Shown: positions 1 through 56,907 of the stretch, piece after piece
Layout of the letters: each line of letters starts with the position of its first letter
Position numbering within the stretch: the stretch's first letter is position 1
Source of the DNA: a virus
DNA: 56,907 nt
Virus record (IMG/VR): IMGVR_UViG_3300046458_000144
Span: 1 to 56,907 of that record
Reading direction: 5' to 3' (one strand)
Notes under the pieces: generated by a model
What the model was told of the DNA's origin: nothing
Seen by the model: the letters and a program-made list of their open reading frames with translations, nothing else
The model's database searches: none
Made by a program: the position numbers and the translations under genes

Positions 1-1110
1 TCAAGGGTTTACGAGCTTTAGACCCCTTGATCCTCGCGACACTGGAACATCTGCGTGAACTGATCGTGAACTCGGCTTTTCACGCAGCCCATCCAAAATC
101 CCCACTGCATCCCTGACCCTGGCCGGCGCTAAGTGCGCGTATCGTTCCGTCATGGTGATGGTCGAGTGCCCTAAAAGATCCCGAACCTCTGCCAGCGCAA
201 CCCCCGCGCTGATCAAATGTGCCGCGCACGTATGGCGCAGATCGTGAATCACGAAATCCTTGATCCCCGCACGCTCGCACGCGACTTCGAAACCCTTCCT
301 TATACACGCCACTCGCTCGCCTGAACTCCTGTTGAAAACCCATGGTGAGGCGGGGCACTTCTCGGCGCGATACGCCATCCTTCCTTTAAGAGCATCCATT
401 GCCCCGTCATTCAGCGGGATACTTCGCCGCTTCCCGGCCTTGGTGTGCTTTCCCTCCAGATAGATCAGTCGGTTGACCAGATCGACCCTTCGCCACTCCA
501 ACCCCAGCATTTCCTCCTTGCGACACCCTGTGTTCACTGCCAAGTGGATGAAGTCATCCAGCAGGTCACCGTTGCGCTGCTGTCTGGCCACCCGGCACAG
601 CGATTCCACTTCTGCCCGGGTCAACCAGCGCACCCGGCCTTCAGGCTCGCGAAGTGTTCGGCCCTTCACCTGGTTGGGCAGTGCCCACTCATATTCCACG
701 TTGCACCAGTTGATCGCCGCTGACAGCGCCGCCAATTCCCGGTTCACCGTGGCGGCCGATACACCCGATTCCATCCGCAGCGTGGTGTACGCCCGAATCT
801 CTTTTCCCCCTAGGTCATTCATCACAACCCCGGTAAAATGCGACCTTAACGGCTTCACCCTGTGCATGGTGGTTTCGAAACTGCGCTGATGCTGGCTGGC
901 GTGGCGCAGGTACGGAATCATCACGTCGTCAAAGGACCGGGGCGGATTCACGCCCCATTCCTTTTCCTTCCAGGCATCCGCCTTGGCCTGCTGCTCTACG
1001 GCTTTCGCCGCCGCATAGTCGCTAGTGCCAGAAGATCGTCGTATTCTTTTTCCGTTTGCTTCGGTGACAAAGATCCACCAATAAGGTGAATCTTTTCTTT
1101 TGTAGGGCAT
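1..1110 (-). CDS. int: Tyrosine-recombinase phage integrase
   Basis: Site-specific recombinase for prophage integration and excision. The 369-residue protein has an N-terminal arm-binding part (about 1-55), a core-binding SAM-like domain (about 58-140) and a C-terminal catalytic domain with the full set of active-site residues: Arg197 (in NTGCRKEE), Lys224, His289 and Arg292 (IHDLRH), His315 (LLGHS) and nucleophile Tyr324. Length is normal for the family. It is the last gene of the leftward operon, and its stop codon is the first base of the window. The start at 1110 keeps the whole arm domain but lies inside the preceding excisionase-like gene, a long overlap that could couple their translation. 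Confidence 0.96.
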   Translation of the reverse strand: MPYKRKDSPYWWIFVTEANGKRIRRSSGTSDYAAAKAVEQQAKADAWKEKEWGVNPPRSFDDVMIPYLRHASQHQRSFETTMHRVKPLRSHFTGVVMNDLGGKEIRAYTTLRMESGVSAATVNRELAALSAAINWCNVEYEWALPNQVKGRTLREPEGRVRWLTRAEVESLCRVARQQRNGDLLDDFIHLAVNTGCRKEEMLGLEWRRVDLVNRLIYLEGKHTKAGKRRSIPLNDGAMDALKGRMAYRAEKCPASPWVFNRSSGERVACIRKGFEVACERAGIKDFVIHDLRHTCAAHLISAGVALAEVRDLLGHSTITMTERYAHLAPARVRDAVGILDGLREKPSSRSVHADVPVSRGSRGLKLVNP

Positions 1111-1316
1111 GTCATTTCCTCCGACATGCCGCCCGCGGCGGTGATACTAGCAGCGGCGGCATCGTCGATCATCTTCTGGAGCTGTTCTTTGTGGACGCGA
1201 ACGCCGCGCTTCATCATTCGGACGGTCGGAATTAGGCCTTCGCCAACCATCCGGTAGGCCGTTGTTCTGCTGCAGCCCAGCATCCCGGCCGCACTCTCTA
1301 CTGAAATCAAACTCAT
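996..1316 (-). CDS. Excisionase-like small helix-turn-helix protein
   Basis: Small DNA-binding protein of 106 residues. Residues 1-50 fit a MerR/AlpA-type winged helix-turn-helix (SVESAAGMLGCSRTTAYRMVGEGLIPTVR pattern, split here by position: helix-turn-helix at about 6-28, wing at about 30-45). Such proteins beside an integrase usually act as excisionase or recombination directionality factor. The start follows GGAG with good spacing. The last 115 bases overlap the integrase start in another frame, so the C-terminal tail (about 70-106) may be unimportant for DNA binding. Excisionase function is inferred from position and fold. Confidence 0.75.
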   Translation of the reverse strand: MSLISVESAAGMLGCSRTTAYRMVGEGLIPTVRMMKRGVRVHKEQLQKMIDDAAAASITAAGGMSEEMTCPTKEKIHLIGGSLSPKQTEKEYDDLLALATMRRRKP

Positions 1317-1352
1317 GTACTGCTCCGGGCCGCGCTGGGCGGCGGAAGGGGT

Positions 1353-1730
1353 TTACTTGGTGAGAAGGTATTCGGTGTCGTATTCGAGCTGAGTAACGCG
1401 GTGGGGACTGATAGATGGAATCGACTGCTTGAATTCATGGATTGAGTTCGGGCCGCCTTTGAAGTCCTTAGCCTCCTTGACGAATGCTTCTTTGAATATT
1501 CGCAGGAGGTGGTCGGCGGCTTTTTCGTAATCCTCTTCCCGGTACCATGCCTCCACACAAATTCCGTCATCCACCGCCCAGACGGTTCGCCGCGGCTGCT
1601 CCTCGGCAGCGGCTATCTTTGCGTCCATCTGCTGGCGGGCGTAACGGAGCTGGTCAAGGGTGAGCTGCTTGATCCACTCATCGGTGCCTATGCTCTGTGT
1701 GTGGCCGTAACTGCATCTAATTTCCGGCAT
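1353..1730 (-). CDS. Hypothetical phage early protein, 125 residues
   Basis: Unrecognised protein in the left operon. I place the start at the internal Met (MPEIRCSYGH) because GAGGA lies six bases upstream; an in-frame Met eight codons earlier has no such site. The protein is mixed helical, with an acidic and aromatic centre (around residues 55-85) and no membrane segment or known motif. The neighbours on the same strand are an excisionase-like gene and another early protein, so it is expressed with the early operon. Confidence 0.7.
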   Translation of the reverse strand: MPEIRCSYGHTQSIGTDEWIKQLTLDQLRYARQQMDAKIAAAEEQPRRTVWAVDDGICVEAWYREEDYEKAADHLLRIFKEAFVKEAKDFKGGPNSIHEFKQSIPSISPHRVTQLEYDTEYLLTK

Positions 1731-1784
1731 AGCGAATCCTCGCCCGCCGATCACCGGCAGGCTGTATATAGAAGAAGGGAAGGG

Positions 1785-2375
1785 TTAGAGGCTTTCGCGC
1801 AGATCGCGAACCCAAGCATTGCGCTCGGCGGTGCGTGCCAGCTCATCGGCCCACTGCCTCTTGTGGTACTCGATGTCTTTGATGGCCTTGGCCTTCGCAG
1901 TTTCCAGCCATTCAGCGCCGGAAAGCTGCTGTGTGGGCTCGTCATAGAAGGTTGTATCGCAGTCCCAATCCAGACTGCCGGTGATCTGCTTGACCATGAA
2001 CTCCTTCAGGCCGGTATGGTTCGGGGTGGGAGCAACCCAGGCCCGAGCGCATACCAGCATTTCTTCGTATTTCTGCTTCAGATCAGCCAGCTCCTTGAGC
2101 CTGGTCAGCCTCCGATCTTCTGACTCCTTGTGCTCGGCTGCGGCCTTAAATCCGCACTCCATGGAGGTCATGGTTTCGAGAGTGGCAAGCAAGGCGCGCG
2201 CTGCGGCCAAGGCCTTGAAGCTGTAATCGCTTGGCTGAAATTCTTCCGGGATCTGATCGCCGCCTGATTTCTCGTCCCGCAGCATGATGCACGCGCCGAA
2301 CGCCCGGGCGCAGTCGAGGGCGAAAGTCTGGAAGCTGATACCGTCTTTGATCGATTCTGTATAACCAGTAGGCAT
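1785..2375 (-). CDS. Hypothetical phage early protein, 196 residues
   Basis: Unrecognised protein with a helical centre that looks able to form a coiled coil (charged heptads around residues 85-115). The start at MPTGYTES follows GAGGACTCATC-ATG, a clear ribosome binding site, rather than the Met 13 codons upstream. The sequence around the start codon resembles that of the methyltransferase at 6490 (shared TCCTCGCC core on the plus strand), suggesting exchanged gene-start cassettes. No enzymatic motif is visible. Confidence 0.7.
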   Translation of the reverse strand: MPTGYTESIKDGISFQTFALDCARAFGACIMLRDEKSGGDQIPEEFQPSDYSFKALAAARALLATLETMTSMECGFKAAAEHKESEDRRLTRLKELADLKQKYEEMLVCARAWVAPTPNHTGLKEFMVKQITGSLDWDCDTTFYDEPTQQLSGAEWLETAKAKAIKDIEYHKRQWADELARTAERNAWVRDLRESL

Positions 2376-2443
2376 GATGAGTCCTCGCCACGCCGCATTC
2401 ACGGCTGACTTCAATTAATGGATTCGGCCAGAACAGCCAGGGA

Positions 2444-2662
2444 TTACTGTTTTCGCGAAGGGATTACTGGATTCGCTGGATAGCCGTCACGAATACGCTC
2501 GGCGATATCTTCAAGCTTTTCGGCCATGTAATACATGTCATTGTTGTCGCGACGGGAGACGACCCCGCACCGGTGCACGTTGCGGCCAATCAATATCCAG
2601 GCCGCGAGCCGGATCAGCGCTGATTCGATCTTTCGCCGGGCAAATCCTTTGAGCGGCAACAT
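2444..2662 (-). CDS. Hypothetical small protein, 72 residues
   Basis: Small basic protein (MLPLKGFARRKIESALIRLA start) with a hydrophobic helix near residues 14-25 and an acidic C-terminal half. The chosen start lies two bases after the stop of the 50-residue gene upstream, and the AGGAGG inside that gene's end serves as ribosome binding site, so translation is probably coupled. No family recognised. Confidence 0.6.
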   Translation of the reverse strand: MLPLKGFARRKIESALIRLAAWILIGRNVHRCGVVSRRDNNDMYYMAEKLEDIAERIRDGYPANPVIPSRKQ

Positions 2663-2664
2663 CC

Positions 2665-2817
2665 TCACGCTGCCTCCTTGGCCCGCTGCCACCAGTGCCA
2701 GGCCCTCGCCATGTACCGGTCCAGATAGCTGCCGCTGGACATGCGCTGGCCTTGGCACCATTCGACGGTGCAGTTGTTGTCTTCGGCGTAGGCCTGTTCG
2801 AATGCTTCGCGGTTCAT
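2665..2817 (-). CDS. Small phage protein, 50 residues
   Basis: A short gene reading MNREAFEQAYAEDNN at its start, with a Trp-rich C-terminal helix (ARAWHWWQRAKEAA). Support: a GGAG site seven bases before the ATG, a stop placed two bases before the next start, and an amphipathic, protein-like composition. It looks like the small helical proteins common in Pseudomonas phage early operons. Function unknown. Confidence 0.65.
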   Translation of the reverse strand: MNREAFEQAYAEDNNCTVEWCQGQRMSSGSYLDRYMARAWHWWQRAKEAA

Positions 2818-2821
2818 GGAG

Positions 2822-3385
2822 TCACTCCGTGCCATTCAGGTAGCAGGGCTCGGTAGCTTCGGCCAGCCATTGGCGCAAACAGCCCACGGAGACGCCTGGG
2901 TCATCTTCGTCTTGCCACTGCTGACCAAGCTCAGCTTCGCTGCATAGCTCCACGTCGTAGTCGTCGGAGTGCTCATGCAGCCAGTCGCCATTGTGCTCGG
3001 CCAAAACTGCCAAGGCCTGGGCGGGATTTTGTGCTGCAACCCAATCCTGATCGCCGACTTTGAAGCAAAGCAGCGGACCATCCTCGGGTTCAAAGGTATA
3101 GCTTTTCGATTTCAAGGCGTCATCTATAGCCTTGTCCAGTTCGTTTCCCGACAAAACATCCTCGTGTCCGGCAATGCCGACGAGTATCCATCGCTCTTCC
3201 GGGAGAGTCTCTGGTGCACTGGCCTTCGGTTCGCGCAGAAATCGGTAGCGGTCTGCAAGAGGGCCGTCTTCGTCAGCGCGCCGCTTCAGGCCTTCCACGT
3301 TTGCGATCAATGTCGAAAGTGAATGATTGCTGCTCAGGCCGAACAGATTGAAGAGCGGTGCCAGTTCAGAATTATGTTGAGGCAT
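2822..3385 (-). CDS. Hypothetical acidic protein, 187 residues
   Basis: Strongly acidic protein without a recognised domain; the C-terminal third is rich in Asp and Glu (DEDDPG region near 160). AAGGA precedes the ATG. A perfect 5-bp GC hairpin with a four-base loop lies at 3398-3411, 13 bases before the start codon, like the leader hairpins of other genes in this operon. Acidic early phage proteins are often DNA mimics or inhibitors, but nothing here proves that. Confidence 0.7.
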   Translation of the reverse strand: MPQHNSELAPLFNLFGLSSNHSLSTLIANVEGLKRRADEDGPLADRYRFLREPKASAPETLPEERWILVGIAGHEDVLSGNELDKAIDDALKSKSYTFEPEDGPLLCFKVGDQDWVAAQNPAQALAVLAEHNGDWLHEHSDDYDVELCSEAELGQQWQDEDDPGVSVGCLRQWLAEATEPCYLNGTE

Positions 3386-3473
3386 GACTTCGTCCTTGCC
3401 GCTGCTGCGGCTGACTTGAGTTGTTAACGAATTTGGTGCCAGAGTCCCGGAAGTTAGCGTTCTCGGGAAGGCG

Positions 3474-3749
3474 TTAGGATTTTGAGTTACTGAAACGTGT
3501 GTTGAGCGCCGAGCCGTTCTCGCGCTGCTTCATTGCCAGCAGCAGGTTGCTCAGCTTCGAACCTTTGGCGAAGACGGTGCCGGGCGGCAACTTCACGTCG
3601 CAGGGCAGAACCTGATCCGCTTGAGCGACAGACCGTTCGACGCATTCCTCGATGACCGACCAGGTTCCCGACGTCAGCCTCATGTCGGAGCGGATCTGCT
3701 CAATCACCCACATCGGTAGCTGGACCTGGATCATGTCGGCTTCGGTCAT
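3474..3749 (-). CDS. Hypothetical small protein, 91 residues
   Basis: Unrecognised protein with an N-terminal pattern (IQVQLPMWVIEQIRSDM) that could be a ribbon-helix-helix-like strand and helix. The start follows GAGAGGATC with good spacing and overlaps the stop of an open frame upstream by ATGA (see 3746-3895). The C-terminal 30 residues are basic. DNA binding is only a guess. Confidence 0.65.
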   Translation of the reverse strand: MTEADMIQVQLPMWVIEQIRSDMRLTSGTWSVIEECVERSVAQADQVLPCDVKLPPGTVFAKGSKLSNLLLAMKQRENGSALNTRFSNSKS

Positions 3750-4527
3750 GGACTGATCCTCTCAACGCTCGGCGCAGGCATGTACATCCCATTGCAGCGC
3801 CATACGCCGAAGTCATCGACAGTGCATTCATACCAGCCGCCACGGTTGCCGTATTGGCCGGGGAATTGGACGAGGCAGGTAATGGTCGGGTGCGCTCAGG
3901 ATATGAACCAGGCAGCGGCGACATCGACGGTTTGGCTGCCTGCTTCGCTCGGATCTGCGCAACCTTCGTCCAGATTCGCGCCAGTTCGATTTCGCCGGCC
4001 GCGAGCATGTCCATTTTGTGCGCCAGGCAGAGCGCTGCAAGCGTGACCATCACGCCGCCGACCTCCTGCGAAGCCTCGCCGGTATCTCGGCCGTAGACAT
4101 AGTCGACGAGCTGATGCGCTTCGCTTGCGGTGGCTCCGCACGCCTGCACCAGCTCCAGCGCTTCTTCAAGGAACCGGTGATTTCGTTCCACCCTGTCGGC
4201 CGATATCGCTGCACCGAAGCACTCCAGCATCCAAGGCAGGACACGGGCCTGAAAAGACTCCTCGCCACACGCATGCGGCTTACCATCTGTGGCCGGAGCG
4301 GACTGGCAATTCATACCCCGCACCTTATCCAGCGCCCCGTTGGCAAGCGACCGAAGCGATGATGGAGACCTTGAGGAGGCCGATGTTGAGATGTATTGGA
4401 GGGTTGATTCCATTTCGGCCTTGGCCTGCTCGCTGGCATTTAGCCGGAGCACGAGGGCGTCGATCTTCCCCTCCATAGTGGAGATAGTCTGGTATGCGAA
4501 CAGCAGCTTTCCGGCTGGCTTACTCAT
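3700..4527 (-). CDS. MazG-like nucleotide pyrophosphohydrolase-type protein with an abnormal C-terminus
   Basis: Residues about 100-205 carry an all-helical MazG-like pattern (NHRFLEEALELVQACG, then HQLVDYVYGR and EVGGVMVTLAALCLAHKMD), the fold that hydrolyses nucleoside triphosphates and is common in phage early regions. The EExxE-type metal-binding pattern is only partly present, so activity is uncertain. Residues 1-90 form a coiled coil. The start (MSKPAGKLL) follows GGAG. After about residue 215 the sequence turns low-complexity and overlaps two other frames that look more protein-like, so the true stop was probably earlier and a frameshift near 3900 has extended it. Confidence 0.65.
   Translation of the reverse strand: MSKPAGKLLFAYQTISTMEGKIDALVLRLNASEQAKAEMESTLQYISTSASSRSPSSLRSLANGALDKVRGMNCQSAPATDGKPHACGEESFQARVLPWMLECFGAAISADRVERNHRFLEEALELVQACGATASEAHQLVDYVYGRDTGEASQEVGGVMVTLAALCLAHKMDMLAAGEIELARIWTKVAQIRAKQAAKPSMSPLPGSYPERTRPLPASSNSPANTATVAAGMNALSMTSAYGAAMGCTCLRRALRGSVHDRSRHDPGPATDVGD
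3746..3895 (-). pseudogene. Small open frame with a protein-like sequence but no start codon
   Basis: Between an in-frame TGA at 3896-3898 and a stop at 3746-3748 lies a 49-codon frame that reads like a real beta-rich phage protein (ITCLVQFPGQYGNRGGWYEC, then a Trp-containing stretch and a Pro-rich end). Its stop overlaps the next gene's ATG as ATGA, typical of a genuine upstream gene. There is no ATG, GTG or TTG; only ATT at 3881-3883. The MazG-like gene runs over it in another frame. Either the start was lost, a rare start is used, or an indel moved the frames apart. Confidence 0.45.
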
Positions 4528-4691
4528 TTCGACTCCATTGCGCGCTGCGCATAGATGGTCTGGCGCTTCTTCGAGCATGTTGTGTGGTTTCCGTGAGAGC
4601 GGTAGCCGGTGCATATCTCGCATCGACCATCAAGGACGAGGCGAGGCATGGGCATGGCTCGGGGTGTGGTGGTGCGGCGGAGGGCGGTCAT
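4524..4691 (-). CDS. Small cysteine-containing (zinc-ribbon-like) protein, 55 residues
   Basis: A tiny gene that overlaps the methyltransferase stop and the MazG-like start by ATGA at both ends, a strong sign that it is real. The product is basic and holds Cys-x2-Cys (CEIC, residues 24-27) and a further Cys at 39 with nearby His, a pattern compatible with a small metal-binding fold. Such proteins often follow phage methyltransferases. The role is unknown. Confidence 0.65.
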   Translation of the reverse strand: MTALRRTTTPRAMPMPRLVLDGRCEICTGYRSHGNHTTCSKKRQTIYAQRAMESK

Positions 4692-6490
4692 GCAGCGAGT
4701 CGCCGATAAAGATCAATGATGTCGGCAGCATTCGCAGCCACCAAGCCCTCGGCTTCGTCCGGGCAAACACTGTTGCCGATCAGCCTGACCCCATCGGTCT
4801 TGTTGACTGACCGCCACTCCTCAGCCCCGGTTACCGGATCAACGAAAAGACCTCGGTCGATGATGTAGCTGTCAGGGAAGCCCTGGGCCTTCTTCAGCTC
4901 TGGCGGCTGCAGCATGCGAAGAGTGATATCGACGAGCACGTAGCCGCCAACCAGCACCATTTCGGCCGGGTCTTTGAAGTGCTCCGGCAGAAACTCATGC
5001 ATGAAGGCCGCGCAACGGCGAGCCCCCTCCATTTGCTCTGGCGTCAGCGTGTCCGGAACCTGAACTGTCTCAATTAATGCGATACGGTCCTTGGTCGGCA
5101 GGGTGTGCATTGGCTCGTTGAGCGATATGCCGTCCTTCTCGTTGCCGTAGTACTTCACCAGGTACGCACTGACGAGCCGCTGATTAGCGCCCGACTGGCA
5201 TATGGTCGAAAGAGGATCGCTCGCGGCGCGACCGTCGCCATCGTAGAACCCGCCGTTTGCCTGCTCAAAGAATGCCGCAGCGACTGCGTGATGCCCGGTG
5301 CTGGTTGCCACGACTGACAGAGGCGCTCGTACGTCAGAACCTACCGAGCCTTTTCGGAGCGTTACCATGGAGGCGGCGACCATTGCGAAATGGCCACCTT
5401 TAACCTGAGCGACCTGTGTACGCAGTGGCTCCTGTACGTCGAAGTTTCGCTGGGCGGACCCGTTGGCACATTCGGTCAGGAAGGTCGCCATCCTTGGGGC
5501 GACCAGTGCGTGATGGGTGCCGCCAGCGCTAATGGTGGAAAGCGCCTCGTCAACACCGTGCGAGCTGGTGTGCGATGGTGAGGTGCCGCGCATCGGCACG
5601 ATAAAGGGCTTGGCGCTGGTCAGAACGTGCCGCCAGCATCCCTTAGCAACCCGTCGCATCGTGTTTCTAGCCATCGGGTTTTTGCGGAAGATCGTTCTTC
5701 CTTCATGGCTCCAGTCAATGCATTCCGCGGCGCTGCGCCATCCCAGCTGATTTCCTGTCGGCTTCTTATGCCGTACCGGCTCAGGCCATACGATGGGCTT
5801 GCCGTCACTGCGAGCTATCAGGTACAACCGCTTGCGAATGGTCGGCGCACCCGCGTTGGCTGCAATCCGTTCGCGCCATTCGACGTTGTAACCAAGTCCG
5901 CGGACGAGGCTGGAGAGTGGCACAAACTCTCCAATTGAATCCTTGATCTCCGCCATATCGGGATGGTCCGCAGCAAGCCCGGTGCTCAGCGCAGCGATGA
6001 ATGCGCGGAACGTGCGGCCTTTCTCGGACTTGATTGGGCGGCCTTCCTCGTCAATTGGCCCCCAATCTGAGAATTCCTCAACGTTCTCCAAAAAGAGAAG
6101 GCGTGGTCGCGTGGCGAATGCCCATCGAATAACAACCCAGGCCAGCCCGCGGACCTTGCGATCACGCGGTGCACCGCCTTTGGCCTTGCTGTGATGACGG
6201 CAATCAGGTGAGGCCCAGAGGATGCCCACGGGCTGACCGCCAGTTGCCAGCACTGGATCGACCTCAAACACGTCGGCCACGTAATGCTTTGTGTTTGGAT
6301 GGTTGGCCCGGTGTACTGCCAGCGCTATTTGGTTGTGGTTTACGGCAATATCTGGCTCGCGGTACGCCCGGGCAATTGCGGTGCTTGCCCCGCCGGCACC
6401 AGCGAACAAATCAACGACCAGCTCTTTCTCGAAAGGAAGGCCCAAGCTGATGGCAGATGCCAGCGAGTGTTTTTTCTGAAATGCAGACAT
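4688..6490 (-). CDS. DNA (cytosine-5) methyltransferase, phage type
   Basis: Large 600-residue C5-cytosine methyltransferase. Visible motifs: motif I DLFAGAGG (27-34) for S-adenosylmethionine, catalytic motif IV with Cys97 in SPDCRHHS instead of the usual PCQ, motif VI LENVEEF (134-140), motif VIII RKRLYLIA and a late GFPDSY/GNSV segment. A large central insertion with repeated (L)STI-type strands (about 300-470) is probably target recognition. It likely methylates phage DNA to evade host restriction; no endonuclease lies nearby, so it is an orphan. The start follows GAGGAATCCTC-ATG. The sequence around that start is nearly identical to the one at 13206. Confidence 0.92.
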   Translation of the reverse strand: MSAFQKKHSLASAISLGLPFEKELVVDLFAGAGGASTAIARAYREPDIAVNHNQIALAVHRANHPNTKHYVADVFEVDPVLATGGQPVGILWASPDCRHHSKAKGGAPRDRKVRGLAWVVIRWAFATRPRLLFLENVEEFSDWGPIDEEGRPIKSEKGRTFRAFIAALSTGLAADHPDMAEIKDSIGEFVPLSSLVRGLGYNVEWRERIAANAGAPTIRKRLYLIARSDGKPIVWPEPVRHKKPTGNQLGWRSAAECIDWSHEGRTIFRKNPMARNTMRRVAKGCWRHVLTSAKPFIVPMRGTSPSHTSSHGVDEALSTISAGGTHHALVAPRMATFLTECANGSAQRNFDVQEPLRTQVAQVKGGHFAMVAASMVTLRKGSVGSDVRAPLSVVATSTGHHAVAAAFFEQANGGFYDGDGRAASDPLSTICQSGANQRLVSAYLVKYYGNEKDGISLNEPMHTLPTKDRIALIETVQVPDTLTPEQMEGARRCAAFMHEFLPEHFKDPAEMVLVGGYVLVDITLRMLQPPELKKAQGFPDSYIIDRGLFVDPVTGAEEWRSVNKTDGVRLIGNSVCPDEAEGLVAANAADIIDLYRRLAA

Positions 6491-6536
6491 GAGGATTCCT
6501 CGCCGGTTTGGCGTGATTCGTTGAAGTGGGGGCTGA

Positions 6537-7820
6537 TTACGCGCTGAAAAGGTTGAGCTGCTGTTCCTGCGAGTGCTGCTCTTGCTGCTGGCGCTGACTT
6601 TTTGCTTTGGCGTGAGCGATTCGCGCGGTGGCGATGGCCATGTATGCGGCGTCCCGCTCTATCCCGATGAAGTCGAAACCCTCGAGTACTGCTGCCTTTC
6701 CGGTGCTGCCCGAGCCCATGAAGGGATCAAGCGCTTTGCCACCTGGTGGAGTGACAAGCCTAAGGAGGTAGGCCATCAGTTCTGTGGGCTTCACCGTGGG
6801 GTGATTGTTGCCCTGTGTTTCGGTGGTCTGAACCTTGCGAAGCGTTGTTCCCTGCTTGAACTGCGGCCCCGGATCGATCAGACCTTCATGGCGATCGGCT
6901 CGGCTCGTCTTGGCGCAGTAGTAGAAGCGTGCGGCGCTGCCAGTGTCGCCATGGAAAGCCCCCTGAATTCGGGAGTACTCGCCGTAAGTGTGTTTGTCCG
7001 GCGAGCTGTCCTCGGTCCCTTTCACTGGCGCTGCTGCTCCCGCGTCGGCGGGGAACATAGCGACCACGACAGCACTGCCATCGTGAATCAGGTTCGCTGG
7101 CCATCGGCCCGGTTTCATGACTCCAACGAAGGGAACGTCCTGTTTGTATGCGCCTGTTGCGTTGACCACGTGACCCGGTGCCATTCGCTTCTGGGAGTAC
7201 TCGCCGCCCTTGGCGTCGTCCGCGTGGATGCGGCAAGCATCGATGTTGATTGCTCCGGTGCCGTGCTCCGCCACATTGGCAGCCACGGTGCCGGGAAACG
7301 GCTTGCGCGCCATGCAGATCGGCTCATGGGCCGGTTTCAGCGCAGTTCCCCAGCCAGCGCGATCGCCTTTCAGGTTGTGCGACTTCGGAAAGCCCGAGCC
7401 GAACACCCACATAATCTGGTCGCGGATCTCAAAGCCCGCCATTTCGATGCCCACAGCCATGTGGTGGTAGGTGCGTGCGGCGGCGAACGACAGCAGGTGT
7501 CCGCCAGGCTTGAGTACTCGCAGCGCTTCCGTTGCCCATTCCAACGTGAAGGCCTGAAAGGCCCGCATACCCGCTGGAGTAAGGTCGTACTTGCCGGCCT
7601 CGGCCGCGATCGAGCGGTGACCGCCATTCGGCCCGCAGGCCCCGGCGTGTGATGGCATGCTTGCCCGGTACGCGGCACGGTCCTCGATGTCCTGGCCATC
7701 CCAGCTTTTGCCCATGAAGCGGATTCCGTACGGCGGGTCGGTTACAACGCTATCCACCGAGTTGGCGGGCAGGCCGCGCATCACCTCCAGGCAGTCGCCC
7801 AGGTGCAGTTGATATTCCAT
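6537..7820 (-). CDS. DNA adenine-N6 or cytosine-N4 methyltransferase (beta-type order)
   Basis: Second orphan methyltransferase, 427 residues. The catalytic motif DPPYG (28-32) precedes the S-adenosylmethionine motif DPFMGSGSTG (365-374), the order of the beta group that methylates exocyclic amino groups. A 300-residue region between them, including the FPKSHN segment, holds the target recognition part. The C-terminus is a Gln-rich tail. It lies just upstream of the C5 enzyme in the same operon, so both probably protect phage DNA. DPPY alone does not decide between adenine and cytosine-N4. Confidence 0.9.
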   Translation of the reverse strand: MEYQLHLGDCLEVMRGLPANSVDSVVTDPPYGIRFMGKSWDGQDIEDRAAYRASMPSHAGACGPNGGHRSIAAEAGKYDLTPAGMRAFQAFTLEWATEALRVLKPGGHLLSFAAARTYHHMAVGIEMAGFEIRDQIMWVFGSGFPKSHNLKGDRAGWGTALKPAHEPICMARKPFPGTVAANVAEHGTGAINIDACRIHADDAKGGEYSQKRMAPGHVVNATGAYKQDVPFVGVMKPGRWPANLIHDGSAVVVAMFPADAGAAAPVKGTEDSSPDKHTYGEYSRIQGAFHGDTGSAARFYYCAKTSRADRHEGLIDPGPQFKQGTTLRKVQTTETQGNNHPTVKPTELMAYLLRLVTPPGGKALDPFMGSGSTGKAAVLEGFDFIGIERDAAYMAIATARIAHAKAKSQRQQQEQHSQEQQLNLFSA

Positions 7821-7925
7821 GGTCGAATCCAGGCAGATGCCGCGCTCCTTTCCGATCGCAGCAGTTGATTTGAAGGGTTTAAAAGTCGCGTCTAAGCTTC
7901 AGTCGAGACCCAGGAGGGAACCGAG

Positions 7926-8147
7926 ATGACCGACAAGCACGCAATGGAACTGAAGCAGGCGCTCATAGCTGTATTTGCAACGGCAGCGAGCATGGGTATC
8001 GATATCGACGAGCTGTCAGAGCTGGCGGCTACTGAGCTGGCCGAAGAGGAAACGGTAGGGTGGTTCGAGCAGTTCAAGGCAGGTGCGGTGCATGAGCTTC
8101 GATACTGCCGGGACCTGGTGAAGGGCTTCGATCTCGTTGACCGGTAG
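7926..8147 (+). CDS. Small acidic protein on the opposite strand, 73 residues
   Basis: A rightward gene in an otherwise leftward operon. AGGAGGG lies upstream of ATG 7926 with slightly long spacing. The product is helical and acidic, with a predicted two-helix pattern (MELKQALIAVFATAASMG, then ELAATELAEEE). It forms a short rightward pair with the 38-residue gene at 8247. No family recognised; its orientation suggests expression apart from the main operon. Confidence 0.6.
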   Translation: MTDKHAMELKQALIAVFATAASMGIDIDELSELAATELAEEETVGWFEQFKAGAVHELRYCRDLVKGFDLVDR

Positions 8148-8246
8148 CTTGCAATGTCGCTGGTGTAGCGTGATCCCGGAGGCGGAAACTTTGAACTGCA
8201 CATGCCTCACGCTGCCAAAACAGGAACCACTAAAGAGGGCAGCAGC

Positions 8247-8363
8247 ATGACTGACGAAAAGAAAGAACCGCCAAAAGATGACACTCCAGCGCACTCCACC
8301 AAGGAAGAGCGGGAGCGTCTGAAGGACTTCAACAAGGGCGGCATACCGCCTGGCGCTTGCTGA
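8247..8363 (+). CDS. Tiny hydrophilic protein, 38 residues
   Basis: Short gene reading MTDEKKEPPKDD at the start and KGGIPPGAC at the end, highly charged and probably disordered. AGAGGGC lies before the ATG. I recall small proteins with this layout in Pseudomonas phages, but that is memory, not a search. It ends five bases before the stop of the convergent gene at 8368. Confidence 0.5.
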   Translation: MTDEKKEPPKDDTPAHSTKEERERLKDFNKGGIPPGAC

Positions 8364-8367
8364 CTGA

Positions 8368-8928
8368 TTAGGCGGCCTTGCGTTTCCCAAGCACTGCTTG
8401 GCGGGCCGCCTCTAACTCACTCGAAAGGATTTCAGCAGCACCCTCGACGCCTTCGCGTTCGGGATTGAGTTGGAAGCCAAGGTGTAGGTACACGACGCCA
8501 TCGTGCTCGAAGAACACGCCACCGCTTAGCCAAATGCTACCGAAGTCGACTCCGATTGCCTTCCAGACGTCGTCCTTGCTGATACGCGCCGGGCAATGCT
8601 CTTTCCACAATCCAGTCAGGCGTTCGTGCTCAGCCTTGTAGGCTGCCCGCGCTTCCTTTGTTGCGCCTTTTTCGGGCTTGGCTGCGGTTCGCAGCGAGCG
8701 ATACCCGTATTCATCTGGCCGACACCAATGGACATCTAGCTCGCGGCTATCGCAGATCTTCACGCCACCGACATAGCTGTCGTTGCCGGAGGACATTGGC
8801 GAGCCTTGACCGCCGAAGATGTCCTTCAGCTTGATGCGCTTTAAGTCGAACTCAGCGCGGATCGCGTCCCACGCCTGGACGGCGGCCAGAACTGATGGCG
8901 CGGAGGTTTTGTAAAAGTAGCTGCTCAT
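8368..8928 (-). CDS. Hypothetical phage protein, 186 residues
   Basis: Unrecognised protein starting MSSYFYKTSAPSV. This start has GGAG six bases upstream; in-frame Met codons at 8940 and 8973 are weaker choices. It has a mixed alpha/beta pattern with conserved-looking aromatic strands (GVVYLHLGFQLNPE near 145-160) and a helical, Lys/Ala-rich C-terminus. I associate this layout with uncharacterised phage families such as DUF5420, without being certain. Confidence 0.65.
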   Translation of the reverse strand: MSSYFYKTSAPSVLAAVQAWDAIRAEFDLKRIKLKDIFGGQGSPMSSGNDSYVGGVKICDSRELDVHWCRPDEYGYRSLRTAAKPEKGATKEARAAYKAEHERLTGLWKEHCPARISKDDVWKAIGVDFGSIWLSGGVFFEHDGVVYLHLGFQLNPEREGVEGAAEILSSELEAARQAVLGKRKAA

Positions 8929-9042
8929 GGTGATCTCCATGCATGCGCCGCCCTCCGTGACCGGATGCGACATAGTGGCTATTTGGTTCGAGTTGGGGTA
9001 TTAGGGGTGACCGGCATGGAGCCGGATCAGAAGGATATGTTG

Positions 9043-9255
9043 ATGAACAAGCGAGAATACTTGTACGAATGTTCAAGGCTTTCGAATGTGATGGCCGAGA
9101 AGAGCGATGCCCTTGAAAATTTCAAGCGAAAGCATAAAGATTTGTTGGATGAATCCATTTTCGAAGAATTTGATGCGCTGCAGCTTGCCCTTTCTTCGGC
9201 AATCGGCGAATGGCAGTCATTTTGCGACAACAACCGCCACAAGGTTGTCGGCTAA
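9043..9255 (+). CDS. Small helical protein on the opposite strand, 70 residues
   Basis: Rightward gene inside the leftward region. AAGGA lies seven bases before ATG 9043 (another in-frame ATG at 9037 is too close). The product is a charged helical protein (KREYLYECSRLSNVMAEKSD, then a second helix around residues 45-65). Lower GC than its neighbours suggests recent acquisition. Its stop directly abuts the stop of the convergent gene at 9256. Confidence 0.55.
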   Translation: MNKREYLYECSRLSNVMAEKSDALENFKRKHKDLLDESIFEEFDALQLALSSAIGEWQSFCDNNRHKVVG

Positions 9256-9567
9256 TCAATCATCCCGGCCGATCCGCAGCGCCTCGCGCTGATAAGCCAG
9301 CTCCAACTTCCGCGCGACAACTGGCGATACCGTTATTTCGTGGCGCGGAACCTCAAGCAATGGCAGGGACCTTTCAGGCCCTAGTGCATGCAGGTGGTGA
9401 ATCATCAGCGTCAGCGCCTCACCTTGTTCCTCAATACCCGCCCATTCCATCAGCTCAGCCAGGGCTTGCCGTGTACCGGGTCTGACCCGTAGGCGCAATT
9501 CTTCTTCCTGCGCTGCCGATCGCTTCTGCGCGGTCCGCTCGTTTCGCTGCTGTGGACTCATCGCCAT
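9256..9567 (-). CDS. Probable ribbon-helix-helix-type DNA-binding protein, 103 residues
   Basis: Residues 20-60 show a strand-helix-helix pattern (ELRLRVRPGTRQALAELMEW, then GEALTLMIHHLHAL), as in small ribbon-helix-helix regulators. Residues 1-20 are basic and Gln-rich. GGAG precedes the ATG. A regulatory role in the left operon is an inference from the fold-like pattern. Confidence 0.6.
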   Translation of the reverse strand: MAMSPQQRNERTAQKRSAAQEEELRLRVRPGTRQALAELMEWAGIEEQGEALTLMIHHLHALGPERSLPLLEVPRHEITVSPVVARKLELAYQREALRIGRDD

Positions 9568-9648
9568 AAACTGACTCCTTCAAGCCGCTGGGCGGCAGGT
9601 TTATGTGCTGCTGGCGCAGGCCGTGTCGGACGCGAGATTTAATCCGCC

Positions 9649-10107
9649 TCATGCTGATTTCACCTGGTGCCAGGCCCCGGCCGCGTAGAGCAGACTTGCC
9701 GCCTGCGACTCTTCCAAGGATATCTCGGCCGGTATCGCGATCCAGCCCGACGCCACCAGATGGTTCTGATTGCAGCTGCCGCGCAACTCCAGATAGTAGT
9801 GCTCGATCGCATCCGTCAGCCGCTCGACCTTGTAGATGCCCTCGGGCGATATCTCCACCGACTTGACGTACTCAGCGCCGCGCTCATCGCGACACATGGC
9901 GCTGATGTAGATCGTCCAGCGGTAGGAGAACTCGAAGAGGGCGTTGGCGATCGCTAGGCTCCGGATCTGCTTGTGGCTTTTCCAGTTCACCATGATCTGC
10001 AAACCGCTTGGATCGATGTTCACGACGGCAACGTGGTTGGTGTTGAGCAGCGCGCGGCAACTGCGCTCGGCGCGTGCGAAACAGTTATTCGCTTTGCGCC
10101 TTTTCAT
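9649..10107 (-). CDS. Hypothetical early protein, 152 residues
   Basis: Unrecognised protein with an N-terminal basic Cys-containing stretch and a beta-rich body (HVAVVNIDPSGLQIMVNW, then RWTIYISAM). Its start overlaps the stop of the upstream gene by ATGA, so it is translated as part of the recombination operon. No catalytic motif is visible. Confidence 0.7.
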   Translation of the reverse strand: MKRRKANNCFARAERSCRALLNTNHVAVVNIDPSGLQIMVNWKSHKQIRSLAIANALFEFSYRWTIYISAMCRDERGAEYVKSVEISPEGIYKVERLTDAIEHYYLELRGSCNQNHLVASGWIAIPAEISLEESQAASLLYAAGAWHQVKSA

Positions 10108-10337
10108 AGCGAGTCCGCCATCTGCCGAAGTTTCTTACGACCAGCCGGCGAGATGTTCTTCGTCTTTCGGACGAGGACGGTTTCCGGGTCGATCCGGTCG
10201 CGGCGTACCGGGGGGATTGGATGGTCTGGAACGCCTGGCCCTACTTTGACCTGGCCGCCAGATGCGAAGAAGGCAGCTTTCGCCGCCTCCAGTTGCGATT
10301 GCCGCTGGTTGGCGGCAAGGATGAGGTTATCTGTCAC
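10104..10337 (-). CDS. Small protein after the exonuclease, 77 residues, GTG start
   Basis: I place the start at GTG 10337, directly behind the exonuclease stop, because GGAGGATTAAC precedes it; longer readings of this frame run antisense-like through the exonuclease gene. The product has a helical N-terminus and a basic C-terminus (KNISPAGRKKLRQMADSL). It sits with exonuclease and RecT and may be an accessory recombination protein. Confidence 0.6.
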   Translation of the reverse strand: MTDNLILAANQRQSQLEAAKAAFFASGGQVKVGPGVPDHPIPPVRRDRIDPETVLVRKTKNISPAGRKKLRQMADSL

Positions 10338-10338
10338 G

Positions 10339-11007
10339 TTAATCCTCCAATCGTTGAGCTTGCGCTCGAGCTCTATCCGCGACCTCGTCAACCATCCTCC
10401 CAAGCTCCAGATTGAACTGGACCAGCTCTTGGTGGAGCATCGCGATGTATTCGTCATCGCGTTTGATGGTCTCGATATACAGTCGGCAGTCTTCATCTTG
10501 GCGTGGGTCGAATGACAGAAAATCCCACCATTCTCTGCCGGTAACGAACATGCAGCCCTGAACCTGCGGCTTGTGTTCGTCGGGCATTCCTTCGAGCCAG
10601 GTGCGGACGTGGACGGCCTCATTGAATGGGCATTTCGACTCAATACCTCCGTCTTCGCCAATCAGCCCGTCCGGCGAGCAGCCCAGCCAGTCGTACTTTG
10701 GATGCACTAAAAAGCCCGATTTGATTACAGTATTTCCGGTCAGGATTTCGTAAAAGTCGTGACTGGACTGCTCAACCTCAGTGCCCCAGGCCATCGATTT
10801 GCTGCTGACTGAATGCTTCGATCTATTGGCGAGGCGTTCAAACGCCAACTCGCGCATGTATGTGGTACGGGCAGCAAGTGGTTTGCGCTTGCCGTGTTTG
10901 TCGCGATCACCCCAGGCGATCACATCCTTGAACCTGCTGGCAGTCAGGCGGCCGCTGCGGTCTTGGTGCCATTGCTCGGTGCGCTGAAGGTCAACTGCGG
11001 CGTTCAT
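10339..11007 (-). CDS. YqaJ-type (lambda exonuclease-like) recombination nuclease
   Basis: 5'-3' exonuclease that makes single-stranded tails for annealing by its RecT partner. The 222-residue protein shows the PD-(D/E)xK core: RTYMRE-like helix, DWLGCSPDGLIGEDGGIESKCP (segments with the acidic residues and ExK near 105-130) and the downstream QVQGCMFVTG helix (about 148-157). Length matches the family. It overlaps RecT by ATGA, so both are made together, as in Rac/lambda-type systems. Confidence 0.92.
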   Translation of the reverse strand: MNAAVDLQRTEQWHQDRSGRLTASRFKDVIAWGDRDKHGKRKPLAARTTYMRELAFERLANRSKHSVSSKSMAWGTEVEQSSHDFYEILTGNTVIKSGFLVHPKYDWLGCSPDGLIGEDGGIESKCPFNEAVHVRTWLEGMPDEHKPQVQGCMFVTGREWWDFLSFDPRQDEDCRLYIETIKRDDEYIAMLHQELVQFNLELGRMVDEVADRARAQAQRLED

Positions 11008-11984
11008 TGCTCGTCGCCTTGAAGATTGCTTCCGGACGTCAAGTCAGAGCCTTCATTGAGCGTTGTAAACTCCGCCTCAATCGTCTGCGCAATCGACTTC
11101 AGCTCACCGTGACGAGTCACGCCAATAGCGCCGCGCTGCTGCGGCTTCAGCGCCTTCCAAGCTTTTTCGTAACCTTCAATGCCTTGCTCTTGAGCTATCG
11201 TCTTCAACTGCTCGAACAAGTTTGCGGTGGCGTCGGTAGTGTCGCCTTGAGGGACTGAGGCAGCGCCAACGTCCGCTGGTTTTTCGTTGGTTGATCTCGG
11301 GGTGACGTCTGTTTCCGGAAGCGTGTATCCATCGTCTAGCTCATCGCGGGTGTACACACCCAAGATCACGTCAGGGCAATATAGGCGAGCCCATTTCTTT
11401 AGGGCTAGATATGCAATTTGCTGCTTTGGATCGTCCGCCCACAGCGTCGAGTTACGGGTTCGCGCCTGAGTCATCAAGGTAGTCAGTTCACGTGGCGAGT
11501 CCTCGCCTACAAAGGTGGCCCAAACGCGAACCCCCAGCCCCTTTTCGTCGCTTATGTTCCAGTTTGGTACGCGATACTTCTTCGGCTGCCCATGGTCATC
11601 GGTTTGCTTTTTGCTTTCGATTTCACGGAAGTTGCCAATGATCTTGTCCCAGTCGCCAAACCATTCGTAATGGATTCGATCAAGTGTCGGCGCTCTAGTG
11701 GTAATGACCGCATTCACAAGCTGTGCTTCATAGCTCAGTTGGCCACCGTTGACGATGAAGGTCTTTTGCGCCACCTGAAAGGGGTTCATGCCCCATTGCA
11801 TGGACTGCATGATTACGGCCATGCAGTCGGCAGTGTTGCCGTGGAAGTGTTTCGGGAGGGTGGTTTTACCGCCCGCCATGATGCCCGCGAGCTCAGTCAT
11901 GGACTGCATGCTTTCGCGATTGAGGATCAGCCCTGTTGGGCTGGTATCCGTCTGGACGGTAGCGATCTGGGTTTGAGCGTTCAT
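11004..11984 (-). CDS. recT: RecT single-strand annealing protein
   Basis: Annealing partner of the exonuclease. The 326-residue sequence has the RecT core at about 20-200 (LPKHFHGNTADCMAVIMQS, KTFIVNGGQLSYEAQL, GVRVWATFVGE, AYLALKKWARLYCPDVILGVY) and a variable acidic C-terminal tail. A hairpin with a perfect 6-bp stem (11998-12016) stands 14 bases before the start codon, with TATGGAG between as ribosome binding site. Role: phage recombination and replication-linked repair. Confidence 0.95.
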   Translation of the reverse strand: MNAQTQIATVQTDTSPTGLILNRESMQSMTELAGIMAGGKTTLPKHFHGNTADCMAVIMQSMQWGMNPFQVAQKTFIVNGGQLSYEAQLVNAVITTRAPTLDRIHYEWFGDWDKIIGNFREIESKKQTDDHGQPKKYRVPNWNISDEKGLGVRVWATFVGEDSPRELTTLMTQARTRNSTLWADDPKQQIAYLALKKWARLYCPDVILGVYTRDELDDGYTLPETDVTPRSTNEKPADVGAASVPQGDTTDATANLFEQLKTIAQEQGIEGYEKAWKALKPQQRGAIGVTRHGELKSIAQTIEAEFTTLNEGSDLTSGSNLQGDEQ

Positions 11985-12039
11985 TGCTTACTCCATAGCC
12001 GACGACTTTGGTCGGCCTCCGGGGTGATTTCAGGATTGA

Positions 12040-13206
12040 TCAGAAGGACAGGGTGCGCAGCCAGGCCGAAGCCTCGTCATTGGTGACGCAGAAAGCCATG
12101 GCTACGACCTCGACCACTTCGTTGGCGCTTGGCATGTTTGAATCAATGACTTCGTTGGTCACTGGTGCTGGATCAACTTGCGCCAGAACCGCGGGCGCTG
12201 CGTCGGAATGCGCTGGAACCGCAATGCTCGCGACGGGAGCGGGTGCGGCAGCCAGTGTGCGCAGGCGAGCGAGTTCTTCCTGGTCACGCTGATACTGCGC
12301 GTCGCGTTCGCGCTGCTGGCGCTGGTGCTCTTCCTGTTGCTCCCGCTGTTTGCGCTGCTGTGCTTCCATGTCGCGGCGCTGCTGGTCCAGCTCTTCCTGC
12401 TGCTTCTTCAGACGCTGGCGATCTTCCTCGGCGCGCTGCTTACGCAGCTCTTCGGCTTCAGCGTCGGCGATGCGTTGTTTCTCGCGCAGCTCGTCCAGTT
12501 CTTTCTGTTGGGCCAGCAGCTTGGCAGCAGCGTCCTCCCGCTCAACGGCAGACTTGTGCAGCGTTTCCAGCTGCTCAATTGCATTGTCGCGAGCGATGGT
12601 TCCTTCAGCTTCGAACTCGCCATACTCTTCGGGCAGGATCACCGACTCCTTCACGCTTTGAAGAATGGTCGCGACATCGGCGGCGCTCCGGCTTGCATAC
12701 GCGGCAGCGACAGAGCTGAAGCGGGTAATTTTTACCCGGATGGCGTCGACTCGTTCAGCCTCGACGCGCTCGCGCTCGGCCTTGATGGCAGCGATGCGTT
12801 TCTCTTCGGCCTTGATCGCTTCGTCTACAGGTTCTTCAATTGCCAAGACGCGAGTCCTGAGCGTCTCGCCGAACTCCTTAACCTGATTGACGCGAGCTTG
12901 TGCATCTTTAACCTTCTGCTGGTATGGGGTCAGCGCGGTTTTGGTGGTTTTATCCAATGCGTAGCGAACGTCGCGAATATCGACGCGAACCTCCTTCGCA
13001 TTTGCCAGGCCTTCGTTGGTCGAGCAGTCAACGACCAGCTTTGCGTAAGTGCCCTCCAAGCGAACGATCTGCTCTTCGTGGGGGCGGTATTCAGCAATGT
13101 CGGTGACAGCTACAGCCGGGCCTACCGGGTGATTTTTAACTGCGTCGCCGGTTTTGCCCATATCTAAGGATTCCTGAGCGAGCTTTTGTTTAGTATTTGC
13201 AGACAT
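12040..13206 (-). CDS. Long coiled-coil protein of the recombination cluster
   Basis: 388 residues. Residues 30-190 resemble the phage DUF1351-type proteins that precede recT genes (EEQIVRLEGTYAKLVVDC, then a long helical stretch); residues 215-320 are an almost pure charged coiled coil rich in Gln, Arg and Glu. This part attracts false TolA-like annotations. Probably a structural or regulatory partner of the recombinase. The start region shares a 24-base stretch with the methyltransferase start at 6490, with only two differences. Confidence 0.75.
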   Translation of the reverse strand: MSANTKQKLAQESLDMGKTGDAVKNHPVGPAVAVTDIAEYRPHEEQIVRLEGTYAKLVVDCSTNEGLANAKEVRVDIRDVRYALDKTTKTALTPYQQKVKDAQARVNQVKEFGETLRTRVLAIEEPVDEAIKAEEKRIAAIKAERERVEAERVDAIRVKITRFSSVAAAYASRSAADVATILQSVKESVILPEEYGEFEAEGTIARDNAIEQLETLHKSAVEREDAAAKLLAQQKELDELREKQRIADAEAEELRKQRAEEDRQRLKKQQEELDQQRRDMEAQQRKQREQQEEHQRQQRERDAQYQRDQEELARLRTLAAAPAPVASIAVPAHSDAAPAVLAQVDPAPVTNEVIDSNMPSANEVVEVVAMAFCVTNDEASAWLRTLSF

Positions 13207-13253
13207 GACGATTCCTTGCCGCGCTATACGCAGCCTTGAACATTGGAAGGGGA

Positions 13254-13373
13254 TTACAGCGGAGCGATGCGATCAGCCAGACACAGGGCCAGCATCAGAA
13301 AGGTGAAGCCTGCGAGGACCGGGAACGAGCCGCGCCAGAAGACATAGCGCCGTCGACGCTGACTGGCATTCAT
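13254..13373 (-). CDS. Tiny membrane protein, 39 residues
   Basis: Short gene with a basic N-terminus (MNASQRRRRYVFWRG) followed by one hydrophobic helix (about residues 17-35, PVLAGFTFLMLALCLA). Its ATG overlaps the stop of the upstream gene as ATGA. Topology would be N-in with one transmembrane segment. Role unknown; small membrane proteins expressed early can affect the host envelope or exclude other phages, but nothing here shows that. Confidence 0.6.
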   Translation of the reverse strand: MNASQRRRRYVFWRGSFPVLAGFTFLMLALCLADRIAPL

Positions 13374-13564
13374 TGCCGGACCCTTACTGCGATCCGGCCG
13401 CCCTTCATGGTCGCAGCCAGGCGCTGGGGCAGGGCGCTCACCAGAAACTCCCGAGGGCGGCCGATGACCTCATTGAAGGGCATGCCGCAGCGGATGATTG
13501 CGGGCGAACGGTCGGCGTCTTCAACCTGTTCATCAATAAGCGACTTCACAATTGGCTGACTCAT
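13370..13564 (-). CDS. Small hypothetical protein, 64 residues
   Basis: Start at MSQPIVKS, with GGAGG five bases upstream; a GTG two codons earlier is possible. Overlaps both neighbours by ATGA. The sequence (RCGMPFNEVIGRPREFLVSALPQRL) suggests a small compact fold with a basic C-terminal strand. No known family. Confidence 0.6.
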   Translation of the reverse strand: MSQPIVKSLIDEQVEDADRSPAIIRCGMPFNEVIGRPREFLVSALPQRLAATMKGGRIAVRVRQ

Positions 13565-13788
13565 GCGCACCTCCGCATACTTTCAAGCAGTGCTTCAGTT
13601 GAGCGGGAGCGGATGAACATCAGGCACTGGGTGTAGCGGGTGTGCTCACGGCAGTCGATGGCGCTGAGCGCGTAGGCCATTTCGACTGCCATCTGCGTTT
13701 CGCAATGAAGGCTGTAGTCATCGCCGTTTTTTACCAGCTTTTGAATCCGTGAGTCGATCATGCCGACGGCTATTTCGTGCTTGGTCAT
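13561..13788 (-). CDS. Small hypothetical protein, 75 residues
   Basis: Start at MTKHEIAVG, with AAGGAGG upstream. Helical throughout, with three Cys residues (CETQ, DCREH, QCLMF). It overlaps the next gene by ATGA. Layout resembles small phage proteins of unknown role that follow each other in the left operon. Confidence 0.65.
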   Translation of the reverse strand: MTKHEIAVGMIDSRIQKLVKNGDDYSLHCETQMAVEMAYALSAIDCREHTRYTQCLMFIRSRSTEALLESMRRCA

Positions 13789-14024
13789 GCAGAACCTCCT
13801 TTTGGTGGGCAGATCAGCTCCATCTGAGCTATGCATGCCTGGATATTTGCCCGCAGCTTTTGGCGGCGAACCAGATCACTTTCGAGGCGCGCTTTACGAT
13901 CGGCAGGGGTGTCGTAGTCGTGAATGAAGTCATCGAGGCGCGGCCTCTCGTTGCCCCACCGGTCGCGAACAGAGGACCGGCCCTGGGCGCTGTCCTGATA
14001 ACGCTCAAGATCAAACTCGGTCAT
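13785..14024 (-). CDS. Small charged protein, 79 residues
   Basis: Begins MTEFDLERYQDSA with GGAGG before the ATG. Residues 25-60 are highly charged and helical; the end holds two Cys (QACIAQMELICPP). It is the first gene after the 550-base structured, gene-poor stretch, whose transcript forms its leader. No family recognised. Confidence 0.65.
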   Translation of the reverse strand: MTEFDLERYQDSAQGRSSVRDRWGNERPRLDDFIHDYDTPADRKARLESDLVRRQKLRANIQACIAQMELICPPKGGSA

Positions 14025-14576
14025 GGTAGCCTCCGTGGTTGGTGTTCAAATCCACTCGCTCAGCCCTCGGCCGCTCGCTATTGCCGATGGGCGCGAGGGG
14101 AGGACTGACGGGTGGATTCGGGAAGGGTGCCCAGGCTCGCTACTGGCGAAGGCCTGGGTTGCAGCATCAAGTTGTCTTCATGCGCTGGGGTGGCCTACCG
14201 GTTGCCCGGCCGATGCGCGGTGACATCGAAGGCCTGCTGTCCGCTGCCTGTTAGGAGATTGGGCGCAGCCTTCAGGCTTGCTGCGCCGCGGGGGGTGATT
14301 CGATGGCCCACTACATGGCTGCTTTCCTTTTCCGGGTTTCAGCTACGGGAATACCCTTTGGTAGCTGGATACAGGTGGGCGGTTATAGGCCGCAGTTTCG
14401 TCCGCATCGGGGTGTGATCTGGCCGGGGCTCAACCGGCATTCGGCGGAAGGGACAGCCCTAAAGACTGCCTGTTGGCACGACCGCTGCCCGAGACTTAGC
14501 TTTCAGATCACCCCCCGATGCGCTCTCTCTGAGAGGATCGGGCAGTTTTCGTCATGCTGACGCTGGCGCTGGTTGT
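14025..14576 (-). ncRNA. Gene-poor, hairpin-rich stretch; possible structured leader or non-coding RNA
   Basis: No convincing reading frame is found on either strand. Structure is plentiful: a hairpin at 14130-14158 (CCCAGGC pairing with GCCTGGG, plus an inner CGC/GCG stem); long complementary arms at 14403-14419 and 14506-14522 (16 of 17 pair); and a local hairpin at 14513-14542 (CCGAT-CTCTC pairing with GAGAG-ATCGG) that uses the same bases as the second long arm. The two folds exclude each other. Strand is assumed leftward from the operon; a rightward RNA is not excluded. Confidence 0.45.
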
Positions 14577-14645
14577 TCAGTTGGCCTGGTATTTATAGGT
14601 ACGAGGATCGGTTTCAGTTGCTAGTGTTTTGCTGGTTTCGTTCAT
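14577..14645 (-). CDS. Leader-hairpin-linked micro-ORF, 22 residues
   Basis: Reads MNETSKTLATETDPRTYKYQ and two more residues. Two facts support it: GGGAG precedes the ATG, and the same type of 40-nt hairpin that precedes the two genes upstream lies 16 bases before this start. It may be a regulatory micro-peptide, or it may mark where the hairpin acts. Confidence 0.5.
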   Translation of the reverse strand: MNETSKTLATETDPRTYKYQAN

Positions 14646-14660
14646 TGCCTTGCTCCCGTG

Positions 14661-14700
14661 GATTTCCAATGCCGCCTCATAGAAGCGGCATCAGTAAATC
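14661..14700 (-). repeat. Leader hairpin element, copy 1
   Basis: 40-nt stem-loop whose outer arms are GATTT and AAATC and whose inner 7-bp stem pairs ATGCCGC with GCGGCAT around a nine-base loop. It ends 16 bases before the start of the micro-ORF at 14645. Same design as copies 2 and 3. Confidence 0.75.
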
Positions 14701-14706
14701 TGTGGG

Positions 14707-14940
14707 TCAGGCGACTGCTTTGCAGTGCTCCAGGTCGACAAAGCCGCTCTTGCCTTCGAGGAAGATCACGGCAGTGTGGCCACCAAAGACATACGCCTCA
14801 CCAGACGAGGCACCGCGATGCGTTTCACCGCGGCCGATGAGGTTTTCGAAGCTGACGAGCGTTCCGACCGGGTGCTTGGCGTTCCAGTTATCGACACGCT
14901 TTTGAAGCTGGGCTGCGGTAGGGCGTTTAGGTGCTGGCAT
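14707..14940 (-). CDS. Small hypothetical phage protein, 77 residues
   Basis: Begins MPAPKRPTAAQLQKRVD; residues 25-70 look like a small SH3- or barrel-type beta domain (VGTLVSFENLIGRG, then EAYVFGGHTAVIFLEG). AGGAGG precedes the ATG, and hairpin copy 2 ends 18 bases upstream. The family is frequent in Pseudomonas phages in my memory, without known function. Confidence 0.7.
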   Translation of the reverse strand: MPAPKRPTAAQLQKRVDNWNAKHPVGTLVSFENLIGRGETHRGASSGEAYVFGGHTAVIFLEGKSGFVDLEHCKAVA

Positions 14941-14957
14941 TGCTGTTTCCTCCTATG

Positions 14958-14997
14958 GATTTCCAAAGCGCCCTCATCGAAGGAGCTTCAGCAAATC
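14958..14997 (-). repeat. Leader hairpin element, copy 2
   Basis: 40-nt stem-loop with GATTT and AAATC outer arms and a weaker inner stem (AAGC-type pairing with GCTT). It ends 18 bases before the start at 14940 and fills almost the whole gap to the gene upstream. Confidence 0.7.
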
Positions 14998-14999
14998 AT

Positions 15000-15191
15000 T
15001 CAGGCAGTCAGCGCGGCCAACTTCTGGCGGCAGTATCGAACCTCAGCCATGCAGCGTTTGGCTTCTTCGCGGTTACCGTTGCGCAGCGCCTGCTTAGCCC
15101 AGTGAGTCCAATCGGCGATGAAGCCGCTCAGGTCAGCGGCGATTGCTGCGTTGGTGCTGACGAACTGACCTTTGTCGTTACGAATAGCCAT
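15000..15191 (-). CDS. First gene of the left operon, 63 residues
   Basis: Reads MAIRNDKGQFVSTNAAIAAD and continues as a helical protein with aromatic residues (FIADWTHWAKQAL) and basic patches. GGAGGG precedes the ATG; hairpin copy 3 ends 18 bases upstream. Its place, first after the leftward promoter and boxA leader, is where lambda keeps its N antiterminator, but there is no arginine-rich N motif and I do not assign that role. Confidence 0.7.
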   Translation of the reverse strand: MAIRNDKGQFVSTNAAIAADLSGFIADWTHWAKQALRNGNREEAKRCMAEVRYCRQKLAALTA

Positions 15192-15208
15192 GGTGAATCC
15201 CTCCGGTT

Positions 15209-15250
15209 GATTTTCCGGATGCCCCTGTCTCCAAGGGCACCGAGAAAATC
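15209..15250 (-). repeat. Leader hairpin element, copy 3
   Basis: 42-nt stem-loop with GATTTT and AAAATC outer arms and an inner TGCCC/GGGCA stem. It ends 18 bases before the start at 15191. This copy is the first encountered by transcription from the leftward promoter. Confidence 0.7.
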
Positions 15251-15325
15251 TGTTTCGAACCAGGCACCGGTCGCTCATCCGGTATCACGCTTCCCACTTC
15301 ACTCGGGGCCTGCGTGTCGCTTGAA

Positions 15326-15345
15326 TGACGGCTTCATGGCCGTCA
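15326..15345 (-). promoter_or_regulatory. Leader hairpin downstream of boxA (second)
   Basis: Perfect 7-bp inverted repeat (TGACGGC and GCCGTCA) with a six-base loop, about 70 bases after boxA in the leftward transcript. May belong to a nut- or put-like antitermination signal. Confidence 0.5.
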
Positions 15346-15379
15346 CACCTGTTCGCAGCTCGCCCTGTTGGGTCTGCTG

Positions 15380-15398
15380 GCCTTCTATGCCTGAAGGC
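15380..15398 (-). promoter_or_regulatory. Leader hairpin downstream of boxA (boxB-like position)
   Basis: Perfect 6-bp inverted repeat (GCCTTC and GAAGGC) with a seven-base loop, starting 15 bases after boxA in the leftward transcript, where a boxB hairpin would be expected. Confidence 0.5.
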
Positions 15399-15413
15399 TC
15401 GGCGGTCTAGTGG

Positions 15414-15425
15414 TGTTAAAGAGCG
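15414..15425 (-). promoter_or_regulatory. rRNA-type boxA antitermination sequence
   Basis: On the minus strand the sequence CGCTCTTTAACA matches the boxA of bacterial rRNA leaders and contains the phage boxA core. It lies about 45 bases after the expected leftward start point, behind a GGGGC/GCCCC hairpin (15429-15444) and ahead of two perfect hairpins. NusB/NusE binding to boxA is established for rRNA and lambdoid leaders; the function here is inferred. Confidence 0.65.
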
Positions 15426-15477
15426 GGCGGGGCCTTTCAGCCCCTGTCGCGGCTTCATGTGTCGTCGCGATGGGTGA

Positions 15478-15506
15478 ACTATCACGTATCGTGTTTATCG
15501 TGTCAA
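15478..15506 (-). promoter_or_regulatory. Leftward early promoter (PL) with repressor operator
   Basis: Minus-strand -35 TTGACA (15501-15506), 17-base spacer, -10 GATAGT (15478-15483). The spacer and -10 are covered by AACACGATACGTGAT (15481-15495), which matches 13 of 15 bases of the operator in the rightward promoter. A second palindrome, TCGTGT-CA-ACACGA, lies at 15498-15511 over the -35. Repression by the CI-like protein is inferred. Confidence 0.75.
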
Positions 15507-15642
15507 CACGAGATGTGATTTATTTATCGAATAAAACACGCTTCCGTGATTGAGCTTCAATTCGTGCCGAGGGGATTTACGCGAGAGAGGGTGTCCGTTA
15601 TCCTCCGCAAAAACTGGATGGATATACAGCAAAGGGGGATCT

Positions 15643-15957
15643 ATGGGCATGGCGCAGATGGCGGCGAAACCAGCAATACGAGTTGAGATGTCCGGGGTAG
15701 AGCGCTTGAGCTTGCGCGTGTCAGAAATGATCAATCACCCAGTCGCGCAGGTTCAGCGCTGGGTGACGATTCACCGCCTGGATACAGATGGGGATCGGGA
15801 GTGGGAGGAGGTGATGGGAGTTTTATCCGCTACGGACGAGCTGGATTTAACGTTCGAGGATGATGGTGCCGTGACGGTGAGGTGGGAGCCGGTTGCGGTG
15901 GAAGATCGGCCGAGCGAGGCGGCAGAGGAGAGGGATGAGGAGCCAGCGCCTTTTTGA
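15643..15957 (+). CDS. DUF1654 family protein
   Basis: 104 residues. Residues 18-82 match the Pseudomonas DUF1654 pattern (RLSLRVSEMINHPVAQVQRW, then EWEEVMGVLSATDELDLTFEDDGAVTVRW). The family occurs in phages and chromosomes of pseudomonads; its function is unknown. The start at MGMAQ follows AAAGGGGG. The gene diverges from the leftward operon, so it may be under the same operator region. The acidic tail (85-104) is probably disordered. Confidence 0.85.
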   Translation: MGMAQMAAKPAIRVEMSGVERLSLRVSEMINHPVAQVQRWVTIHRLDTDGDREWEEVMGVLSATDELDLTFEDDGAVTVRWEPVAVEDRPSEAAEERDEEPAPF

Positions 15958-15994
15958 TCGCGCCATCTAGGCCGGAAAAATCAGAGTGGGCGGC

Positions 15995-16000
15995 TATAAT
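15995..16000 (+). promoter_or_regulatory. Possible -10 element before the DUF1652 gene
   Basis: A perfect TATAAT lies 51 bases before the DUF1652 start, enclosed by an inverted GGCCGG/CCGGCC pair. No good -35 stands 17 bases upstream, so the promoter is uncertain. Confidence 0.35.
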
Positions 16001-16050
16001 TATCCGGCCAGCTGCGGGAAGGCTGAGCAGCACAATTAAGGAGGGTATCA

Positions 16051-16308
16051 ATGATTTCTCATCTCGAATTGCGGCACATCGTCGAGACGGCATTCTTACC
16101 AAAAAAATGCATCTGCACTATAGAGCCGGCCGGATCGATGACGATTCAGATCTTTGATCAAAACTCTGACATGGAGGAGTTGACGGTTACAGGAATAGAT
16201 TCTTCTCGCCTTGTTTCAAGCCGTGCGATCGCCGCGCTTATAGGCGAAATCAAAGAAGAGGCGAGAATTGGCCATATCAGGGCAACGGCGCGCCGACGCC
16301 AGGCATGA
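16051..16308 (+). CDS. DUF1652 family protein
   Basis: 85 residues, matching the Pseudomonas DUF1652 family along most of its length (LRHIVETAFLPKKCICTIEP, then SMTIQIFDQ and ELTVTGIDSSRLVSSRAIAALIGEI). The family is small, mostly chromosomal in pseudomonads and uncharacterised. AAGGAGGG precedes the ATG. Its presence between repressor and left operon suggests host-derived lysogenic cargo. Confidence 0.85.
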   Translation: MISHLELRHIVETAFLPKKCICTIEPAGSMTIQIFDQNSDMEELTVTGIDSSRLVSSRAIAALIGEIKEEARIGHIRATARRRQA

Positions 16309-16386
16309 TGCGCCTGGACGGATAGCGAACTGGGCCGAAAGGATAGGGCGATCCTAATTGTGGGCAACAGAAGGCGTCTTCGGCAG

Positions 16387-16596
16387 CTATCTGGGCTGCA
16401 TTAGCGCTCCAACACAGGCTCCAATGACGGATTGGCTTCGCTCGACGGTCTGCAGGCGATCCCGAACTGCTATGGCTACCGGTGAATGACCGTTGTCTTC
16501 GGCCCAGGCTGCCAGATGCTGCAAAGCATCAGCAATGGCAGCTTGGTTTCGGAGCAGGGCATTGAGTAAAGTCGGTGTTACCTCAGTTCTGTCCAT
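16387..16596 (-). CDS. Small hypothetical protein, 69 residues
   Basis: Helical protein (TLLNALLRNQAAIADALQHLAAWAEDNG) with AGGAG before the ATG. No membrane segment. It may be part of the immunity-region cargo. No family recognised. Confidence 0.6.
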   Translation of the reverse strand: MDRTEVTPTLLNALLRNQAAIADALQHLAAWAEDNGHSPVAIAVRDRLQTVERSQSVIGACVGALMQPR

Positions 16597-16683
16597 GGCC
16601 GCGCTCCTGATATTGAAATGGCAGCATAGATCAGGCGCAGGAAAGTGAGGGGGCTGTGGAATAAAGGCGACGAACAGCAGGCA

Positions 16684-16718
16684 AAAAGAAAAGCCCGTGA
16701 TGGGGAGTCAACGGGCTT
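16684..16718 (-). terminator. Terminator of the DUF2388 gene
   Basis: AAGCCCGT pairs with ACGGGCTT around a 12-base loop; on the minus strand a T-rich run follows. It lies downstream of the leftward DUF2388 gene. Confidence 0.75.
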
Positions 16719-16778
16719 AAACACACTAGGAGCTGTGATGACCATACGGGACAGTGCGTGAAAAAAGCGTGAATGCGC

Positions 16779-17105
16779 TCAGTGCGAAGTCGCGATTGCC
16801 TGGGCCAGTTGTATGTCCGACATAAGTGGCGGGCTGTAGGTCTCGCGATAGTAGCGAGCCGCCTGCTCAAACTGAGCACCACGAATTTCACCGTCTGAAC
16901 CTATGAAAGCAAGGGCATCAGCTTTGGCCAAGCCAAAATATTTGTTGGGATGAGACGTGACATCGGTGGCTGCAGAGCTGAAGAAAGTCGGTCCACTAGT
17001 AGTCCGAACCATCGCACGATCAATGGGGTTATCAATCTGACCTGCCGCCGCCTGGGTACTACCCAACGCAAGCAATGCGATTGCCAAAATTTTCAAAGCT
17101 GCCAT
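16779..17105 (-). CDS. DUF2388 family exported protein
   Basis: 108 residues. An N-terminal signal peptide (about 1-21, hydrophobic LKILAIALLALGS then AAAG) is followed by the DUF2388 pattern (SSAATDVTSHPNKYFGLAKAD, then FIGSDGEIRGAQFEQAARYY and DIQLAQAI). The family is largely confined to pseudomonads, exported and of unknown role. Flanked by terminators on both sides, so it is an independent leftward unit: a lysogenic conversion candidate. Confidence 0.85.
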   Translation of the reverse strand: MAALKILAIALLALGSTQAAAGQIDNPIDRAMVRTTSGPTFFSSAATDVTSHPNKYFGLAKADALAFIGSDGEIRGAQFEQAARYYRETYSPPLMSDIQLAQAIATSH

Positions 17106-17175
17106 TCCCTGCTGATTCCCTCACGCTTAACTAGTGCGCATGACGATAGCAGAAGTGGTTCAAGCATAAAACGAG

Positions 17176-17198
17176 AAGCCCGGCGCCTGGCCGGGCTT
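17176..17198 (-). terminator. Terminator of the P63C gene
   Basis: AAGCCCGG pairs with CCGGGCTT across a seven-base loop just after the P63C stop; a modest T-rich stretch follows on the minus strand. Confidence 0.7.
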
Positions 17199-17201
17199 AG
17201 A

Positions 17202-18185
17202 TTACGGTTTGAACAAGTCAGGTTGATCGCCGAATAGCTTGTCTACGAAGTCTTCGTATTGCTCTTTAGTGGAGGAAATCCGCGCAATACCTAGCAACTG
17301 GCCGAGTTGTTGCCTGAGGGCCTTTACACCAACGTCAGATAGGAATTGATGAAGCTTCTTATGACGCTCATCACTACTGGCTCGCTGAGCTTGAGTTAAC
17401 TCAAGGATTCGTCCACTACTTTTCGCTAGCGGCTTGTACACCTGATTGATAGTTAGGTGCATGAATTTCCAGGGCTTATTGCGTTCCGGTTTCGGCAATT
17501 CATAGAGACGATACCACTCAGCATAAAGCTGATCCGGAAACTCCTTCTCGTATTCGCGAGCCTCTTCGCGTACGAAGAATTTGAATGCCGCTACTACCTC
17601 TTCCCTAGTGGCGTCGTAGCCAGAGAGCGCATACACAAGGCCTGTGATGCCCGCCTTTGCAGAGGCGTTTAGGATTACGTGAGCTTGCTTGGCGATATTG
17701 AGCTGACTGGAAAGTAATTTTCCGTCCCGCTCGGCGTCAATTATGGCTTTGCAGACATCAATCAAAATAGTAACGTCATACCCGTTTACGTTGCGAGGCG
17801 GTGCGTTGTGGCCCGCCGACGGGCCTTGAAATACAATGGGTTTATCCAATTTTTCACGCAGTTCTGGCCCAATGTAATTCGATAGCGTTTTACCGCTTAC
17901 GAATCTAGGAAGTCTACTACCTCCCTCACCAAGACCTAGCGCCTCACCCATGCCTCGCTGACTGATAACGGCCGTCTTCTTCTCATCTCCCAGCACGTAG
18001 CATTCAACGTCCAGCCCAAAATCCTCTTTGAAGCTGCCCTTATGAGTTGCCTGAAGCAACGGCTCGGCCTCGACCTCAACTTGCTTGGCTTTCCTAGCCG
18101 GTGCAACTTTGACTGTTTTTGGTGTCGGTGGAGCTACCAGCTCAAGATGAGGAGTGTCGGTATCTGACTGCTTTTTCTTCGCCAT
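17202..18185 (-). CDS. P63C domain protein
   Basis: 327 residues. A basic, Lys/Pro-rich disordered head (1-45) precedes a region with the P63C-type C-terminal domain (YAEWYRLYELPKPERNKPWKFMHLTINQVYKPL, here abbreviated by position: about 225-265) and a helical N-terminal half resembling phage KilA/ANT-type proteins (GMGEALGLGEGGSRLP, FVSGKTLSNYIGPEL). The domain is known from phages and mobile elements, with no settled function. AGGGAAG precedes the ATG. Own terminator, so it is a single-gene leftward unit within the immunity region. Confidence 0.8.
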   Translation of the reverse strand: MAKKKQSDTDTPHLELVAPPTPKTVKVAPARKAKQVEVEAEPLLQATHKGSFKEDFGLDVECYVLGDEKKTAVISQRGMGEALGLGEGGSRLPRFVSGKTLSNYIGPELREKLDKPIVFQGPSAGHNAPPRNVNGYDVTILIDVCKAIIDAERDGKLLSSQLNIAKQAHVILNASAKAGITGLVYALSGYDATREEVVAAFKFFVREEAREYEKEFPDQLYAEWYRLYELPKPERNKPWKFMHLTINQVYKPLAKSSGRILELTQAQRASSDERHKKLHQFLSDVGVKALRQQLGQLLGIARISSTKEQYEDFVDKLFGDQPDLFKP

Positions 18186-18530
18186 ATCTACTTCCCTGAA
18201 TTCGCACAGACGTAATATTTGATTTGCAATGCCGTTCCAGCAGTTCTCCGATACACCTGCTACTCAACTCTTTCCCGCACAATACGCCCATCCCGAACCT
18301 CATCGGCGCACGCCATAGAAGTGGCCCAGAGCTGCCAGCTCAAACGCAGTCACGGAACGAAAAGCATAACGAACCTATGGCTGACAACCCGTTTGCGATT
18401 GGATGGCCCATCCAGACATGTGTCCCAACCGTAACCGAGAAGCATCATCAAGAGTGCAACCAGAACATAGCTCCCTGACTTGCTCCAGAATCCCGCGATC
18501 GCCAATGATCATTCATAGACAGCTCGCGTT
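18186..18530. other. 345-base stretch without an intact gene
   Basis: No intact gene seen. It contains the C-terminal remnant of the paralogous family (18260-18345) and otherwise no recognisable signal; the short rightward frames here lack ribosome binding sites. Confidence 0.6.
18260..18345 (-). pseudogene. C-terminal remnant of the NKP paralogous family
   Basis: The minus strand reads ADEVRDGRIVRERVE and stop, matching the C-terminus of the intact paralogues at 19213 (YADEVRDGRIVRGRSE) and 18926 (YTDEVLEGVIVRASFN). About ten codons further upstream the frame hits a stop and the similarity ends, so only the tail survives. Confidence 0.7.
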
Positions 18531-18830
18531 CTAACCGACCATCAGCTCATGATCGGCCTTAGCATCTGCCAATTCCTTCCTGCGTTCATTACGAAGCTGC
18601 TCCAGCTCTGTTGGTGACCTTGCTATGAGTGTCAGGGCGTAGTCCTCGACCGTCGTGCCTCGCTCCTCAGCAGCGGTAGCAAATGCTGATTTTGCGTATT
18701 CATCACGTCGGGCTTGGATATTTATCCCGCCTGGGTGCACGTGGAAATTCTTCAGATATCGCTGTAGCTCTTCGTTGCGGCTGATGAAAATTGCGATTGC
18801 ACGGTCCATTTGTTCGGTATTGCGGTTCAC
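18531..18830 (-). CDS. Hypothetical protein, 99 residues, GTG start
   Basis: Helical, charged protein with a GTG start preceded by AAGGAG. The centre (RRDEYAKSAFATAAEERGTT) resembles short DNA-binding or toxin-neutralising helices but no family is recognised. It lies between two members of the paralogous family and may share their operon. Confidence 0.6.
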   Translation of the reverse strand: MNRNTEQMDRAIAIFISRNEELQRYLKNFHVHPGGINIQARRDEYAKSAFATAAEERGTTVEDYALTLIARSPTELEQLRNERRKELADAKADHELMVG

Positions 18831-18925
18831 GTCTTCTCTCCTTGAAAGTTAGGACACTCTTATCGGCCGAGCTGCGGCAACGGTTAAGCAGTTCGTCGGC
18901 TCAGGCGCGAGCCTTTCGCGACGCT

Positions 18926-19165
18926 TCAGTTAAAGCTTGCCCGCACGATAACGCCTTCCAAAACCTCGTCTGTATAGATCAAAGCCATATCCTCGATCTC
19001 TCCGAGGTCGCGTGCCATCGCCAACAGCTTGATTGCCTCCCCCTCCATTCCTGCCTCGCTTAGCCGAACCGCCATTCCAAGCATGCTTACAGACATTCTT
19101 TTGAGTTTCGCGGCTGCCATGCTGAGGTCTTGATGCATGTCATGTGAAGGCTTATTGATTCTCAT
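18926..19165 (-). CDS. Small helical protein, member of a local paralogous family
   Basis: 79 residues, GGAG before the ATG. Shares its layout with the gene at 19213: NKP near the start, DL..AA.L in the first helix, and a C-terminal ALI-x3-DEV-x2-G-x-IVR motif. The protein is helical and probably cytoplasmic. Function unknown. Confidence 0.65.
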   Translation of the reverse strand: MRINKPSHDMHQDLSMAAAKLKRMSVSMLGMAVRLSEAGMEGEAIKLLAMARDLGEIEDMALIYTDEVLEGVIVRASFN

Positions 19166-19212
19166 GGATAGCTCCGGCAGTAGAAGAGGGTGGATCTACT
19201 GCTGTGTCGCCT

Positions 19213-19440
19213 TTACTCAGACCTTCCCCGCACTATCCGCCCATCTCGGACCTCATCCGCATACGCGATAAGGGCGTCAATGTGCGTGTGGAGTGCTGCG
19301 ATCTTCACGCCGGCAGCTAACACTGCCGCGTCGCCGCTCTCCCGCGCCTCACGGAATAATTCGTGAGCAACATCGTCCAGGGCAGCAGCGGCGTCTTTCA
19401 GATCACGTCGGAGCTGTAGGTTCGGCTTGTTTAGGGCCAT
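19213..19440 (-). CDS. Small helical protein, member of a local paralogous family
   Basis: 75 residues starting MALNKPNLQLRRD, with GGGAGG before the ATG. It is the best preserved copy of the family also seen at 18926 and as a remnant at 18260. It lies directly downstream of the repressor gene on the same strand and so may be expressed from the lysogen. Confidence 0.65.
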   Translation of the reverse strand: MALNKPNLQLRRDLKDAAAALDDVAHELFREARESGDAAVLAAGVKIAALHTHIDALIAYADEVRDGRIVRGRSE

Positions 19441-19459
19441 GAGTCCTCCCAGTATCAAA

Positions 19460-20296
19460 TCACACCGGCTGCCCATTCCACACATACAGCACGCGAGCCA
19501 GGATGTGGGTATCGTCGACCCGGATATCTTCTGGATCGTGGTGCTTGTTGTCCGAGATCATCTTGAACAGGGTTTTACCTTTCTTCTGGAGCCGCTTCAC
19601 GTAGAGCATCTCATCGTGGGAGAAAAGGTAGATGCCGTCTCCCGTGAACTCCCGGATCGTGACGTCGACCAGGAGAGGGTCGCGGTCCTTGATCGTCGGA
19701 GCCATCGACTGACCCCACCCGGTGATCATCTTGAGGTGGAAGTGTTCTTTGAAGGTGACGCCCATCTCGCGCAGATGCTTGGGGCTGACCCTGATGTCTT
19801 GGAGCATTTCTGGGTATTCGTGCGGGATCTGCCCGCCGCCCATTGCGGCGCGCACGTCATAGTGAGCGATCCACACTTCATCGCCTACTTGGCCGGGTCG
19901 CGAGAAGTCGACAGTGATGACGTTACTAGCAGGGGAAGACTGACCCTCTGCGACCTCAAGTATCTTCCGCTTTTGTTCTGCAGAAAGGCCCCCGGCCTTG
20001 TCGAGCATCTCTTGCAAGAGCTCATTAGTTGATGCGGATCGCCTGACGTCAGTCGGTATCCGCATCTCATCAATGCTGTGTACTCCCTCTTTATGCACGG
20101 GGAGCAGATCCGTAAAGCTGGTGCCGAGCGCCGATGCAATCGTCTGGATATCTGCCAGCGTCGGTTCACGCGTCCCCGACTCGTAGTTGCCTACGCGAGA
20201 CTGCGATTTCCACCCGCACGCATCCGCCAGCTGAGCCTGGGAAATGCCTGCCGCTTTTCTGAAGCGCTTGATGCGCTGACCTAAAGATTCGTTCAT
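19460..20296 (-). CDS. CI-like repressor with S24 peptidase domain
   Basis: Lysogeny repressor of 278 residues. Residues 5-66 form a Cro/CI-type helix-turn-helix (ISQAQLADACGWKSQSRVGNYESG). The C-terminal LexA/S24 domain carries Ser197 (GQSMAP) and Lys234 (LYVKRL), 37 residues apart as in LexA. No Ala-Gly or Cys-Gly dipeptide stands in the expected cleavage region (about 145-165 reads DVRAAMGGG), so self-cleavage on SOS is not certain. It diverges from the Cro-like gene, and both early promoters hold a shared operator. The ATG has a weak ribosome site. Confidence 0.93.
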   Translation of the reverse strand: MNESLGQRIKRFRKAAGISQAQLADACGWKSQSRVGNYESGTREPTLADIQTIASALGTSFTDLLPVHKEGVHSIDEMRIPTDVRRSASTNELLQEMLDKAGGLSAEQKRKILEVAEGQSSPASNVITVDFSRPGQVGDEVWIAHYDVRAAMGGGQIPHEYPEMLQDIRVSPKHLREMGVTFKEHFHLKMITGWGQSMAPTIKDRDPLLVDVTIREFTGDGIYLFSHDEMLYVKRLQKKGKTLFKMISDNKHHDPEDIRVDDTHILARVLYVWNGQPV

Positions 20297-20345
20297 GCGC
20301 GGGATTCAATCACGAAAGGAAACACCCGGCTTTCACTTATTGTGT

Positions 20346-20374
20346 TTGCTATGAACACGATACGTGTTTATCCT
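20346..20374 (+). promoter_or_regulatory. Rightward early promoter (PR)
   Basis: -35 TTGCTA (20346-20351), 17-base spacer, -10 TATCCT (20369-20374), followed at 20385 by AATT-GGAGGAG before the Cro-like start. The operator fills the spacer exactly. Confidence 0.7.
20354..20368. promoter_or_regulatory. Repressor operator in PR
   Basis: AACACG-ATA-CGTGTT, a perfect 15-base palindrome (6-bp arms, 3-base centre) lying between the -35 and -10 of the rightward promoter. A 13 of 15 match lies in the leftward promoter at 15481-15495. Binding by CI or Cro is inferred from position. Confidence 0.75.
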
Positions 20375-20399
20375 GTGATTAATTATGGAGGAGCACCAG

Positions 20400-20624
20400 A
20401 TGAATGAAGTCCGAATGATCCGCGAGAGGGCTGGCGTAACGCAGGCAGCGCTGCGTCGGGCGCTCGGCTGGAATCAGTCCCGCCTGGCGAATTACGAGTC
20501 CGGCCTGAGAAGCCCGGGCCTTAGTGAGGCGCGCCTGATCGTCAGAGCGTTGAACACGCTCGGAGCGAAATGCGCTCTTGACGATGCGTTTCCTCCAGAA
20601 AAACAGCCTTTATCAGCCGCTTAA
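20400..20624 (+). CDS. Cro-like helix-turn-helix regulator
   Basis: 74 residues with a compact Cro/C1-type helix-turn-helix (GVTQAALRRALGWNQSRLANYESG, residues about 11-34). It is the first gene rightward from PR and divergent from the repressor, the classical Cro position. GGAGGAG precedes ATG 20400; an upstream ATG at 20385 is part of that site. It presumably competes with CI at the AACACG operators. Confidence 0.88.
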   Translation: MNEVRMIRERAGVTQAALRRALGWNQSRLANYESGLRSPGLSEARLIVRALNTLGAKCALDDAFPPEKQPLSAA

Positions 20625-20652
20625 ACCAATTCCAATCACGAAGGAGCAGCAC

Positions 20653-20844
20653 ATGTACGACGAACCACGCCATCTGAAGGATCGAGAAATTAAATCTCGG
20701 TACGACGATGAAACCTACGAGGCACTCAAGGCAGTCGCCCGACTTCACAAACTGCAGCTGGCTGTATTCGTGCGCATGTGCGTGGAAGAGAAGCTCGAAA
20801 GCATCGTTGAACAGGATGTTACCGAGAAACAGCATTTGGCCTGA
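20653..20844 (+). CDS. Small protein, possible CII-position regulator, 63 residues
   Basis: Reads MYDEPRHLKDREIKSRYDDE, then two helices. The strand-helix-helix layout (IKSRYDDETYEALKAVARLHKLQLAVFVRM, by position about 14-43) fits a ribbon-helix-helix protein. AAGGAGC precedes the ATG. Position after Cro is that of CII in lambda, but the fold differs. Function inferred only. Confidence 0.65.
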   Translation: MYDEPRHLKDREIKSRYDDETYEALKAVARLHKLQLAVFVRMCVEEKLESIVEQDVTEKQHLA

Positions 20845-20863
20845 AGGCCCTGAAGGAGGCTTT

Positions 20864-21106
20864 GTGCCTGAAACCACGATCTGCCACGGGATCGATGGGC
20901 GCCTCTACGAAAAGCTTGAACGATTGGCAAAGGCCGCAGGCATGTCGCCTGACGAGTACGCCGCGAAGCTTGGAGCAGAACGCTTTTTCGAAAAGACCAG
21001 GCCCAAGGGTGCCGGAAAACTTCGACATCTACCCACAGCAAGGCGCGATCCGCCGCAGGACTTAAAAGGCCCTGAAAAAGGAGGGACTGATGAAGGCTCC
21101 CAATAG
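20864..21106 (+). CDS. Small protein, 80 residues, GTG start
   Basis: GTG at 20864 with an excellent AAGGAGG site. The N-terminal half again has a strand-helix-helix pattern (DGRLYEKLERLAKAAGMSPDEYAAKL), like the gene before it, so the two may be a pair of related small DNA-binding proteins. The C-terminal part is basic and disordered. Confidence 0.65.
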   Translation: MPETTICHGIDGRLYEKLERLAKAAGMSPDEYAAKLGAERFFEKTRPKGAGKLRHLPTARRDPPQDLKGPEKGGTDEGSQ

Positions 21107-21123
21107 CGAAACCCGAATCGCAG

Positions 21124-21158
21124 GCGAAAAAAAACCACCTGGCCGGGTGGTTTTTCGC
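21124..21158. terminator. Bidirectional terminator-like hairpin in the right early operon
   Basis: A long stem (GCGAAAA..ACCACC pairing with GGTGGTTTTTCGC) with T-runs on both strands, between the small regulators and the replication gene. Full operon expression would need antitermination or read-through here. Confidence 0.8.
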
Positions 21159-21190
21159 GTTGCATTTATAACATCTCTGTGAGGCCGATT

Positions 21191-22963
21191 ATGCATACCT
21201 CTAATACCGATGTACAGGCCCTGAAGAATCCCGCGCCACATTTTTCGAATCACGAAAACGTGGCGCGGAAAATGTCCTCCCGCGAAATCGCCAATGTCAC
21301 CGGAAAACGTCACAACAACGTGAAGCGGGACATCGTATCCATGCTCACCGAGCTTGAAGAAGATGTGCTCAGTTTTGAGCACATCTATTTGGACGGTTAC
21401 AAGCGGGAGCAGGTCGAGTATCTGCTCGACCGCGAACTGACCGACACCTTGCTCACTGGCTACAGCGCCAAGATGCGGCGCGCGGTTATCCGCCGCTGGA
21501 CAGAGCTTGAAGGGCAGGGCGCAGCTCGTCAGGCGGTGATGGCCAACGGCACTAAGGTCGTCGGAGAGCTTGCCATCCTCGAATGCTTCACGCGCCTGCT
21601 GAAACCGGCACCTTCCAGCCAAGTAATGATGCTTGCCCAGATCGCCACCAATAACGGGCTCGACGCCAAGTTCCTGCCTGGCTACGCCGTGGATGCTGCG
21701 CCGGACGCTACAGGCGGCTCCAGCATGCCCACGAAGTCCGCCACGGCGCTGCTGAAGGATAACGCCATACGGATTGCGCCCGCTGCCTTCAACCGCGCCC
21801 TGGAGTCGGCTGGCTTCCTCAAGGTCCTGCAGCGCAAGAACTCAAAACAGGAAATGGTGCCTTTCTGGTCCATCACTGAAAAGGGCCTCATATACGGCAA
21901 GAACCAACCAGCCCCCAATCACCCCGCGAGACGCAGCCGCATTGGTATGTGGATCGCTTCCTTGAACTGGCCAATTTGGTCGGGAAGGCCTGACATGCAA
22001 TACACCGTCACGATTAACCAGGCGAAGGCATTGGAGTGGGGGCTGAATGCTCAGCAAGCCCTGCTGTTTGCTTTCGTCTACGAGTGCCCTAGCTGGGCCA
22101 ATCCAATCAAGACGGATACCGGGATCTACTTCGCGTTGAGCAAAAGCAAGATCGTTGACGAATTGCCGCTGCTGACTGACAAGCCTGATACCGCTTACCG
22201 ACTTCTGAAAGCTCTGCGAGACGCGGGCTTGATCGAGCTTTCCAGCACATCGAGCATCACTTTGATTCGCCTGACTGGGAAGGCGAAAGAGTGGAACCGT
22301 AAGCTAGATGGGTCGGAAAAATATCCGACCTCGGATGCGATTGATGGTCGGAAAAAAATCCGATCTACCTCGGAAAATTCTCCGAGCAAGGTCGGAAAAA
22401 AATCCGAGCCAAGGTCGGAAAAATCTCCGACAAATCAGGATACCAATAATCAGGGTACCAATCAGGTAACCAGTAATCAGGATTTGCAGGACGGATCGGA
22501 CAAGCCGAACCGGTCCAGCGGATTAGTTCTGGTCGGCGGCATTGAAGCGCCAAGGGTCGAGATTCCCGCCGATATGCCAGGGCCGAAAGACCAGACCTGC
22601 AAAACCTTCAAAACCTGGGCGAATTACGCCATGTCCTACCGCAAGCGCTACAAAGCGTGGCCGGTTTGGAATGCCAAGGTGGGAGGGCAGGTGGGACTGC
22701 TCATCGGCCGTCTTGGCATCGACGTGGCTCACAGTGTCGCGGCGTACTACTTGGGCATCAACGACGCTCAACTGATCCGTAAATGCCACAGCCTCAACGA
22801 ACTGCTGGCCAACGCCGAGGGGTATCACACCCAGTGGGTCACTCAGACCCAGGTGAACGGCCGCACAGCCCGCCAGCAGGAAGACACCCAGGCCAACATG
22901 AACGCAGCTCAGGAAGCTGCCCGCAAGATCCGTGAAGGAGGGCCGCGCAATGCTTTCCTCTGA
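21191..22963 (+). CDS. Rha-type antirepressor fused to an O-like replication initiator (probable frameshift fusion)
   Basis: 590 residues. Residues 20-110 form a Rha-type domain (SSREIANVTGKRHNNVKRDI; then ELTDTLLTGYSAKMRR); 120-240 continue as the antirepressor C-terminal domain ending ITEKGLIYGKN. After the five-C run at 21912-21916 the frame reads low-quality sequence, while the -1 frame reads the expected ending PRETQPHWYVDRFLELANL and stops at 21991-21993, one base before ATG 21995. The remainder is an O-like initiator with embedded iterons. So two genes have been joined by one base lost from a C run, or by a slip. Start ATG 21191 follows GAGG; a GTG at 21179 is less likely. Confidence 0.8.
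   Translation: MHTSNTDVQALKNPAPHFSNHENVARKMSSREIANVTGKRHNNVKRDIVSMLTELEEDVLSFEHIYLDGYKREQVEYLLDRELTDTLLTGYSAKMRRAVIRRWTELEGQGAARQAVMANGTKVVGELAILECFTRLLKPAPSSQVMMLAQIATNNGLDAKFLPGYAVDAAPDATGGSSMPTKSATALLKDNAIRIAPAAFNRALESAGFLKVLQRKNSKQEMVPFWSITEKGLIYGKNQPAPNHPARRSRIGMWIASLNWPIWSGRPDMQYTVTINQAKALEWGLNAQQALLFAFVYECPSWANPIKTDTGIYFALSKSKIVDELPLLTDKPDTAYRLLKALRDAGLIELSSTSSITLIRLTGKAKEWNRKLDGSEKYPTSDAIDGRKKIRSTSENSPSKVGKKSEPRSEKSPTNQDTNNQGTNQVTSNQDLQDGSDKPNRSSGLVLVGGIEAPRVEIPADMPGPKDQTCKTFKTWANYAMSYRKRYKAWPVWNAKVGGQVGLLIGRLGIDVAHSVAAYYLGINDAQLIRKCHSLNELLANAEGYHTQWVTQTQVNGRTARQQEDTQANMNAAQEAARKIREGGPRNAFL
21995..22963 (+). CDS. O-like replication initiator part (likely independent start)
   Basis: 322 residues from MQYTVTINQAKALEWG. 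A winged-helix domain (about 1-105: QQALLFAFVYECPSW, LSKSKIVDELPLLTDK, YRLLKALRDAGLIELS) resembles phage replication initiators. A Ser/Lys/Asn/Gln-rich linker (about 106-170) is encoded by the iterons, as in lambda O. The C-terminal part (about 190-322) probably contacts the helicase-loading partner. The ATG follows the -1 frame stop TGA by one base, as expected for translational coupling. Listed separately because this was probably the ancestral gene. Confidence 0.65.
   Translation: MQYTVTINQAKALEWGLNAQQALLFAFVYECPSWANPIKTDTGIYFALSKSKIVDELPLLTDKPDTAYRLLKALRDAGLIELSSTSSITLIRLTGKAKEWNRKLDGSEKYPTSDAIDGRKKIRSTSENSPSKVGKKSEPRSEKSPTNQDTNNQGTNQVTSNQDLQDGSDKPNRSSGLVLVGGIEAPRVEIPADMPGPKDQTCKTFKTWANYAMSYRKRYKAWPVWNAKVGGQVGLLIGRLGIDVAHSVAAYYLGINDAQLIRKCHSLNELLANAEGYHTQWVTQTQVNGRTARQQEDTQANMNAAQEAARKIREGGPRNAFL
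22313..22430. repeat. Five 16-bp iterons of a probable replication origin
   Basis: Five copies of TCGGA-N6-TCCGA start at 22313, 22348, 22370, 22392 and 22415; the last four are 22 or 23 bases apart, about two helical turns, so they face the same side of the DNA. They lie within the linker of the initiator gene, as the lambda origin lies within gene O. Initiator binding is inferred. Confidence 0.8.
22433..22481 (+). repeat. AATCAGG direct repeats beside the iterons
   Basis: Four copies of AATCAGG start at 22433, 22448, 22460 and 22475, spaced 15, 12 and 15 bases. The stretch is richer in A and T than the surroundings, as expected of a duplex-unwinding element next to iterons. The repeats also encode Asn-Gln repeats in the linker. 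Confidence 0.7.
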
Positions 22964-23735
22964 CGAAGTTGCGCAACTGGCCGGCGCGATCTGCGCAACT
23001 GCCGAAACCTTGGGCCAGACGATCAGCGCCACTGCTGCTGAGCTGATGGCCGAAGACCTGTCTGTGTACCCGCCTGGCGATATCCGCAAGGCGCTTCAGT
23101 CCTGCCGCCGCGAATTGACCGGGAAACTGACCTTGGCTGCTGTCCTGCAACGCATCGAGGCCGAAGACGGTCGCCCGGGCAAGGACGAGGCGTGGGCCAT
23201 CGCCATGACCACCCATGACGAATACGAGACCGTCGTGCTCACCGACGAAATCCAGCTCGCCCTGGCTGCCGCCAAGCCCGTGCTAGATGCAGGCGACAAG
23301 ATCGGTGCCCGTATGGCGTTCATCAGCGCTTACGAGCGTCTGGTTGGCCAGGCCCGCGAGGATCACAAGGCCGTGAACTGGCATGTGTCTGTCGGCTTCG
23401 ACGCCAACCGACGCGTCCAGGCCATCACCAAGGCTGTGCAAATGCAGCGCATCCCTCAGGAGCGCGGGCAGGTGTATCTGGCCGACCTCAACGTCGTACC
23501 GATCTCACAAGACGGCCAAGCCATTGCAGGGCTGATAACTGGGCAGGTGACGCGGCCAAGTGCGAACGTCCGTGAAAAGCTCAAGGCGGTCAAGGACGCC
23601 ATGGCTGAGATGAGCCTGGCCAGTGCTGAGCGCCGCAAGGAATTAAAGATCAAGGCCGCCAACGATCTGGCCGACCGACTCGCGCTGCTCCAGCAGCAGG
23701 CCGAGGATTTGGAATTGAAGAGGGCTGCGCGATGA
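22950..23735 (+). CDS. Protein at the helicase-loader position, 261 residues
   Basis: Begins MLSSDEVAQLAGAIC after AAGGAGG. Mostly helical; residues 1-75 resemble replisome-associated helical domains (VYPPGDIRKALQSCRREL), the C-terminus is a coiled coil. It directly follows the initiator with a 14-base overlap, where lambda has the helicase loader P. No Walker motif is present, so an ATPase loader is unlikely; a P-like, ATPase-free adaptor is possible. Confidence 0.65.
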   Translation: MLSSDEVAQLAGAICATAETLGQTISATAAELMAEDLSVYPPGDIRKALQSCRRELTGKLTLAAVLQRIEAEDGRPGKDEAWAIAMTTHDEYETVVLTDEIQLALAAAKPVLDAGDKIGARMAFISAYERLVGQAREDHKAVNWHVSVGFDANRRVQAITKAVQMQRIPQERGQVYLADLNVVPISQDGQAIAGLITGQVTRPSANVREKLKAVKDAMAEMSLASAERRKELKIKAANDLADRLALLQQQAEDLELKRAAR

Positions 23736-24202
23736 CCGACAAAATCAGCGTCAACTGCCAGGCCAAACTCACCGAGGCAATCACCAGCCTGACCACCATG
23801 TTCCGCGACAAGCGTTTCGTGGTCGTGTCGCTGCGCCCGGGCAAAGACCGCACCTTGGATCAGAACGCACTCTGGTTCGCGATGTACAAGCGCATTTCCG
23901 AAATGACCCAGATTGGCGACCCGGCCGAGGCGCGCAAGTACTGCAAGCTGCACATCGGTGTGCAGATCCTGCTGAACGAGGACGCCGGGTTCCAGGCCGA
24001 GTGGTACCGGGTCATGCGTCATCTGTCCTACGAAACGAAGCTGGACATGATGGGCGGTTGCCATCTGTTCGGGCCTGACGGCTTCCCGGTGACCAGCCTG
24101 TTCAACCGTGCTCAGGGCATCGCCTACACCGACCGCATCGTCACACACTTCACCCGTCACGGCGTTGTGTTCTCGGATCTGCTGGGCGAGGTGGCTGCAT
24201 GA
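23732..24202 (+). CDS. NinB-like recombination protein (probable)
   Basis: 156 residues. The motif GKDRTLDQNALWFAMY (about 36-51) matches the conserved R-LDQN-x-W core of NinB, a single-strand DNA-binding accessory of the lambda recombination system. The remainder diverges. Overlaps its neighbours by ATGA at both ends and stands before NinG, the usual order. Confidence 0.65.
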   Translation: MTDKISVNCQAKLTEAITSLTTMFRDKRFVVVSLRPGKDRTLDQNALWFAMYKRISEMTQIGDPAEARKYCKLHIGVQILLNEDAGFQAEWYRVMRHLSYETKLDMMGGCHLFGPDGFPVTSLFNRAQGIAYTDRIVTHFTRHGVVFSDLLGEVAA

Positions 24203-24780
24203 GCCTGGCGATTAAAGAGCGCAAGAAAAAGACCTGCGCAAACGCTGCGTGCGCCATCCAGTTCGTACCGGCGCAGCTCGGCCAGAAGGTATGCGGCTGG
24301 GCGTGTGGTCTGGCAATTGCTCCGGCGAATCAGGAACGGGCGCGCAAGGCCATTGCCCAACGCGACCGGCAGGAGATCAAGGTTCGCAAGGAGAAGCTGA
24401 AGAGCAGGGCGGATCACCTCAAAGACACGCAGAAAGCTTTCAACGCCTGGGTACGCGAGCGCGACATTGGCCTGGCCTGTGTCAGTTGCGGACGGCACCA
24501 CAACGGCCAATGGCAAGCAGGGCACTTCAAATCTGTTGGCGGCCATCCAGCGCTCCGATTCGAACCCCTTAATGTCTGGAGGCAATGCGCGCCCTGTAAT
24601 ACCCACAAATCAGGCGACCTCCTGAACTACCGGGTGGAGCTGGTGCGCAGGATTGGGGAGGAAAAGGTTTTGTGGCTTGAAGGGCCTCATGAGCCCCAGA
24701 AGTACACCGTCGAAGAATTGAAAGCGATGACCGCCGAATACCGGGCGAAGACCAGAGAATTGAAGAGGGCGGCAGCATGA
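24199..24780 (+). CDS. ninG: NinG (Rap-like) recombination endonuclease
   Basis: 193 residues. An N-terminal Cys cluster (CANAACAIQF, then CGWAC) and a central HNH-like zinc domain (CVSCGRHHNGQWQAGHFKSV, then LRFEPLNVWRQCAPCN) identify NinG/Rap, which resolves recombination intermediates. Length is right for the family. The C-terminal helix is Lys/Arg-rich. ATGA overlaps with both neighbours show tight co-translation. Confidence 0.93.
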   Translation: MSLAIKERKKKTCANAACAIQFVPAQLGQKVCGWACGLAIAPANQERARKAIAQRDRQEIKVRKEKLKSRADHLKDTQKAFNAWVRERDIGLACVSCGRHHNGQWQAGHFKSVGGHPALRFEPLNVWRQCAPCNTHKSGDLLNYRVELVRRIGEEKVLWLEGPHEPQKYTVEELKAMTAEYRAKTRELKRAAA

Positions 24781-25448
24781 CTTATCGCAACGTAGTTTCA
24801 GCAGTAGTGCGTGCTCTGGCCGCCGAGACGATCAACAGCGCAGGCGGGTGCGACTTCGAGCCTAAGGTGCAGTGCGCCAAACAGAAGGGCGATATCGTCG
24901 GTAAGGAAGCGGCATTCCTCACTGACTGCTGGGTGTTCGGTCGACTGCATAAGGGGCTGACCCCGGCTCACTGGCGGGCACTGGTGGCGAAGTTCTCCAC
25001 GCATGACGAGCGCAAGCATGCCGCCATCCTGGAACTGATCAAGGTGGTTCGCTCTCCGGCCCCGCAGCGGTTCCGTGAGTGCGCGGTGCTGACATGGGCT
25101 ATCCCGCAGGTGGGTGGCAAGCACGAATCCTCGCGTGTAGAGGTTGTGAGCCGTGAGGCTGAGGCTGCAGCGAAGAATCAGGCGCTCGTCGACTCGTACA
25201 AGGAGAAGGGCTTGCGAGGCATGGATGACACGGTAGACCGAAAGCAGACCCTGAAACGCTCGACCGCTGTTCTGCCAGCAGCCTGGTACAACATCGACAA
25301 TTGGGACAACGACGGCAAGCCAGAATCTACCCGATACCGGTGGCGCTCAGGCATTCGAAAAGGTCTCGAGGGCCAGGTCAATGAAGCGCTGACAGCGGCT
25401 CAGGAACTGCTTGATTCCGAGGGGCTGATCGAAAGTTGCGCGGCGTAG
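24777..25448 (+). CDS. Unrecognised protein at the late-antiterminator (Q) position
   Basis: 223 residues, last gene of the right early operon, followed by a terminator and then the late genes. N-terminal helices contain a Cys and acidic residues (ETINSAGGCDFEPK); the centre (LTPAHWRALVAKFSTHDERK) and a Trp-rich C-terminal part (AWYNIDNWDNDGKP) are distinctive. The layout suggests Q function, but I see no known Q motif, so this rests on position only. Confidence 0.6.
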   Translation: MTYRNVVSAVVRALAAETINSAGGCDFEPKVQCAKQKGDIVGKEAAFLTDCWVFGRLHKGLTPAHWRALVAKFSTHDERKHAAILELIKVVRSPAPQRFRECAVLTWAIPQVGGKHESSRVEVVSREAEAAAKNQALVDSYKEKGLRGMDDTVDRKQTLKRSTAVLPAAWYNIDNWDNDGKPESTRYRWRSGIRKGLEGQVNEALTAAQELLDSEGLIESCAA

Positions 25449-25528
25449 CAAAAAGCCATTGCATAAAGTGAGAAAGTGAGAGTAAATAGCACCATCCTGT
25501 CGTTTCTACGCGTGTAGGAGTGACACCA

Positions 25529-25558
25529 AAAGCCCGGCCTAACCGCTGGGCTTTTTTT
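25529..25558 (+). terminator. Terminator after the right early operon
   Basis: AAGCCC..GC pairs with GC..GGGCTT, followed by seven T. It lies downstream of the gene at the Q position; late transcription would have to pass it. Confidence 0.8.
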
Positions 25559-25622
25559 GTTGACGAAATGCAGCCTCTTCTCTATAAGCAGGTCGCCCCA
25601 CCTGCTAATTCTGAGGCGCCAA

Positions 25623-25859
25623 ATGACTGAAATTAATGCTGTCGAACCCGAGTTAGAGGTTGAGCCTTTGCTTATCCTAGAGCCTGCACTGGAGCGAGCC
25701 TACGACGGCGACTTCGCCGTAGAGGACGATGATGAGCTCCCGCCGGCCGATCCTTACTATCAGTCTCCATTCGGCGACGACGAGGATGAAGAGGATGAGT
25801 ACGAGAAGGATAATCGTGAAGGATGGGAAGGCAATATTGAGAAGTGGAATGATCTCTAA
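25623..25859 (+). CDS. Very acidic small protein, 78 residues
   Basis: Reads MTEINAVEPELEVEPLLILE and becomes extremely acidic (DDEDEEDEYEKD near 52-63). Terminators flank it on both sides, so it is its own unit. GAGG precedes the ATG. Strong acidity without hydrophobic core suggests a disordered protein or DNA mimic; the function is unknown. Confidence 0.6.
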   Translation: MTEINAVEPELEVEPLLILEPALERAYDGDFAVEDDDELPPADPYYQSPFGDDEDEEDEYEKDNREGWEGNIEKWNDL

Positions 25860-25902
25860 GCCCCACGCTATATGATTTGAATGTTTGTTTAGATTTGTTT
25901 TG

Positions 25903-25930
25903 AAAGCCTCGCCAATTGCGGGGCTTTTTT
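25903..25930 (+). terminator. Terminator after the acidic gene
   Basis: AAAGCC-CGC pairs with GCG-GGCTTT around a short loop, followed by six T. Confidence 0.8.
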
Positions 25931-26008
25931 GTCCTCGCGATTTCTCCAGCGCCCGGAACCTCTTATCGTCTAGTTCAGCGGGGGCCTCTTTCGTCCCCGT
26001 GCTCCTTT

Positions 26009-26032
26009 GGCCGTATCCCCACGGCCTTTTTT
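26009..26032 (+). terminator. Terminator-like hairpin before the membrane-protein cluster
   Basis: GGCCGT pairs with ACGGCC around six bases, followed by six T. The 25860-26084 gap holds this and the previous terminator but no gene. Confidence 0.75.
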
Positions 26033-26084
26033 ATTTCCCTCTTGGGTGGCATTCACCCTTTTTTTCTTCCAGTGGATTGCCCCT

Positions 26085-26402
26085 ATGACTGACGTATCAC
26101 GTATTGCCGACGGAACGATGTTCAAAATCGTCGTGCCCGTCCTGCAAACGATTATGTCGGCCGGGGCGATTGGCGCGTTCGTGTATGTGGTTGGCTCGCT
26201 CGGCGCGCTGCAATCGCAACTCAGCGCTTATCAGACCAGCTCGGCTCTGATGGCGCAGCGTGTTGACTCCCTGGAGCGCTCGCGGGAAAGCACGGACAAG
26301 TTCATCGACGGCCTGCGCTCCACGGTGCAGCGTCATGACTTCTTGATCCTGCAGAACTCCGATGGGATCAAGAGTCTGGCGCTCCAAGGGCGGCCCAAGT
26401 GA
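26085..26402 (+). CDS. Single-span membrane protein with coiled coil (possible inner-membrane spanin or holin accessory)
   Basis: 105 residues: one transmembrane helix at about 13-38 (FKIVVPVLQTIMSAGAIGAF) followed by a coiled-coil region (SLERSRESTDKFIDGLRS). Its stop overlaps the GTG start of the lipoprotein gene behind it. A membrane-anchored coiled coil overlapped by a small lipoprotein is the arrangement of spanin pairs, but a true Rz/Rz1 pair lies at 55076, so the role is open. Confidence 0.7.
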   Translation: MTDVSRIADGTMFKIVVPVLQTIMSAGAIGAFVYVVGSLGALQSQLSAYQTSSALMAQRVDSLERSRESTDKFIDGLRSTVQRHDFLILQNSDGIKSLALQGRPK

Positions 26403-26620
26403 AGCGCCTGCTGATCGTTCTGTTGCTCGCCGGGTGTGCTCAACAGGAAAGGCCAGCAGAGCCAGTCATCAAAACAACCGTCTACCGCTACACCAGCCAG
26501 GCGTGTGAAAAGCCCGAAAAGGCTCCGGCAAGCCTCAAGCGCATGACTGCTGACAGGGATGAATGGAAACGATACGCCGAGAAGCTCGAAAAACTCCTAC
26601 CGAAGAATCCAGCCCCATGA
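26399..26620 (+). CDS. Small lipoprotein (possible outer-membrane spanin), GTG start
   Basis: 73 residues with a clear lipobox (LLIVLLLAGCAQQ; Cys13 would be lipidated after cleavage). The mature part is short, Lys-rich and helical. Start GTG 26399 overlaps the preceding stop (GTGA). Its stop overlaps the next ATG. Gene order membrane coiled coil, lipoprotein, holin suggests a lysis-associated set. Confidence 0.75.
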   Translation: MKRLLIVLLLAGCAQQERPAEPVIKTTVYRYTSQACEKPEKAPASLKRMTADRDEWKRYAEKLEKLLPKNPAP

Positions 26621-26832
26621 ATCTGATCCCCGAATGGCGAAAGGCCTGGCGCTTGACCAGCGTTCAATTGGCCGTGCTCGGCGCTGCGCTCAATGCTGCG
26701 GCGGTGGGGTGGTCAGTATTTCAGGGTGCAGTTGATCCGCTGGTTTTCGCCAGCGTGAACATGGTCCTGAGCGTGGCGGTCGCTGTGGCCCGAGTGGTCC
26801 AGCAATCGAAGCCTCATAAGCCCGGCGAGTAA
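26617..26832 (+). CDS. Holin-like membrane protein
   Basis: 71 residues with two hydrophobic segments (about 15-35 and 41-61) joined by a short turn, a Trp/Arg-rich head (NLIPEWRKAWRLTSVQL) and a charged tail ending PHKPGE. This agrees with the small phage holin families found in Pseudomonas phages (DUF7940-like in my memory). It overlaps the lipoprotein gene by ATGA. Confidence 0.78.
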   Translation: MNLIPEWRKAWRLTSVQLAVLGAALNAAAVGWSVFQGAVDPLVFASVNMVLSVAVAVARVVQQSKPHKPGE

Positions 26833-26892
26833 TCCGCGCCACAAATTCAGATAACGCCATTTCGTGGCGACCAATTCGGTCACAAATACTTG

Positions 26893-26921
26893 TTGTATTC
26901 CGTACCCTAAAGGTACATAAT
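26893..26921 (+). promoter_or_regulatory. Probable promoter for the small membrane protein at 26974
   Basis: -35 TTGTAT (26893-26898), 17-base spacer, -10 CATAAT (26916-26921). It stands in a short AT-richer gap after the holin gene. A GTACC/GGTAC inverted repeat lies inside the spacer and may be an operator. Confidence 0.5.
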
Positions 26922-26973
26922 GTATCTCAAGGGCGGCACAGACGGTGCAACCCGGAACCCGAAAGGATGAAAG

Positions 26974-27165
26974 ATGCCAAATGAGAAAGAAGAACTGGAG
27001 CTTGAGAAATTACAAGCTGAGGTTCACAAGTTGGTAGCTGAGACTCGAAAGATGATCGCTGAAACCAACAAGCTGAAACGGGAAACAAGCTTCTACCCGT
27101 TTGTAGCGACTGGAGGCCTCATCACAGTAATCGTCACCGCAGCTGCCTTCATTCACAAATTCTAA
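26974..27165 (+). CDS. Small coiled-coil membrane protein, 63 residues
   Basis: A charged helix (about 3-36, ELEKLQAEVHKLVAETRKMI) precedes one C-terminal transmembrane segment (about 42-62, FVATGGLITVIVTAAAF). AAAGGATG precedes the ATG, and a promoter-like sequence stands upstream. Its AT-richer DNA and own promoter suggest a moron. Function unknown. Confidence 0.65.
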   Translation: MPNEKEELELEKLQAEVHKLVAETRKMIAETNKLKRETSFYPFVATGGLITVIVTAAAFIHKF

Positions 27166-27289
27166 GCAACCAGCCCCGAGTGATCGGGGCTACTGCCCGG
27201 CGGCTCTTGAGATTTGAGCTGATTCAGGCGACAGTATGCCCGCAGGGTCAGGCAATAGGCTTGGCCCGACACCCCTAGAGAGGATGAAC

Positions 27290-27457
27290 ATGAGCCACGA
27301 TCAAGTAATCGCGCAAATGCGGAAAGACCTGGAGCAGTTGGGCGACGAAGTCCGCACCCCCCCGCGCCATGAAACCCGCAATATCCTTTTGTCCGCAGCG
27401 TCCGGTGCAGTCTTTGCGCTGGCTGTCTCCTGGGTGGCCTTCAGAGTTCTGTTCTGA
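27290..27457 (+). CDS. Small C-tail membrane protein, 55 residues
   Basis: Charged N-terminal helix (MSHDQVIAQMRKDLEQLG) and one C-terminal hydrophobic helix (about 35-54). GAGAGG stands seven bases before ATG 27290; another ATG at 27284 is too close to it. Similar build to the gene at 26974. May be a holin-type or antiholin-type protein. Confidence 0.6.
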   Translation: MSHDQVIAQMRKDLEQLGDEVRTPPRHETRNILLSAASGAVFALAVSWVAFRVLF

Positions 27458-27488
27458 TCCATCATCACCAGACTCTGCCGGTGCCCAC

Positions 27489-27794
27489 ATGAAACGAATC
27501 GAACACTATCAGCCGCCAACCGCGGCTGATTTGGCACGCCTCAAGGATCAACTTGGTTTCACCAGCCCGCAAATGGCTGACCTGGCCGGACTTGCTCAGG
27601 GTGCCCAATGGCGCAAGTACACCGGAGGCGCGCAGCCACGCGAGCTGAGTCCTCACATGCATTTCTACATGGCAGCTCTGTTGACCCTCACTCCTGAGGA
27701 GTTGGAGCGGGTGGTGTGCGCGATGCGAGAGCAGGGGGCCAGCGTTGAAGTCGGTCCTCTTCCTGCCGGGCCGAGCAAGATCAGCCAAGCCTGA
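27489..27794 (+). CDS. Helix-turn-helix protein before the packaging genes, 101 residues
   Basis: Residues 12-60 show an XRE-like helix-turn-helix (ADLARLKDQLGFTSPQMADL, then QWRKYTGGAQPRELS). The C-terminal helices (LTPEELERVVCAMREQ) could dimerise. Such regulators before the terminase genes are frequent in Pseudomonas prophages. Target unknown. Confidence 0.7.
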   Translation: MKRIEHYQPPTAADLARLKDQLGFTSPQMADLAGLAQGAQWRKYTGGAQPRELSPHMHFYMAALLTLTPEELERVVCAMREQGASVEVGPLPAGPSKISQA

Positions 27795-27812
27795 CAATTC
27801 AAGCAACTCACT

Positions 27813-27840
27813 AAGCCCAGCCTAATCCGCTGGGCTTTTT
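27813..27840 (+). terminator. Terminator after the helix-turn-helix gene
   Basis: AAGCCCAGC pairs with GCTGGGCTT, followed by T. It separates the small-gene cluster from the packaging module. Confidence 0.8.
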
Positions 27841-27904
27841 CGTTGGTGCATGCGGTGCGCAAATGACCGCAAGAGATGTGCCCGCATTTCACAGTGGAGT
27901 GACC

Positions 27905-28531
27905 ATGATGGATAGGCCAATGCCTCCAGCGTCACTGCTTGAGCTTTCAGACCTGTCCGCCTTTGGTATCCGTCTTACTCCTGCGCCCGAAGTATGGGAG
28001 TGGATACAGGCCGAGATACTTGCCGACACCGGCAGCATCCATAACGAAGATCACGCCCATCTATTGGATGCAGACATCCGCGTCATGTGGGCGTCTGCCT
28101 GCTTCAACAAGCAAGGCCGCACGGTGCTCGGCCAGGCCGAACAGGTAGCATTCCGTGCGGGTGGTTGGCAGAAGGCTCGGATGGATCAGCAGATGCGTGA
28201 TTGGTTCGGTGATGTGCCGAGCTTCATCATTACCCTGGCTGCCGATCACTGCTCAACGTGTAGCGATGAAGACTTCTGCGCACTGGTAGAACATGAGCTT
28301 TATCACCTGGCTCAGGCGACCGACAAGTACGGGCAGCCAGCATTCACCCAGGACGGCGCGCCGAAGATCAAGCTTCAAGGTCATGACGTCGAAGAGTTTG
28401 TCGGAGTGGTTCGCCGTTACGGTGCGAGCCCTGACGTTCAAGCTTTGGTGGATGCAGCAAACAAACCCGCTGAGGTGGGTAAATTGAACATTTCGAGGGC
28501 CTGCGGAACCTGTCTGCTCAAGTTGGCCTGA
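27905..28531 (+). CDS. Putative phage metallopeptidase
   Basis: 208 residues. The zinc-binding HExxH-type motif EHELYHLAQA (about 135-144) and an upstream Cys pair (HCSTCSDEDFCALV) match the putative phage metallopeptidase family found beside packaging genes. Start ATG 27905 has GGAG before it; an in-frame ATG at 27863 lacks one. Substrate unknown; possibly virion maturation or host targeting. Confidence 0.8.
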   Translation: MMDRPMPPASLLELSDLSAFGIRLTPAPEVWEWIQAEILADTGSIHNEDHAHLLDADIRVMWASACFNKQGRTVLGQAEQVAFRAGGWQKARMDQQMRDWFGDVPSFIITLAADHCSTCSDEDFCALVEHELYHLAQATDKYGQPAFTQDGAPKIKLQGHDVEEFVGVVRRYGASPDVQALVDAANKPAEVGKLNISRACGTCLLKLA

Positions 28532-28562
28532 CTTCATACAGGCTTAAGACGGAAGTGAAACT

Positions 28563-29024
28563 ATGGCAGCCCTGAAAAATGAGGTGAAGAGCTTCATCGT
28601 TCAGGCTTTGGCGTGCTTCGACACACCTTCACAGGTAGCGCTGGCTGTAAGAGAAGAGTTCGGCATCGAAGTAACCCGGATGCAGTGTGAGTCTCACGAC
28701 CCCACCAAGCGCGCCGGAAGAGATGTCGCTAAGCGGTGGCAGGTCCTGTTTCACGACACCCGCAAGCGATTTCGGGAAGAGACGGCAGAGATACCGATCG
28801 CCAACCGTGCTTACCGCCTGCGTGCCATGAACCGGTTTGTAGAGAAGGCCGAGACGATGAAGAACATCGTACTCGCCATGCAGATATTGGAGCAGGCAGC
28901 GAAAGAAGCGGGGGACATGTACGTCAACCGGCACCGGAAGGAGGAGGCTGGCGACGAGTCGGTGATCCCGAGCCGAATTCAGGTCGACGTGGTGGATGCG
29001 AGGAAGCCGAATGCCGAGCCTTAA
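28563..29024 (+). CDS. DUF2280 protein, probable terminase small subunit
   Basis: 153 residues. Residues 1-60 fit DUF2280 (VKSFIVQALACFDTPSQVAL, then FGIEVTRMQCESHDP with a DNA-binding helix-turn-helix character). Position directly before, and overlapping, the large terminase supports a role as the DNA-recognising small subunit. The C-terminus is a charged helix (EQAAKEAGDMYVNRHRKEE). Confidence 0.8.
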   Translation: MAALKNEVKSFIVQALACFDTPSQVALAVREEFGIEVTRMQCESHDPTKRAGRDVAKRWQVLFHDTRKRFREETAEIPIANRAYRLRAMNRFVEKAETMKNIVLAMQILEQAAKEAGDMYVNRHRKEEAGDESVIPSRIQVDVVDARKPNAEP

Positions 29025-30312
29025 CGTTCCGCAGTCGCAGTTCCTCCTCTTGCCGCACAAGTTTCGCGCCTTCGTTGCCGGGTTTGGCTCGGGGAAGACG
29101 TGGGTTGGGTGCTCAGCACTCAGCAAGCACTTCATGGAGTGGCCCGGCGTCAACGCTGGCTATTTCGCCCCGACTTACCCGCAGATCCGGGACATCTTCT
29201 ATCCGACCATGGATGAGGTGGCCTTTGACTGGGGGCTGAAGACCAAGATCAATCAGGCGAACCACGAAGTTCACATCTACAGCGGGCGGCAATACCGCGG
29301 CACTGTGATCTGTCGTTCGATGGAGAAGCCGCAGACGATTGTAGGTTTTAAGATCGGTCACGCCCTGGTCGATGAGCTGGACGTGCTGACCGCCATCAAG
29401 GCCCAGCAAGCATGGCGCAAGATCATTGCCCGGATGCGTTACAACCTGCCCGGGCTGAAGAACGGCGTGGACGTCACGACGACGCCGGAAGGCTTCAAGT
29501 TCGTCTTCCTGCAGTTCGTGAAGCAGCTACGCGACAAGCCTTCGCTGAATGAGATGTACGGCCTTGTTCAGGCCAGCACGTTCGACAATGAGCTGAACCT
29601 GCCGGATGACTACATCCCATCGCTAATGGAGTCGTACCCCGAGCAACTGATCAGGGCATACCTAAACGGTCAGTTCGTGAACCTGACATCTGGTTCGATA
29701 TATCACGCGTATGACCGCAAGCTGAATCAGTGCTTTGACACTGTGCAGCCCGGTGAGCCGCTGTTTATCGGCATGGACTTCAACGTAGGCAAGATGGCGG
29801 CGATCACTCACGTCAAGCGCGATCAGGGCATGCCTCGGGCGGTTGATGAGCTAATGGACGGCTACGACACGCCTGACATGATCAGGCGCATCAAAGAACG
29901 CTACTGGGAGCACGACAGCAACAGCTTCAAGAGGACGTGCGAGATCAGGATTTATCCGGACGCATCGGGCGATTCACGCAAATCTGTGAACGCCAGTGTG
30001 ACGGACATCGCCATGCTCAAACAGGCAGGATTCACGGTGATTGCACCGGCAGCCAACCCGCCTGTGAAGGACCGAATCAACGCAATGAACGCCATGTTCT
30101 GCAATGCGCAGGGCGAGCGTCGTTATCTGGTCAACCCGTTCACGTGCCCGACGTACGCCGATGGCTTGGAGCAACAGGTTTGGGCACCCAACGGCGAACC
30201 TGACAAGTCACAAGGTAATGACCACGCCAACGACGGCGGCGGTTACTTCATCCATCGCGAGTACCCGATTATCAAACCGGTCACCTCTCTAAAACTGGGA
30301 TACGCCCGATGA
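29011..30312 (+). CDS. Terminase large subunit
   Basis: 433 residues. N-terminal packaging ATPase with Walker A GFGSGKT (24-30) and a Walker B-like HALVDELD segment (about 110); C-terminal RNase H-like nuclease domain starting at FIGMDFNVGKMAA (about 252-264), with Asp residues further on (YPDASGD). Cuts and packages DNA into the prohead. The start at MPSLNVPQ has GAGGA upstream; it overlaps the small-subunit gene and the portal gene. Confidence 0.95.
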   Translation: MPSLNVPQSQFLLLPHKFRAFVAGFGSGKTWVGCSALSKHFMEWPGVNAGYFAPTYPQIRDIFYPTMDEVAFDWGLKTKINQANHEVHIYSGRQYRGTVICRSMEKPQTIVGFKIGHALVDELDVLTAIKAQQAWRKIIARMRYNLPGLKNGVDVTTTPEGFKFVFLQFVKQLRDKPSLNEMYGLVQASTFDNELNLPDDYIPSLMESYPEQLIRAYLNGQFVNLTSGSIYHAYDRKLNQCFDTVQPGEPLFIGMDFNVGKMAAITHVKRDQGMPRAVDELMDGYDTPDMIRRIKERYWEHDSNSFKRTCEIRIYPDASGDSRKSVNASVTDIAMLKQAGFTVIAPAANPPVKDRINAMNAMFCNAQGERRYLVNPFTCPTYADGLEQQVWAPNGEPDKSQGNDHANDGGGYFIHREYPIIKPVTSLKLGYAR

Positions 30313-31742
30313 GCAACGACGTTTCCTTCAAGCGGCCCGAATACATCGAGGCGCTGGACCGCTGGCTGACCGTTCGTGACGTCTGCGCGGGCCAGCACCG
30401 AGTGGTTGACCGACTGCCGTACATCAACCGGCACGACAAGTCGGAAGAGAACATCGAACGCAACAAGTCCTACCGCGAGCGGGCGGTCTTTAAGAACGCC
30501 ACGGGTCACACCCGAAACGGTCTAATCGGCCTGGCGTTCCACAAAGACCCCACGCTGACCGTGCCCAAGAACCTCGAATACCTGCAGGACAACGCGAACG
30601 GGGCGGGGGTGAGCATCTACCAGCAGTCGCAAGGCTCGCTGGAAAAGGTGCTGGAGACGGGGCGGCATGGCCTGTTTGTCGACTTCCACGAAGACAGCGG
30701 AATCGGCGGACATGCGGTGATCCTTACGTACTCAGCTGAGGACATCATCAACTGGCGCACTGGTATGGTCGATGGGCACAACGTCCTGACTATGGTCGTC
30801 CTGCGCGAGATGCACGAAGAGGCTGACGGCTTCGGGCTGAAATGCACCGAACAGTTCCGTGAGCTTGCGCTTGGGTATGGTGACAATGAAGACGGTGGCC
30901 TGTACGTCTGCCGCGTGTGGCGTCGTAAGGGCGTGCGCGGCGGCGGCCCGCTTGAGGTTGTTGATGAGTACCGGCCAGCCGGGAAGAAGGGGCGACTCAA
31001 AGAGATCCCGTTTACCTTCATCGGTGCCCAGAACAACGACCCGAGCGTTGACGAGTCGCCACTCTACGATATCGCCATGATCAACCTCGGCCACTATCGC
31101 AACAGCGCGGACTATGAAGACAGCGTCTTCTGGTGTGGGCAGGCGCAACCGTGGATTAGCGGTGTCGATGATCAATGGCTTGAAATGGCCCGGAAAGAGG
31201 GCGTCTATGTCGGCTCTCGCGCTCCAATCCCTGTTCCTGCTGGTGAAACATTCGCCTTTGCTCAGCCGCAGCCTAATACGCTCGTTAAAGAGGCCATGGC
31301 CGATAAGAACCAGATGATGATTGAACTGGGCGCACGCATGGTCGTTGCTTCCCTGGCTGCAAAGACGGCAACAGAATCTCGCGGCGATCAGTCAGCGTCG
31401 ACGTCCGTGCTCGCGATCTGTGTTTCGAACATCAACGAGGCCTACACCCGGGCGTTGATGTGGTGTGGCGAGTTCATCGGCGCAACTGGCAAGACTGCAT
31501 ACCTGGTCAATCAGGAGTTCGTGGAACTGTCGGCCGATCCGCAAATGATCACCGCGCTGGTCCAGTTGTGGCAAAGCGGCGGGTTCGCTAAGGCCGATCT
31601 GCGCGGCTACCTGCGCAAGCTGGGGCTTATCGCGCCGGAGCGCACGGATCAGCAGATCGATAATGAACTCAGTGAGCAGACCGATGGCCTTGGCCTCGAT
31701 GACGAGGACTTGAACGATGGCCGCGAACCAAGCGCTGCTTGA
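30309..31742 (+). CDS. Portal protein (DUF4055 type)
   Basis: 477 residues, DUF4055 family (RPEYIEALDRWLTVRDVCAG start; AVFKNATGHTRNGLIGLAF; DEYRPAGKKGRLKEIPFTFI), known as portal proteins of siphoviruses. It forms the dodecameric ring through which DNA enters. It overlaps the terminase by ATGA and the head morphogenesis gene by 26 bases. Confidence 0.9.
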   Translation: MSNDVSFKRPEYIEALDRWLTVRDVCAGQHRVVDRLPYINRHDKSEENIERNKSYRERAVFKNATGHTRNGLIGLAFHKDPTLTVPKNLEYLQDNANGAGVSIYQQSQGSLEKVLETGRHGLFVDFHEDSGIGGHAVILTYSAEDIINWRTGMVDGHNVLTMVVLREMHEEADGFGLKCTEQFRELALGYGDNEDGGLYVCRVWRRKGVRGGGPLEVVDEYRPAGKKGRLKEIPFTFIGAQNNDPSVDESPLYDIAMINLGHYRNSADYEDSVFWCGQAQPWISGVDDQWLEMARKEGVYVGSRAPIPVPAGETFAFAQPQPNTLVKEAMADKNQMMIELGARMVVASLAAKTATESRGDQSASTSVLAICVSNINEAYTRALMWCGEFIGATGKTAYLVNQEFVELSADPQMITALVQLWQSGGFAKADLRGYLRKLGLIAPERTDQQIDNELSEQTDGLGLDDEDLNDGREPSAA

Positions 31743-32790
31743 TGCCACCATTCGGCACGCTGTCTTTCTGGAGCGGCTGAAGGCGGGGGAGGTGCAGAAG
31801 TTCGCTCCCTTCCTCAAGGAGATTGACCGGTCGTTGCGCGATCGCCTGACTCAATCAGACATGACCAGCTACACACGTAAGCGGCTGGAAAAGTTGCTTG
31901 ATGAAGTGGACAGCCTGCTGCTGGGCATCTTCACCCGGTTTACTGATCAGCTCACTCTGGACCTGATCGACCTGGCTACCTATGAAGCCCAGTTCGAAGC
32001 GACCAGCCTGACGAGGGCGGCACCGGTAGGCGTCAGTTTTGATGCTGCTTTGCCGACGGCCACAGCAATCCGCACCGCAGTGCTGAGCAACCCGCTGAGC
32101 GTTCGCGGTACTGATGGTGGGAAGCTGCTCAAGCCATTCATCAAGGACTGGACGACCGCCGAACGCACGCGCATCACTGGCGCGATTCGGCAGGGCTTTT
32201 TCGAGGGGCAGACAAACTTCCAGATCATCCAGAAAATTCGCGGTACCGCAGCGCTCAAGTATGCCGACGGCATCCTGGCTACGACGGATCGCAATGCATC
32301 TACGGTGGTACGCACAGCCATCCAGCACGTTGCCAGCCAGGCGCGGATGGAGACAGCCAATGCCAACACCGATGTGGTGCAGCAGATCGAGCTGGTTGCC
32401 ACCCTGGACAGCAAGACCAGTCAGGTATGCCGCAGTCTGGATAAGCGCCGTTTTCCCGTGAATTCAGGGCCGCGGCCACCATTTCACCCGAATTGCCGAA
32501 CCACCTTTGTGATGATCACGAAGTTCAGCGAACTGTTCGCTCAGGGTGCAACAAGGGCGTCGCAGAATGGACAGGTCAGTGCAGACCTCGACTATTACCA
32601 CTGGCTTCAGCAGCAGCCGGCGAGCTTTCAGGATCAGGCGATCGGTAAGGCTCGCGGTGCTCTGTTTCGCAATGGCGGGCTGAGCGTTCCGAGGTTCGCC
32701 GAACTGCAACTGGATCGGAATTTCGCGCCGCTGAACCTGGCGCAGATGAAGGCGCTTGAGCCATTGGCATTTCAGCGTGCCGGAGTGTGA
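31717..32790 (+). CDS. Head morphogenesis protein (Mu F / SPP1 gp7-like)
   Basis: 357 residues. The C-terminal half carries the Mu F-like domain: a helix with RTAIQHVASQARMETA, then DSKTSQVCRSLDKRRF and PPFHPNCRTTF with conserved Cys and His (about 225-270). A minor capsid protein needed for assembly. The 3' end overlaps the stop of the opposite-strand membrane-protein gene. Confidence 0.88.
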   Translation: MAANQALLDATIRHAVFLERLKAGEVQKFAPFLKEIDRSLRDRLTQSDMTSYTRKRLEKLLDEVDSLLLGIFTRFTDQLTLDLIDLATYEAQFEATSLTRAAPVGVSFDAALPTATAIRTAVLSNPLSVRGTDGGKLLKPFIKDWTTAERTRITGAIRQGFFEGQTNFQIIQKIRGTAALKYADGILATTDRNASTVVRTAIQHVASQARMETANANTDVVQQIELVATLDSKTSQVCRSLDKRRFPVNSGPRPPFHPNCRTTFVMITKFSELFAQGATRASQNGQVSADLDYYHWLQQQPASFQDQAIGKARGALFRNGGLSVPRFAELQLDRNFAPLNLAQMKALEPLAFQRAGV

Positions 32791-33005
32791 AAAGTTTTTC
32801 CAGTCGCGGCCCAGTACATGTTGGGTAGCCAAATCAACAAAGCGGCAAACGGCCCTTGCCCCGTCATTAACATGCCGACCGTAATAACGCAGAAAAGCAT
32901 GACGGCCGTTGGCTTGCGGTGCTGGCGAAACATGGCGATGCAAAGCGGTGCGAAGGCGATGAACGCACAGATAACTATGGCATTCGAATAAAGCGGCGCG
33001 GTCAT
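32772..33005 (-). CDS. Opposite-strand membrane protein (moron; possible superinfection immunity protein)
   Basis: 77 residues on the strand opposite to the head genes. Two to three hydrophobic segments (about 8-25, 33-50, 53-70) and a basic loop (FRQHRKPT) between them. The pattern of helix, basic loop, helix and Trp-containing helix resembles small superinfection-immunity membrane proteins such as those of T4 Imm type, but similarity is only in layout. TAGGAG precedes the ATG. It sits between head genes and so was probably inserted as a moron expressed in the lysogen. Confidence 0.6.
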   Translation of the reverse strand: MTAPLYSNAIVICAFIAFAPLCIAMFRQHRKPTAVMLFCVITVGMLMTGQGPFAALLIWLPNMYWAATGKTFHTPAR

Positions 33006-33150
33006 TTTGCGCTCCTAAGCGTGTGGGGTGTCGCCATGCTAATTCTTCCTTGCAGCAAGTCCAGCCATAACATGCATTCGAAAATCGGTCTGTTCCGACA
33101 GATCGATTAGACCTCTGCTGTGCAGGTGGAATCTGTTTAAACACTATCAG

Positions 33151-33170
33151 CCGCCTCTGGGCGGTTTTTT
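33151..33170 (+). terminator. Terminator between head morphogenesis and scaffold genes
   Basis: CCGCC pairs with GGCGG over a short loop, followed by six T. Lies beyond the opposite-strand gene; late transcription must read through it. Confidence 0.75.
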
Positions 33171-33214
33171 ATTGCCTGCAAAGCGGGCGACTCATACCCA
33201 AGGGGTGCATCACC

Positions 33215-33943
33215 GTGGCAGAAGAAAACGAAATCGACCTGGAAAACCCGGCAATCAAGGCCGCTATCGCGACTGCCGTCGAAGCATCCGTCTCAGGTCT
33301 GAAAACCAAAAACTCCGAGTTGCTGGGCAAGTTGAAGGACACGTCCACCAAGTTGACTCAGTTCGAAACCCAGTTTGAGGGCATCGACATTGATGCCGTC
33401 AAAGGTCTGCTCAGTCGTGCCGGGCAGGACGAAGAAACCAAATTGCTGACAGAGGGCAAGGTGGATGAGGTCTTCAACAAGCGCACGGAGCGCCTGCGTG
33501 GCGACTTCGACAAGCAGTTGAAGGCTGTCAGCGCACGCGCTGAGAAAGCCGAATCTTTCGCCGCCAAGTTCCAGGGCAAAGTCCTCGGCGACTCGGTACG
33601 CGGTGCTGCCCTCAAGGCTGGTGCGCTACCTGAAGCAACAGACGACATCATTCTGCGCGCCAAAGGCGTGTTTTCGCTGAATGAAGAAGGCGAAGCGGTC
33701 GCTGTCGATGAGTCCGGCCAGACCATCCTCGGCAAAGACGGCAAGACCCCTCTGACCCCGCTCGAATGGGCGGAATCTCTGCGCGAAAGCGCACCTCACC
33801 TGTGGCCAAGGGCCTCGGGAACGAATGCCCCGGGCGGGGGTAGCGGCCAGGCTGCATTGAAGCGCTCCGAAATGTCAGCCACGCAAAAGCGCGACTACCA
33901 GCGCAAGCACGGCCAAACCGCATTCCTGCAATTGCCCAAGTAA
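33215..33943 (+). CDS. Scaffold-type protein, GTG start
   Basis: 242 residues. Coiled-coil N-terminus (SGLKTKNSELLGKLKDTSTK) and long charged helices up to about 125, then a mixed region and a basic C-terminal tail (RSEMSATQKRDYQRKHGQ), the usual build of phage scaffolds placed before the capsid gene. GTG 33215 with AGGGG upstream; no ATG fits. Confidence 0.82.
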   Translation: MAEENEIDLENPAIKAAIATAVEASVSGLKTKNSELLGKLKDTSTKLTQFETQFEGIDIDAVKGLLSRAGQDEETKLLTEGKVDEVFNKRTERLRGDFDKQLKAVSARAEKAESFAAKFQGKVLGDSVRGAALKAGALPEATDDIILRAKGVFSLNEEGEAVAVDESGQTILGKDGKTPLTPLEWAESLRESAPHLWPRASGTNAPGGGSGQAALKRSEMSATQKRDYQRKHGQTAFLQLPK

Positions 33944-33955
33944 GGGGATTCACCC

Positions 33956-34906
33956 ATGGCTACAACTGTTAACAGCGATCTGATCATCTACAACGATGAA
34001 GCCCAGACCGCGTACCTCGAACGTGTTCAGGACAACCTGGACATCTTCAACGAATCGTCCAACGGAGCGATCATCCTCGACAACGAGCTGATCGAAGGCG
34101 ACTTCCGCAAGCGCGCCTTTTACAAGCTGGCGGGCTCGCTGGATCACCGGGACGTCAACTCCGAAGCGAAGGTCGTCGCCAAGAAGATCAGCGCTGGTGA
34201 GGCGGTCGGCGTCAAGGCACCGTGGAAGTACGGCCCGTATCAGACGACCGAAGAGGCCTTCAAGCGTCGTGGCCGCCCGGTAGAAGAGTTCTCTCAGATC
34301 ATCGGCCAAGACGTGGCTGATGCAACCCTGGAAGGCTTCGTCCAGTACGCCACTGCCGCGCTGCGTGCATCCATCGGCTCCAACCCGGCAATGGTCGTGG
34401 AAGCCAGCATCGAAACCGACGGCAAGAAAACCCTGACCCGCGGTATGCGCAAGTTCGGCGACAAGTTCGGCCGTATCGCGCTGTGGGTCATGCACTCGTC
34501 TGCTTACTTCGACATCGTTGATGAGGCGATCACGAACAAGCTGTACGAAGAAGCTGGTGTCGTCATCTATGGCGGTCTGCCTGGCACCCTCGGCAAGCCG
34601 GTACTGGTTACCGACACCGCTCCGGTCGACGTGATCTTCGGCCTGCTGCCAAATGCTGTGACCATCACCGAGTCTCAGGCTCCTGGCTTCCGTTCGTACG
34701 AAGTGAACGACGAAGAGAACCTCGGCATCGGCTACCGCGCAGAAGGTGTCGTGAACATCGACGTGCTGGGTTACAGCTGGAAGGAAACCGCCGGCGGCGC
34801 GAACCCATCGCTCGCCGCAGTTGGCTCTTCGGCTAACTGGGCCAAGCACTCCACCAGCGACAAGGTCACTGCTGGCGTGATGATCGAGCTCACCCCGGCT
34901 GCGTAA
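33956..34906 (+). CDS. Major capsid protein (HK97 fold)
   Basis: 316 residues. Sequence and place after a scaffold gene identify the major capsid protein; recognisable segments are TAYLERVQDNLDIFNESSNG at the N-terminus, DATLEGFVQYATAALRASIG in the middle and RSYEVNDEENLGIGYRAEGV near the end. Preceded by AAGGGG. It should be among the most strongly expressed late genes. Confidence 0.93.
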   Translation: MATTVNSDLIIYNDEAQTAYLERVQDNLDIFNESSNGAIILDNELIEGDFRKRAFYKLAGSLDHRDVNSEAKVVAKKISAGEAVGVKAPWKYGPYQTTEEAFKRRGRPVEEFSQIIGQDVADATLEGFVQYATAALRASIGSNPAMVVEASIETDGKKTLTRGMRKFGDKFGRIALWVMHSSAYFDIVDEAITNKLYEEAGVVIYGGLPGTLGKPVLVTDTAPVDVIFGLLPNAVTITESQAPGFRSYEVNDEENLGIGYRAEGVVNIDVLGYSWKETAGGANPSLAAVGSSANWAKHSTSDKVTAGVMIELTPAA

Positions 34907-34951
34907 GCCATACAACGGTGCGGTCAGCAATGGCCGCCACGGGAGAACATC

Positions 34952-35380
34952 ATGGAACTCGTTTACAGTAACCAGCGCGGCGACTTCGATCCGAACAAGC
35001 GTTACCGCAATCCGGATCTGTTCCGGAACGTCGAACGCGGCGTGACTAAGGTCACTGTGGTTGGCGACTACCCTGAGATCGTCGAGGCCTACAAGGCTAT
35101 CGAAATCGACGTGGAGGTCGAAACCCGCAAGACCCCGGTCAAGGGCAAGGCAAAGGCCGCTGACAAGACTCCTGCGAAGCCGGGCAAGGGCCCAACCAAG
35201 CCCGAGTCAAACGGCACGCTGAAAGACGGCACCACTGAAGAGCCTGTCTACATTCCGAAGCTGGAAGCGGATAATCAGTGGATCATCATCACCCGCGACG
35301 GCGTGCGTTTCAGTGATTTCGCTGGCGATGAAGCCGCCGCCAAAGTTGAAGCTGACCGCCTGAACAACATCAAGGAATAA
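34952..35380 (+). CDS. Head-associated protein of unknown role, 142 residues
   Basis: Residues 1-55 form a small beta-type domain; 56-100 is a Lys/Pro/Gly-rich linker (KGKAKAADKTPAKPGKG); the C-terminal part (PKLEADNQWIIITRDGVRF) is a second small domain. Its position between capsid and connector genes suggests a decoration or head completion protein. Not recognised. Confidence 0.65.
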   Translation: MELVYSNQRGDFDPNKRYRNPDLFRNVERGVTKVTVVGDYPEIVEAYKAIEIDVEVETRKTPVKGKAKAADKTPAKPGKGPTKPESNGTLKDGTTEEPVYIPKLEADNQWIIITRDGVRFSDFAGDEAAAKVEADRLNNIKE

Positions 35381-35383
35381 CCC

Positions 35384-35884
35384 ATGCTCATTGTCGAGGA
35401 CGGCACCGGCAAGCCGGACGCCGAAAGCTATGCAACCGCTGAGGACCTGGCCCTCTATGCCGTGAAGTTCGGCGTAGCGATCCCGGCCGAAGAGGTCGCA
35501 CAGGAAGCATTGCTACGCCGGGCCGCCTTGGCAATGGATGGGATGACATGGAAGGGACGTAAATCCTCCGGCGACCAGGCGTTGTCCTGGCCTCGTCGGG
35601 AGATTCGCCTTGATGGCGAGAACAAGCCGGAGCGTTATTTACCGGCAAGAATTCAATACGGTCAGATGGCTCTGGCCGCGGAGATATACAAAGACGACAT
35701 CGAACCGATTGACCAGCGCAAAGGCGCGGTGATCAAGGACAAGGTTGATGGGGCTGTTGAGCGTGAGTATGCGGTTATCAATAGTACGAGCAACCGGCTG
35801 CTACCAGCTGCGCCGGATCGTCCGAGTGCTACGCAGTTTGCGGACTATCTGCAAAGGCGGGGGCTGTTCGCGGTAAGGGCTTAA
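35384..35884 (+). CDS. Head-tail connector, DnaT-like fold
   Basis: 166 residues. Matches the phage family annotated as putative DnaT-like (SYATAEDLALYAVKFGV, then LRRAALAMDGMTWKGRK and LSWPRREIRLDGE), which occupies the connector position after the capsid genes. The DnaT label is only structural; a neck adaptor role is likely. Confidence 0.78.
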   Translation: MLIVEDGTGKPDAESYATAEDLALYAVKFGVAIPAEEVAQEALLRRAALAMDGMTWKGRKSSGDQALSWPRREIRLDGENKPERYLPARIQYGQMALAAEIYKDDIEPIDQRKGAVIKDKVDGAVEREYAVINSTSNRLLPAAPDRPSATQFADYLQRRGLFAVRA

Positions 35885-35918
35885 TGCTAGGTTCTTGGCT
35901 CTTTCAAAGGAGAGCTCT

Positions 35919-36116
35919 ATGTCGCAAGTAAAGGGGAAATCTGAGTCAGAACTTGAAGCATGGGATCGTTACGCCGCGGCAGCCATAGCTGGTATATCTA
36001 GCCGAGCTCCAGCAGATTGCATCGACGTGGCAGGGGAGGCAGCGCTATACGCCACCGCGCTGCTGGAAGAGCGCCGAGCTGTCTGGCAAAAAATTCTGAA
36101 ACAGAACGAAAGCTAA
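35919..36116 (+). CDS. Small hypothetical protein in the neck module, 65 residues
   Basis: Reads MSQVKGKSESELEAWDRYAA and continues helical. AAAGGAG precedes the ATG. It resembles small helical proteins found between connector genes of Pseudomonas phages; it may also be unrelated cargo. Function unknown. Confidence 0.65.
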   Translation: MSQVKGKSESELEAWDRYAAAAIAGISSRAPADCIDVAGEAALYATALLEERRAVWQKILKQNES

Positions 36117-36167
36117 TACCCGAGCAGAGTACCCAGGCAGATAGCCTGAAAACAATCTGGAGCCACC

Positions 36168-36536
36168 ATGGCCTTTTACGAAGAAATGGCCGTGATGGCT
36201 CTCGACCTCATCACTGATTTCGGCCAGCCGGTCACCATCCGCGACGTTACGAAGGGCGCCTACGATCCTGCAATTGGCGGCACTGCCCCGGACACCGTCA
36301 CTGAGCGTATCGGCCAAGGCATCATGCTCGACTTCACAGGTGATGAGTTCCAAACCAATACCCTAATCAAGGTAGGCGACAAAAAGCTGAAGATGGCCGC
36401 CAAAGGCCTGGATCAGCCGCCGACGCTGCTCAGCAAAGTCATTGTGCAAGGCCGCACATGGTCAATCATCCCGCCGCTGAAAGAGATCAACCCAGCCGGG
36501 ACGCCGCTGCTGTATGAACTGCAGGTCAGGTCATGA
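36168..36536 (+). CDS. Head closure / head-tail joining protein
   Basis: 122 residues, mostly beta (DFGQPVTIRDVTKGAYDP, then KMAAKGLDQPPTLLSKVIV and RTWSIIPPLKEIN), the profile of small neck proteins of the FII/gp16 type. It overlaps the next gene by ATGA. Confidence 0.75.
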   Translation: MAFYEEMAVMALDLITDFGQPVTIRDVTKGAYDPAIGGTAPDTVTERIGQGIMLDFTGDEFQTNTLIKVGDKKLKMAAKGLDQPPTLLSKVIVQGRTWSIIPPLKEINPAGTPLLYELQVRS

Positions 36537-37189
36537 GCCGCGCCGGTGCCGGTCAATCCGGCAGCTTTGCCCTGAGCCTGGCCAAATTCGCTGAGCAGGC
36601 CACTCAGGCAATCGATGCAAGTCTTCGCGAAATCATCATTGAGGTCGGCAGCAGCGTCATCCGTATGTCGCCCGTTGGTAACCCTGAGATATGGGCGGCG
36701 AACGTGTCACACCGGGCCGCTAACAAGGCACAGGCAGATGCCTATGACGATCATGTTGAGGTGCGCAACGTCATCACTTCACTTACTCCGAGCAACTACA
36801 CGAAGGGCGGCAGGCTCAAGCGCGGCGTCAAATATGCCAAACGCCTCACCAAGACCGAGCGCGACCAGAACTTCAATGTGAATGGACTGGTCGCTGGACA
36901 GGGCTACGTCGGCGGCCGGTTCCGCGCGAACTGGCATCTGTCGATTGATGTGGTCGAAAACGTCACCTTTGACGAGGTAGACCCTAGCGGAAACGAGACG
37001 ATCGCGGCGCTGGTATCTGCCGTAAGTGACTTCACCGCGGGCCAGACTGCCTACCTCATCAATAACCTGCCGTATGCCATCCCGTTGGAGTATGGGCACA
37101 GCACCCAGGCCCCGTCGGGCATGGTCCGCGTCACGGTTGCCCGCTTTCAACAGATCGTGGCTGAGGCCATCAGGAACAACCAGGTATGA
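36533..37189 (+). CDS. HK97 gp10-like tail completion protein
   Basis: 218 residues. N-terminal helix (LAKFAEQATQAIDASLREII) and PVGNPEIW..., followed by a C-terminal segment (YAIPLEYGHSTQAPSGMVRV) that is typical of HK97 gp10-type minor tail or neck proteins. Overlaps both neighbours by ATGA. Confidence 0.8.
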   Translation: MSRAGAGQSGSFALSLAKFAEQATQAIDASLREIIIEVGSSVIRMSPVGNPEIWAANVSHRAANKAQADAYDDHVEVRNVITSLTPSNYTKGGRLKRGVKYAKRLTKTERDQNFNVNGLVAGQGYVGGRFRANWHLSIDVVENVTFDEVDPSGNETIAALVSAVSDFTAGQTAYLINNLPYAIPLEYGHSTQAPSGMVRVTVARFQQIVAEAIRNNQV

Positions 37190-37596
37190 GCCACAAGATC
37201 ATCCGCTCTCTGTTCGAGTTGCGCCTTGCTGCGTGGGCTGCCGAGCGTGAACTGCGCGTCGCGTACCAGGGCGTGAACTTCACCCCCGCATCTGATGAAA
37301 CCTACCTGAGCGCGTTCATGCTCCCGGCCGGGACTAGCACCGAAACGCTGGCGGGCGATCACCGGGTCTATACCGGGGTCTTCCAGGTCAACGTCGTAAC
37401 GCCAGTCGGTCACGGTACGGGCGATGCCGAGGGCTTGGTCGATGATCTGGCCGAGCTGTTCCCGGCCTTCCTCCGGCTCACGCAGGACGCCTTCGAGGTG
37501 ATCGTGCTGACTCCGGTAGAGCCGGGGCCGCCAATCACTGGCGACACAACACTCACCGTCTCGGCCTCGTTTCAGTACCGAGCCGACACCGAATAA
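37186..37596 (+). CDS. Tail terminator protein (DUF4128 type)
   Basis: 136 residues. DUF4128 pattern (VAYQGVNFTPASDETYLSAF, then GDHRVYTGVFQVNVVTP), the family that caps the tail tube in siphoviruses. Position between tail completion protein and tube protein agrees. Confidence 0.82.
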   Translation: MSHKIIRSLFELRLAAWAAERELRVAYQGVNFTPASDETYLSAFMLPAGTSTETLAGDHRVYTGVFQVNVVTPVGHGTGDAEGLVDDLAELFPAFLRLTQDAFEVIVLTPVEPGPPITGDTTLTVSASFQYRADTE

Positions 37597-37665
37597 TTCG
37601 CCCATTGGGCACACCCGAACCCGCCATTGAGCGGGTTTTCTCATTTCTGAAAAGAGGAAACACCA

Positions 37666-38322
37666 ATGGGCTACAAAATCCCCAACGGCGGCTACTTCCA
37701 GCACGCCGCTACTTACGACGCGGTCCAGGCATTCACTGCGATCTCCAATGCATCCGAGGCAGTTGCCACCGTCACCGGTAGCACAATCGCCGCCGGCGAC
37801 ATCGTCCTGCTCAGCTCGGGCTGGAGCAAGCTCGACAACAAGGTCGTGCGCGTGAAAGCGGCCACCGCAACTGCGGTCACCCTGGAAGCAATCGATACCA
37901 GCGATGTACTGATCTTCCCGGCTGGCGGCGGTGTCGGCAGCATGAAAAAGATTCTGACCTGGGTGCAGATTCCTCAGATCACCGATCTGGCCTTCTCGGG
38001 CGGCGATCAGAACTATCTGGATGTTGTGTTCCTTGAAGACGACCAGGGTAAGCAGATCCCCACCGACCGCGCTGCAACCAGTATGACGCTCACCATCGCA
38101 GACGATCCGGTGAAGCCATTCAACGCCGTGCTCATGAAGGCTGACGCAGGCAAGCAGGTTCAGGCGGCCCGACTGGTACTGCCCGGTAATGACCAGCTGC
38201 TATACGGCACCTACACGTCGTTCTCCAAGCAGCCGGCCGTTTCGCGCAGCAACCTACTCACCCGCACGGTGAATTTGGCGCTGCAGGCTGATCCGACCCG
38301 CTATGTCGGCGTGGCGGCATAA
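37666..38322 (+). CDS. Major tail tube protein
   Basis: 218 residues with a beta-rich tail tube pattern (YDAVQAFTAISNASEAVATV, FPAGGGVGSMKKILTWVQI, VSRSNLLTRTVNLALQADP). Preceded by AGAGGAAA. Its place before the G/GT chaperones fits lambda V. Confidence 0.88.
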   Translation: MGYKIPNGGYFQHAATYDAVQAFTAISNASEAVATVTGSTIAAGDIVLLSSGWSKLDNKVVRVKAATATAVTLEAIDTSDVLIFPAGGGVGSMKKILTWVQIPQITDLAFSGGDQNYLDVVFLEDDQGKQIPTDRAATSMTLTIADDPVKPFNAVLMKADAGKQVQAARLVLPGNDQLLYGTYTSFSKQPAVSRSNLLTRTVNLALQADPTRYVGVAA

Positions 38323-38325
38323 CCC

Positions 38326-38709
38326 ATGGCCAAATTCAAGATCGCTCAGAAACCCACATTCAAAGCCAAGGTGTCCATCCCGCGCGTTGGCGGCCCGGCT
38401 GATGAGGTTGAATTCGAGTTCTTGTATCTCGACCGCATCGCTTTGTCCGAGCTGTTTGATAAGTGGAATCTCGCCCGGGATGCGCATGCCGAGAAGGTGC
38501 GAGCGGACGGGCTGTCGTGGGCCGAGGCAACCGCCGAAGAAATCACTCTGCAGGTCAACCAGATCAAAGACATCGTCACTGGCTGGGCCTTCGACGATAC
38601 ATTCAACGATGAGTCGATATCGGCGCTGGTTACGACCTGTGTAGCGGCACCGCAAGCGGTCCTGAGCGCTTACCAATCAGCCTATCAGCCAGCGCGCCTG
38701 GGAAACTAA
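38326..38709 (+). CDS. Tail assembly chaperone G
   Basis: 127 residues of the phage tail assembly chaperone type (EFLYLDRIALSELFDKWN, then EITLQVNQIKDIVTGWAFDD). It helps the tape measure and tube assemble. Its last codons contain a canonical slippery heptamer, and a -1 shift there extends the protein into the T frame. Confidence 0.88.
   Translation: MAKFKIAQKPTFKAKVSIPRVGGPADEVEFEFLYLDRIALSELFDKWNLARDAHAEKVRADGLSWAEATAEEITLQVNQIKDIVTGWAFDDTFNDESISALVTTCVAAPQAVLSAYQSAYQPARLGN
38700..38706 (+). promoter_or_regulatory. Programmed -1 frameshift site
   Basis: GGGAAAC is read as CTG-GGA-AAC-TAA in the G frame, so both ribosomal site tRNAs can re-pair at GGG and AAA, the standard X-XXY-YYZ arrangement. 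The -1 frame is open from here to 39026. The lambda G/T site is GGGAAAG. Confidence 0.88.
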
Positions 38710-39026
38710 TCGCCTCTGCCCGCGCGCTGTATGAGCCTGATGCCAGCGAGAAGCTGCCCATGTTCGGGCTTACGGCCAGCGACTTCGACAACGTCGTTGA
38801 AGTGTGGCCTGACAACTGGCCGGCGCTCGTCGTCATGGAGTCGATGAGCACGCAGTGGCGGGTGGGGGCTGGCGGCGCTACAGGCCTTGACTACGGCGTC
38901 TTGCCTGACGTGATGCGCCTCGAATCAATCCCTAAAAAGAATCGCACCTCAGTTTTCCACGACGTTCGCGTCATGGAGGTTGAGGCGTTGGCCGTTATGG
39001 CTGAGTCCCGCGACAACAGCCCGTGA
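38706..39026 (+). CDS. Tail chaperone T part (DUF1799), made only as the G-T fusion
   Basis: Frame reached by the -1 shift; it adds 106 residues to G, giving a 233-residue fusion. The extension starts LIASARALYEPDASEKLPMF and holds the DUF1799 signature (SDFDNVVEVWPDNWPALVVM). An internal ATG at 38760 has no ribosome site, so independent translation is unlikely. Confidence 0.85.
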   Translation, partial: LIASARALYEPDASEKLPMFGLTASDFDNVVEVWPDNWPALVVMESMSTQWRVGAGGATGLDYGVLPDVMRLESIPKKNRTSVFHDVRVMEVEALAVMAESRDNSP

Positions 39027-39052
39027 GAGCGGGCACTTATTCAAGGTGAATT

Positions 39053-42028
39053 ATGGATATTGCCTCGCTCGGCATTAAGGTCGACTCCACGGATGCAGCG
39101 GAGGCAACCACCGACCTCAACAACCTCGCGGCGGCAGGCGGTCGAGCAGAGAAGGCGTCCGAGGGCTTAGCCAAAGGCGCGGACAAAGCATCGGCATCCA
39201 TCAAAAAGCAAAAGGATGAATTGGCCGACCTGCTGGGTGAGATCGACCCAACAGTTAAGGCGCTGGGTCGTCTGGATGAGCTGGAAACCAAGCTCTCGAA
39301 GCAGAAGAGCCTGGGGGCGCTTGATGCTTCGACGTTCAGCGAGTACCAGGCCAAAATCGATCAATCCCGCGCTAACCTCGGCCGTTTTGACGATGGCCTG
39401 ACCCGCACCGGAAACACCGCAAAGCAGACCGCGGCGGCGCTGCGGGGCGTTCCTGCTCAGTTCACTGACATTGCGGTATCGCTCCAAGGCGGCCAGGCAC
39501 CGCTGACTGTGCTGCTGCAGCAGGGCGGCCAGCTCAAAGACATGTTCGGCGGCATTGGCCCCGCGGCGAAAGCCTTGGGCGGATACGTGCTGGGGCTGGT
39601 CAACCCATTCACCGTTGCGGCTGCCGCTGTCGGCGTGCTGACTCTGGCCTACTACCAGGGAAGCAACGAGGCCGACGAATACAATAAATCGCTGATCCTG
39701 ACCGGGGGCTATGCGGGCGTTACTGCTGGCAACCTCGCGTCGATGGCAAAGCAGGTCAGCTCTACCGTGGGCACTACAGGTGCTGCTGCGTCTGTTCTTG
39801 CTCAGTTGGCTGGTAACGGGAAGATCGCCGCCGGTAGCTTTGACGAGATAACCAAGGCCGCGTTGACGATGCAGTCGGCAACCGGAAAAGCGGTTGAGGA
39901 AACAGTCGCTGAGTTCTCCTCCCTGGCAAAGGAGCCTGTAGCTGCGTCGATCAAGCTCAACGAGCAGTATCACTACCTGACAGCGTCGGTTTACGAGCAG
40001 ATCGTCGCTCTGGAGAAGCAGGGCGAGCAGGCTGCGGCGGTCAAACTCGCTACTGATTCATTTGCAGATGCTATCCAGTCTCGCGGCGACAAGATCACCG
40101 AGCGACTGGGCACCATTGAAGGTGCATGGAACAAGGTGGCCAAGGCCGCCAAATGGGCCTGGGATGCAGCGCTCGACGTGGGGCGTGAGTCGACCTACGA
40201 GGAAAAGCTCGCTGACCTGAATGAGCAGGCGCAGAACGCTGCACGGGTTGGCACTGGGCCGCGCGGTGGCGGCGGCCGAAGCCTGGCCGATATTGAAGCT
40301 GATCGTTCATCGCTGATGCTTGCTGAGCAGGAGCGGCGGAATAGAGCAGAGGCCGGGCGACTGGACCAAGAGCAGCAAGAGCGCTCTATTTCAGCTAGGC
40401 AGCGCCTCAATGTCCTGATCGACAAGGGCAAGTCGCTGACGCTACAGACTGCTGATGCGTACAAGAAGGTCGACGCGGACGCCGAGGATGCCGCGCGGAA
40501 GGGCACCGCATACACGGCTGAGCAAATCGCAGCGGCGAAAAAGGTCGAGTTTGAGCGGATTAACGGGAAACCGAGCAAATCCTCCGGCGCAGTCGATCTG
40601 ACCGGCTTCAACGATGCTCAGAACCAGCTCAAAGCCGTTTCGAGCTACTACCAGAACATCCAGAAGGAACTGGATTCGGCGCAAAAGGCTGGGTTGGTAT
40701 CGGCGGAATCCTACAGCAGCCAGCGCATCGCGCTTGTTCAGCAGGAACGGGTCGAGGTCGCGGCAGCGTACGAGGCCGAGATTTCAGCCCTTGAAGCCGT
40801 CAGGGCTAAGTCCACCACGTCAGGCGCGCAGCGCATCCAGATCGACCAGAAGATTGCGGACGCCCGGACCGGCATGGTCAAGGCTCAGCAGGACGCTGAC
40901 ACGCAGCTGGAAGTGCTGGCCAACGCCGAAACGGGCCGGATCGAAAAGCAGAAGCTTGCGATCAGCAGCTACACCGATGCACTGAACCAGCAGAACGCGG
41001 CGCTGCAGCGGGCTGGACAGCGAGCAGCTGCTGGTGTCGGGCAGGGTGATCGCCAAGCATCGTTAACTGGCTCGCTGAACGGTATCGAGGACCGGGCCAA
41101 TCAGCAGCGTCTGGACCTGGCTCGGGACAAGGCCGATAAGTCGCGCAACATGAGCGCCGAGGAATACCAAGCCAAGCTGAACGCGATCAATGCCAGTGAG
41201 AAGGATCTCGCCGAAACGACGCTCAGCAACTACGAGCAGATGTCTGCGGCGCAAAGCGATTGGCGCAACGGTGCCACGTCGGCGTTCAGTAACTACCTGG
41301 AGTCGGCGCGTGACGTAGCTGGGCAGACGAAAAGCCTGTTCACCAACGCGTTCACGGGTATGGAAGACGCCATCGTCAACTTCGCCATGACCGGCAAGCT
41401 TTCGTTCGCAGATTTCGCCAAATCTATCCTGGCGGACATGGCGCGGATTGCTGCAAGGCAGGCATCATCCTCGGCGATGAGTGCGCTTTTCGGGCTAGCG
41501 GCCAGCGCAGCTGGAAGCTATTTCGGCGGTGCTAGTTCGGCGGGATCTACACAGGCGGGCTACTCCTCTGATTACTTTCCGCAATCGGCGACTGGCGCTT
41601 CAACCGGCAGCTACAGCGGGTCCTATTTCCCCCAGGCAAACGGCGGAGCATGGAGCGGCGGCGTGCAAATGTTCGCCAATGGCGGCGCGTTCACCAACTC
41701 CATCGTCAGCACGCCGACGGCGTTTGGCATGGCTAACGGCAAGACCGGTGTAATGGGCGAGGCCGGGGATGAGGCGATCATGCCGCTGACCCGAACCTCT
41801 AGCGGCAAGCTGGGCGTTATTGCAGCAGGCGGCAGCGCTGGTGGCACGCAGATAAATGTTGAGGTGCACATCGATGGTGATGGCAACGCGTCGTCCTCTG
41901 CAGATACGCCTGGATATGACGTGTTCGGCAAGGAGCTTGCGGCGTTTGTAGAGCAGAAGTACCAGCAGCTGCGAAACAGGGATATGGCGCAGGGAGGCGT
42001 TATCAATAAGGCAATTAAGGGGCGCTGA
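39053..42028 (+). CDS. Tape measure protein
   Basis: 991 residues. N-terminal tape-measure pattern (IASLGIKVDSTDAAEATTDL), long helical and coiled-coil stretches, a hydrophobic region at about 165-200 (GPAAKALGGYVLGLVNPFTV) that would be inserted into the membrane, and a C-terminal LSFADFAKSILADMARIAAR motif typical of lambda H-type proteins. Sets tail length. Overlaps M by one base. Confidence 0.93.
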   Translation: MDIASLGIKVDSTDAAEATTDLNNLAAAGGRAEKASEGLAKGADKASASIKKQKDELADLLGEIDPTVKALGRLDELETKLSKQKSLGALDASTFSEYQAKIDQSRANLGRFDDGLTRTGNTAKQTAAALRGVPAQFTDIAVSLQGGQAPLTVLLQQGGQLKDMFGGIGPAAKALGGYVLGLVNPFTVAAAAVGVLTLAYYQGSNEADEYNKSLILTGGYAGVTAGNLASMAKQVSSTVGTTGAAASVLAQLAGNGKIAAGSFDEITKAALTMQSATGKAVEETVAEFSSLAKEPVAASIKLNEQYHYLTASVYEQIVALEKQGEQAAAVKLATDSFADAIQSRGDKITERLGTIEGAWNKVAKAAKWAWDAALDVGRESTYEEKLADLNEQAQNAARVGTGPRGGGGRSLADIEADRSSLMLAEQERRNRAEAGRLDQEQQERSISARQRLNVLIDKGKSLTLQTADAYKKVDADAEDAARKGTAYTAEQIAAAKKVEFERINGKPSKSSGAVDLTGFNDAQNQLKAVSSYYQNIQKELDSAQKAGLVSAESYSSQRIALVQQERVEVAAAYEAEISALEAVRAKSTTSGAQRIQIDQKIADARTGMVKAQQDADTQLEVLANAETGRIEKQKLAISSYTDALNQQNAALQRAGQRAAAGVGQGDRQASLTGSLNGIEDRANQQRLDLARDKADKSRNMSAEEYQAKLNAINASEKDLAETTLSNYEQMSAAQSDWRNGATSAFSNYLESARDVAGQTKSLFTNAFTGMEDAIVNFAMTGKLSFADFAKSILADMARIAARQASSSAMSALFGLAASAAGSYFGGASSAGSTQAGYSSDYFPQSATGASTGSYSGSYFPQANGGAWSGGVQMFANGGAFTNSIVSTPTAFGMANGKTGVMGEAGDEAIMPLTRTSSGKLGVIAAGGSAGGTQINVEVHIDGDGNASSSADTPGYDVFGKELAAFVEQKYQQLRNRDMAQGGVINKAIKGR

Positions 42029-42366
42029 TGGCACTCGAGCGATTCACCTGGGCTACAGAGAAGGGTGCGGATGGGGATATCACCCAGCGCGTCCGTACCA
42101 AAAAATTTGCCGATGGATACGAGCAGTCGGTCGAAGATGGGATCAACAACCAGTCCGAATCATGGCCAGTGGTATTCACTGGGATGGCAGCCAAAATCTT
42201 GCAGATAAGGCAGTTCCTGGACCGCCACAAAGGCGCGAAAGGATTCCTCTGGACGCCACCTCTTGGCGTGCTGGGCCTCTACAAATGCAAGGGGTACAAA
42301 CCCGTCCACCGCGGCGGCCAGGTATACGCCATCACCGCCACATTCGAACAAACCTTTCATCCTTGA
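42028..42366 (+). CDS. Minor tail protein M
   Basis: 112 residues. Lambda M-type pattern (RVRTKKFADGYEQSVEDGIN, then GFLWTPPLGVLGLYKCKGY and a final ATFEQTF). A tail tip component. Starts one base into the end of the tape measure gene. Confidence 0.9.
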   Translation: MALERFTWATEKGADGDITQRVRTKKFADGYEQSVEDGINNQSESWPVVFTGMAAKILQIRQFLDRHKGAKGFLWTPPLGVLGLYKCKGYKPVHRGGQVYAITATFEQTFHP

Positions 42367-42377
42367 GATAACCGGCC

Positions 42378-43130
42378 ATGGCACTGATCACGGACATCCA
42401 GAAACTGGAGCCCGGCGGCGAAATTCGCCTGTTTGAAATTGATGGGACTGAATACGGCGCGGATTACCTCCGCTTTCATGGTCATGCCATTCCGCACACG
42501 CCTGAAGATCTGCTGGCCTACGAAAACTCGGATGAGGATCTGCCAGCCAAATCAATTTGGTGGCAGGGCGAGGAATACGCCGCGTGGCCGGTTCAGATCG
42601 ATGGGATTTCCTCTAGTAGTGATGGTACAGCGGCGCGGCCCACATTCGCTGCGGGCAACATCAATGGCCGGGTAACCGCGCTGTGCCTGGCTTTCGAGGA
42701 CATGTTGAAGTTCAAACTCACAGTTCGTGAGACGCTGGCCCAGTACCTTGATCCAGCCAACTTTCCTGATGGCAATCCCACTGCTGACCCGACGCAGGAG
42801 GCGCTGGAAGTCTGGTACATCGACCAGAAAACCAGCGAAGACGGTGAGGCGGTCGTTTGGGAGCTTTCATCGCCTGGAGAAATTGACAGCCACGGCTTAC
42901 CCGGCCGGCAGATGACAACATTCTGTCATTGGGCGATGACCAACGGTTATCGAGGTCCGGATTGCGGCTACACCGGTGCGGCAATGTTTGATGATGAAGA
43001 CATACCCACGGACGATCCGTCGCTGGACGAGTGCAAAGGCTGCCTGTCCTCCTGCAAGTTGCGCTTCGGCGAGAACAACGAGCTTGCGTTCGGCGGCTTC
43101 CCTGCTGTTTCCCTTATCGCCCGGAGCTGA
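42378..43130 (+). CDS. Minor tail protein L
   Basis: 250 residues. Lambda L-type protein with conserved cysteines in the C-terminal third (FCHWAMTNGYRGPDCGYTG, then DECKGCLSSCKLRFGENN and FGGFPA), which bind an iron-sulfur cluster in lambda L. Tail tip assembly. Preceded by a weak ribosome site. Confidence 0.92.
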   Translation: MALITDIQKLEPGGEIRLFEIDGTEYGADYLRFHGHAIPHTPEDLLAYENSDEDLPAKSIWWQGEEYAAWPVQIDGISSSSDGTAARPTFAAGNINGRVTALCLAFEDMLKFKLTVRETLAQYLDPANFPDGNPTADPTQEALEVWYIDQKTSEDGEAVVWELSSPGEIDSHGLPGRQMTTFCHWAMTNGYRGPDCGYTGAAMFDDEDIPTDDPSLDECKGCLSSCKLRFGENNELAFGGFPAVSLIARS

Positions 43131-43132
43131 CC

Positions 43133-43897
43133 ATGTTCAAGTACATGCTGGATGCGGTTAAAGCGCATGCGGCGACCGAATACCCGAAAGAATGCTGCGG
43201 CCTGCTCTTGGCTGTTGGGAAGAAGCAGCAGTACTTCCCCTGTACAAACACCTCGACTGATCCGACCGAAGAGTTTCGGATCGATCCTGAGGACTACGGG
43301 CGAGCAGAAGACATTGGCGAGGTGATCGGAATCGTTCACTCCCACCCTGACGCAACCAGCCGGCCTTCGCCGCGCGACTTGGCCATGTGCGAGGCAACCG
43401 AATTACCCTGGCACATTTTTAGCTGGCCGGAGGGAGATCTGCGAACGATTGTGCCGACCGGCAATACGCCGTTGCTCAAGCGGCCATTCGTGCACGGTGC
43501 GTGGGACTGCTGGCAGGCCTGCGCAGATTGGTACAAGCGCGAGTGGGGACTTGAGTTCGAAGCCTTCAAGCGTGCAGATGGATGGTGGGAGAGCAAGGAA
43601 AGCGTCAGCCTGTACGAGGCCAACTACGAGACGGCAGGGTTCTACCGGGTTGATTCCCCGCAGCGTGGCGACATGATCGTCATGCAAGTCGGCCGGACCG
43701 AGCACCCGAACCATGCGGGGATTTTCCTCGGCGTCGATCCGGCACTGCCAGAAGAAGATGCGGCAACCTTCGGGCCGGGGCCTTTCCTATTGCATCACCT
43801 CTACGGCAGGCCGAGCGAGATCATCGTTTTTGGCGGGCCGTGGCTTGATCGAACGCGCCTGATCCTCAGGCACAAAGATGCACGACAAACCACATGA
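43133..43897 (+). CDS. Tail protein K: JAMM peptidase plus NlpC/P60 domains
   Basis: 254 residues. N-terminal JAMM domain with Glu20 and HSHPDATSRPSPRD (His69, His71, Ser79, Asp82); C-terminal NlpC/P60 domain with Cys126 in GAWDCWQAC and His in HPNHAGIF. Lambda K homologue; cleaves peptidoglycan or processes tail parts during entry. Start at ATG 43133, two bases after the stop of L; longer frames overlap L. Confidence 0.93.
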   Translation: MFKYMLDAVKAHAATEYPKECCGLLLAVGKKQQYFPCTNTSTDPTEEFRIDPEDYGRAEDIGEVIGIVHSHPDATSRPSPRDLAMCEATELPWHIFSWPEGDLRTIVPTGNTPLLKRPFVHGAWDCWQACADWYKREWGLEFEAFKRADGWWESKESVSLYEANYETAGFYRVDSPQRGDMIVMQVGRTEHPNHAGIFLGVDPALPEEDAATFGPGPFLLHHLYGRPSEIIVFGGPWLDRTRLILRHKDARQTT

Positions 43898-43922
43898 TGC
43901 GGCAGGGCCGTGGGAGAAGGAC

Positions 43923-44060
43923 ATGAATCAGGTTGTCAGCGATAACGCAAAGAATTCAAGCGGTAAGCCTATGTGGCTCATCATGCCGGATGGCAGCTTT
44001 TTCATCAGCCCAAAGGCTGTTGATCAGGCAAGCATCCAGCAACTAAAGTTTAGATCTTAG
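43923..44060 (+). CDS. Small protein after K, 45 residues
   Basis: Reads MNQVVSDNAKNSSGKPMWLI and ends in a short basic tail. GGAGAAGGAC precedes ATG 43923. It may also start 15 codons earlier inside K. It is the first gene of the accessory island; its end overlaps the convergent gene at 44050. Confidence 0.5.
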   Translation: MNQVVSDNAKNSSGKPMWLIMPDGSFFISPKAVDQASIQQLKFRS

Positions 44061-44310
44061 ATTCGGCCTGCTTCGCGGCAAACTCCTCATCAGTTAAAAC
44101 AATCGGGAGATTTTTCCCCGGAAAGACCTTGTTGAAAACTTGAAGGGGATAATAGTCACCGACCCCTTGTTCGCGGCAGGCGTAGATAGCAGCGCCAATC
44201 CGAGCCGCTGCATGGTCAGGGTTGGATTCAGCCTGAGTATGCGCCAGAGCCAGCACCAGACTGGTGAGCTGAGCAATTGCGTGTTCATTGCTTATTTCTG
44301 GTTGAGACAT
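44050..44310 (-). CDS. Hypothetical protein of the LexA-linked leftward pair, 86 residues
   Basis: Helical protein (NEHAIAQLTSLVLALAHTQA; ARIGAAIYACREQGVGDYY). AAGGAG lies somewhat far before the ATG. It follows the gene at 44411 on the same strand and may form an operon with it below the LexA box at 44756. Not recognised. Confidence 0.6.
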   Translation of the reverse strand: MSQPEISNEHAIAQLTSLVLALAHTQAESNPDHAAARIGAAIYACREQGVGDYYPLQVFNKVFPGKNLPIVLTDEEFAAKQAESKI

Positions 44311-44410
44311 CTTTGAAGCTCCTTGCGTTATCCGCGCCGAAATTGGCGCACCCCAGTCCTTGGGCTTGCAGGTGAAGGACTGGGGGAGGGAATCCTTTGA
44401 TTAAGCGAAA

Positions 44411-44656
44411 TTAGCTCAAGCCTTCGTGCGGCAGGAGCGTGAGATCGATTTTCTCAAGGTAACCGTCTTCGCCTCGAGTTATCTCCAGCGGCATTCCAGG
44501 GATGAGAGTCTGTGTTACCACCCACCCGCCAGAAAACGTGTATTTCACTTCTACCGGGGTTGGGGCTCCTCGAAAGTTGATAACCATCTGCTTGCCCACT
44601 TCTGTATTTCTAAGAGTCTCTGTGAATTGCTCGGACAGCTCTGCGTTGCGCTTCAT
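44411..44656 (-). CDS. Hypothetical protein nearest the LexA box, 81 residues
   Basis: Small beta-rich protein (VEVKYTFSGGWVVTQTLIPG, then PLEITRGEDGYLEKIDLTLL). AGGAGATTCTC-ATG gives a good start. A LexA box lies 100 bases upstream and a hairpin between, so induction by DNA damage is likely. Function unknown. Confidence 0.65.
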   Translation of the reverse strand: MKRNAELSEQFTETLRNTEVGKQMVINFRGAPTPVEVKYTFSGGWVVTQTLIPGMPLEITRGEDGYLEKIDLTLLPHEGLS

Positions 44657-44697
44657 GAGAATCTCCTGAAATAAGGCGCAACGCTACTACTCGCCGC

Positions 44698-44738
44698 CCA
44701 GGCTCGCCACTGGCATTCCATCCACGCTGGATGCCTGG
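44698..44738. repeat. Hairpin in the leader of the LexA-linked pair
   Basis: CCAGGC pairs with GCCTGG, with a nested CATCC/GGATG stem. Its left 18 bases (44697-44714) match 14130-14147 with one difference, so the element occurs twice in the window. Confidence 0.6.
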
Positions 44739-44755
44739 CCAGTCGAACAAAAATA

Positions 44756-44771
44756 CTGTATAAATAAACAG
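44756..44771. promoter_or_regulatory. LexA (SOS) box
   Basis: CTGTATAAATAAACAG has the CTG-N10-CAG frame and an AT-rich centre, close to the Pseudomonas LexA consensus. It lies between the leftward gene at 44656 and the rightward Panacea gene; the leftward pair is the nearer candidate for control. Confidence 0.75.
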
Positions 44772-44834
44772 CTATTGTTTTCTAGGCTGGAACGAAAGGC
44801 AGCGGGTCTGTCAACTGAAATTTGACGAAAGCCC

Positions 44835-44863
44835 TTGACTTGTGCAGAATCCCGCCTCATTTT
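44835..44863 (+). promoter_or_regulatory. Probable promoter of the Panacea gene pair
   Basis: -35 TTGACT (44835-44840), 17-base spacer, -10 CATTTT (44858-44863). It is followed by a perfect inverted repeat and GGGGAGG. Confidence 0.5.
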
Positions 44864-44874
44864 TGATCAAGATT

Positions 44875-44893
44875 GATGCGAAGGAATCGCATC
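44875..44893. promoter_or_regulatory. Inverted repeat before the Panacea gene (possible operator)
   Basis: GATGCGA and TCGCATC form a perfect 7-bp inverted repeat with a five-base centre, between the probable promoter and the ribosome binding site. Toxin-antitoxin operons usually repress themselves through such a repeat; an RNA hairpin is the alternative. Confidence 0.6.
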
Positions 44894-44912
44894 GTCAATA
44901 GGGGAGGTGGAC

Positions 44913-45353
44913 ATGCCAACGAGCCACGATGTAGCTAAATACTTCCTTTCTGTCGAAGGCGATGAAGGAGAAATCTCGAATCTTAAGCTTCAGAAATTGG
45001 TGTACTACGCACAAGGGTTTAGTCTGGCCCTTCTTGATGAGCCACTTTTTAACGAGCCCATTGAAGCGTGGATGCACGGTCCAGTAGTTTCCAGCCTGTA
45101 CCACAGATACAGTCATCACGGATCAGCGTCGATACCTGCTCCTGCGCAGTTTGATGCAGCAGTTTTTAGCCGTGAACAGCTGCGTTTGCTTGATGATGTC
45201 TATGAGGTCTATGGCCAATACTCGGCGTGGAAGCTCCGCCAGTTGACGCATGCGGAAGATCCTTGGAAAGATAACTATGAAGAAGGGGTAGCAAGCAAGG
45301 TCATTCCTTCAGATGAAATGGAAGAATATTTCAGGAACAACCTGGTTAATTGA
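44913..45353 (+). CDS. Panacea (DUF4065/SocA-like) domain protein, probable antitoxin
   Basis: 146 residues. Clear Panacea pattern: SHDVAKYFLSVEGDEGEISN, then KLQKLVYYAQGFSLALLDEP, PIEAWMHGPVVSSLYHRY and the C-terminal YGQYSAWKLRQLTHAEDPW. The domain is established as an antitoxin module that neutralises many unrelated toxins. ATG 44913 follows GGGGAGG; a GTG at 44907 is inferior. It ends TTGA, touching the next gene. Chaperone-adaptor roles (SocA in Caulobacter) are the alternative. Confidence 0.88.
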   Translation: MPTSHDVAKYFLSVEGDEGEISNLKLQKLVYYAQGFSLALLDEPLFNEPIEAWMHGPVVSSLYHRYSHHGSASIPAPAQFDAAVFSREQLRLLDDVYEVYGQYSAWKLRQLTHAEDPWKDNYEEGVASKVIPSDEMEEYFRNNLVN

Positions 45354-45355
45354 TA

Positions 45356-45766
45356 ATGGGAAGAATCAAGGGCAGGGCAGCTCAAAACGCGAAAATAAAG
45401 ACGAGAGACGCAGTGGCTGAGGTAGACGACTCAGACCTGAAGCCTCCCGTTTTTTCTTTTGAATATCTTCAGGCCGGCTGGTGCATACATGACTGCCAGC
45501 AGGAAGAACGCTCAAAAATGCTTGATCGACTGCGCCGGATTAGCCAGCTTCCTTGGCGAGAAATTAGGCAGCAGGATCGTCACGCATACGGCACCGAGAT
45601 AATTGATCGTGGAGTTTTGAGGGTTGGTATTCCTTCATTTTTAACGGCTGATGTGAAGCTCTTGGCATTTAGGGCTTTTGACTTGGTTGCAATGGTGGGT
45701 TACCGAAAGGGTCGGATATTCCATGTAATATGGATCGACAGAGAGTTTAAGTTATACCCTCACTAG
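45356..45766 (+). CDS. Probable toxin partner of the Panacea antitoxin
   Basis: 136 residues, coupled to the Panacea gene. After a basic disordered head (1-35) comes a region with SKMLDRLRRISQLPWREIRQ and a C-terminal strand segment (MVGYRKGRIFHVIWIDREF, ending KLYPH). That ending resembles RelE-like nuclease toxins or related small toxins that read VFHVLWID in my memory. Start at ATG 45356 relies on coupling; TTG 45350 is possible. Toxicity is inferred from pairing with Panacea, not proven. Confidence 0.65.
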   Translation: MGRIKGRAAQNAKIKTRDAVAEVDDSDLKPPVFSFEYLQAGWCIHDCQQEERSKMLDRLRRISQLPWREIRQQDRHAYGTEIIDRGVLRVGIPSFLTADVKLLAFRAFDLVAMVGYRKGRIFHVIWIDREFKLYPH

Positions 45767-45768
45767 CC

Positions 45769-45795
45769 AAAGCCCAGCCCCGCGCTGGGCTTTTT
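45769..45795 (+). terminator. Terminator after the Panacea pair
   Basis: AAAGCCCAGC pairs with GCTGGGCTTT, followed by T. Closes the toxin-antitoxin unit. Confidence 0.82.
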
Positions 45796-45869
45796 GCATC
45801 TTGCGCCGCGTTTTTGGCGCTTCCTTCGGATGATGGTAGATTGCTGCCATCCATAAATGAGGGAACATC

Positions 45870-46292
45870 ATGCGAATTCTGATTGGGGCGTTGGCTGTGG
45901 CGCTGCTACCTGGCTGTGCGTCTACGGCGATTTCGGTACGAGATGCCGTACCAGTGCCGGCAGACGAGATATACGGCTTCCAGTCAAAGCCGTCAGGTGA
46001 AAGCGGAAAGGTCACAGTAGTTCGCGACTCTGGTGCGGTCGGTTCGGGTTGCGACATTGTGGTTTATGTCGACGGTCGAAAGGCAGCAAAAATCGGAACC
46101 GGCCAGCGCGCTACCTTCAATCTTCCATCTGGAACTACAAACTTAGGTGCCGGATTGGCAGGGTCTGGATTGTGTGCTGGGGCTGCCATCCGCACCATCG
46201 CAGCCACTGTTCGGTCCGGCAAAGAAAGCCTCTATAGGATAAGCGGCGACATGGCCGGGTTCTACATTGGCCCCTATGTCGACTACGACTGA
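45870..46292 (+). CDS. Phage lipoprotein in the accessory island
   Basis: 140 residues with a signal peptide and lipobox (ALAVALLPGCAST; lipid Cys at 16). The mature part is beta-rich (VYVDGRKAAKIGTGQRATF) and Gly/Thr-rich near the end. Terminators on both sides make it an independent unit. Outer-membrane lipoproteins in tail regions can block superinfection; this is a suggestion only. Confidence 0.75.
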   Translation: MRILIGALAVALLPGCASTAISVRDAVPVPADEIYGFQSKPSGESGKVTVVRDSGAVGSGCDIVVYVDGRKAAKIGTGQRATFNLPSGTTNLGAGLAGSGLCAGAAIRTIAATVRSGKESLYRISGDMAGFYIGPYVDYD

Positions 46293-46308
46293 TATCCAAG
46301 TCCATAAG

Positions 46309-46334
46309 ACCGCCTACGCAGGCGGTTTTTTTTC
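46309..46334 (+). terminator. Terminator after the lipoprotein gene
   Basis: ACCGCC pairs with GGCGGT around six bases, followed by eight T. Confidence 0.85.
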
Positions 46335-46348
46335 GCCCGGAGAAAGCA

Positions 46349-46942
46349 ATGCAGGCATCTGCCATCAACTACCAGCCTCTCACAACGATCCGGCTTCACG
46401 GTCAGCTCAGGCAGTTCGGAAAGTCATTCAGATTAGCGGTGAAATCACCAGCGGAAGCAATCAAAGCGCTATGTGTCCAAATACCAGGGTTTGAGCGATT
46501 TCTTTCTAATGCCAAGTCACGAGGACTGGAATTTGCGGTATTTCGGGATAAGCGAAATATCAGCGAGAAAGAGCTGAACTACAGTGGATCCGGTGATATC
46601 CGGATTGCGCCCGTAGTCGTCGGCAGCAAGCGAGGCGGAATTCTTCAGACGATTGTTGGGGCAATACTCATCGTCGTCGGCGTCATCTTCGCAGCTACGC
46701 CATTTGGCACGCCTTTGATTGGGGCTGGTATCGGGCTTGTCGCCGGCGGCGTTATCCAAATGTTAAGCCCCCAGGCTGGAGGCTTGAAAACAAGCGCTGC
46801 GCCTGAAAACACCCCTGGTTACGCGTTCGGCAGTGCCAAGAACACCACGGCATCGGGAAACCCGGTTCCTCTCTGCATCGGTGAGCGCCGGTGGGGCGGT
46901 GCAATTATCAGCGCCGCAATTTATGCCGAAGATCAAATGTAG
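46349..46942 (+). CDS. Tail assembly protein I
   Basis: 197 residues. Lambda I-type protein: N-terminal ubiquitin-like domain (TTIRLHGQLRQFGKSFRLAV) and a Gly-rich hydrophobic segment (about 100-135, ILQTIVGAILIVVGVIFAAT) near the C-terminus. Separated from K, its usual neighbour, by the 2.4-kb accessory island. GGAG precedes the ATG. Confidence 0.9.
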   Translation: MQASAINYQPLTTIRLHGQLRQFGKSFRLAVKSPAEAIKALCVQIPGFERFLSNAKSRGLEFAVFRDKRNISEKELNYSGSGDIRIAPVVVGSKRGGILQTIVGAILIVVGVIFAATPFGTPLIGAGIGLVAGGVIQMLSPQAGGLKTSAAPENTPGYAFGSAKNTTASGNPVPLCIGERRWGGAIISAAIYAEDQM

Positions 46943-46961
46943 CCGTTACCCGCATCACCGC

Positions 46962-46985
46962 AACCGCCCGAGAGGCGGTTTTTTA
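46962..46985 (+). terminator. Terminator-like hairpin between I and J
   Basis: AACCGCC pairs with GGCGGTT around five bases, followed by T. Small hairpins of this type recur between the tail genes. Confidence 0.75.
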
Positions 46986-47001
46986 TTGCCTGGAGAAAAG
47001 C

Positions 47002-50000
47002 ATGGGCGCAGCAGAAAAGATCGATATTCACGGCGCCAAAGGCGGCGAAGACAAACCAAAAACGCCAACCGAAGCTCCGGACAGTCTGCGCTCCATCGCT
47101 GTTGCCAAGATGCTAATCGCAATCGGCGAGGGCGAATTCGAAGGCACCCCCACCGCTCGCGACATCTACCTGGACAACACGCCGCTGCAAGACCCGCAAG
47201 GCAATATGAATTTCCCGAATGTGAAGTGGGAGTGGCGCACCGGGGCAGTGGACCAGACGTATATCCAAGGGATCCCGTCCGTTGAGAACGAGACCACTGT
47301 CAGCACCGAGTTGCGCAGCGGTACCCCATGGGTGCGGGCGATCAGCAACACCCAGCTTTCCGCCGTACGCGTGCGCTTTGCCTGGCCGGCGTTGCAGGCA
47401 GTGGATGCAGACGGCAACATCAATGGTTACCGGATTGAGTACAAGGTTGAGTTGGCAACTGACGGGGGCGCGTATCAGCAGGTGCTGAGCGAGGCTGTAG
47501 ATGGGAAGACCACCAGCACCTATGAGCGCACACGTCGCATCGATCTGCCAAAGGCTACCAGCGGGTGGCTAATGCGTGTCACACGGATTACTGAGAACAA
47601 AAACAACAACAAAATCTCGGACACTATGCAGATCGCTGGTTTCACTGAAGTAATCGACGCAAAGATCCGCTATCCAAATACTGCGCTGCTCTACATTGAG
47701 TTCTCGGCTGAGCAGTTCCGCAGCATTCCGGCGGTCACGGTTTCGTGCAAGGCGCGCAAATGGCCTGTTCCAAGCAACTACGATCCCGTATCCCGCACCT
47801 ACATTGGCATCTGGGATGGGACCTTCAAGGAGGCATACACAAACAACCCATCTTGGGTGACTCGCGGGATCACTATCAACGATCGCTTTGGCCTTGGGCG
47901 TCGAATCAAGTCATGGATGGTTGATAAATGGGAGCTTTACCGCATTTCGCAGTACTGCGACCAGTTGGTGCCGGACGGAAAGGGTGGGATGGAGCCGCGC
48001 TTCATCTGCAATTTGAACCTGCAGAGCAAGGCGGATGCTTGGTCGCTGCTGCGGGATATCTCGGCTATATACAGAGGCATGACCTACTGGGCCCAGGGCC
48101 AAGTCTTCACCCTTTCAGACATGCCGCGGTCGACTGACTTTGACTTTGCCTATACCGGTGCGAACGTAATCACTGAGGGCAAGCCTCCGTTTACCTATTC
48201 CAGCGCCTCGGAGCGCACTCGCTATACCCGGGCTCTGGTCAGCTACGATAACCCGCTGAACAATTACGACACCGATGTTACTTCAGTCACCGATGCGAAG
48301 CTGCAGCGTCGATATGGCGACAATCCTCTTGAGATTAGTGCGATTGGCTGTGATCGCGAGTCCGAGGCGCAACGCCGCGGCAAGTGGGCGCTCCTAACCA
48401 ATTCCAAGGACCGCGCAGTCATTTTCAGGGTCGGCCTCGATGGGCGGATTCCATTGCCTGGCTATGTGATTCCAATTGCAGATGAATTGTTGGCAGGCCG
48501 CGCCGTGGGCGGTCGTATTTCGGCGGTTGAGGGGTTGGTTATAACCCTGGATCGCGACACTCAGGCGAAAGCGGGCGATCGCTTGATCCTGAACCTGCCT
48601 GACGGCAAATGCGAAGGCCGTACCGTGCGGATGGTCGACGGGCGGAAAGTCACCGTAACCGCCGAGTATTCCGTGACTCCTGAGCGTGAATTGGTGTGGG
48701 CGCTCGATGCGGACGATCTGGCAATCCCTCTGTACCGGGTGGTGAGTGTTGCCCGGCCAGAGGCCGGTGTATTTGAGATATCGGGCGTTCAGTACGACCC
48801 GAGCAAGTTTGCTCATATTGATACCGGCGCGCGCCTGGAAGAGCGCCCAATCAGCGTGATACCGATCAGTGTCGTTCAGGCTCCGTCCAGCGTTACGCTG
48901 ACCGCCGCGTCGACCGTCGCTCAAGGGCTGTCCGTATCCACCATGACCATCAGCTGGCCTGCCGTTAAAGGCGCGGTCGCTTATGACGTTGAGTGGCGCA
49001 AGGACAGTGGGAACTGGATCAAGATGCCGCGCAGCGGAGCCACGGACGTAGATGTCATCGGCATTTACGCCGGGGCATACCTTGCTCGGGTTCGTGCGGT
49101 GAGTGCATTCGATATATCTTCGATCTGGCGCGAATCTGTACAGGCTGATTTGGGTGGCAAGCAGGGTCTTCCTCCAGCACTTGCGACCCTGAGCGCTACC
49201 CCTGGCCCATGGAAAATCCAACTTGACTGGTCCTTCCCGGAAGGGGCCGAGGACACAGCGCACACCGAGATCCAACAAGCTCTCACTCAATCTGATGAAA
49301 ACGCCAGCAGCCTGGGCCTGATGGCGTACCCGACCAATACATACACGCTGACCAGTCTGGCTGCTGGCGCATCGTTGTTCTTCCGTGGTCGCCTGATCGA
49401 CCGAACCGGCAACGTCGGTCCCTGGAGCGGTTGGGTACATGGGCTGTCCAGCAGCGATGAGGCTGAGTATCAGGATCTCATCACCGATGAGTTTGTGAAA
49501 TCGGCGCTGGGCCAGGAACTGTTCGACCGCATTGACCTGATTGATGCGTCCGGCGAGGTTCTGGGGTCGGTCAATCAACGGGTGCAGGAAGCAAAGGACC
49601 TGGCCGAAGAGCTGACGGGCGATCTGCAAAACCAGATCGACAATATCGGCGAGCTGGTTGATGCATTGCTCTACAGCTACGGCGCTTATGCCAGCGGCGA
49701 TGCCGTGCGCGCCGACGGTACCAATCGGCTATACCAAGCCATTCAGGCGGTGCCAGCTGACCCTGACAAAACCGGGCAATACGCACCGCCGAACCCGACC
49801 TATTGGCTGGACATCGGTCAGGCCGTATCGACCGGCGCGTCGCTCGCAGCTCGCGTCACTACTGTGGAAACAAAGGTCACTGAGCTTGATGGTGAGCTGG
49901 CCGCAGAAACTACTCGCGTCGACGGAGTGATTTCCCAGATTGACGGGAAAGCCGATGCATCGGTGGTCAGCAGCCTGACCTCTCGCGTCACCGCTGCGGA

Positions 50001-53000
50001 AAACGTCAACACCAGCCAGGGCACAGCGCTCACAGGGTTGAACAACAGCGTCACTGACCTGAGCAACAACAAGGCCAGCGTCGTCGCGCTGAATGCATTG
50101 AACAATACCGTCACCCAGAACGGGAACACGCTGAACGCGCAGGGCTCGGCATTGACCAGCGTTCAGGCGACGCTGGGCGGGATCGGCGGCAATGGCAACA
50201 ACCTGGTGCCCGATCAGTACAGCTGGCTGGGCGTAACGCTTCCTGCGGTTGCGACGAACGCAAACGGCAACACTGTCATTTCTCAACCTTTGGCGGGTAC
50301 TCCGAGTGGCTATCGGTATCGGATCGCGCGCGGCTCCAACGTCGAGCCTTGGACCATGTTTTCACCAAGTAACGCGGAGGCTGATCGCAACATCACGCTT
50401 AAGGCCGGCAAGTACATCCTGTCGTTCTACGCTGAAACCAACGCGGCGGGTGTATCAGGCGGTTTGACTATAGCTCCGGGCATCTACAACGGGTCAAGCT
50501 ATAAGGGTGCGGTTGTGACCCCCACGGCAACCCGCACCCGGTATTCCGTGCTTGTTACCTTGCCGTCTGACGGGATTGGGAGCGTGACGCTGTTCTTTCC
50601 GGGCGGCGCTGAGGGCTTGCTGGTATTCGTCGATTCCGTGATGTTAGAGGCCCAGATTGGTACGGCAACCTCTCCGTCGACTTTCACCTCTGGGCCTTCC
50701 TCGCAAGCGATCAGGACCCAGGCGCAGGCGATCACCGCCCTGGATGCCCGGGTAACGTCGAGCGATGGAACCCTGACCTCGATTGCGTCGCAGGTCACCA
50801 ACCTGACGGCCAGTGTGGGCAACATCGGCGGCGCTGGCAGCAACATGCTACCGGCAGCCTATGCGGCGTTTTCCGCTGGCGTGCCGGACTGCAATGCGTC
50901 GGGGGCGACGGTTACTACCGTTGCTGACGCTGCGGCATTCGGCGGCTATGCCCTCAGGATCACATCGACCAACACGAACGCGGTCGGGTTCGTGCGACTG
51001 GCTGCAGGTGGCGCGGTAGCCGACGCAAACATGTCGTATAAAACCGGCTCCTACATCGTTTCGTTCTGGGCTAGATCGGACACGGCCGGTCACACCATAG
51101 AATTCAACCTATACGCCGAGCTTTCGGGCGCGTTGGCTGCGGTGTCCGTGCGCCCTCAAGCTTTGACGACCAGTTGGGCCCGCTACTCTGCTGTGATCCC
51201 GCTCAGCTCCACCTGGAACGGGAGCCGCATGCAGTTGGTGTTCCGCCATAACGCTTCCGGGGTGCTGGGCCGGACGGTCTACATCGACCGCGTTATGGTT
51301 GAGCAACAGATCGGGACCAGTGTGGAGCCATCGACGTTCATCCTGGGCGATAGCTTCGCCGGGACCATCGCCAACGCTCAGGCCACCGCATCGTTGACGG
51401 CCCGCGTAGGTACGGCCGAGGCGGCAATCACCAGCCAAGCGGCTAGCCTGACGAACCTGTCGGTAAGCCTTGGTGGCAAAGGTAGTAACCTGATCCCAGA
51501 CACGTACAGCTGGTTGGGGAGCAGCCTGCCTGTGCTAACAACCAACCCGGCGATGGCTGTTACTGTCGGGGTCGATGCCACTGTACCCAGCGGTAACCGC
51601 TACCGGGTGGTCCGTCCCGACGCAGCAACCCCGTGGATCATGTTGTCGCCGAGTAACAACGCGGCCGGTTGGAATACCCCTCTTACGGCAGGCACCTACA
51701 TCCTGTCGTTTTGGGCCAACGCAAGTGCGGCAGCGGCTGCTAGCGGTCTAGTCATCCGGTCGGCATTCTGGGACGGCACTTCGCGCAGCCCCGTGGACCG
51801 TGTTCTTCCCACGGGCCGCGCCCGCTACAGTCAGTTGATTGTCATCCCTGAGGATACTATCGGCTCAGTTGTCATCTTCATGCCAGCAGGTGACAGCGGC
51901 AATGTGTGGTGGGTCGACTCAATTATGCTGGAGCAGCAGGTCGGCACAGGTACTGCGCCGTCCTCGTTTATGCCGGGGCCTTCCGCCCAGTCTATTGCTG
52001 CTAACGCTACGGCGATGAACTTGCTGCAATCTACTGTCACCCAGCAAGGCACTGCAATTACCTCGAACTCGACGGCTGTAACGCAGCTTTCAAACAGCCT
52101 CTCAGGAACGGGGGCTAACTTAATGCCGGATGAGTACTCCGTGTTTGGAGTTAATCCTCCTGTATTCGGAGCACTATCGTCCGGGCTGGCAGCTACAACT
52201 GTCGCGGATGACGCGGCGCTGAAAGGTTACGCCGCTAAATTCACCTCATCTGTAACTACTACCACTGTTGCATGCTACCTACATGTCTCGAACAGCAACA
52301 CTACTGGCTATCCGGTCGCGTTTGAAAATGCTAAGTACATCATTTCGTTCTATGCCAAATCGAACGTAAACGGTCGTCAACTTAATGCATTCTTGCGAAC
52401 TGCGTTGATGAATATGTCCGGGGCACGAAACTCGGCTGTCAGTACATTCTCATTAACCACTGACTGGGTGCGATACTCGGCTGTCGTGGATCTGACAGGT
52501 TCTGCCTTTACGGGTAATAGGATGGTGTTTGCCATCCAGCCTAACGCATCTGGTGTGTCCGGTACTGAAATCTACTTTGATCGGATCATGGTAGAGAAGC
52601 AGGTTGGTACTGGTGTAGTTCCGTCAACGTTCTCTGGTGGCAGCAGTGTTATCGCGGTCCAGCAGCTTCAAACCAACGCCTCCACACTGGACGGCAAGCT
52701 GTCCGCAATGTACTCGGTCAAGCTAGGCGTCACCTCGAACGGTATCTATTACCAAACGGGGTTCGGTTTGGGGATCGAGAACGGCCCTGCTGGTGTGCAG
52801 TCGACGTTTGCGGTACAGGCGGATAAGTTTCTTGTCCTCAACAGTACAGGGGCAGCAACGGCCACCTCACCATTTGCCGTCTCGGGTGGTCAGGTGTTCA
52901 TCCGTTCTGCGGTAATCCAGGCTGCATCGATCGACTTTGCGAAGATAAGCGACACGTTACAGTCTGATAACTACGTTGATAACACGGCGGGCTGGAGATT

Positions 53001-53121
53001 TACCAAAGCGGGCGGCCTTGAAATCAACGGGCAGACTTCTAGCGGACGAATGAAGTTGACCAACTCAGCATTGGCGTTTTTCCATCCAAACGGGGTGCAG
53101 GGAATCCTGCTTAGTCTATGA
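47002..53121 (+). CDS. Host-specificity tail tip protein J with repeated modules
   Basis: 2039 residues. The first 900 form the lambda J-like tip core (IAVAKMLIAIGEGEFEGTPT; NDRFGLGRRIKSWMVDKWEL) followed by fibronectin-like domains (about 625-820). Then four related modules of about 170 residues, each beginning G-x-G-x-NL(V/I/M)P and ending IGT-x4-PSTF, in A-B-A-B order at 50176-50690, 50827-51345, 51472-51975 and 52105-52640, linked by coiled-coil segments. The C-terminus (VKLGVTSNGIYYQTGFGLGI; FAVQADKFLVLN) resembles DUF1983. The modules look like jelly-roll carbohydrate-binding domains. Start ATG 47002 with GGAG. Confidence 0.9.
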   Translation: MGAAEKIDIHGAKGGEDKPKTPTEAPDSLRSIAVAKMLIAIGEGEFEGTPTARDIYLDNTPLQDPQGNMNFPNVKWEWRTGAVDQTYIQGIPSVENETTVSTELRSGTPWVRAISNTQLSAVRVRFAWPALQAVDADGNINGYRIEYKVELATDGGAYQQVLSEAVDGKTTSTYERTRRIDLPKATSGWLMRVTRITENKNNNKISDTMQIAGFTEVIDAKIRYPNTALLYIEFSAEQFRSIPAVTVSCKARKWPVPSNYDPVSRTYIGIWDGTFKEAYTNNPSWVTRGITINDRFGLGRRIKSWMVDKWELYRISQYCDQLVPDGKGGMEPRFICNLNLQSKADAWSLLRDISAIYRGMTYWAQGQVFTLSDMPRSTDFDFAYTGANVITEGKPPFTYSSASERTRYTRALVSYDNPLNNYDTDVTSVTDAKLQRRYGDNPLEISAIGCDRESEAQRRGKWALLTNSKDRAVIFRVGLDGRIPLPGYVIPIADELLAGRAVGGRISAVEGLVITLDRDTQAKAGDRLILNLPDGKCEGRTVRMVDGRKVTVTAEYSVTPERELVWALDADDLAIPLYRVVSVARPEAGVFEISGVQYDPSKFAHIDTGARLEERPISVIPISVVQAPSSVTLTAASTVAQGLSVSTMTISWPAVKGAVAYDVEWRKDSGNWIKMPRSGATDVDVIGIYAGAYLARVRAVSAFDISSIWRESVQADLGGKQGLPPALATLSATPGPWKIQLDWSFPEGAEDTAHTEIQQALTQSDENASSLGLMAYPTNTYTLTSLAAGASLFFRGRLIDRTGNVGPWSGWVHGLSSSDEAEYQDLITDEFVKSALGQELFDRIDLIDASGEVLGSVNQRVQEAKDLAEELTGDLQNQIDNIGELVDALLYSYGAYASGDAVRADGTNRLYQAIQAVPADPDKTGQYAPPNPTYWLDIGQAVSTGASLAARVTTVETKVTELDGELAAETTRVDGVISQIDGKADASVVSSLTSRVTAAENVNTSQGTALTGLNNSVTDLSNNKASVVALNALNNTVTQNGNTLNAQGSALTSVQATLGGIGGNGNNLVPDQYSWLGVTLPAVATNANGNTVISQPLAGTPSGYRYRIARGSNVEPWTMFSPSNAEADRNITLKAGKYILSFYAETNAAGVSGGLTIAPGIYNGSSYKGAVVTPTATRTRYSVLVTLPSDGIGSVTLFFPGGAEGLLVFVDSVMLEAQIGTATSPSTFTSGPSSQAIRTQAQAITALDARVTSSDGTLTSIASQVTNLTASVGNIGGAGSNMLPAAYAAFSAGVPDCNASGATVTTVADAAAFGGYALRITSTNTNAVGFVRLAAGGAVADANMSYKTGSYIVSFWARSDTAGHTIEFNLYAELSGALAAVSVRPQALTTSWARYSAVIPLSSTWNGSRMQLVFRHNASGVLGRTVYIDRVMVEQQIGTSVEPSTFILGDSFAGTIANAQATASLTARVGTAEAAITSQAASLTNLSVSLGGKGSNLIPDTYSWLGSSLPVLTTNPAMAVTVGVDATVPSGNRYRVVRPDAATPWIMLSPSNNAAGWNTPLTAGTYILSFWANASAAAAASGLVIRSAFWDGTSRSPVDRVLPTGRARYSQLIVIPEDTIGSVVIFMPAGDSGNVWWVDSIMLEQQVGTGTAPSSFMPGPSAQSIAANATAMNLLQSTVTQQGTAITSNSTAVTQLSNSLSGTGANLMPDEYSVFGVNPPVFGALSSGLAATTVADDAALKGYAAKFTSSVTTTTVACYLHVSNSNTTGYPVAFENAKYIISFYAKSNVNGRQLNAFLRTALMNMSGARNSAVSTFSLTTDWVRYSAVVDLTGSAFTGNRMVFAIQPNASGVSGTEIYFDRIMVEKQVGTGVVPSTFSGGSSVIAVQQLQTNASTLDGKLSAMYSVKLGVTSNGIYYQTGFGLGIENGPAGVQSTFAVQADKFLVLNSTGAATATSPFAVSGGQVFIRSAVIQAASIDFAKISDTLQSDNYVDNTAGWRFTKAGGLEINGQTSSGRMKLTNSALAFFHPNGVQGILLSL

Positions 53122-53423
53122 CTGGTCTAGTTCTCAAGTCGTCAAATGGGCAGGTCATACTCGATATGACCATGTTCATAAGCCAGAGTATGGGTTACGT
53201 GGATACGGGAGGGGGCAATGGATCGATAACTGTGCCTGCGCCGCCGTCTGGGAAAACTCTCTATTATCAAATTGTTCCGTTGGTTGACTTGGGGAAAGAC
53301 TTAGGGAAAAAGCCCGGTGTAACCCTATCGGGCAGAAACCTAAGCTGGGCCTACTCCTTTTACACCGGTGGTGGTTGGGGGTATTTCGCTGCTAACTGTC
53401 GAATCTACTACGGGTATTACTGA
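53118..53423 (+). CDS. Small fibre-associated protein, 101 residues
   Basis: Beta-rich protein (GLVLKSSNGQVILDMTMFIS) rich in Gly and Tyr. It overlaps J by ATGA and the next gene by one base, so it is made with the tail fibre. Its N-terminus repeats the SSNG-QVI-D phrase type seen in fibre accessory proteins, and VNKEDGTLLFD in the next gene is similar. Function in host binding is inferred. Confidence 0.7.
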   Translation: MTGLVLKSSNGQVILDMTMFISQSMGYVDTGGGNGSITVPAPPSGKTLYYQIVPLVDLGKDLGKKPGVTLSGRNLSWAYSFYTGGGWGYFAANCRIYYGYY

Positions 53424-54307
53424 TGCCCTATCTTGTCGTGAACAAAGAAGACGGGACGTTGCTTTTTGACACCCGCAACATAACGCATGGTCTGCTTAAA
53501 AGCGGATACATGGAACTGAACAGAACTGATGGTTATTACTCGATCAGGGGTATCAACGTCGATCCTGACCAGAAGAGCAGCTACAACTACTACACTGGCA
53601 AATACCCGTTGCACGGCTTTACCGTGCAGAGTGCTTCATGCCCGATAGCGTTTCTTGTCGGGCCTGGCTCACTGGTGGGCACGAGCCGCTCGGGCGATAC
53701 GATCACGTTTTACTATGTGGGGGCGAGTACATCGACCAAATACTATTGCTTTGATTTGATGAGAGACACCTCGAGTAGCGGGCCATTCCTGAAAGCGTGG
53801 CTTGATACTGGGGTTTGTACGTTCAACTCATTGATGATACCTCTCAACATCCACGCGGCCGTAACTGCGCCTGGGCCGGGCGAGACTTGGCCTAATGGCA
53901 TGTATAAGACCGCATACGCGGGCGGATCGCTTTATCAAATAGCCAACTCATCGGGTGGCCTCAATGCGAATGGCGGCAGCGCTCCTAATCGCGGCAACGT
54001 AGTCAATGTTGCACTGGGCAGCGGTGAGGAATACGCAGCCCACCTTCCGTGGAGCAGATCCATTCGTATTATTGAATCCGGTCAATATGGCGGAGGTACC
54101 TACGCATATAACGGTGTTGAAGGGGCTTATGGAAGAGTCGGCGGGATATCGTTCATGTTTTCCGCAACATCAGAAGGTACGATCACCCAGTATACTGGGA
54201 GTCCTATCTACTCTGACGGTATGTTTACTAATTTACCTATCGACAGATTCCCAATAGCGTTGGTGGTTAGGACCTCTAATCTGCCATTTCCTTACAGCGC
54301 TACTTAA
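53423..54307 (+). CDS. Fibre-associated protein, 294 residues
   Basis: Beta-rich, rich in Gly, Ser and Tyr (MPYLVVNKEDGTLLFDTRNI at the start). The N-terminal 100 residues look like an enlarged version of the small protein upstream, so both may derive from one fold. The rest has strand repeats (PNGMYKTAYAGGSLYQIANS). Probably a receptor-binding or fibre tip protein. Not recognised. Confidence 0.68.
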   Translation: MPYLVVNKEDGTLLFDTRNITHGLLKSGYMELNRTDGYYSIRGINVDPDQKSSYNYYTGKYPLHGFTVQSASCPIAFLVGPGSLVGTSRSGDTITFYYVGASTSTKYYCFDLMRDTSSSGPFLKAWLDTGVCTFNSLMIPLNIHAAVTAPGPGETWPNGMYKTAYAGGSLYQIANSSGGLNANGGSAPNRGNVVNVALGSGEEYAAHLPWSRSIRIIESGQYGGGTYAYNGVEGAYGRVGGISFMFSATSEGTITQYTGSPIYSDGMFTNLPIDRFPIALVVRTSNLPFPYSAT

Positions 54308-54365
54308 TTCTAATTAAATTGACATGCTTGAAACCCAATCGATTTATCCAATAGGAATGACAACA

Positions 54366-54584
54366 ATGCCTTATATCGCAGTGAACGTTAGCAACAACTT
54401 TGATTCCACCAACGGCACCCGTTACGCGACTCAAGAAGCAGCCGACGCGCGCGCACGGGAAATCCTGACGCAGTTTCCTACCGCCCAGGTCTTCACCGCC
54501 CAGGTGACCAAGGACTACAGCGCTAAGGTGACGGTTACGGCCAAGGATCCTGAAGAGGTGGTAGTCGAGCCAGCCGCCGAATAA
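54366..54584 (+). CDS. Small conserved-looking protein after the fibre genes, 72 residues
   Basis: Reads MPYIAVNVSNNFDSTNGTRY; then EEAADARAREILTQFPTAQ-like helix and an acidic tail (PEEVVVEPAAE). TAGGA precedes ATG 54366 by nine bases, and an upstream TTGACA (54319-54324) may be a -35. Function unknown. Confidence 0.65.
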   Translation: MPYIAVNVSNNFDSTNGTRYATQEAADARAREILTQFPTAQVFTAQVTKDYSAKVTVTAKDPEEVVVEPAAE

Positions 54585-54602
54585 CCGACTCCTACCAACA
54601 GT

Positions 54603-54627
54603 GCCCGCCATGTGCGGGCTTTTTTTC
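54603..54627 (+). terminator. Terminator-like hairpin before the endolysin
   Basis: GCCCGC pairs with GCGGGC around five bases, followed by seven T. Confidence 0.8.
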
Positions 54628-54641
54628 GCTTGGAGAAAAGC

Positions 54642-55079
54642 ATGACCGTTACTGAGAAAGATCGAGACGTACTGGCGCGCACGCTGTGGGGCGAAGCGCG
54701 GGGAGAGGGCGCGGCCGGTCAAATCGCTGTGGCCTGGTCCATCCGCAACCGCGTGGAAATGGATTTGCACAACGATGGCAAGCCGGACTGGTGGGGCGAG
54801 GGTTATGCCGGTGTCTGCCAGAAAGCCTGGCAGTTCAGCTGCTGGAACAAAAACGATCCGAACTTCCCGTACCTGAGTGGCGCGAAGCAGATCCCATTTC
54901 GCGAGCTGGCGCAGGCCCGCATTGCTGCCGACCAGGTGATCGATGGCAAGCAGCCGGACCCTACCAGTGGGGCGACTCACTACTACGCGACCACAATGCC
55001 GAAGGCTCCGGCCTGGGCTGCGAAAGCCAAGCAGACGCTGAAGATGGGACATCACATCTTCTTCAAGGATGTGCCATGA
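54642..55079 (+). CDS. Endolysin, SleB-type cell wall hydrolase
   Basis: 145 residues. SleB/hydrolase-2 fold with LARTLWGEARGEGAAGQIAV (Glu18 catalytic candidate), CQKAWQFSCWNKNDP and SGATHYYATTMPKAPAWA. Hydrolyses peptidoglycan at lysis. No signal peptide, so it depends on a holin. It overlaps Rz by ATGA. Confidence 0.92.
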   Translation: MTVTEKDRDVLARTLWGEARGEGAAGQIAVAWSIRNRVEMDLHNDGKPDWWGEGYAGVCQKAWQFSCWNKNDPNFPYLSGAKQIPFRELAQARIAADQVIDGKQPDPTSGATHYYATTMPKAPAWAAKAKQTLKMGHHIFFKDVP

Positions 55080-55579
55080 CGGCGATATTGAAGCTTGTGC
55101 CGGTTTGGGTCTGGGTTGCCTTGGCGCTGCTGGCGTCTATCGCTTGTCTGGCAGTGCGGCTCGATTCAGTGAAGGCAGGTCGTGATGCCGTGACGATCGA
55201 GCGCGACGCCGAGCGGGAGAAGGTGACCCAGCTCACGGCGGCCGACGAATCCCGTAAGAAAACCCAAAAACTGCTGCTGGAACTCGACACGCAGCACACC
55301 CAGGAACAGGCCAAAGCCGATGAAACGAACAAGCCCATGCTTACTGCTGTCGCTACTGGTGCTCAGCGGGTGTATGTCAAAGCCAGTTGCCCAGCAGCCC
55401 CTGTGCGAGCCGCCCCAGCCGCCCCCGGCAAGCCTGATGAAGAAGGTCGAGCCGAACTTGATCCAGCGACTGCGGAAAGAATTCTCCATACCGGAGTCGA
55501 CGGTGACGACGCCATCCGGCAGTTGAGCGCTCTGCAGGATTACGTCAGAACGGTATGCCTCGGGCAGGCTAGCCCATAG
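55076..55579 (+). CDS. Rz-like inner-membrane spanin
   Basis: 167 residues. N-terminal membrane anchor (about 4-25, LKLVPVWVWVALALLASIACL), then a periplasmic coiled coil (SVKAGRDAVTIERDAEREKV; KLLLELDTQHTQEQAKADET). Rz1 is embedded in the +1 frame. Overlaps endolysin by ATGA and, at the end, the convergent SRAP gene by 11 bases. Confidence 0.9.
   Translation: MTAILKLVPVWVWVALALLASIACLAVRLDSVKAGRDAVTIERDAEREKVTQLTAADESRKKTQKLLLELDTQHTQEQAKADETNKPMLTAVATGAQRVYVKASCPAAPVRAAPAAPGKPDEEGRAELDPATAERILHTGVDGDDAIRQLSALQDYVRTVCLGQASP
55320..55526 (+). CDS. Rz1-like outer-membrane spanin lipoprotein, embedded in Rz
   Basis: 68 residues. Signal peptide and lipobox (CLLLSLLVLSGCMS; lipid Cys at 18), then a Pro-rich stretch (CEPPQPPPASL), the hallmark of Rz1. 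It lies entirely within Rz in the +1 frame, as in lambda. Confidence 0.9.
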   Translation: MKRTSPCLLLSLLVLSGCMSKPVAQQPLCEPPQPPPASLMKKVEPNLIQRLRKEFSIPESTVTTPSGS

Positions 55580-56264
55580 CCGCAGGCAAGATCAGCTCCG
55601 GCCCCTGATTCCGCACATTGCCCACGGCCTTGCCGACCGGGTACCACTCGAAGTGCTCAGTCGGCCGGCAGCACTCCTTCGCGATCGCCTCGGCCCTGGC
55701 CGCGTCGGTGTCCGGGTCCATCCATTCCTGAGCAAGCTCCGGCGTCAGCACAAGCGGGCGGCGGTCGTGAATGTCGACCATCCCCTGATCACTGGCAGCG
55801 GTGATGATGACAAAGCCGTCCTCATCGTGCGGCTCAAGCCCGGGCGTCACCTGAGCCAGTGCGCCGTAGAACATCGGTGCCTGGCTTTTCAACCGGATGA
55901 AGTAGGGCTGCTTCCTCTTCGGGTCGTGCGGGTCTTTGACCCACTCATACCAGCCGTCACTTGGCACCAGCGCCCGGCCATTGGGCCATAGCTGCTTGAA
56001 AAACCTCCCTGTTGTGACCGTCTCGACCCTGGCATTGATCGGGTCGGGCCGTTTCCCCTTCGCCCAGAATGGCGACCATCCCCAGCGAACCGGATCTATA
56101 TGGATTCCGGCTTCGTCCGCTCGCAGAATGTTGACCCTCGTCGTTGGTGCCACGTTGTACCGGCCTATCGGCTGGGCGTCGTAGCCGCTGATGATCCGGA
56201 AGCGGGGCGCAAGCTCGCTGAAGTAATCCGGCATTCCCCTCTGTTGAACAATCCTTCCGCACAT
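55569..56264 (-). CDS. SRAP (HMCES/YedK-like) protein
   Basis: 231 residues from MCGRIVQQRG; the family needs Cys2 after removal of Met1, so the start is set at 56264 despite a weak ribosome site. Further motifs: RYNVAPTTRVNILR, ARVETVTTGRFFKQLWPNGR, VPSDGWYEWV (Glu in the active site) and PLVLTPELAQEWMD. Family members form a covalent bond with abasic sites in single-stranded DNA to protect them. A LexA box in the divergent promoter suggests SOS control. Confidence 0.93.
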   Translation of the reverse strand: MCGRIVQQRGMPDYFSELAPRFRIISGYDAQPIGRYNVAPTTRVNILRADEAGIHIDPVRWGWSPFWAKGKRPDPINARVETVTTGRFFKQLWPNGRALVPSDGWYEWVKDPHDPKRKQPYFIRLKSQAPMFYGALAQVTPGLEPHDEDGFVIITAASDQGMVDIHDRRPLVLTPELAQEWMDPDTDAARAEAIAKECCRPTEHFEWYPVGKAVGNVRNQGPELILPAAMG

Positions 56265-56297
56265 AGCGTCACCCGTCGAAAATCCGCTTATCCAGTA

Positions 56298-56318
56298 TTG
56301 ACCGGAATTTCCGGTCAA
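56298..56318. promoter_or_regulatory. Perfect palindrome in the divergent SRAP promoter
   Basis: TTGACCGGA-ATT-TCCGGTCAA has 9-bp perfect arms. Each end supplies a TTGACC that could be a -35 in its direction; rightward, TTGACC-17-TTAACT would overlap the LexA box. Confidence 0.6.
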
Positions 56319-56324
56319 AGTTAA

Positions 56325-56340
56325 CTGTATGTCTATACAG
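56325..56340. promoter_or_regulatory. LexA (SOS) box between the SRAP gene and the rightward pair
   Basis: CTGTATGTCTATACAG is a near-perfect Pseudomonas LexA site (CTGTAT and ATACAG arms). It sits between the divergent genes at 56264 and 56359, so either or both may be SOS-controlled. Confidence 0.82.
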
Positions 56341-56358
56341 TATTTCGGGTGACGGGAA

Positions 56359-56655
56359 ATGTTTTACCTCATAGTCCGTCGACGGCACCTGGGCGTGGCC
56401 ATCGACACAAAGCAGCTCGTCAAGATTAAGCCGGTGCGCGGCGACATCCATATTTCCGAGATGAAGAACGAGGCGCTTGGGCGAACCACTATCAGCGCCT
56501 GGGTGTTCAGCAGTGCGCCGCACTCGCCGGATATCTTGCCTCGCCTACTGGACGTTCGGGTCACCGGCATGGCAGAAACAGGCATGAACCTCACCGGCGT
56601 TGAGCAGATCGGCGATGCCTTTTATTCGCAATCTTGGTGGTGCCGACTGGAGTAG
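56359..56655 (+). CDS. Hypothetical protein beside the SOS box, 98 residues
   Basis: Begins MFYLIVRRRHLGVAIDTKQL; mixed beta and helical, with a Trp-rich end (SQSWWCRLE). No strong ribosome site is seen. The next gene starts three bases after its stop, so they form a pair under the LexA box. Not recognised. Confidence 0.65.
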   Translation: MFYLIVRRRHLGVAIDTKQLVKIKPVRGDIHISEMKNEALGRTTISAWVFSSAPHSPDILPRLLDVRVTGMAETGMNLTGVEQIGDAFYSQSWWCRLE

Positions 56656-56658
56656 GTC

Positions 56659-56907
56659 ATGGACGCAAAAGAGCGGGAACTGAAAATCTGGCATGCCCAC
56701 CTTGACCATGAAGCCAGGCGGGAGGATGCCACGGACCACTGGCACGGTCAGCTTTTGGGTCATGCCTACGCGCTGGGTCGCTTGAAGGTAATAGATGAAG
56801 AGGAGCTGCGCGAAATGCTTGAGCTTGCCGATTCGGCGCTTGAGCACGTGAAGGCGCAGCTTGAAACGCAGGAGTGGCTGACGGAGCAGAAGAGGGGAGG
56901 CGTGTAA
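56659..56907 (+). CDS. Hypothetical charged helical protein, 82 residues
   Basis: Highly charged, fully helical (KERELKIWHAHLDHEARRED; EEELREMLELADSALEHVKA). Ends with the last base of the window and is complete. It follows the gene at 56359 closely and is probably co-transcribed and SOS-linked. Not recognised. Confidence 0.65.
   Translation: MDAKERELKIWHAHLDHEARREDATDHWHGQLLGHAYALGRLKVIDEEELREMLELADSALEHVKAQLETQEWLTEQKRGGV

Follow-up and report, generated by a model that had tools for sequence, protein, structure and literature searches.

A family of RNA hairpins located before the early genes of Pseudomonas phages

Intercistronic RNA hairpins close to the starts of phage genes are a kind of element already known from T7 and lambda. 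The RNase III sites of the T7 early region (R0.3, R0.5, R1, R1.1 and R1.3) are mutually similar hairpins which are repeated between the early cistrons, before their starts. In lambda the RNA between nutL and N is highly structured, and Nus factors together with N at nutL repress the translation of N, probably via a leader that is tethered in a loop (PMC5725501). The lambda boxA is located 189 nucleotides before the canonical N start. According to a 2002 study by Wilson et al. that is cited there, RNase III reportedly modulates this repression of N translation. The SAS and ESAS of cluster K mycobacteriophages are inverted-repeat elements found just 5' of the starts of unrelated small non-structural genes; the SAS is a sequence of 13 bp, and the repeats of the ESAS do not pair in the RNA according to the authors (PMC3203893). 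Among Pseudomonas phages, the early region of the T7-like phage gh-1 contains stem-loops R1-R5 which are putative RNase III sites by the annotation of the depositor. To our knowledge, early post-transcriptional control in Pseudomonas phages has been little studied.

The window analysed here is a stretch of viral DNA of 56,907 nucleotides (IMG/VR record IMGVR_UViG_3300046458_000144). It carries three hairpins of 40-42 nucleotides on the minus strand (HP1-HP3), in the left (pL) early operon of a Pseudomonas phage of the lambdoid type, since RecT/RecE-like genes (10339-11984) and a CI-like repressor (19460-20296) are encoded on the same strand. In the direction of transcription the features of the operon are:

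15478-15506, minus strand: putative pL promoter, TTGACA and GATAGT with a 17-nucleotide spacer (10 of 12 matches in a consensus scan)
15414-15425, minus strand: boxA, CGCTCTTTAACA, with an exact core match at 15417-15424
15251-15413, minus strand: structured left-operon leader from boxA to HP1, homologous to the leaders of loci L329 and L266
15250-15209, minus strand: HP1, class I hairpin with the GNRA tip GGAGAC, -26.0 kcal/mol, 67.6 bits with covariance model R1, BLASTN matches in other phages
15000-15191, minus strand: ORF A, 63 codons, Shine-Dalgarno (SD) sequence GGAGG at 15204-15200, homologues in L315 and L368
14997-14958, minus strand: HP2, class II hairpin with the tip UUC-GAU-GAG, inner stem interrupted by a single U x C mismatch, -16.4 kcal/mol, 61.7 bits with covariance model R2
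14707-14940, minus strand: ORF B, 77 codons, PHROG 9165-like, function unknown
14700-14661, minus strand: HP3, class II hairpin with the tip UUC-UAU-GAG, -22.4 kcal/mol, 71.6 bits with covariance model R2
14577-14645, minus strand: ORF C, reading frame of 22 codons (MNETSKTLATETDPRTYKYQAN), short homologue in L293

The putative pL is the sole promoter-like site that the consensus scan found in 14400-15650, and boxA lies about 45 nucleotides past the presumed start of its transcript and 233 nucleotides before the start of ORF A. With pL, a boxA roughly 190-235 nucleotides before the first gene, a structured leader and a stem near the SD, the arrangement is reminiscent of lambda pL-nutL-N (PMC5725501), whereas the hairpins described here are short and local and recur before later genes. 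HP1 forms the end of the leader, before ORF A, HP2 begins 2 nucleotides past the ORF A stop and HP3 begins 6 nucleotides past that of ORF B. The three stem-loops with GATTT/AAATC closing arms that the initial annotation had placed here are confirmed on the minus strand: all three possess these arms, and their predicted folds are far more stable than those of shuffled sequences (z of -6.5, -3.5 and -7.1 for HP1, HP2 and HP3; none of 200 dinucleotide shuffles was as stable). Their claimed position just before the ribosome binding sites and starts of tiny genes likewise holds, as the distance from the stem to the ATG (15191, 14940 and 14645) is 17, 17 and 15 nucleotides for HP1, HP2 and HP3, respectively. 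The SD sits inside this gap and hence outside the hairpin, and short folds show it with little or no pairing.

When the 741-nucleotide region was compared with 50,697 phage records by BLASTN, the matches were confined to the hairpins and a few flanking bases, showed 87-98% identity and were located before other genes. HP3 with its flanks is 98% identical over 53 nucleotides to phages MR13 and MR15 (E 5e-16) and HP1 is 96-98% identical over 51-54 nucleotides to psageK9 and Cruim01, which excludes chance. HP2 and HP3 share 78% identity over 51 nucleotides, so that the clearest case of a changed stem sequence is HP1 compared with either of these. A simple two-arm pattern scan of the window gave little above chance, the family being visible only with the inner stem and tip. 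Short BLASTN queries extended the matches to D3, PAJU2, Tr60_Ab31 and AUS531phi as well as phiPSA1, MD8, phi297 and others. The wider search scanned contigs from viruses and bacteria for sequence patterns, of which the class II DNA pattern returned mostly chance matches when judged by folding, and used the two covariance models. R1 and R2 find exactly three sense-strand copies in the window, which are HP1-HP3. Scans and models together gave 356 non-overlapping matches, 297 of them in distinct contexts and representing 146 distinct hairpins.

In the folds and models the hairpins have stems of 18-19 bp that are capped by a tetraloop or short tip, with two main tips, UUG-GNRA-CAG (class I) and UUC-NAY-GAG (class II). 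An A bulge near the base is present in 99 of the 146 distinct hairpins, the tips are mostly of the GNRA type, and a wobble position (U.G) close to the tip is conserved as such. The sequence TTCACTG in the hairpins resembles the type I-F CRISPR repeat, a likeness that was dismissed as the lower stem varies. Neither in the window nor in 16 related loci does any Rfam 15 family reach the gathering threshold, and relaxed thresholds yielded nothing credible. In the freely available full texts searched, the family, its restriction to Pseudomonas and its coupling to boxA leaders appear to be undescribed.

The initial annotation had taken the conserved shape and position of stems with changed sequence as a sign of selection on RNA structure and had proposed to look for compensating changes in related leaders. 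Such changes are indeed found far above shuffled and slid controls. For class I, two-sided changes are seen in 15 of the 19 pairs and amount to 169 cells, compared with 38.5 +/- 4.9 after shuffling and at most 34 with slid partners; for class II they are seen in 13 of the 18 pairs and amount to 126 cells, compared with 44.7 +/- 4.8 after shuffling. These counts lean towards structure because the alignments were fitted to the models and the first training set was partly fold-selected. An alignment made by MAFFT only, with no model fit, has two-sided changes in 8 of the 19 pairs and a covariation score of 0.278 versus 0.121. The variants of the closing arm compensate as well (GATTC/GAATC, GCATC/GATGC and CTTC/GAAG). 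In 141 of 145 hairpins the fold gains more stability on the sense than on the antisense strand, owing to the conserved U.G pairs, and the kept wobble together with the stability of the sense strand points to an RNA on the coding strand rather than a DNA palindrome. The structure of the hairpin family is well supported. The strong support for pairing sets the family apart from the ESAS, and neither the GGGATAGGAGCCC motif of the SAS/ESAS nor inverted repeats devoid of RNA pairing were found, the 3' flank of the hairpins being AACC-GGAGG. An alternative explanation is that the hairpins are modular linkers, short sequences shared at gene borders that promote the swapping of early genes by recombination, and that their structure is incidental. 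The limitation of inter-phage homology to about 50 nucleotides around the hairpin, the occurrence of the same gene with different hairpin classes and the RecT/RecE-like genes in the same operon agree with such a role, but the compensatory changes and strand-specific wobbles demand an explanation at the RNA level, which makes the linker improbable and disfavoured as the primary function.

Across the family, a SD and the start codon of an ORF of at least 20 codons follow within 40 nucleotides of the hairpin in 239 of 288 contexts (83%), compared with 15.6% of positions drawn at random from these loci. The start codon is mostly located 15-17 nucleotides from the stem, and the core of the SD lies 3-5 nucleotides from it in 153 of 297 contexts; some copies, namely those in D3, PAJU2 and AUS531phi, are not directly followed by a SD or start. 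The 237 proteins encoded downstream, typically of 60-100 residues, fall into 104 unrelated clusters, which implies that the element is not specific to a particular gene. In preceding unrelated small genes the hairpins are similar to the mycobacteriophage SAS/ESAS. At L338 (hairpin 2027-2074, minus strand) the next gene encodes a small CsrA/RsmA-like protein (MLILTRKAGETIVIND...) from a cluster of 10. Binding of CsrA/RsmA to the hairpins, considered because of this CsrA-like downstream gene, was rejected since GGA is not conserved in the tips. A passive role may be envisaged in which the hairpin, neither cleaved nor bound, prevents upstream RNA from pairing with the SD and guards the 3' end of the upstream cistron. 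This would account for very stable stems placed between stop and SD with a 4-nucleotide spacing, but it requires no conserved tip, bulge, wobble or near-identical sequence across phages, and as the sole function it seems rather unlikely.

The hairpins also stand apart from the individual genes of the window, the homologues of ORFs A, B and C in other phages being preceded, in the corresponding position, by hairpins of another sequence class. The ORF A homologues in L315 and L368 lie behind hairpins of two different classes, and the short ORF C homologue in L293 (MNETSKTPATEPDLRKYK) follows a class I hairpin, unlike the class II HP3, for which reason the 22-codon ORF C looks like a real gene. 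Homologous leaders that lack the stems, which would speak against the initial annotation, were found in part: the ORF B homologues in L002, L007 and L336 are preceded by a hairpin, which is absent from the distant relatives in L003, L004 and L005 (63-74% identity, contigs of 82-83 kb). The element is therefore a property of the operon type and not an obligate part of ORF B.

A perfect boxA occurs within 800 nucleotides upstream of 185 of 272 hairpins, compared with 15% of random positions in the same loci. In 124 of 193 arrays the first hairpin has such a boxA no more than 500 nucleotides upstream. The distance is mostly 205-235 nucleotides, similar to the distance of about 200 nucleotides between boxA and the first pL gene in leaders of the lambda nutL-N type. 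There is one boxA per operon and not one per hairpin, and the leaders also contain hairpins. The leaders between boxA and the first hairpin, of 115-300 nucleotides (in the window 15413-15251, minus strand, and in L329, L266, L024, L057 and L283), are themselves conserved and structured, comprise several types that cannot be aligned with one another, and possibly represent an undescribed antitermination or leader RNA. Compensatory changes distinguish the window leader from those of L329 and L266, for instance GCCTGC/GCAGGC versus GCCTTC/GAAGGC. No consensus fold was obtained from single alignments of the common (mid) and 'long' leader groups, which is explained by the mixing of several leader types. 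The boxA upstream of the arrays and the GNRA tip, which recalls boxB, could suggest that each hairpin is itself a transcription signal in the form of a terminator, an attenuator or a nut/boxB-like antitermination site. However, the hairpins are followed by AACC and the SD with no U tract as expected of an intrinsic terminator, terminator-like sites with T tracts near genes occur only elsewhere, and the single boxA per operon does not match the number of hairpins, all of which renders a transcription signal very improbable.

Class I hairpins were found in 49 of 199 Pseudomonas genomes and in none of 368 genomes of other Gammaproteobacteria, and class II hairpins in 31 of the 199, the counts taking in chromosomal copies whether or not they lie in prophages. 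In the scan of bacterial contigs, 52 of 55 stretches are named Pseudomonas. The distribution is not that of a REP-type repeat, with 1-4 matches per positive genome and none in 150 of the 199 Pseudomonas genomes. One labelled exception is L269 (NZ_VWXI01000001, Pantoea sp. Cy-639), where the hairpin has the form that is commonest in Pseudomonas; this may be a case of misnaming or transfer. L011 (PP438408) and L321, recorded as phages of Leptolyngbya boryana, have two hairpins and a boxA leader; the nearest named relatives of their helicase are Pseudomonas phage proteins, about 55% identical, which makes the recorded cyanobacterial host doubtful enough to be checked. In L019 (1001-1040, Klebsiella phage Kp_Pokalde_001), one of the Drulisviruses, the class II tip CUUCUAUGAGG occurs on a hairpin that is located directly before a SD and annotated as a terminator; this hairpin was left out of the counts owing to its marginal E of 0.004. 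Homologous hairpins also flank early genes of the lytic T7-like Ghunaviruses, and gene 4 of Kurepalu-2 lies between two of them. The stretch of gh-1 has no match to R2, though other Ghunaviruses do. As the Ghunaviruses share no evident regulator with the temperate phages, a host factor is indicated.

It is proposed, tentatively and with close to an even chance of being correct, that the hairpins are processing or insulating sites for a host factor, probably RNase III, which separate the ribosome binding site of each cistron from the upstream RNA. The stem would be read by a factor common to all Pseudomonas, most likely RNase III. A cut at the first hairpin could free the first gene from a leader tethered by boxA and Nus factors, in the way suggested for the N leader of lambda, and further cuts would divide the left transcript, which is polycistronic, into short messages, each with a clean ribosome binding site, comparable to the T7 early region. 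Even without a cut, the hairpin would shield the SD from being covered by upstream RNA. A 12-bp stem capped by a tetraloop is a substrate that E. coli RNase III cuts (PMC8708148), and the stems of 18-19 bp, which exceed this minimum, make cutting plausible. Their small loops and intercistronic location in an early polycistronic transcript are also as expected of RNase III sites, and in being repeated, mutually similar and placed before starts they resemble those of T7. Similarity to the T7 sites does not extend to the sequence, R2 having no match in T7 800-6600, and the T7 sites have a wide internal loop in place of the one-base bulge found here, where cleavage is a prediction. Several properties argue against processing: the A bulge, U.G pair and GNRA tip exceed the needs of RNase III, processing does not call for a SD so close to the stem, and the copies in D3, PAJU2 and AUS531phi precede no SD or start. 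RNase III is nearly universal, and yet the element is limited mostly to Pseudomonas phages.

Because the conserved bulge, wobble and tip go beyond what RNase III needs, a specific binding protein is a serious rival. The hairpins may be translational operators of an early-gene regulon, in which a phage or Pseudomonas-specific RNA-binding protein binds the tip and the stem with its bulged A and either keeps ribosomes off the adjacent SD or attracts them to it. The recognition-like features, the closeness of the SD core to the stem and the Pseudomonas-only distribution are in support of this, but the hairpin does not include the SD, the tips come in at least two very different forms and no candidate protein was found; the same element in unrelated temperate and T7-like phages moreover speaks against a phage-specific protein and makes a host protein likelier. 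A translational operator is thus possible but has a clearly smaller probability than processing. Of the roles named in the initial annotation, RNase-type processing fits the anatomy better and a phage-encoded translational regulator less well. It is also conceivable, with about the same probability as a translational operator, that a Pseudomonas-specific RNA-binding factor and the boxA/Nus complex together gate early-gene translation, which would constitute a regulon in both temperate lambdoid and lytic T7-like phages.

Many early phage genes that are short and uncharacterised have their starts marked by these hairpins, which are thereby useful for annotation. The family is well defined and common, with class I in a quarter of the sampled Pseudomonas genomes, and has no Rfam entry, and it links boxA leaders, RNA processing and translation in Pseudomonas phages. 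Just past ORF C the window contains a 19-nucleotide inverted repeat (14403-14421 and 14504-14522) which is 95% complementary and encloses a loop of 82 nucleotides. On the other side of the operon, genes for DUF1654 (15550-15957, plus strand) and DUF1652 (16051-16308, plus strand) are transcribed away from it, and AUS531phi likewise has a DUF1654 gene near its hairpin.
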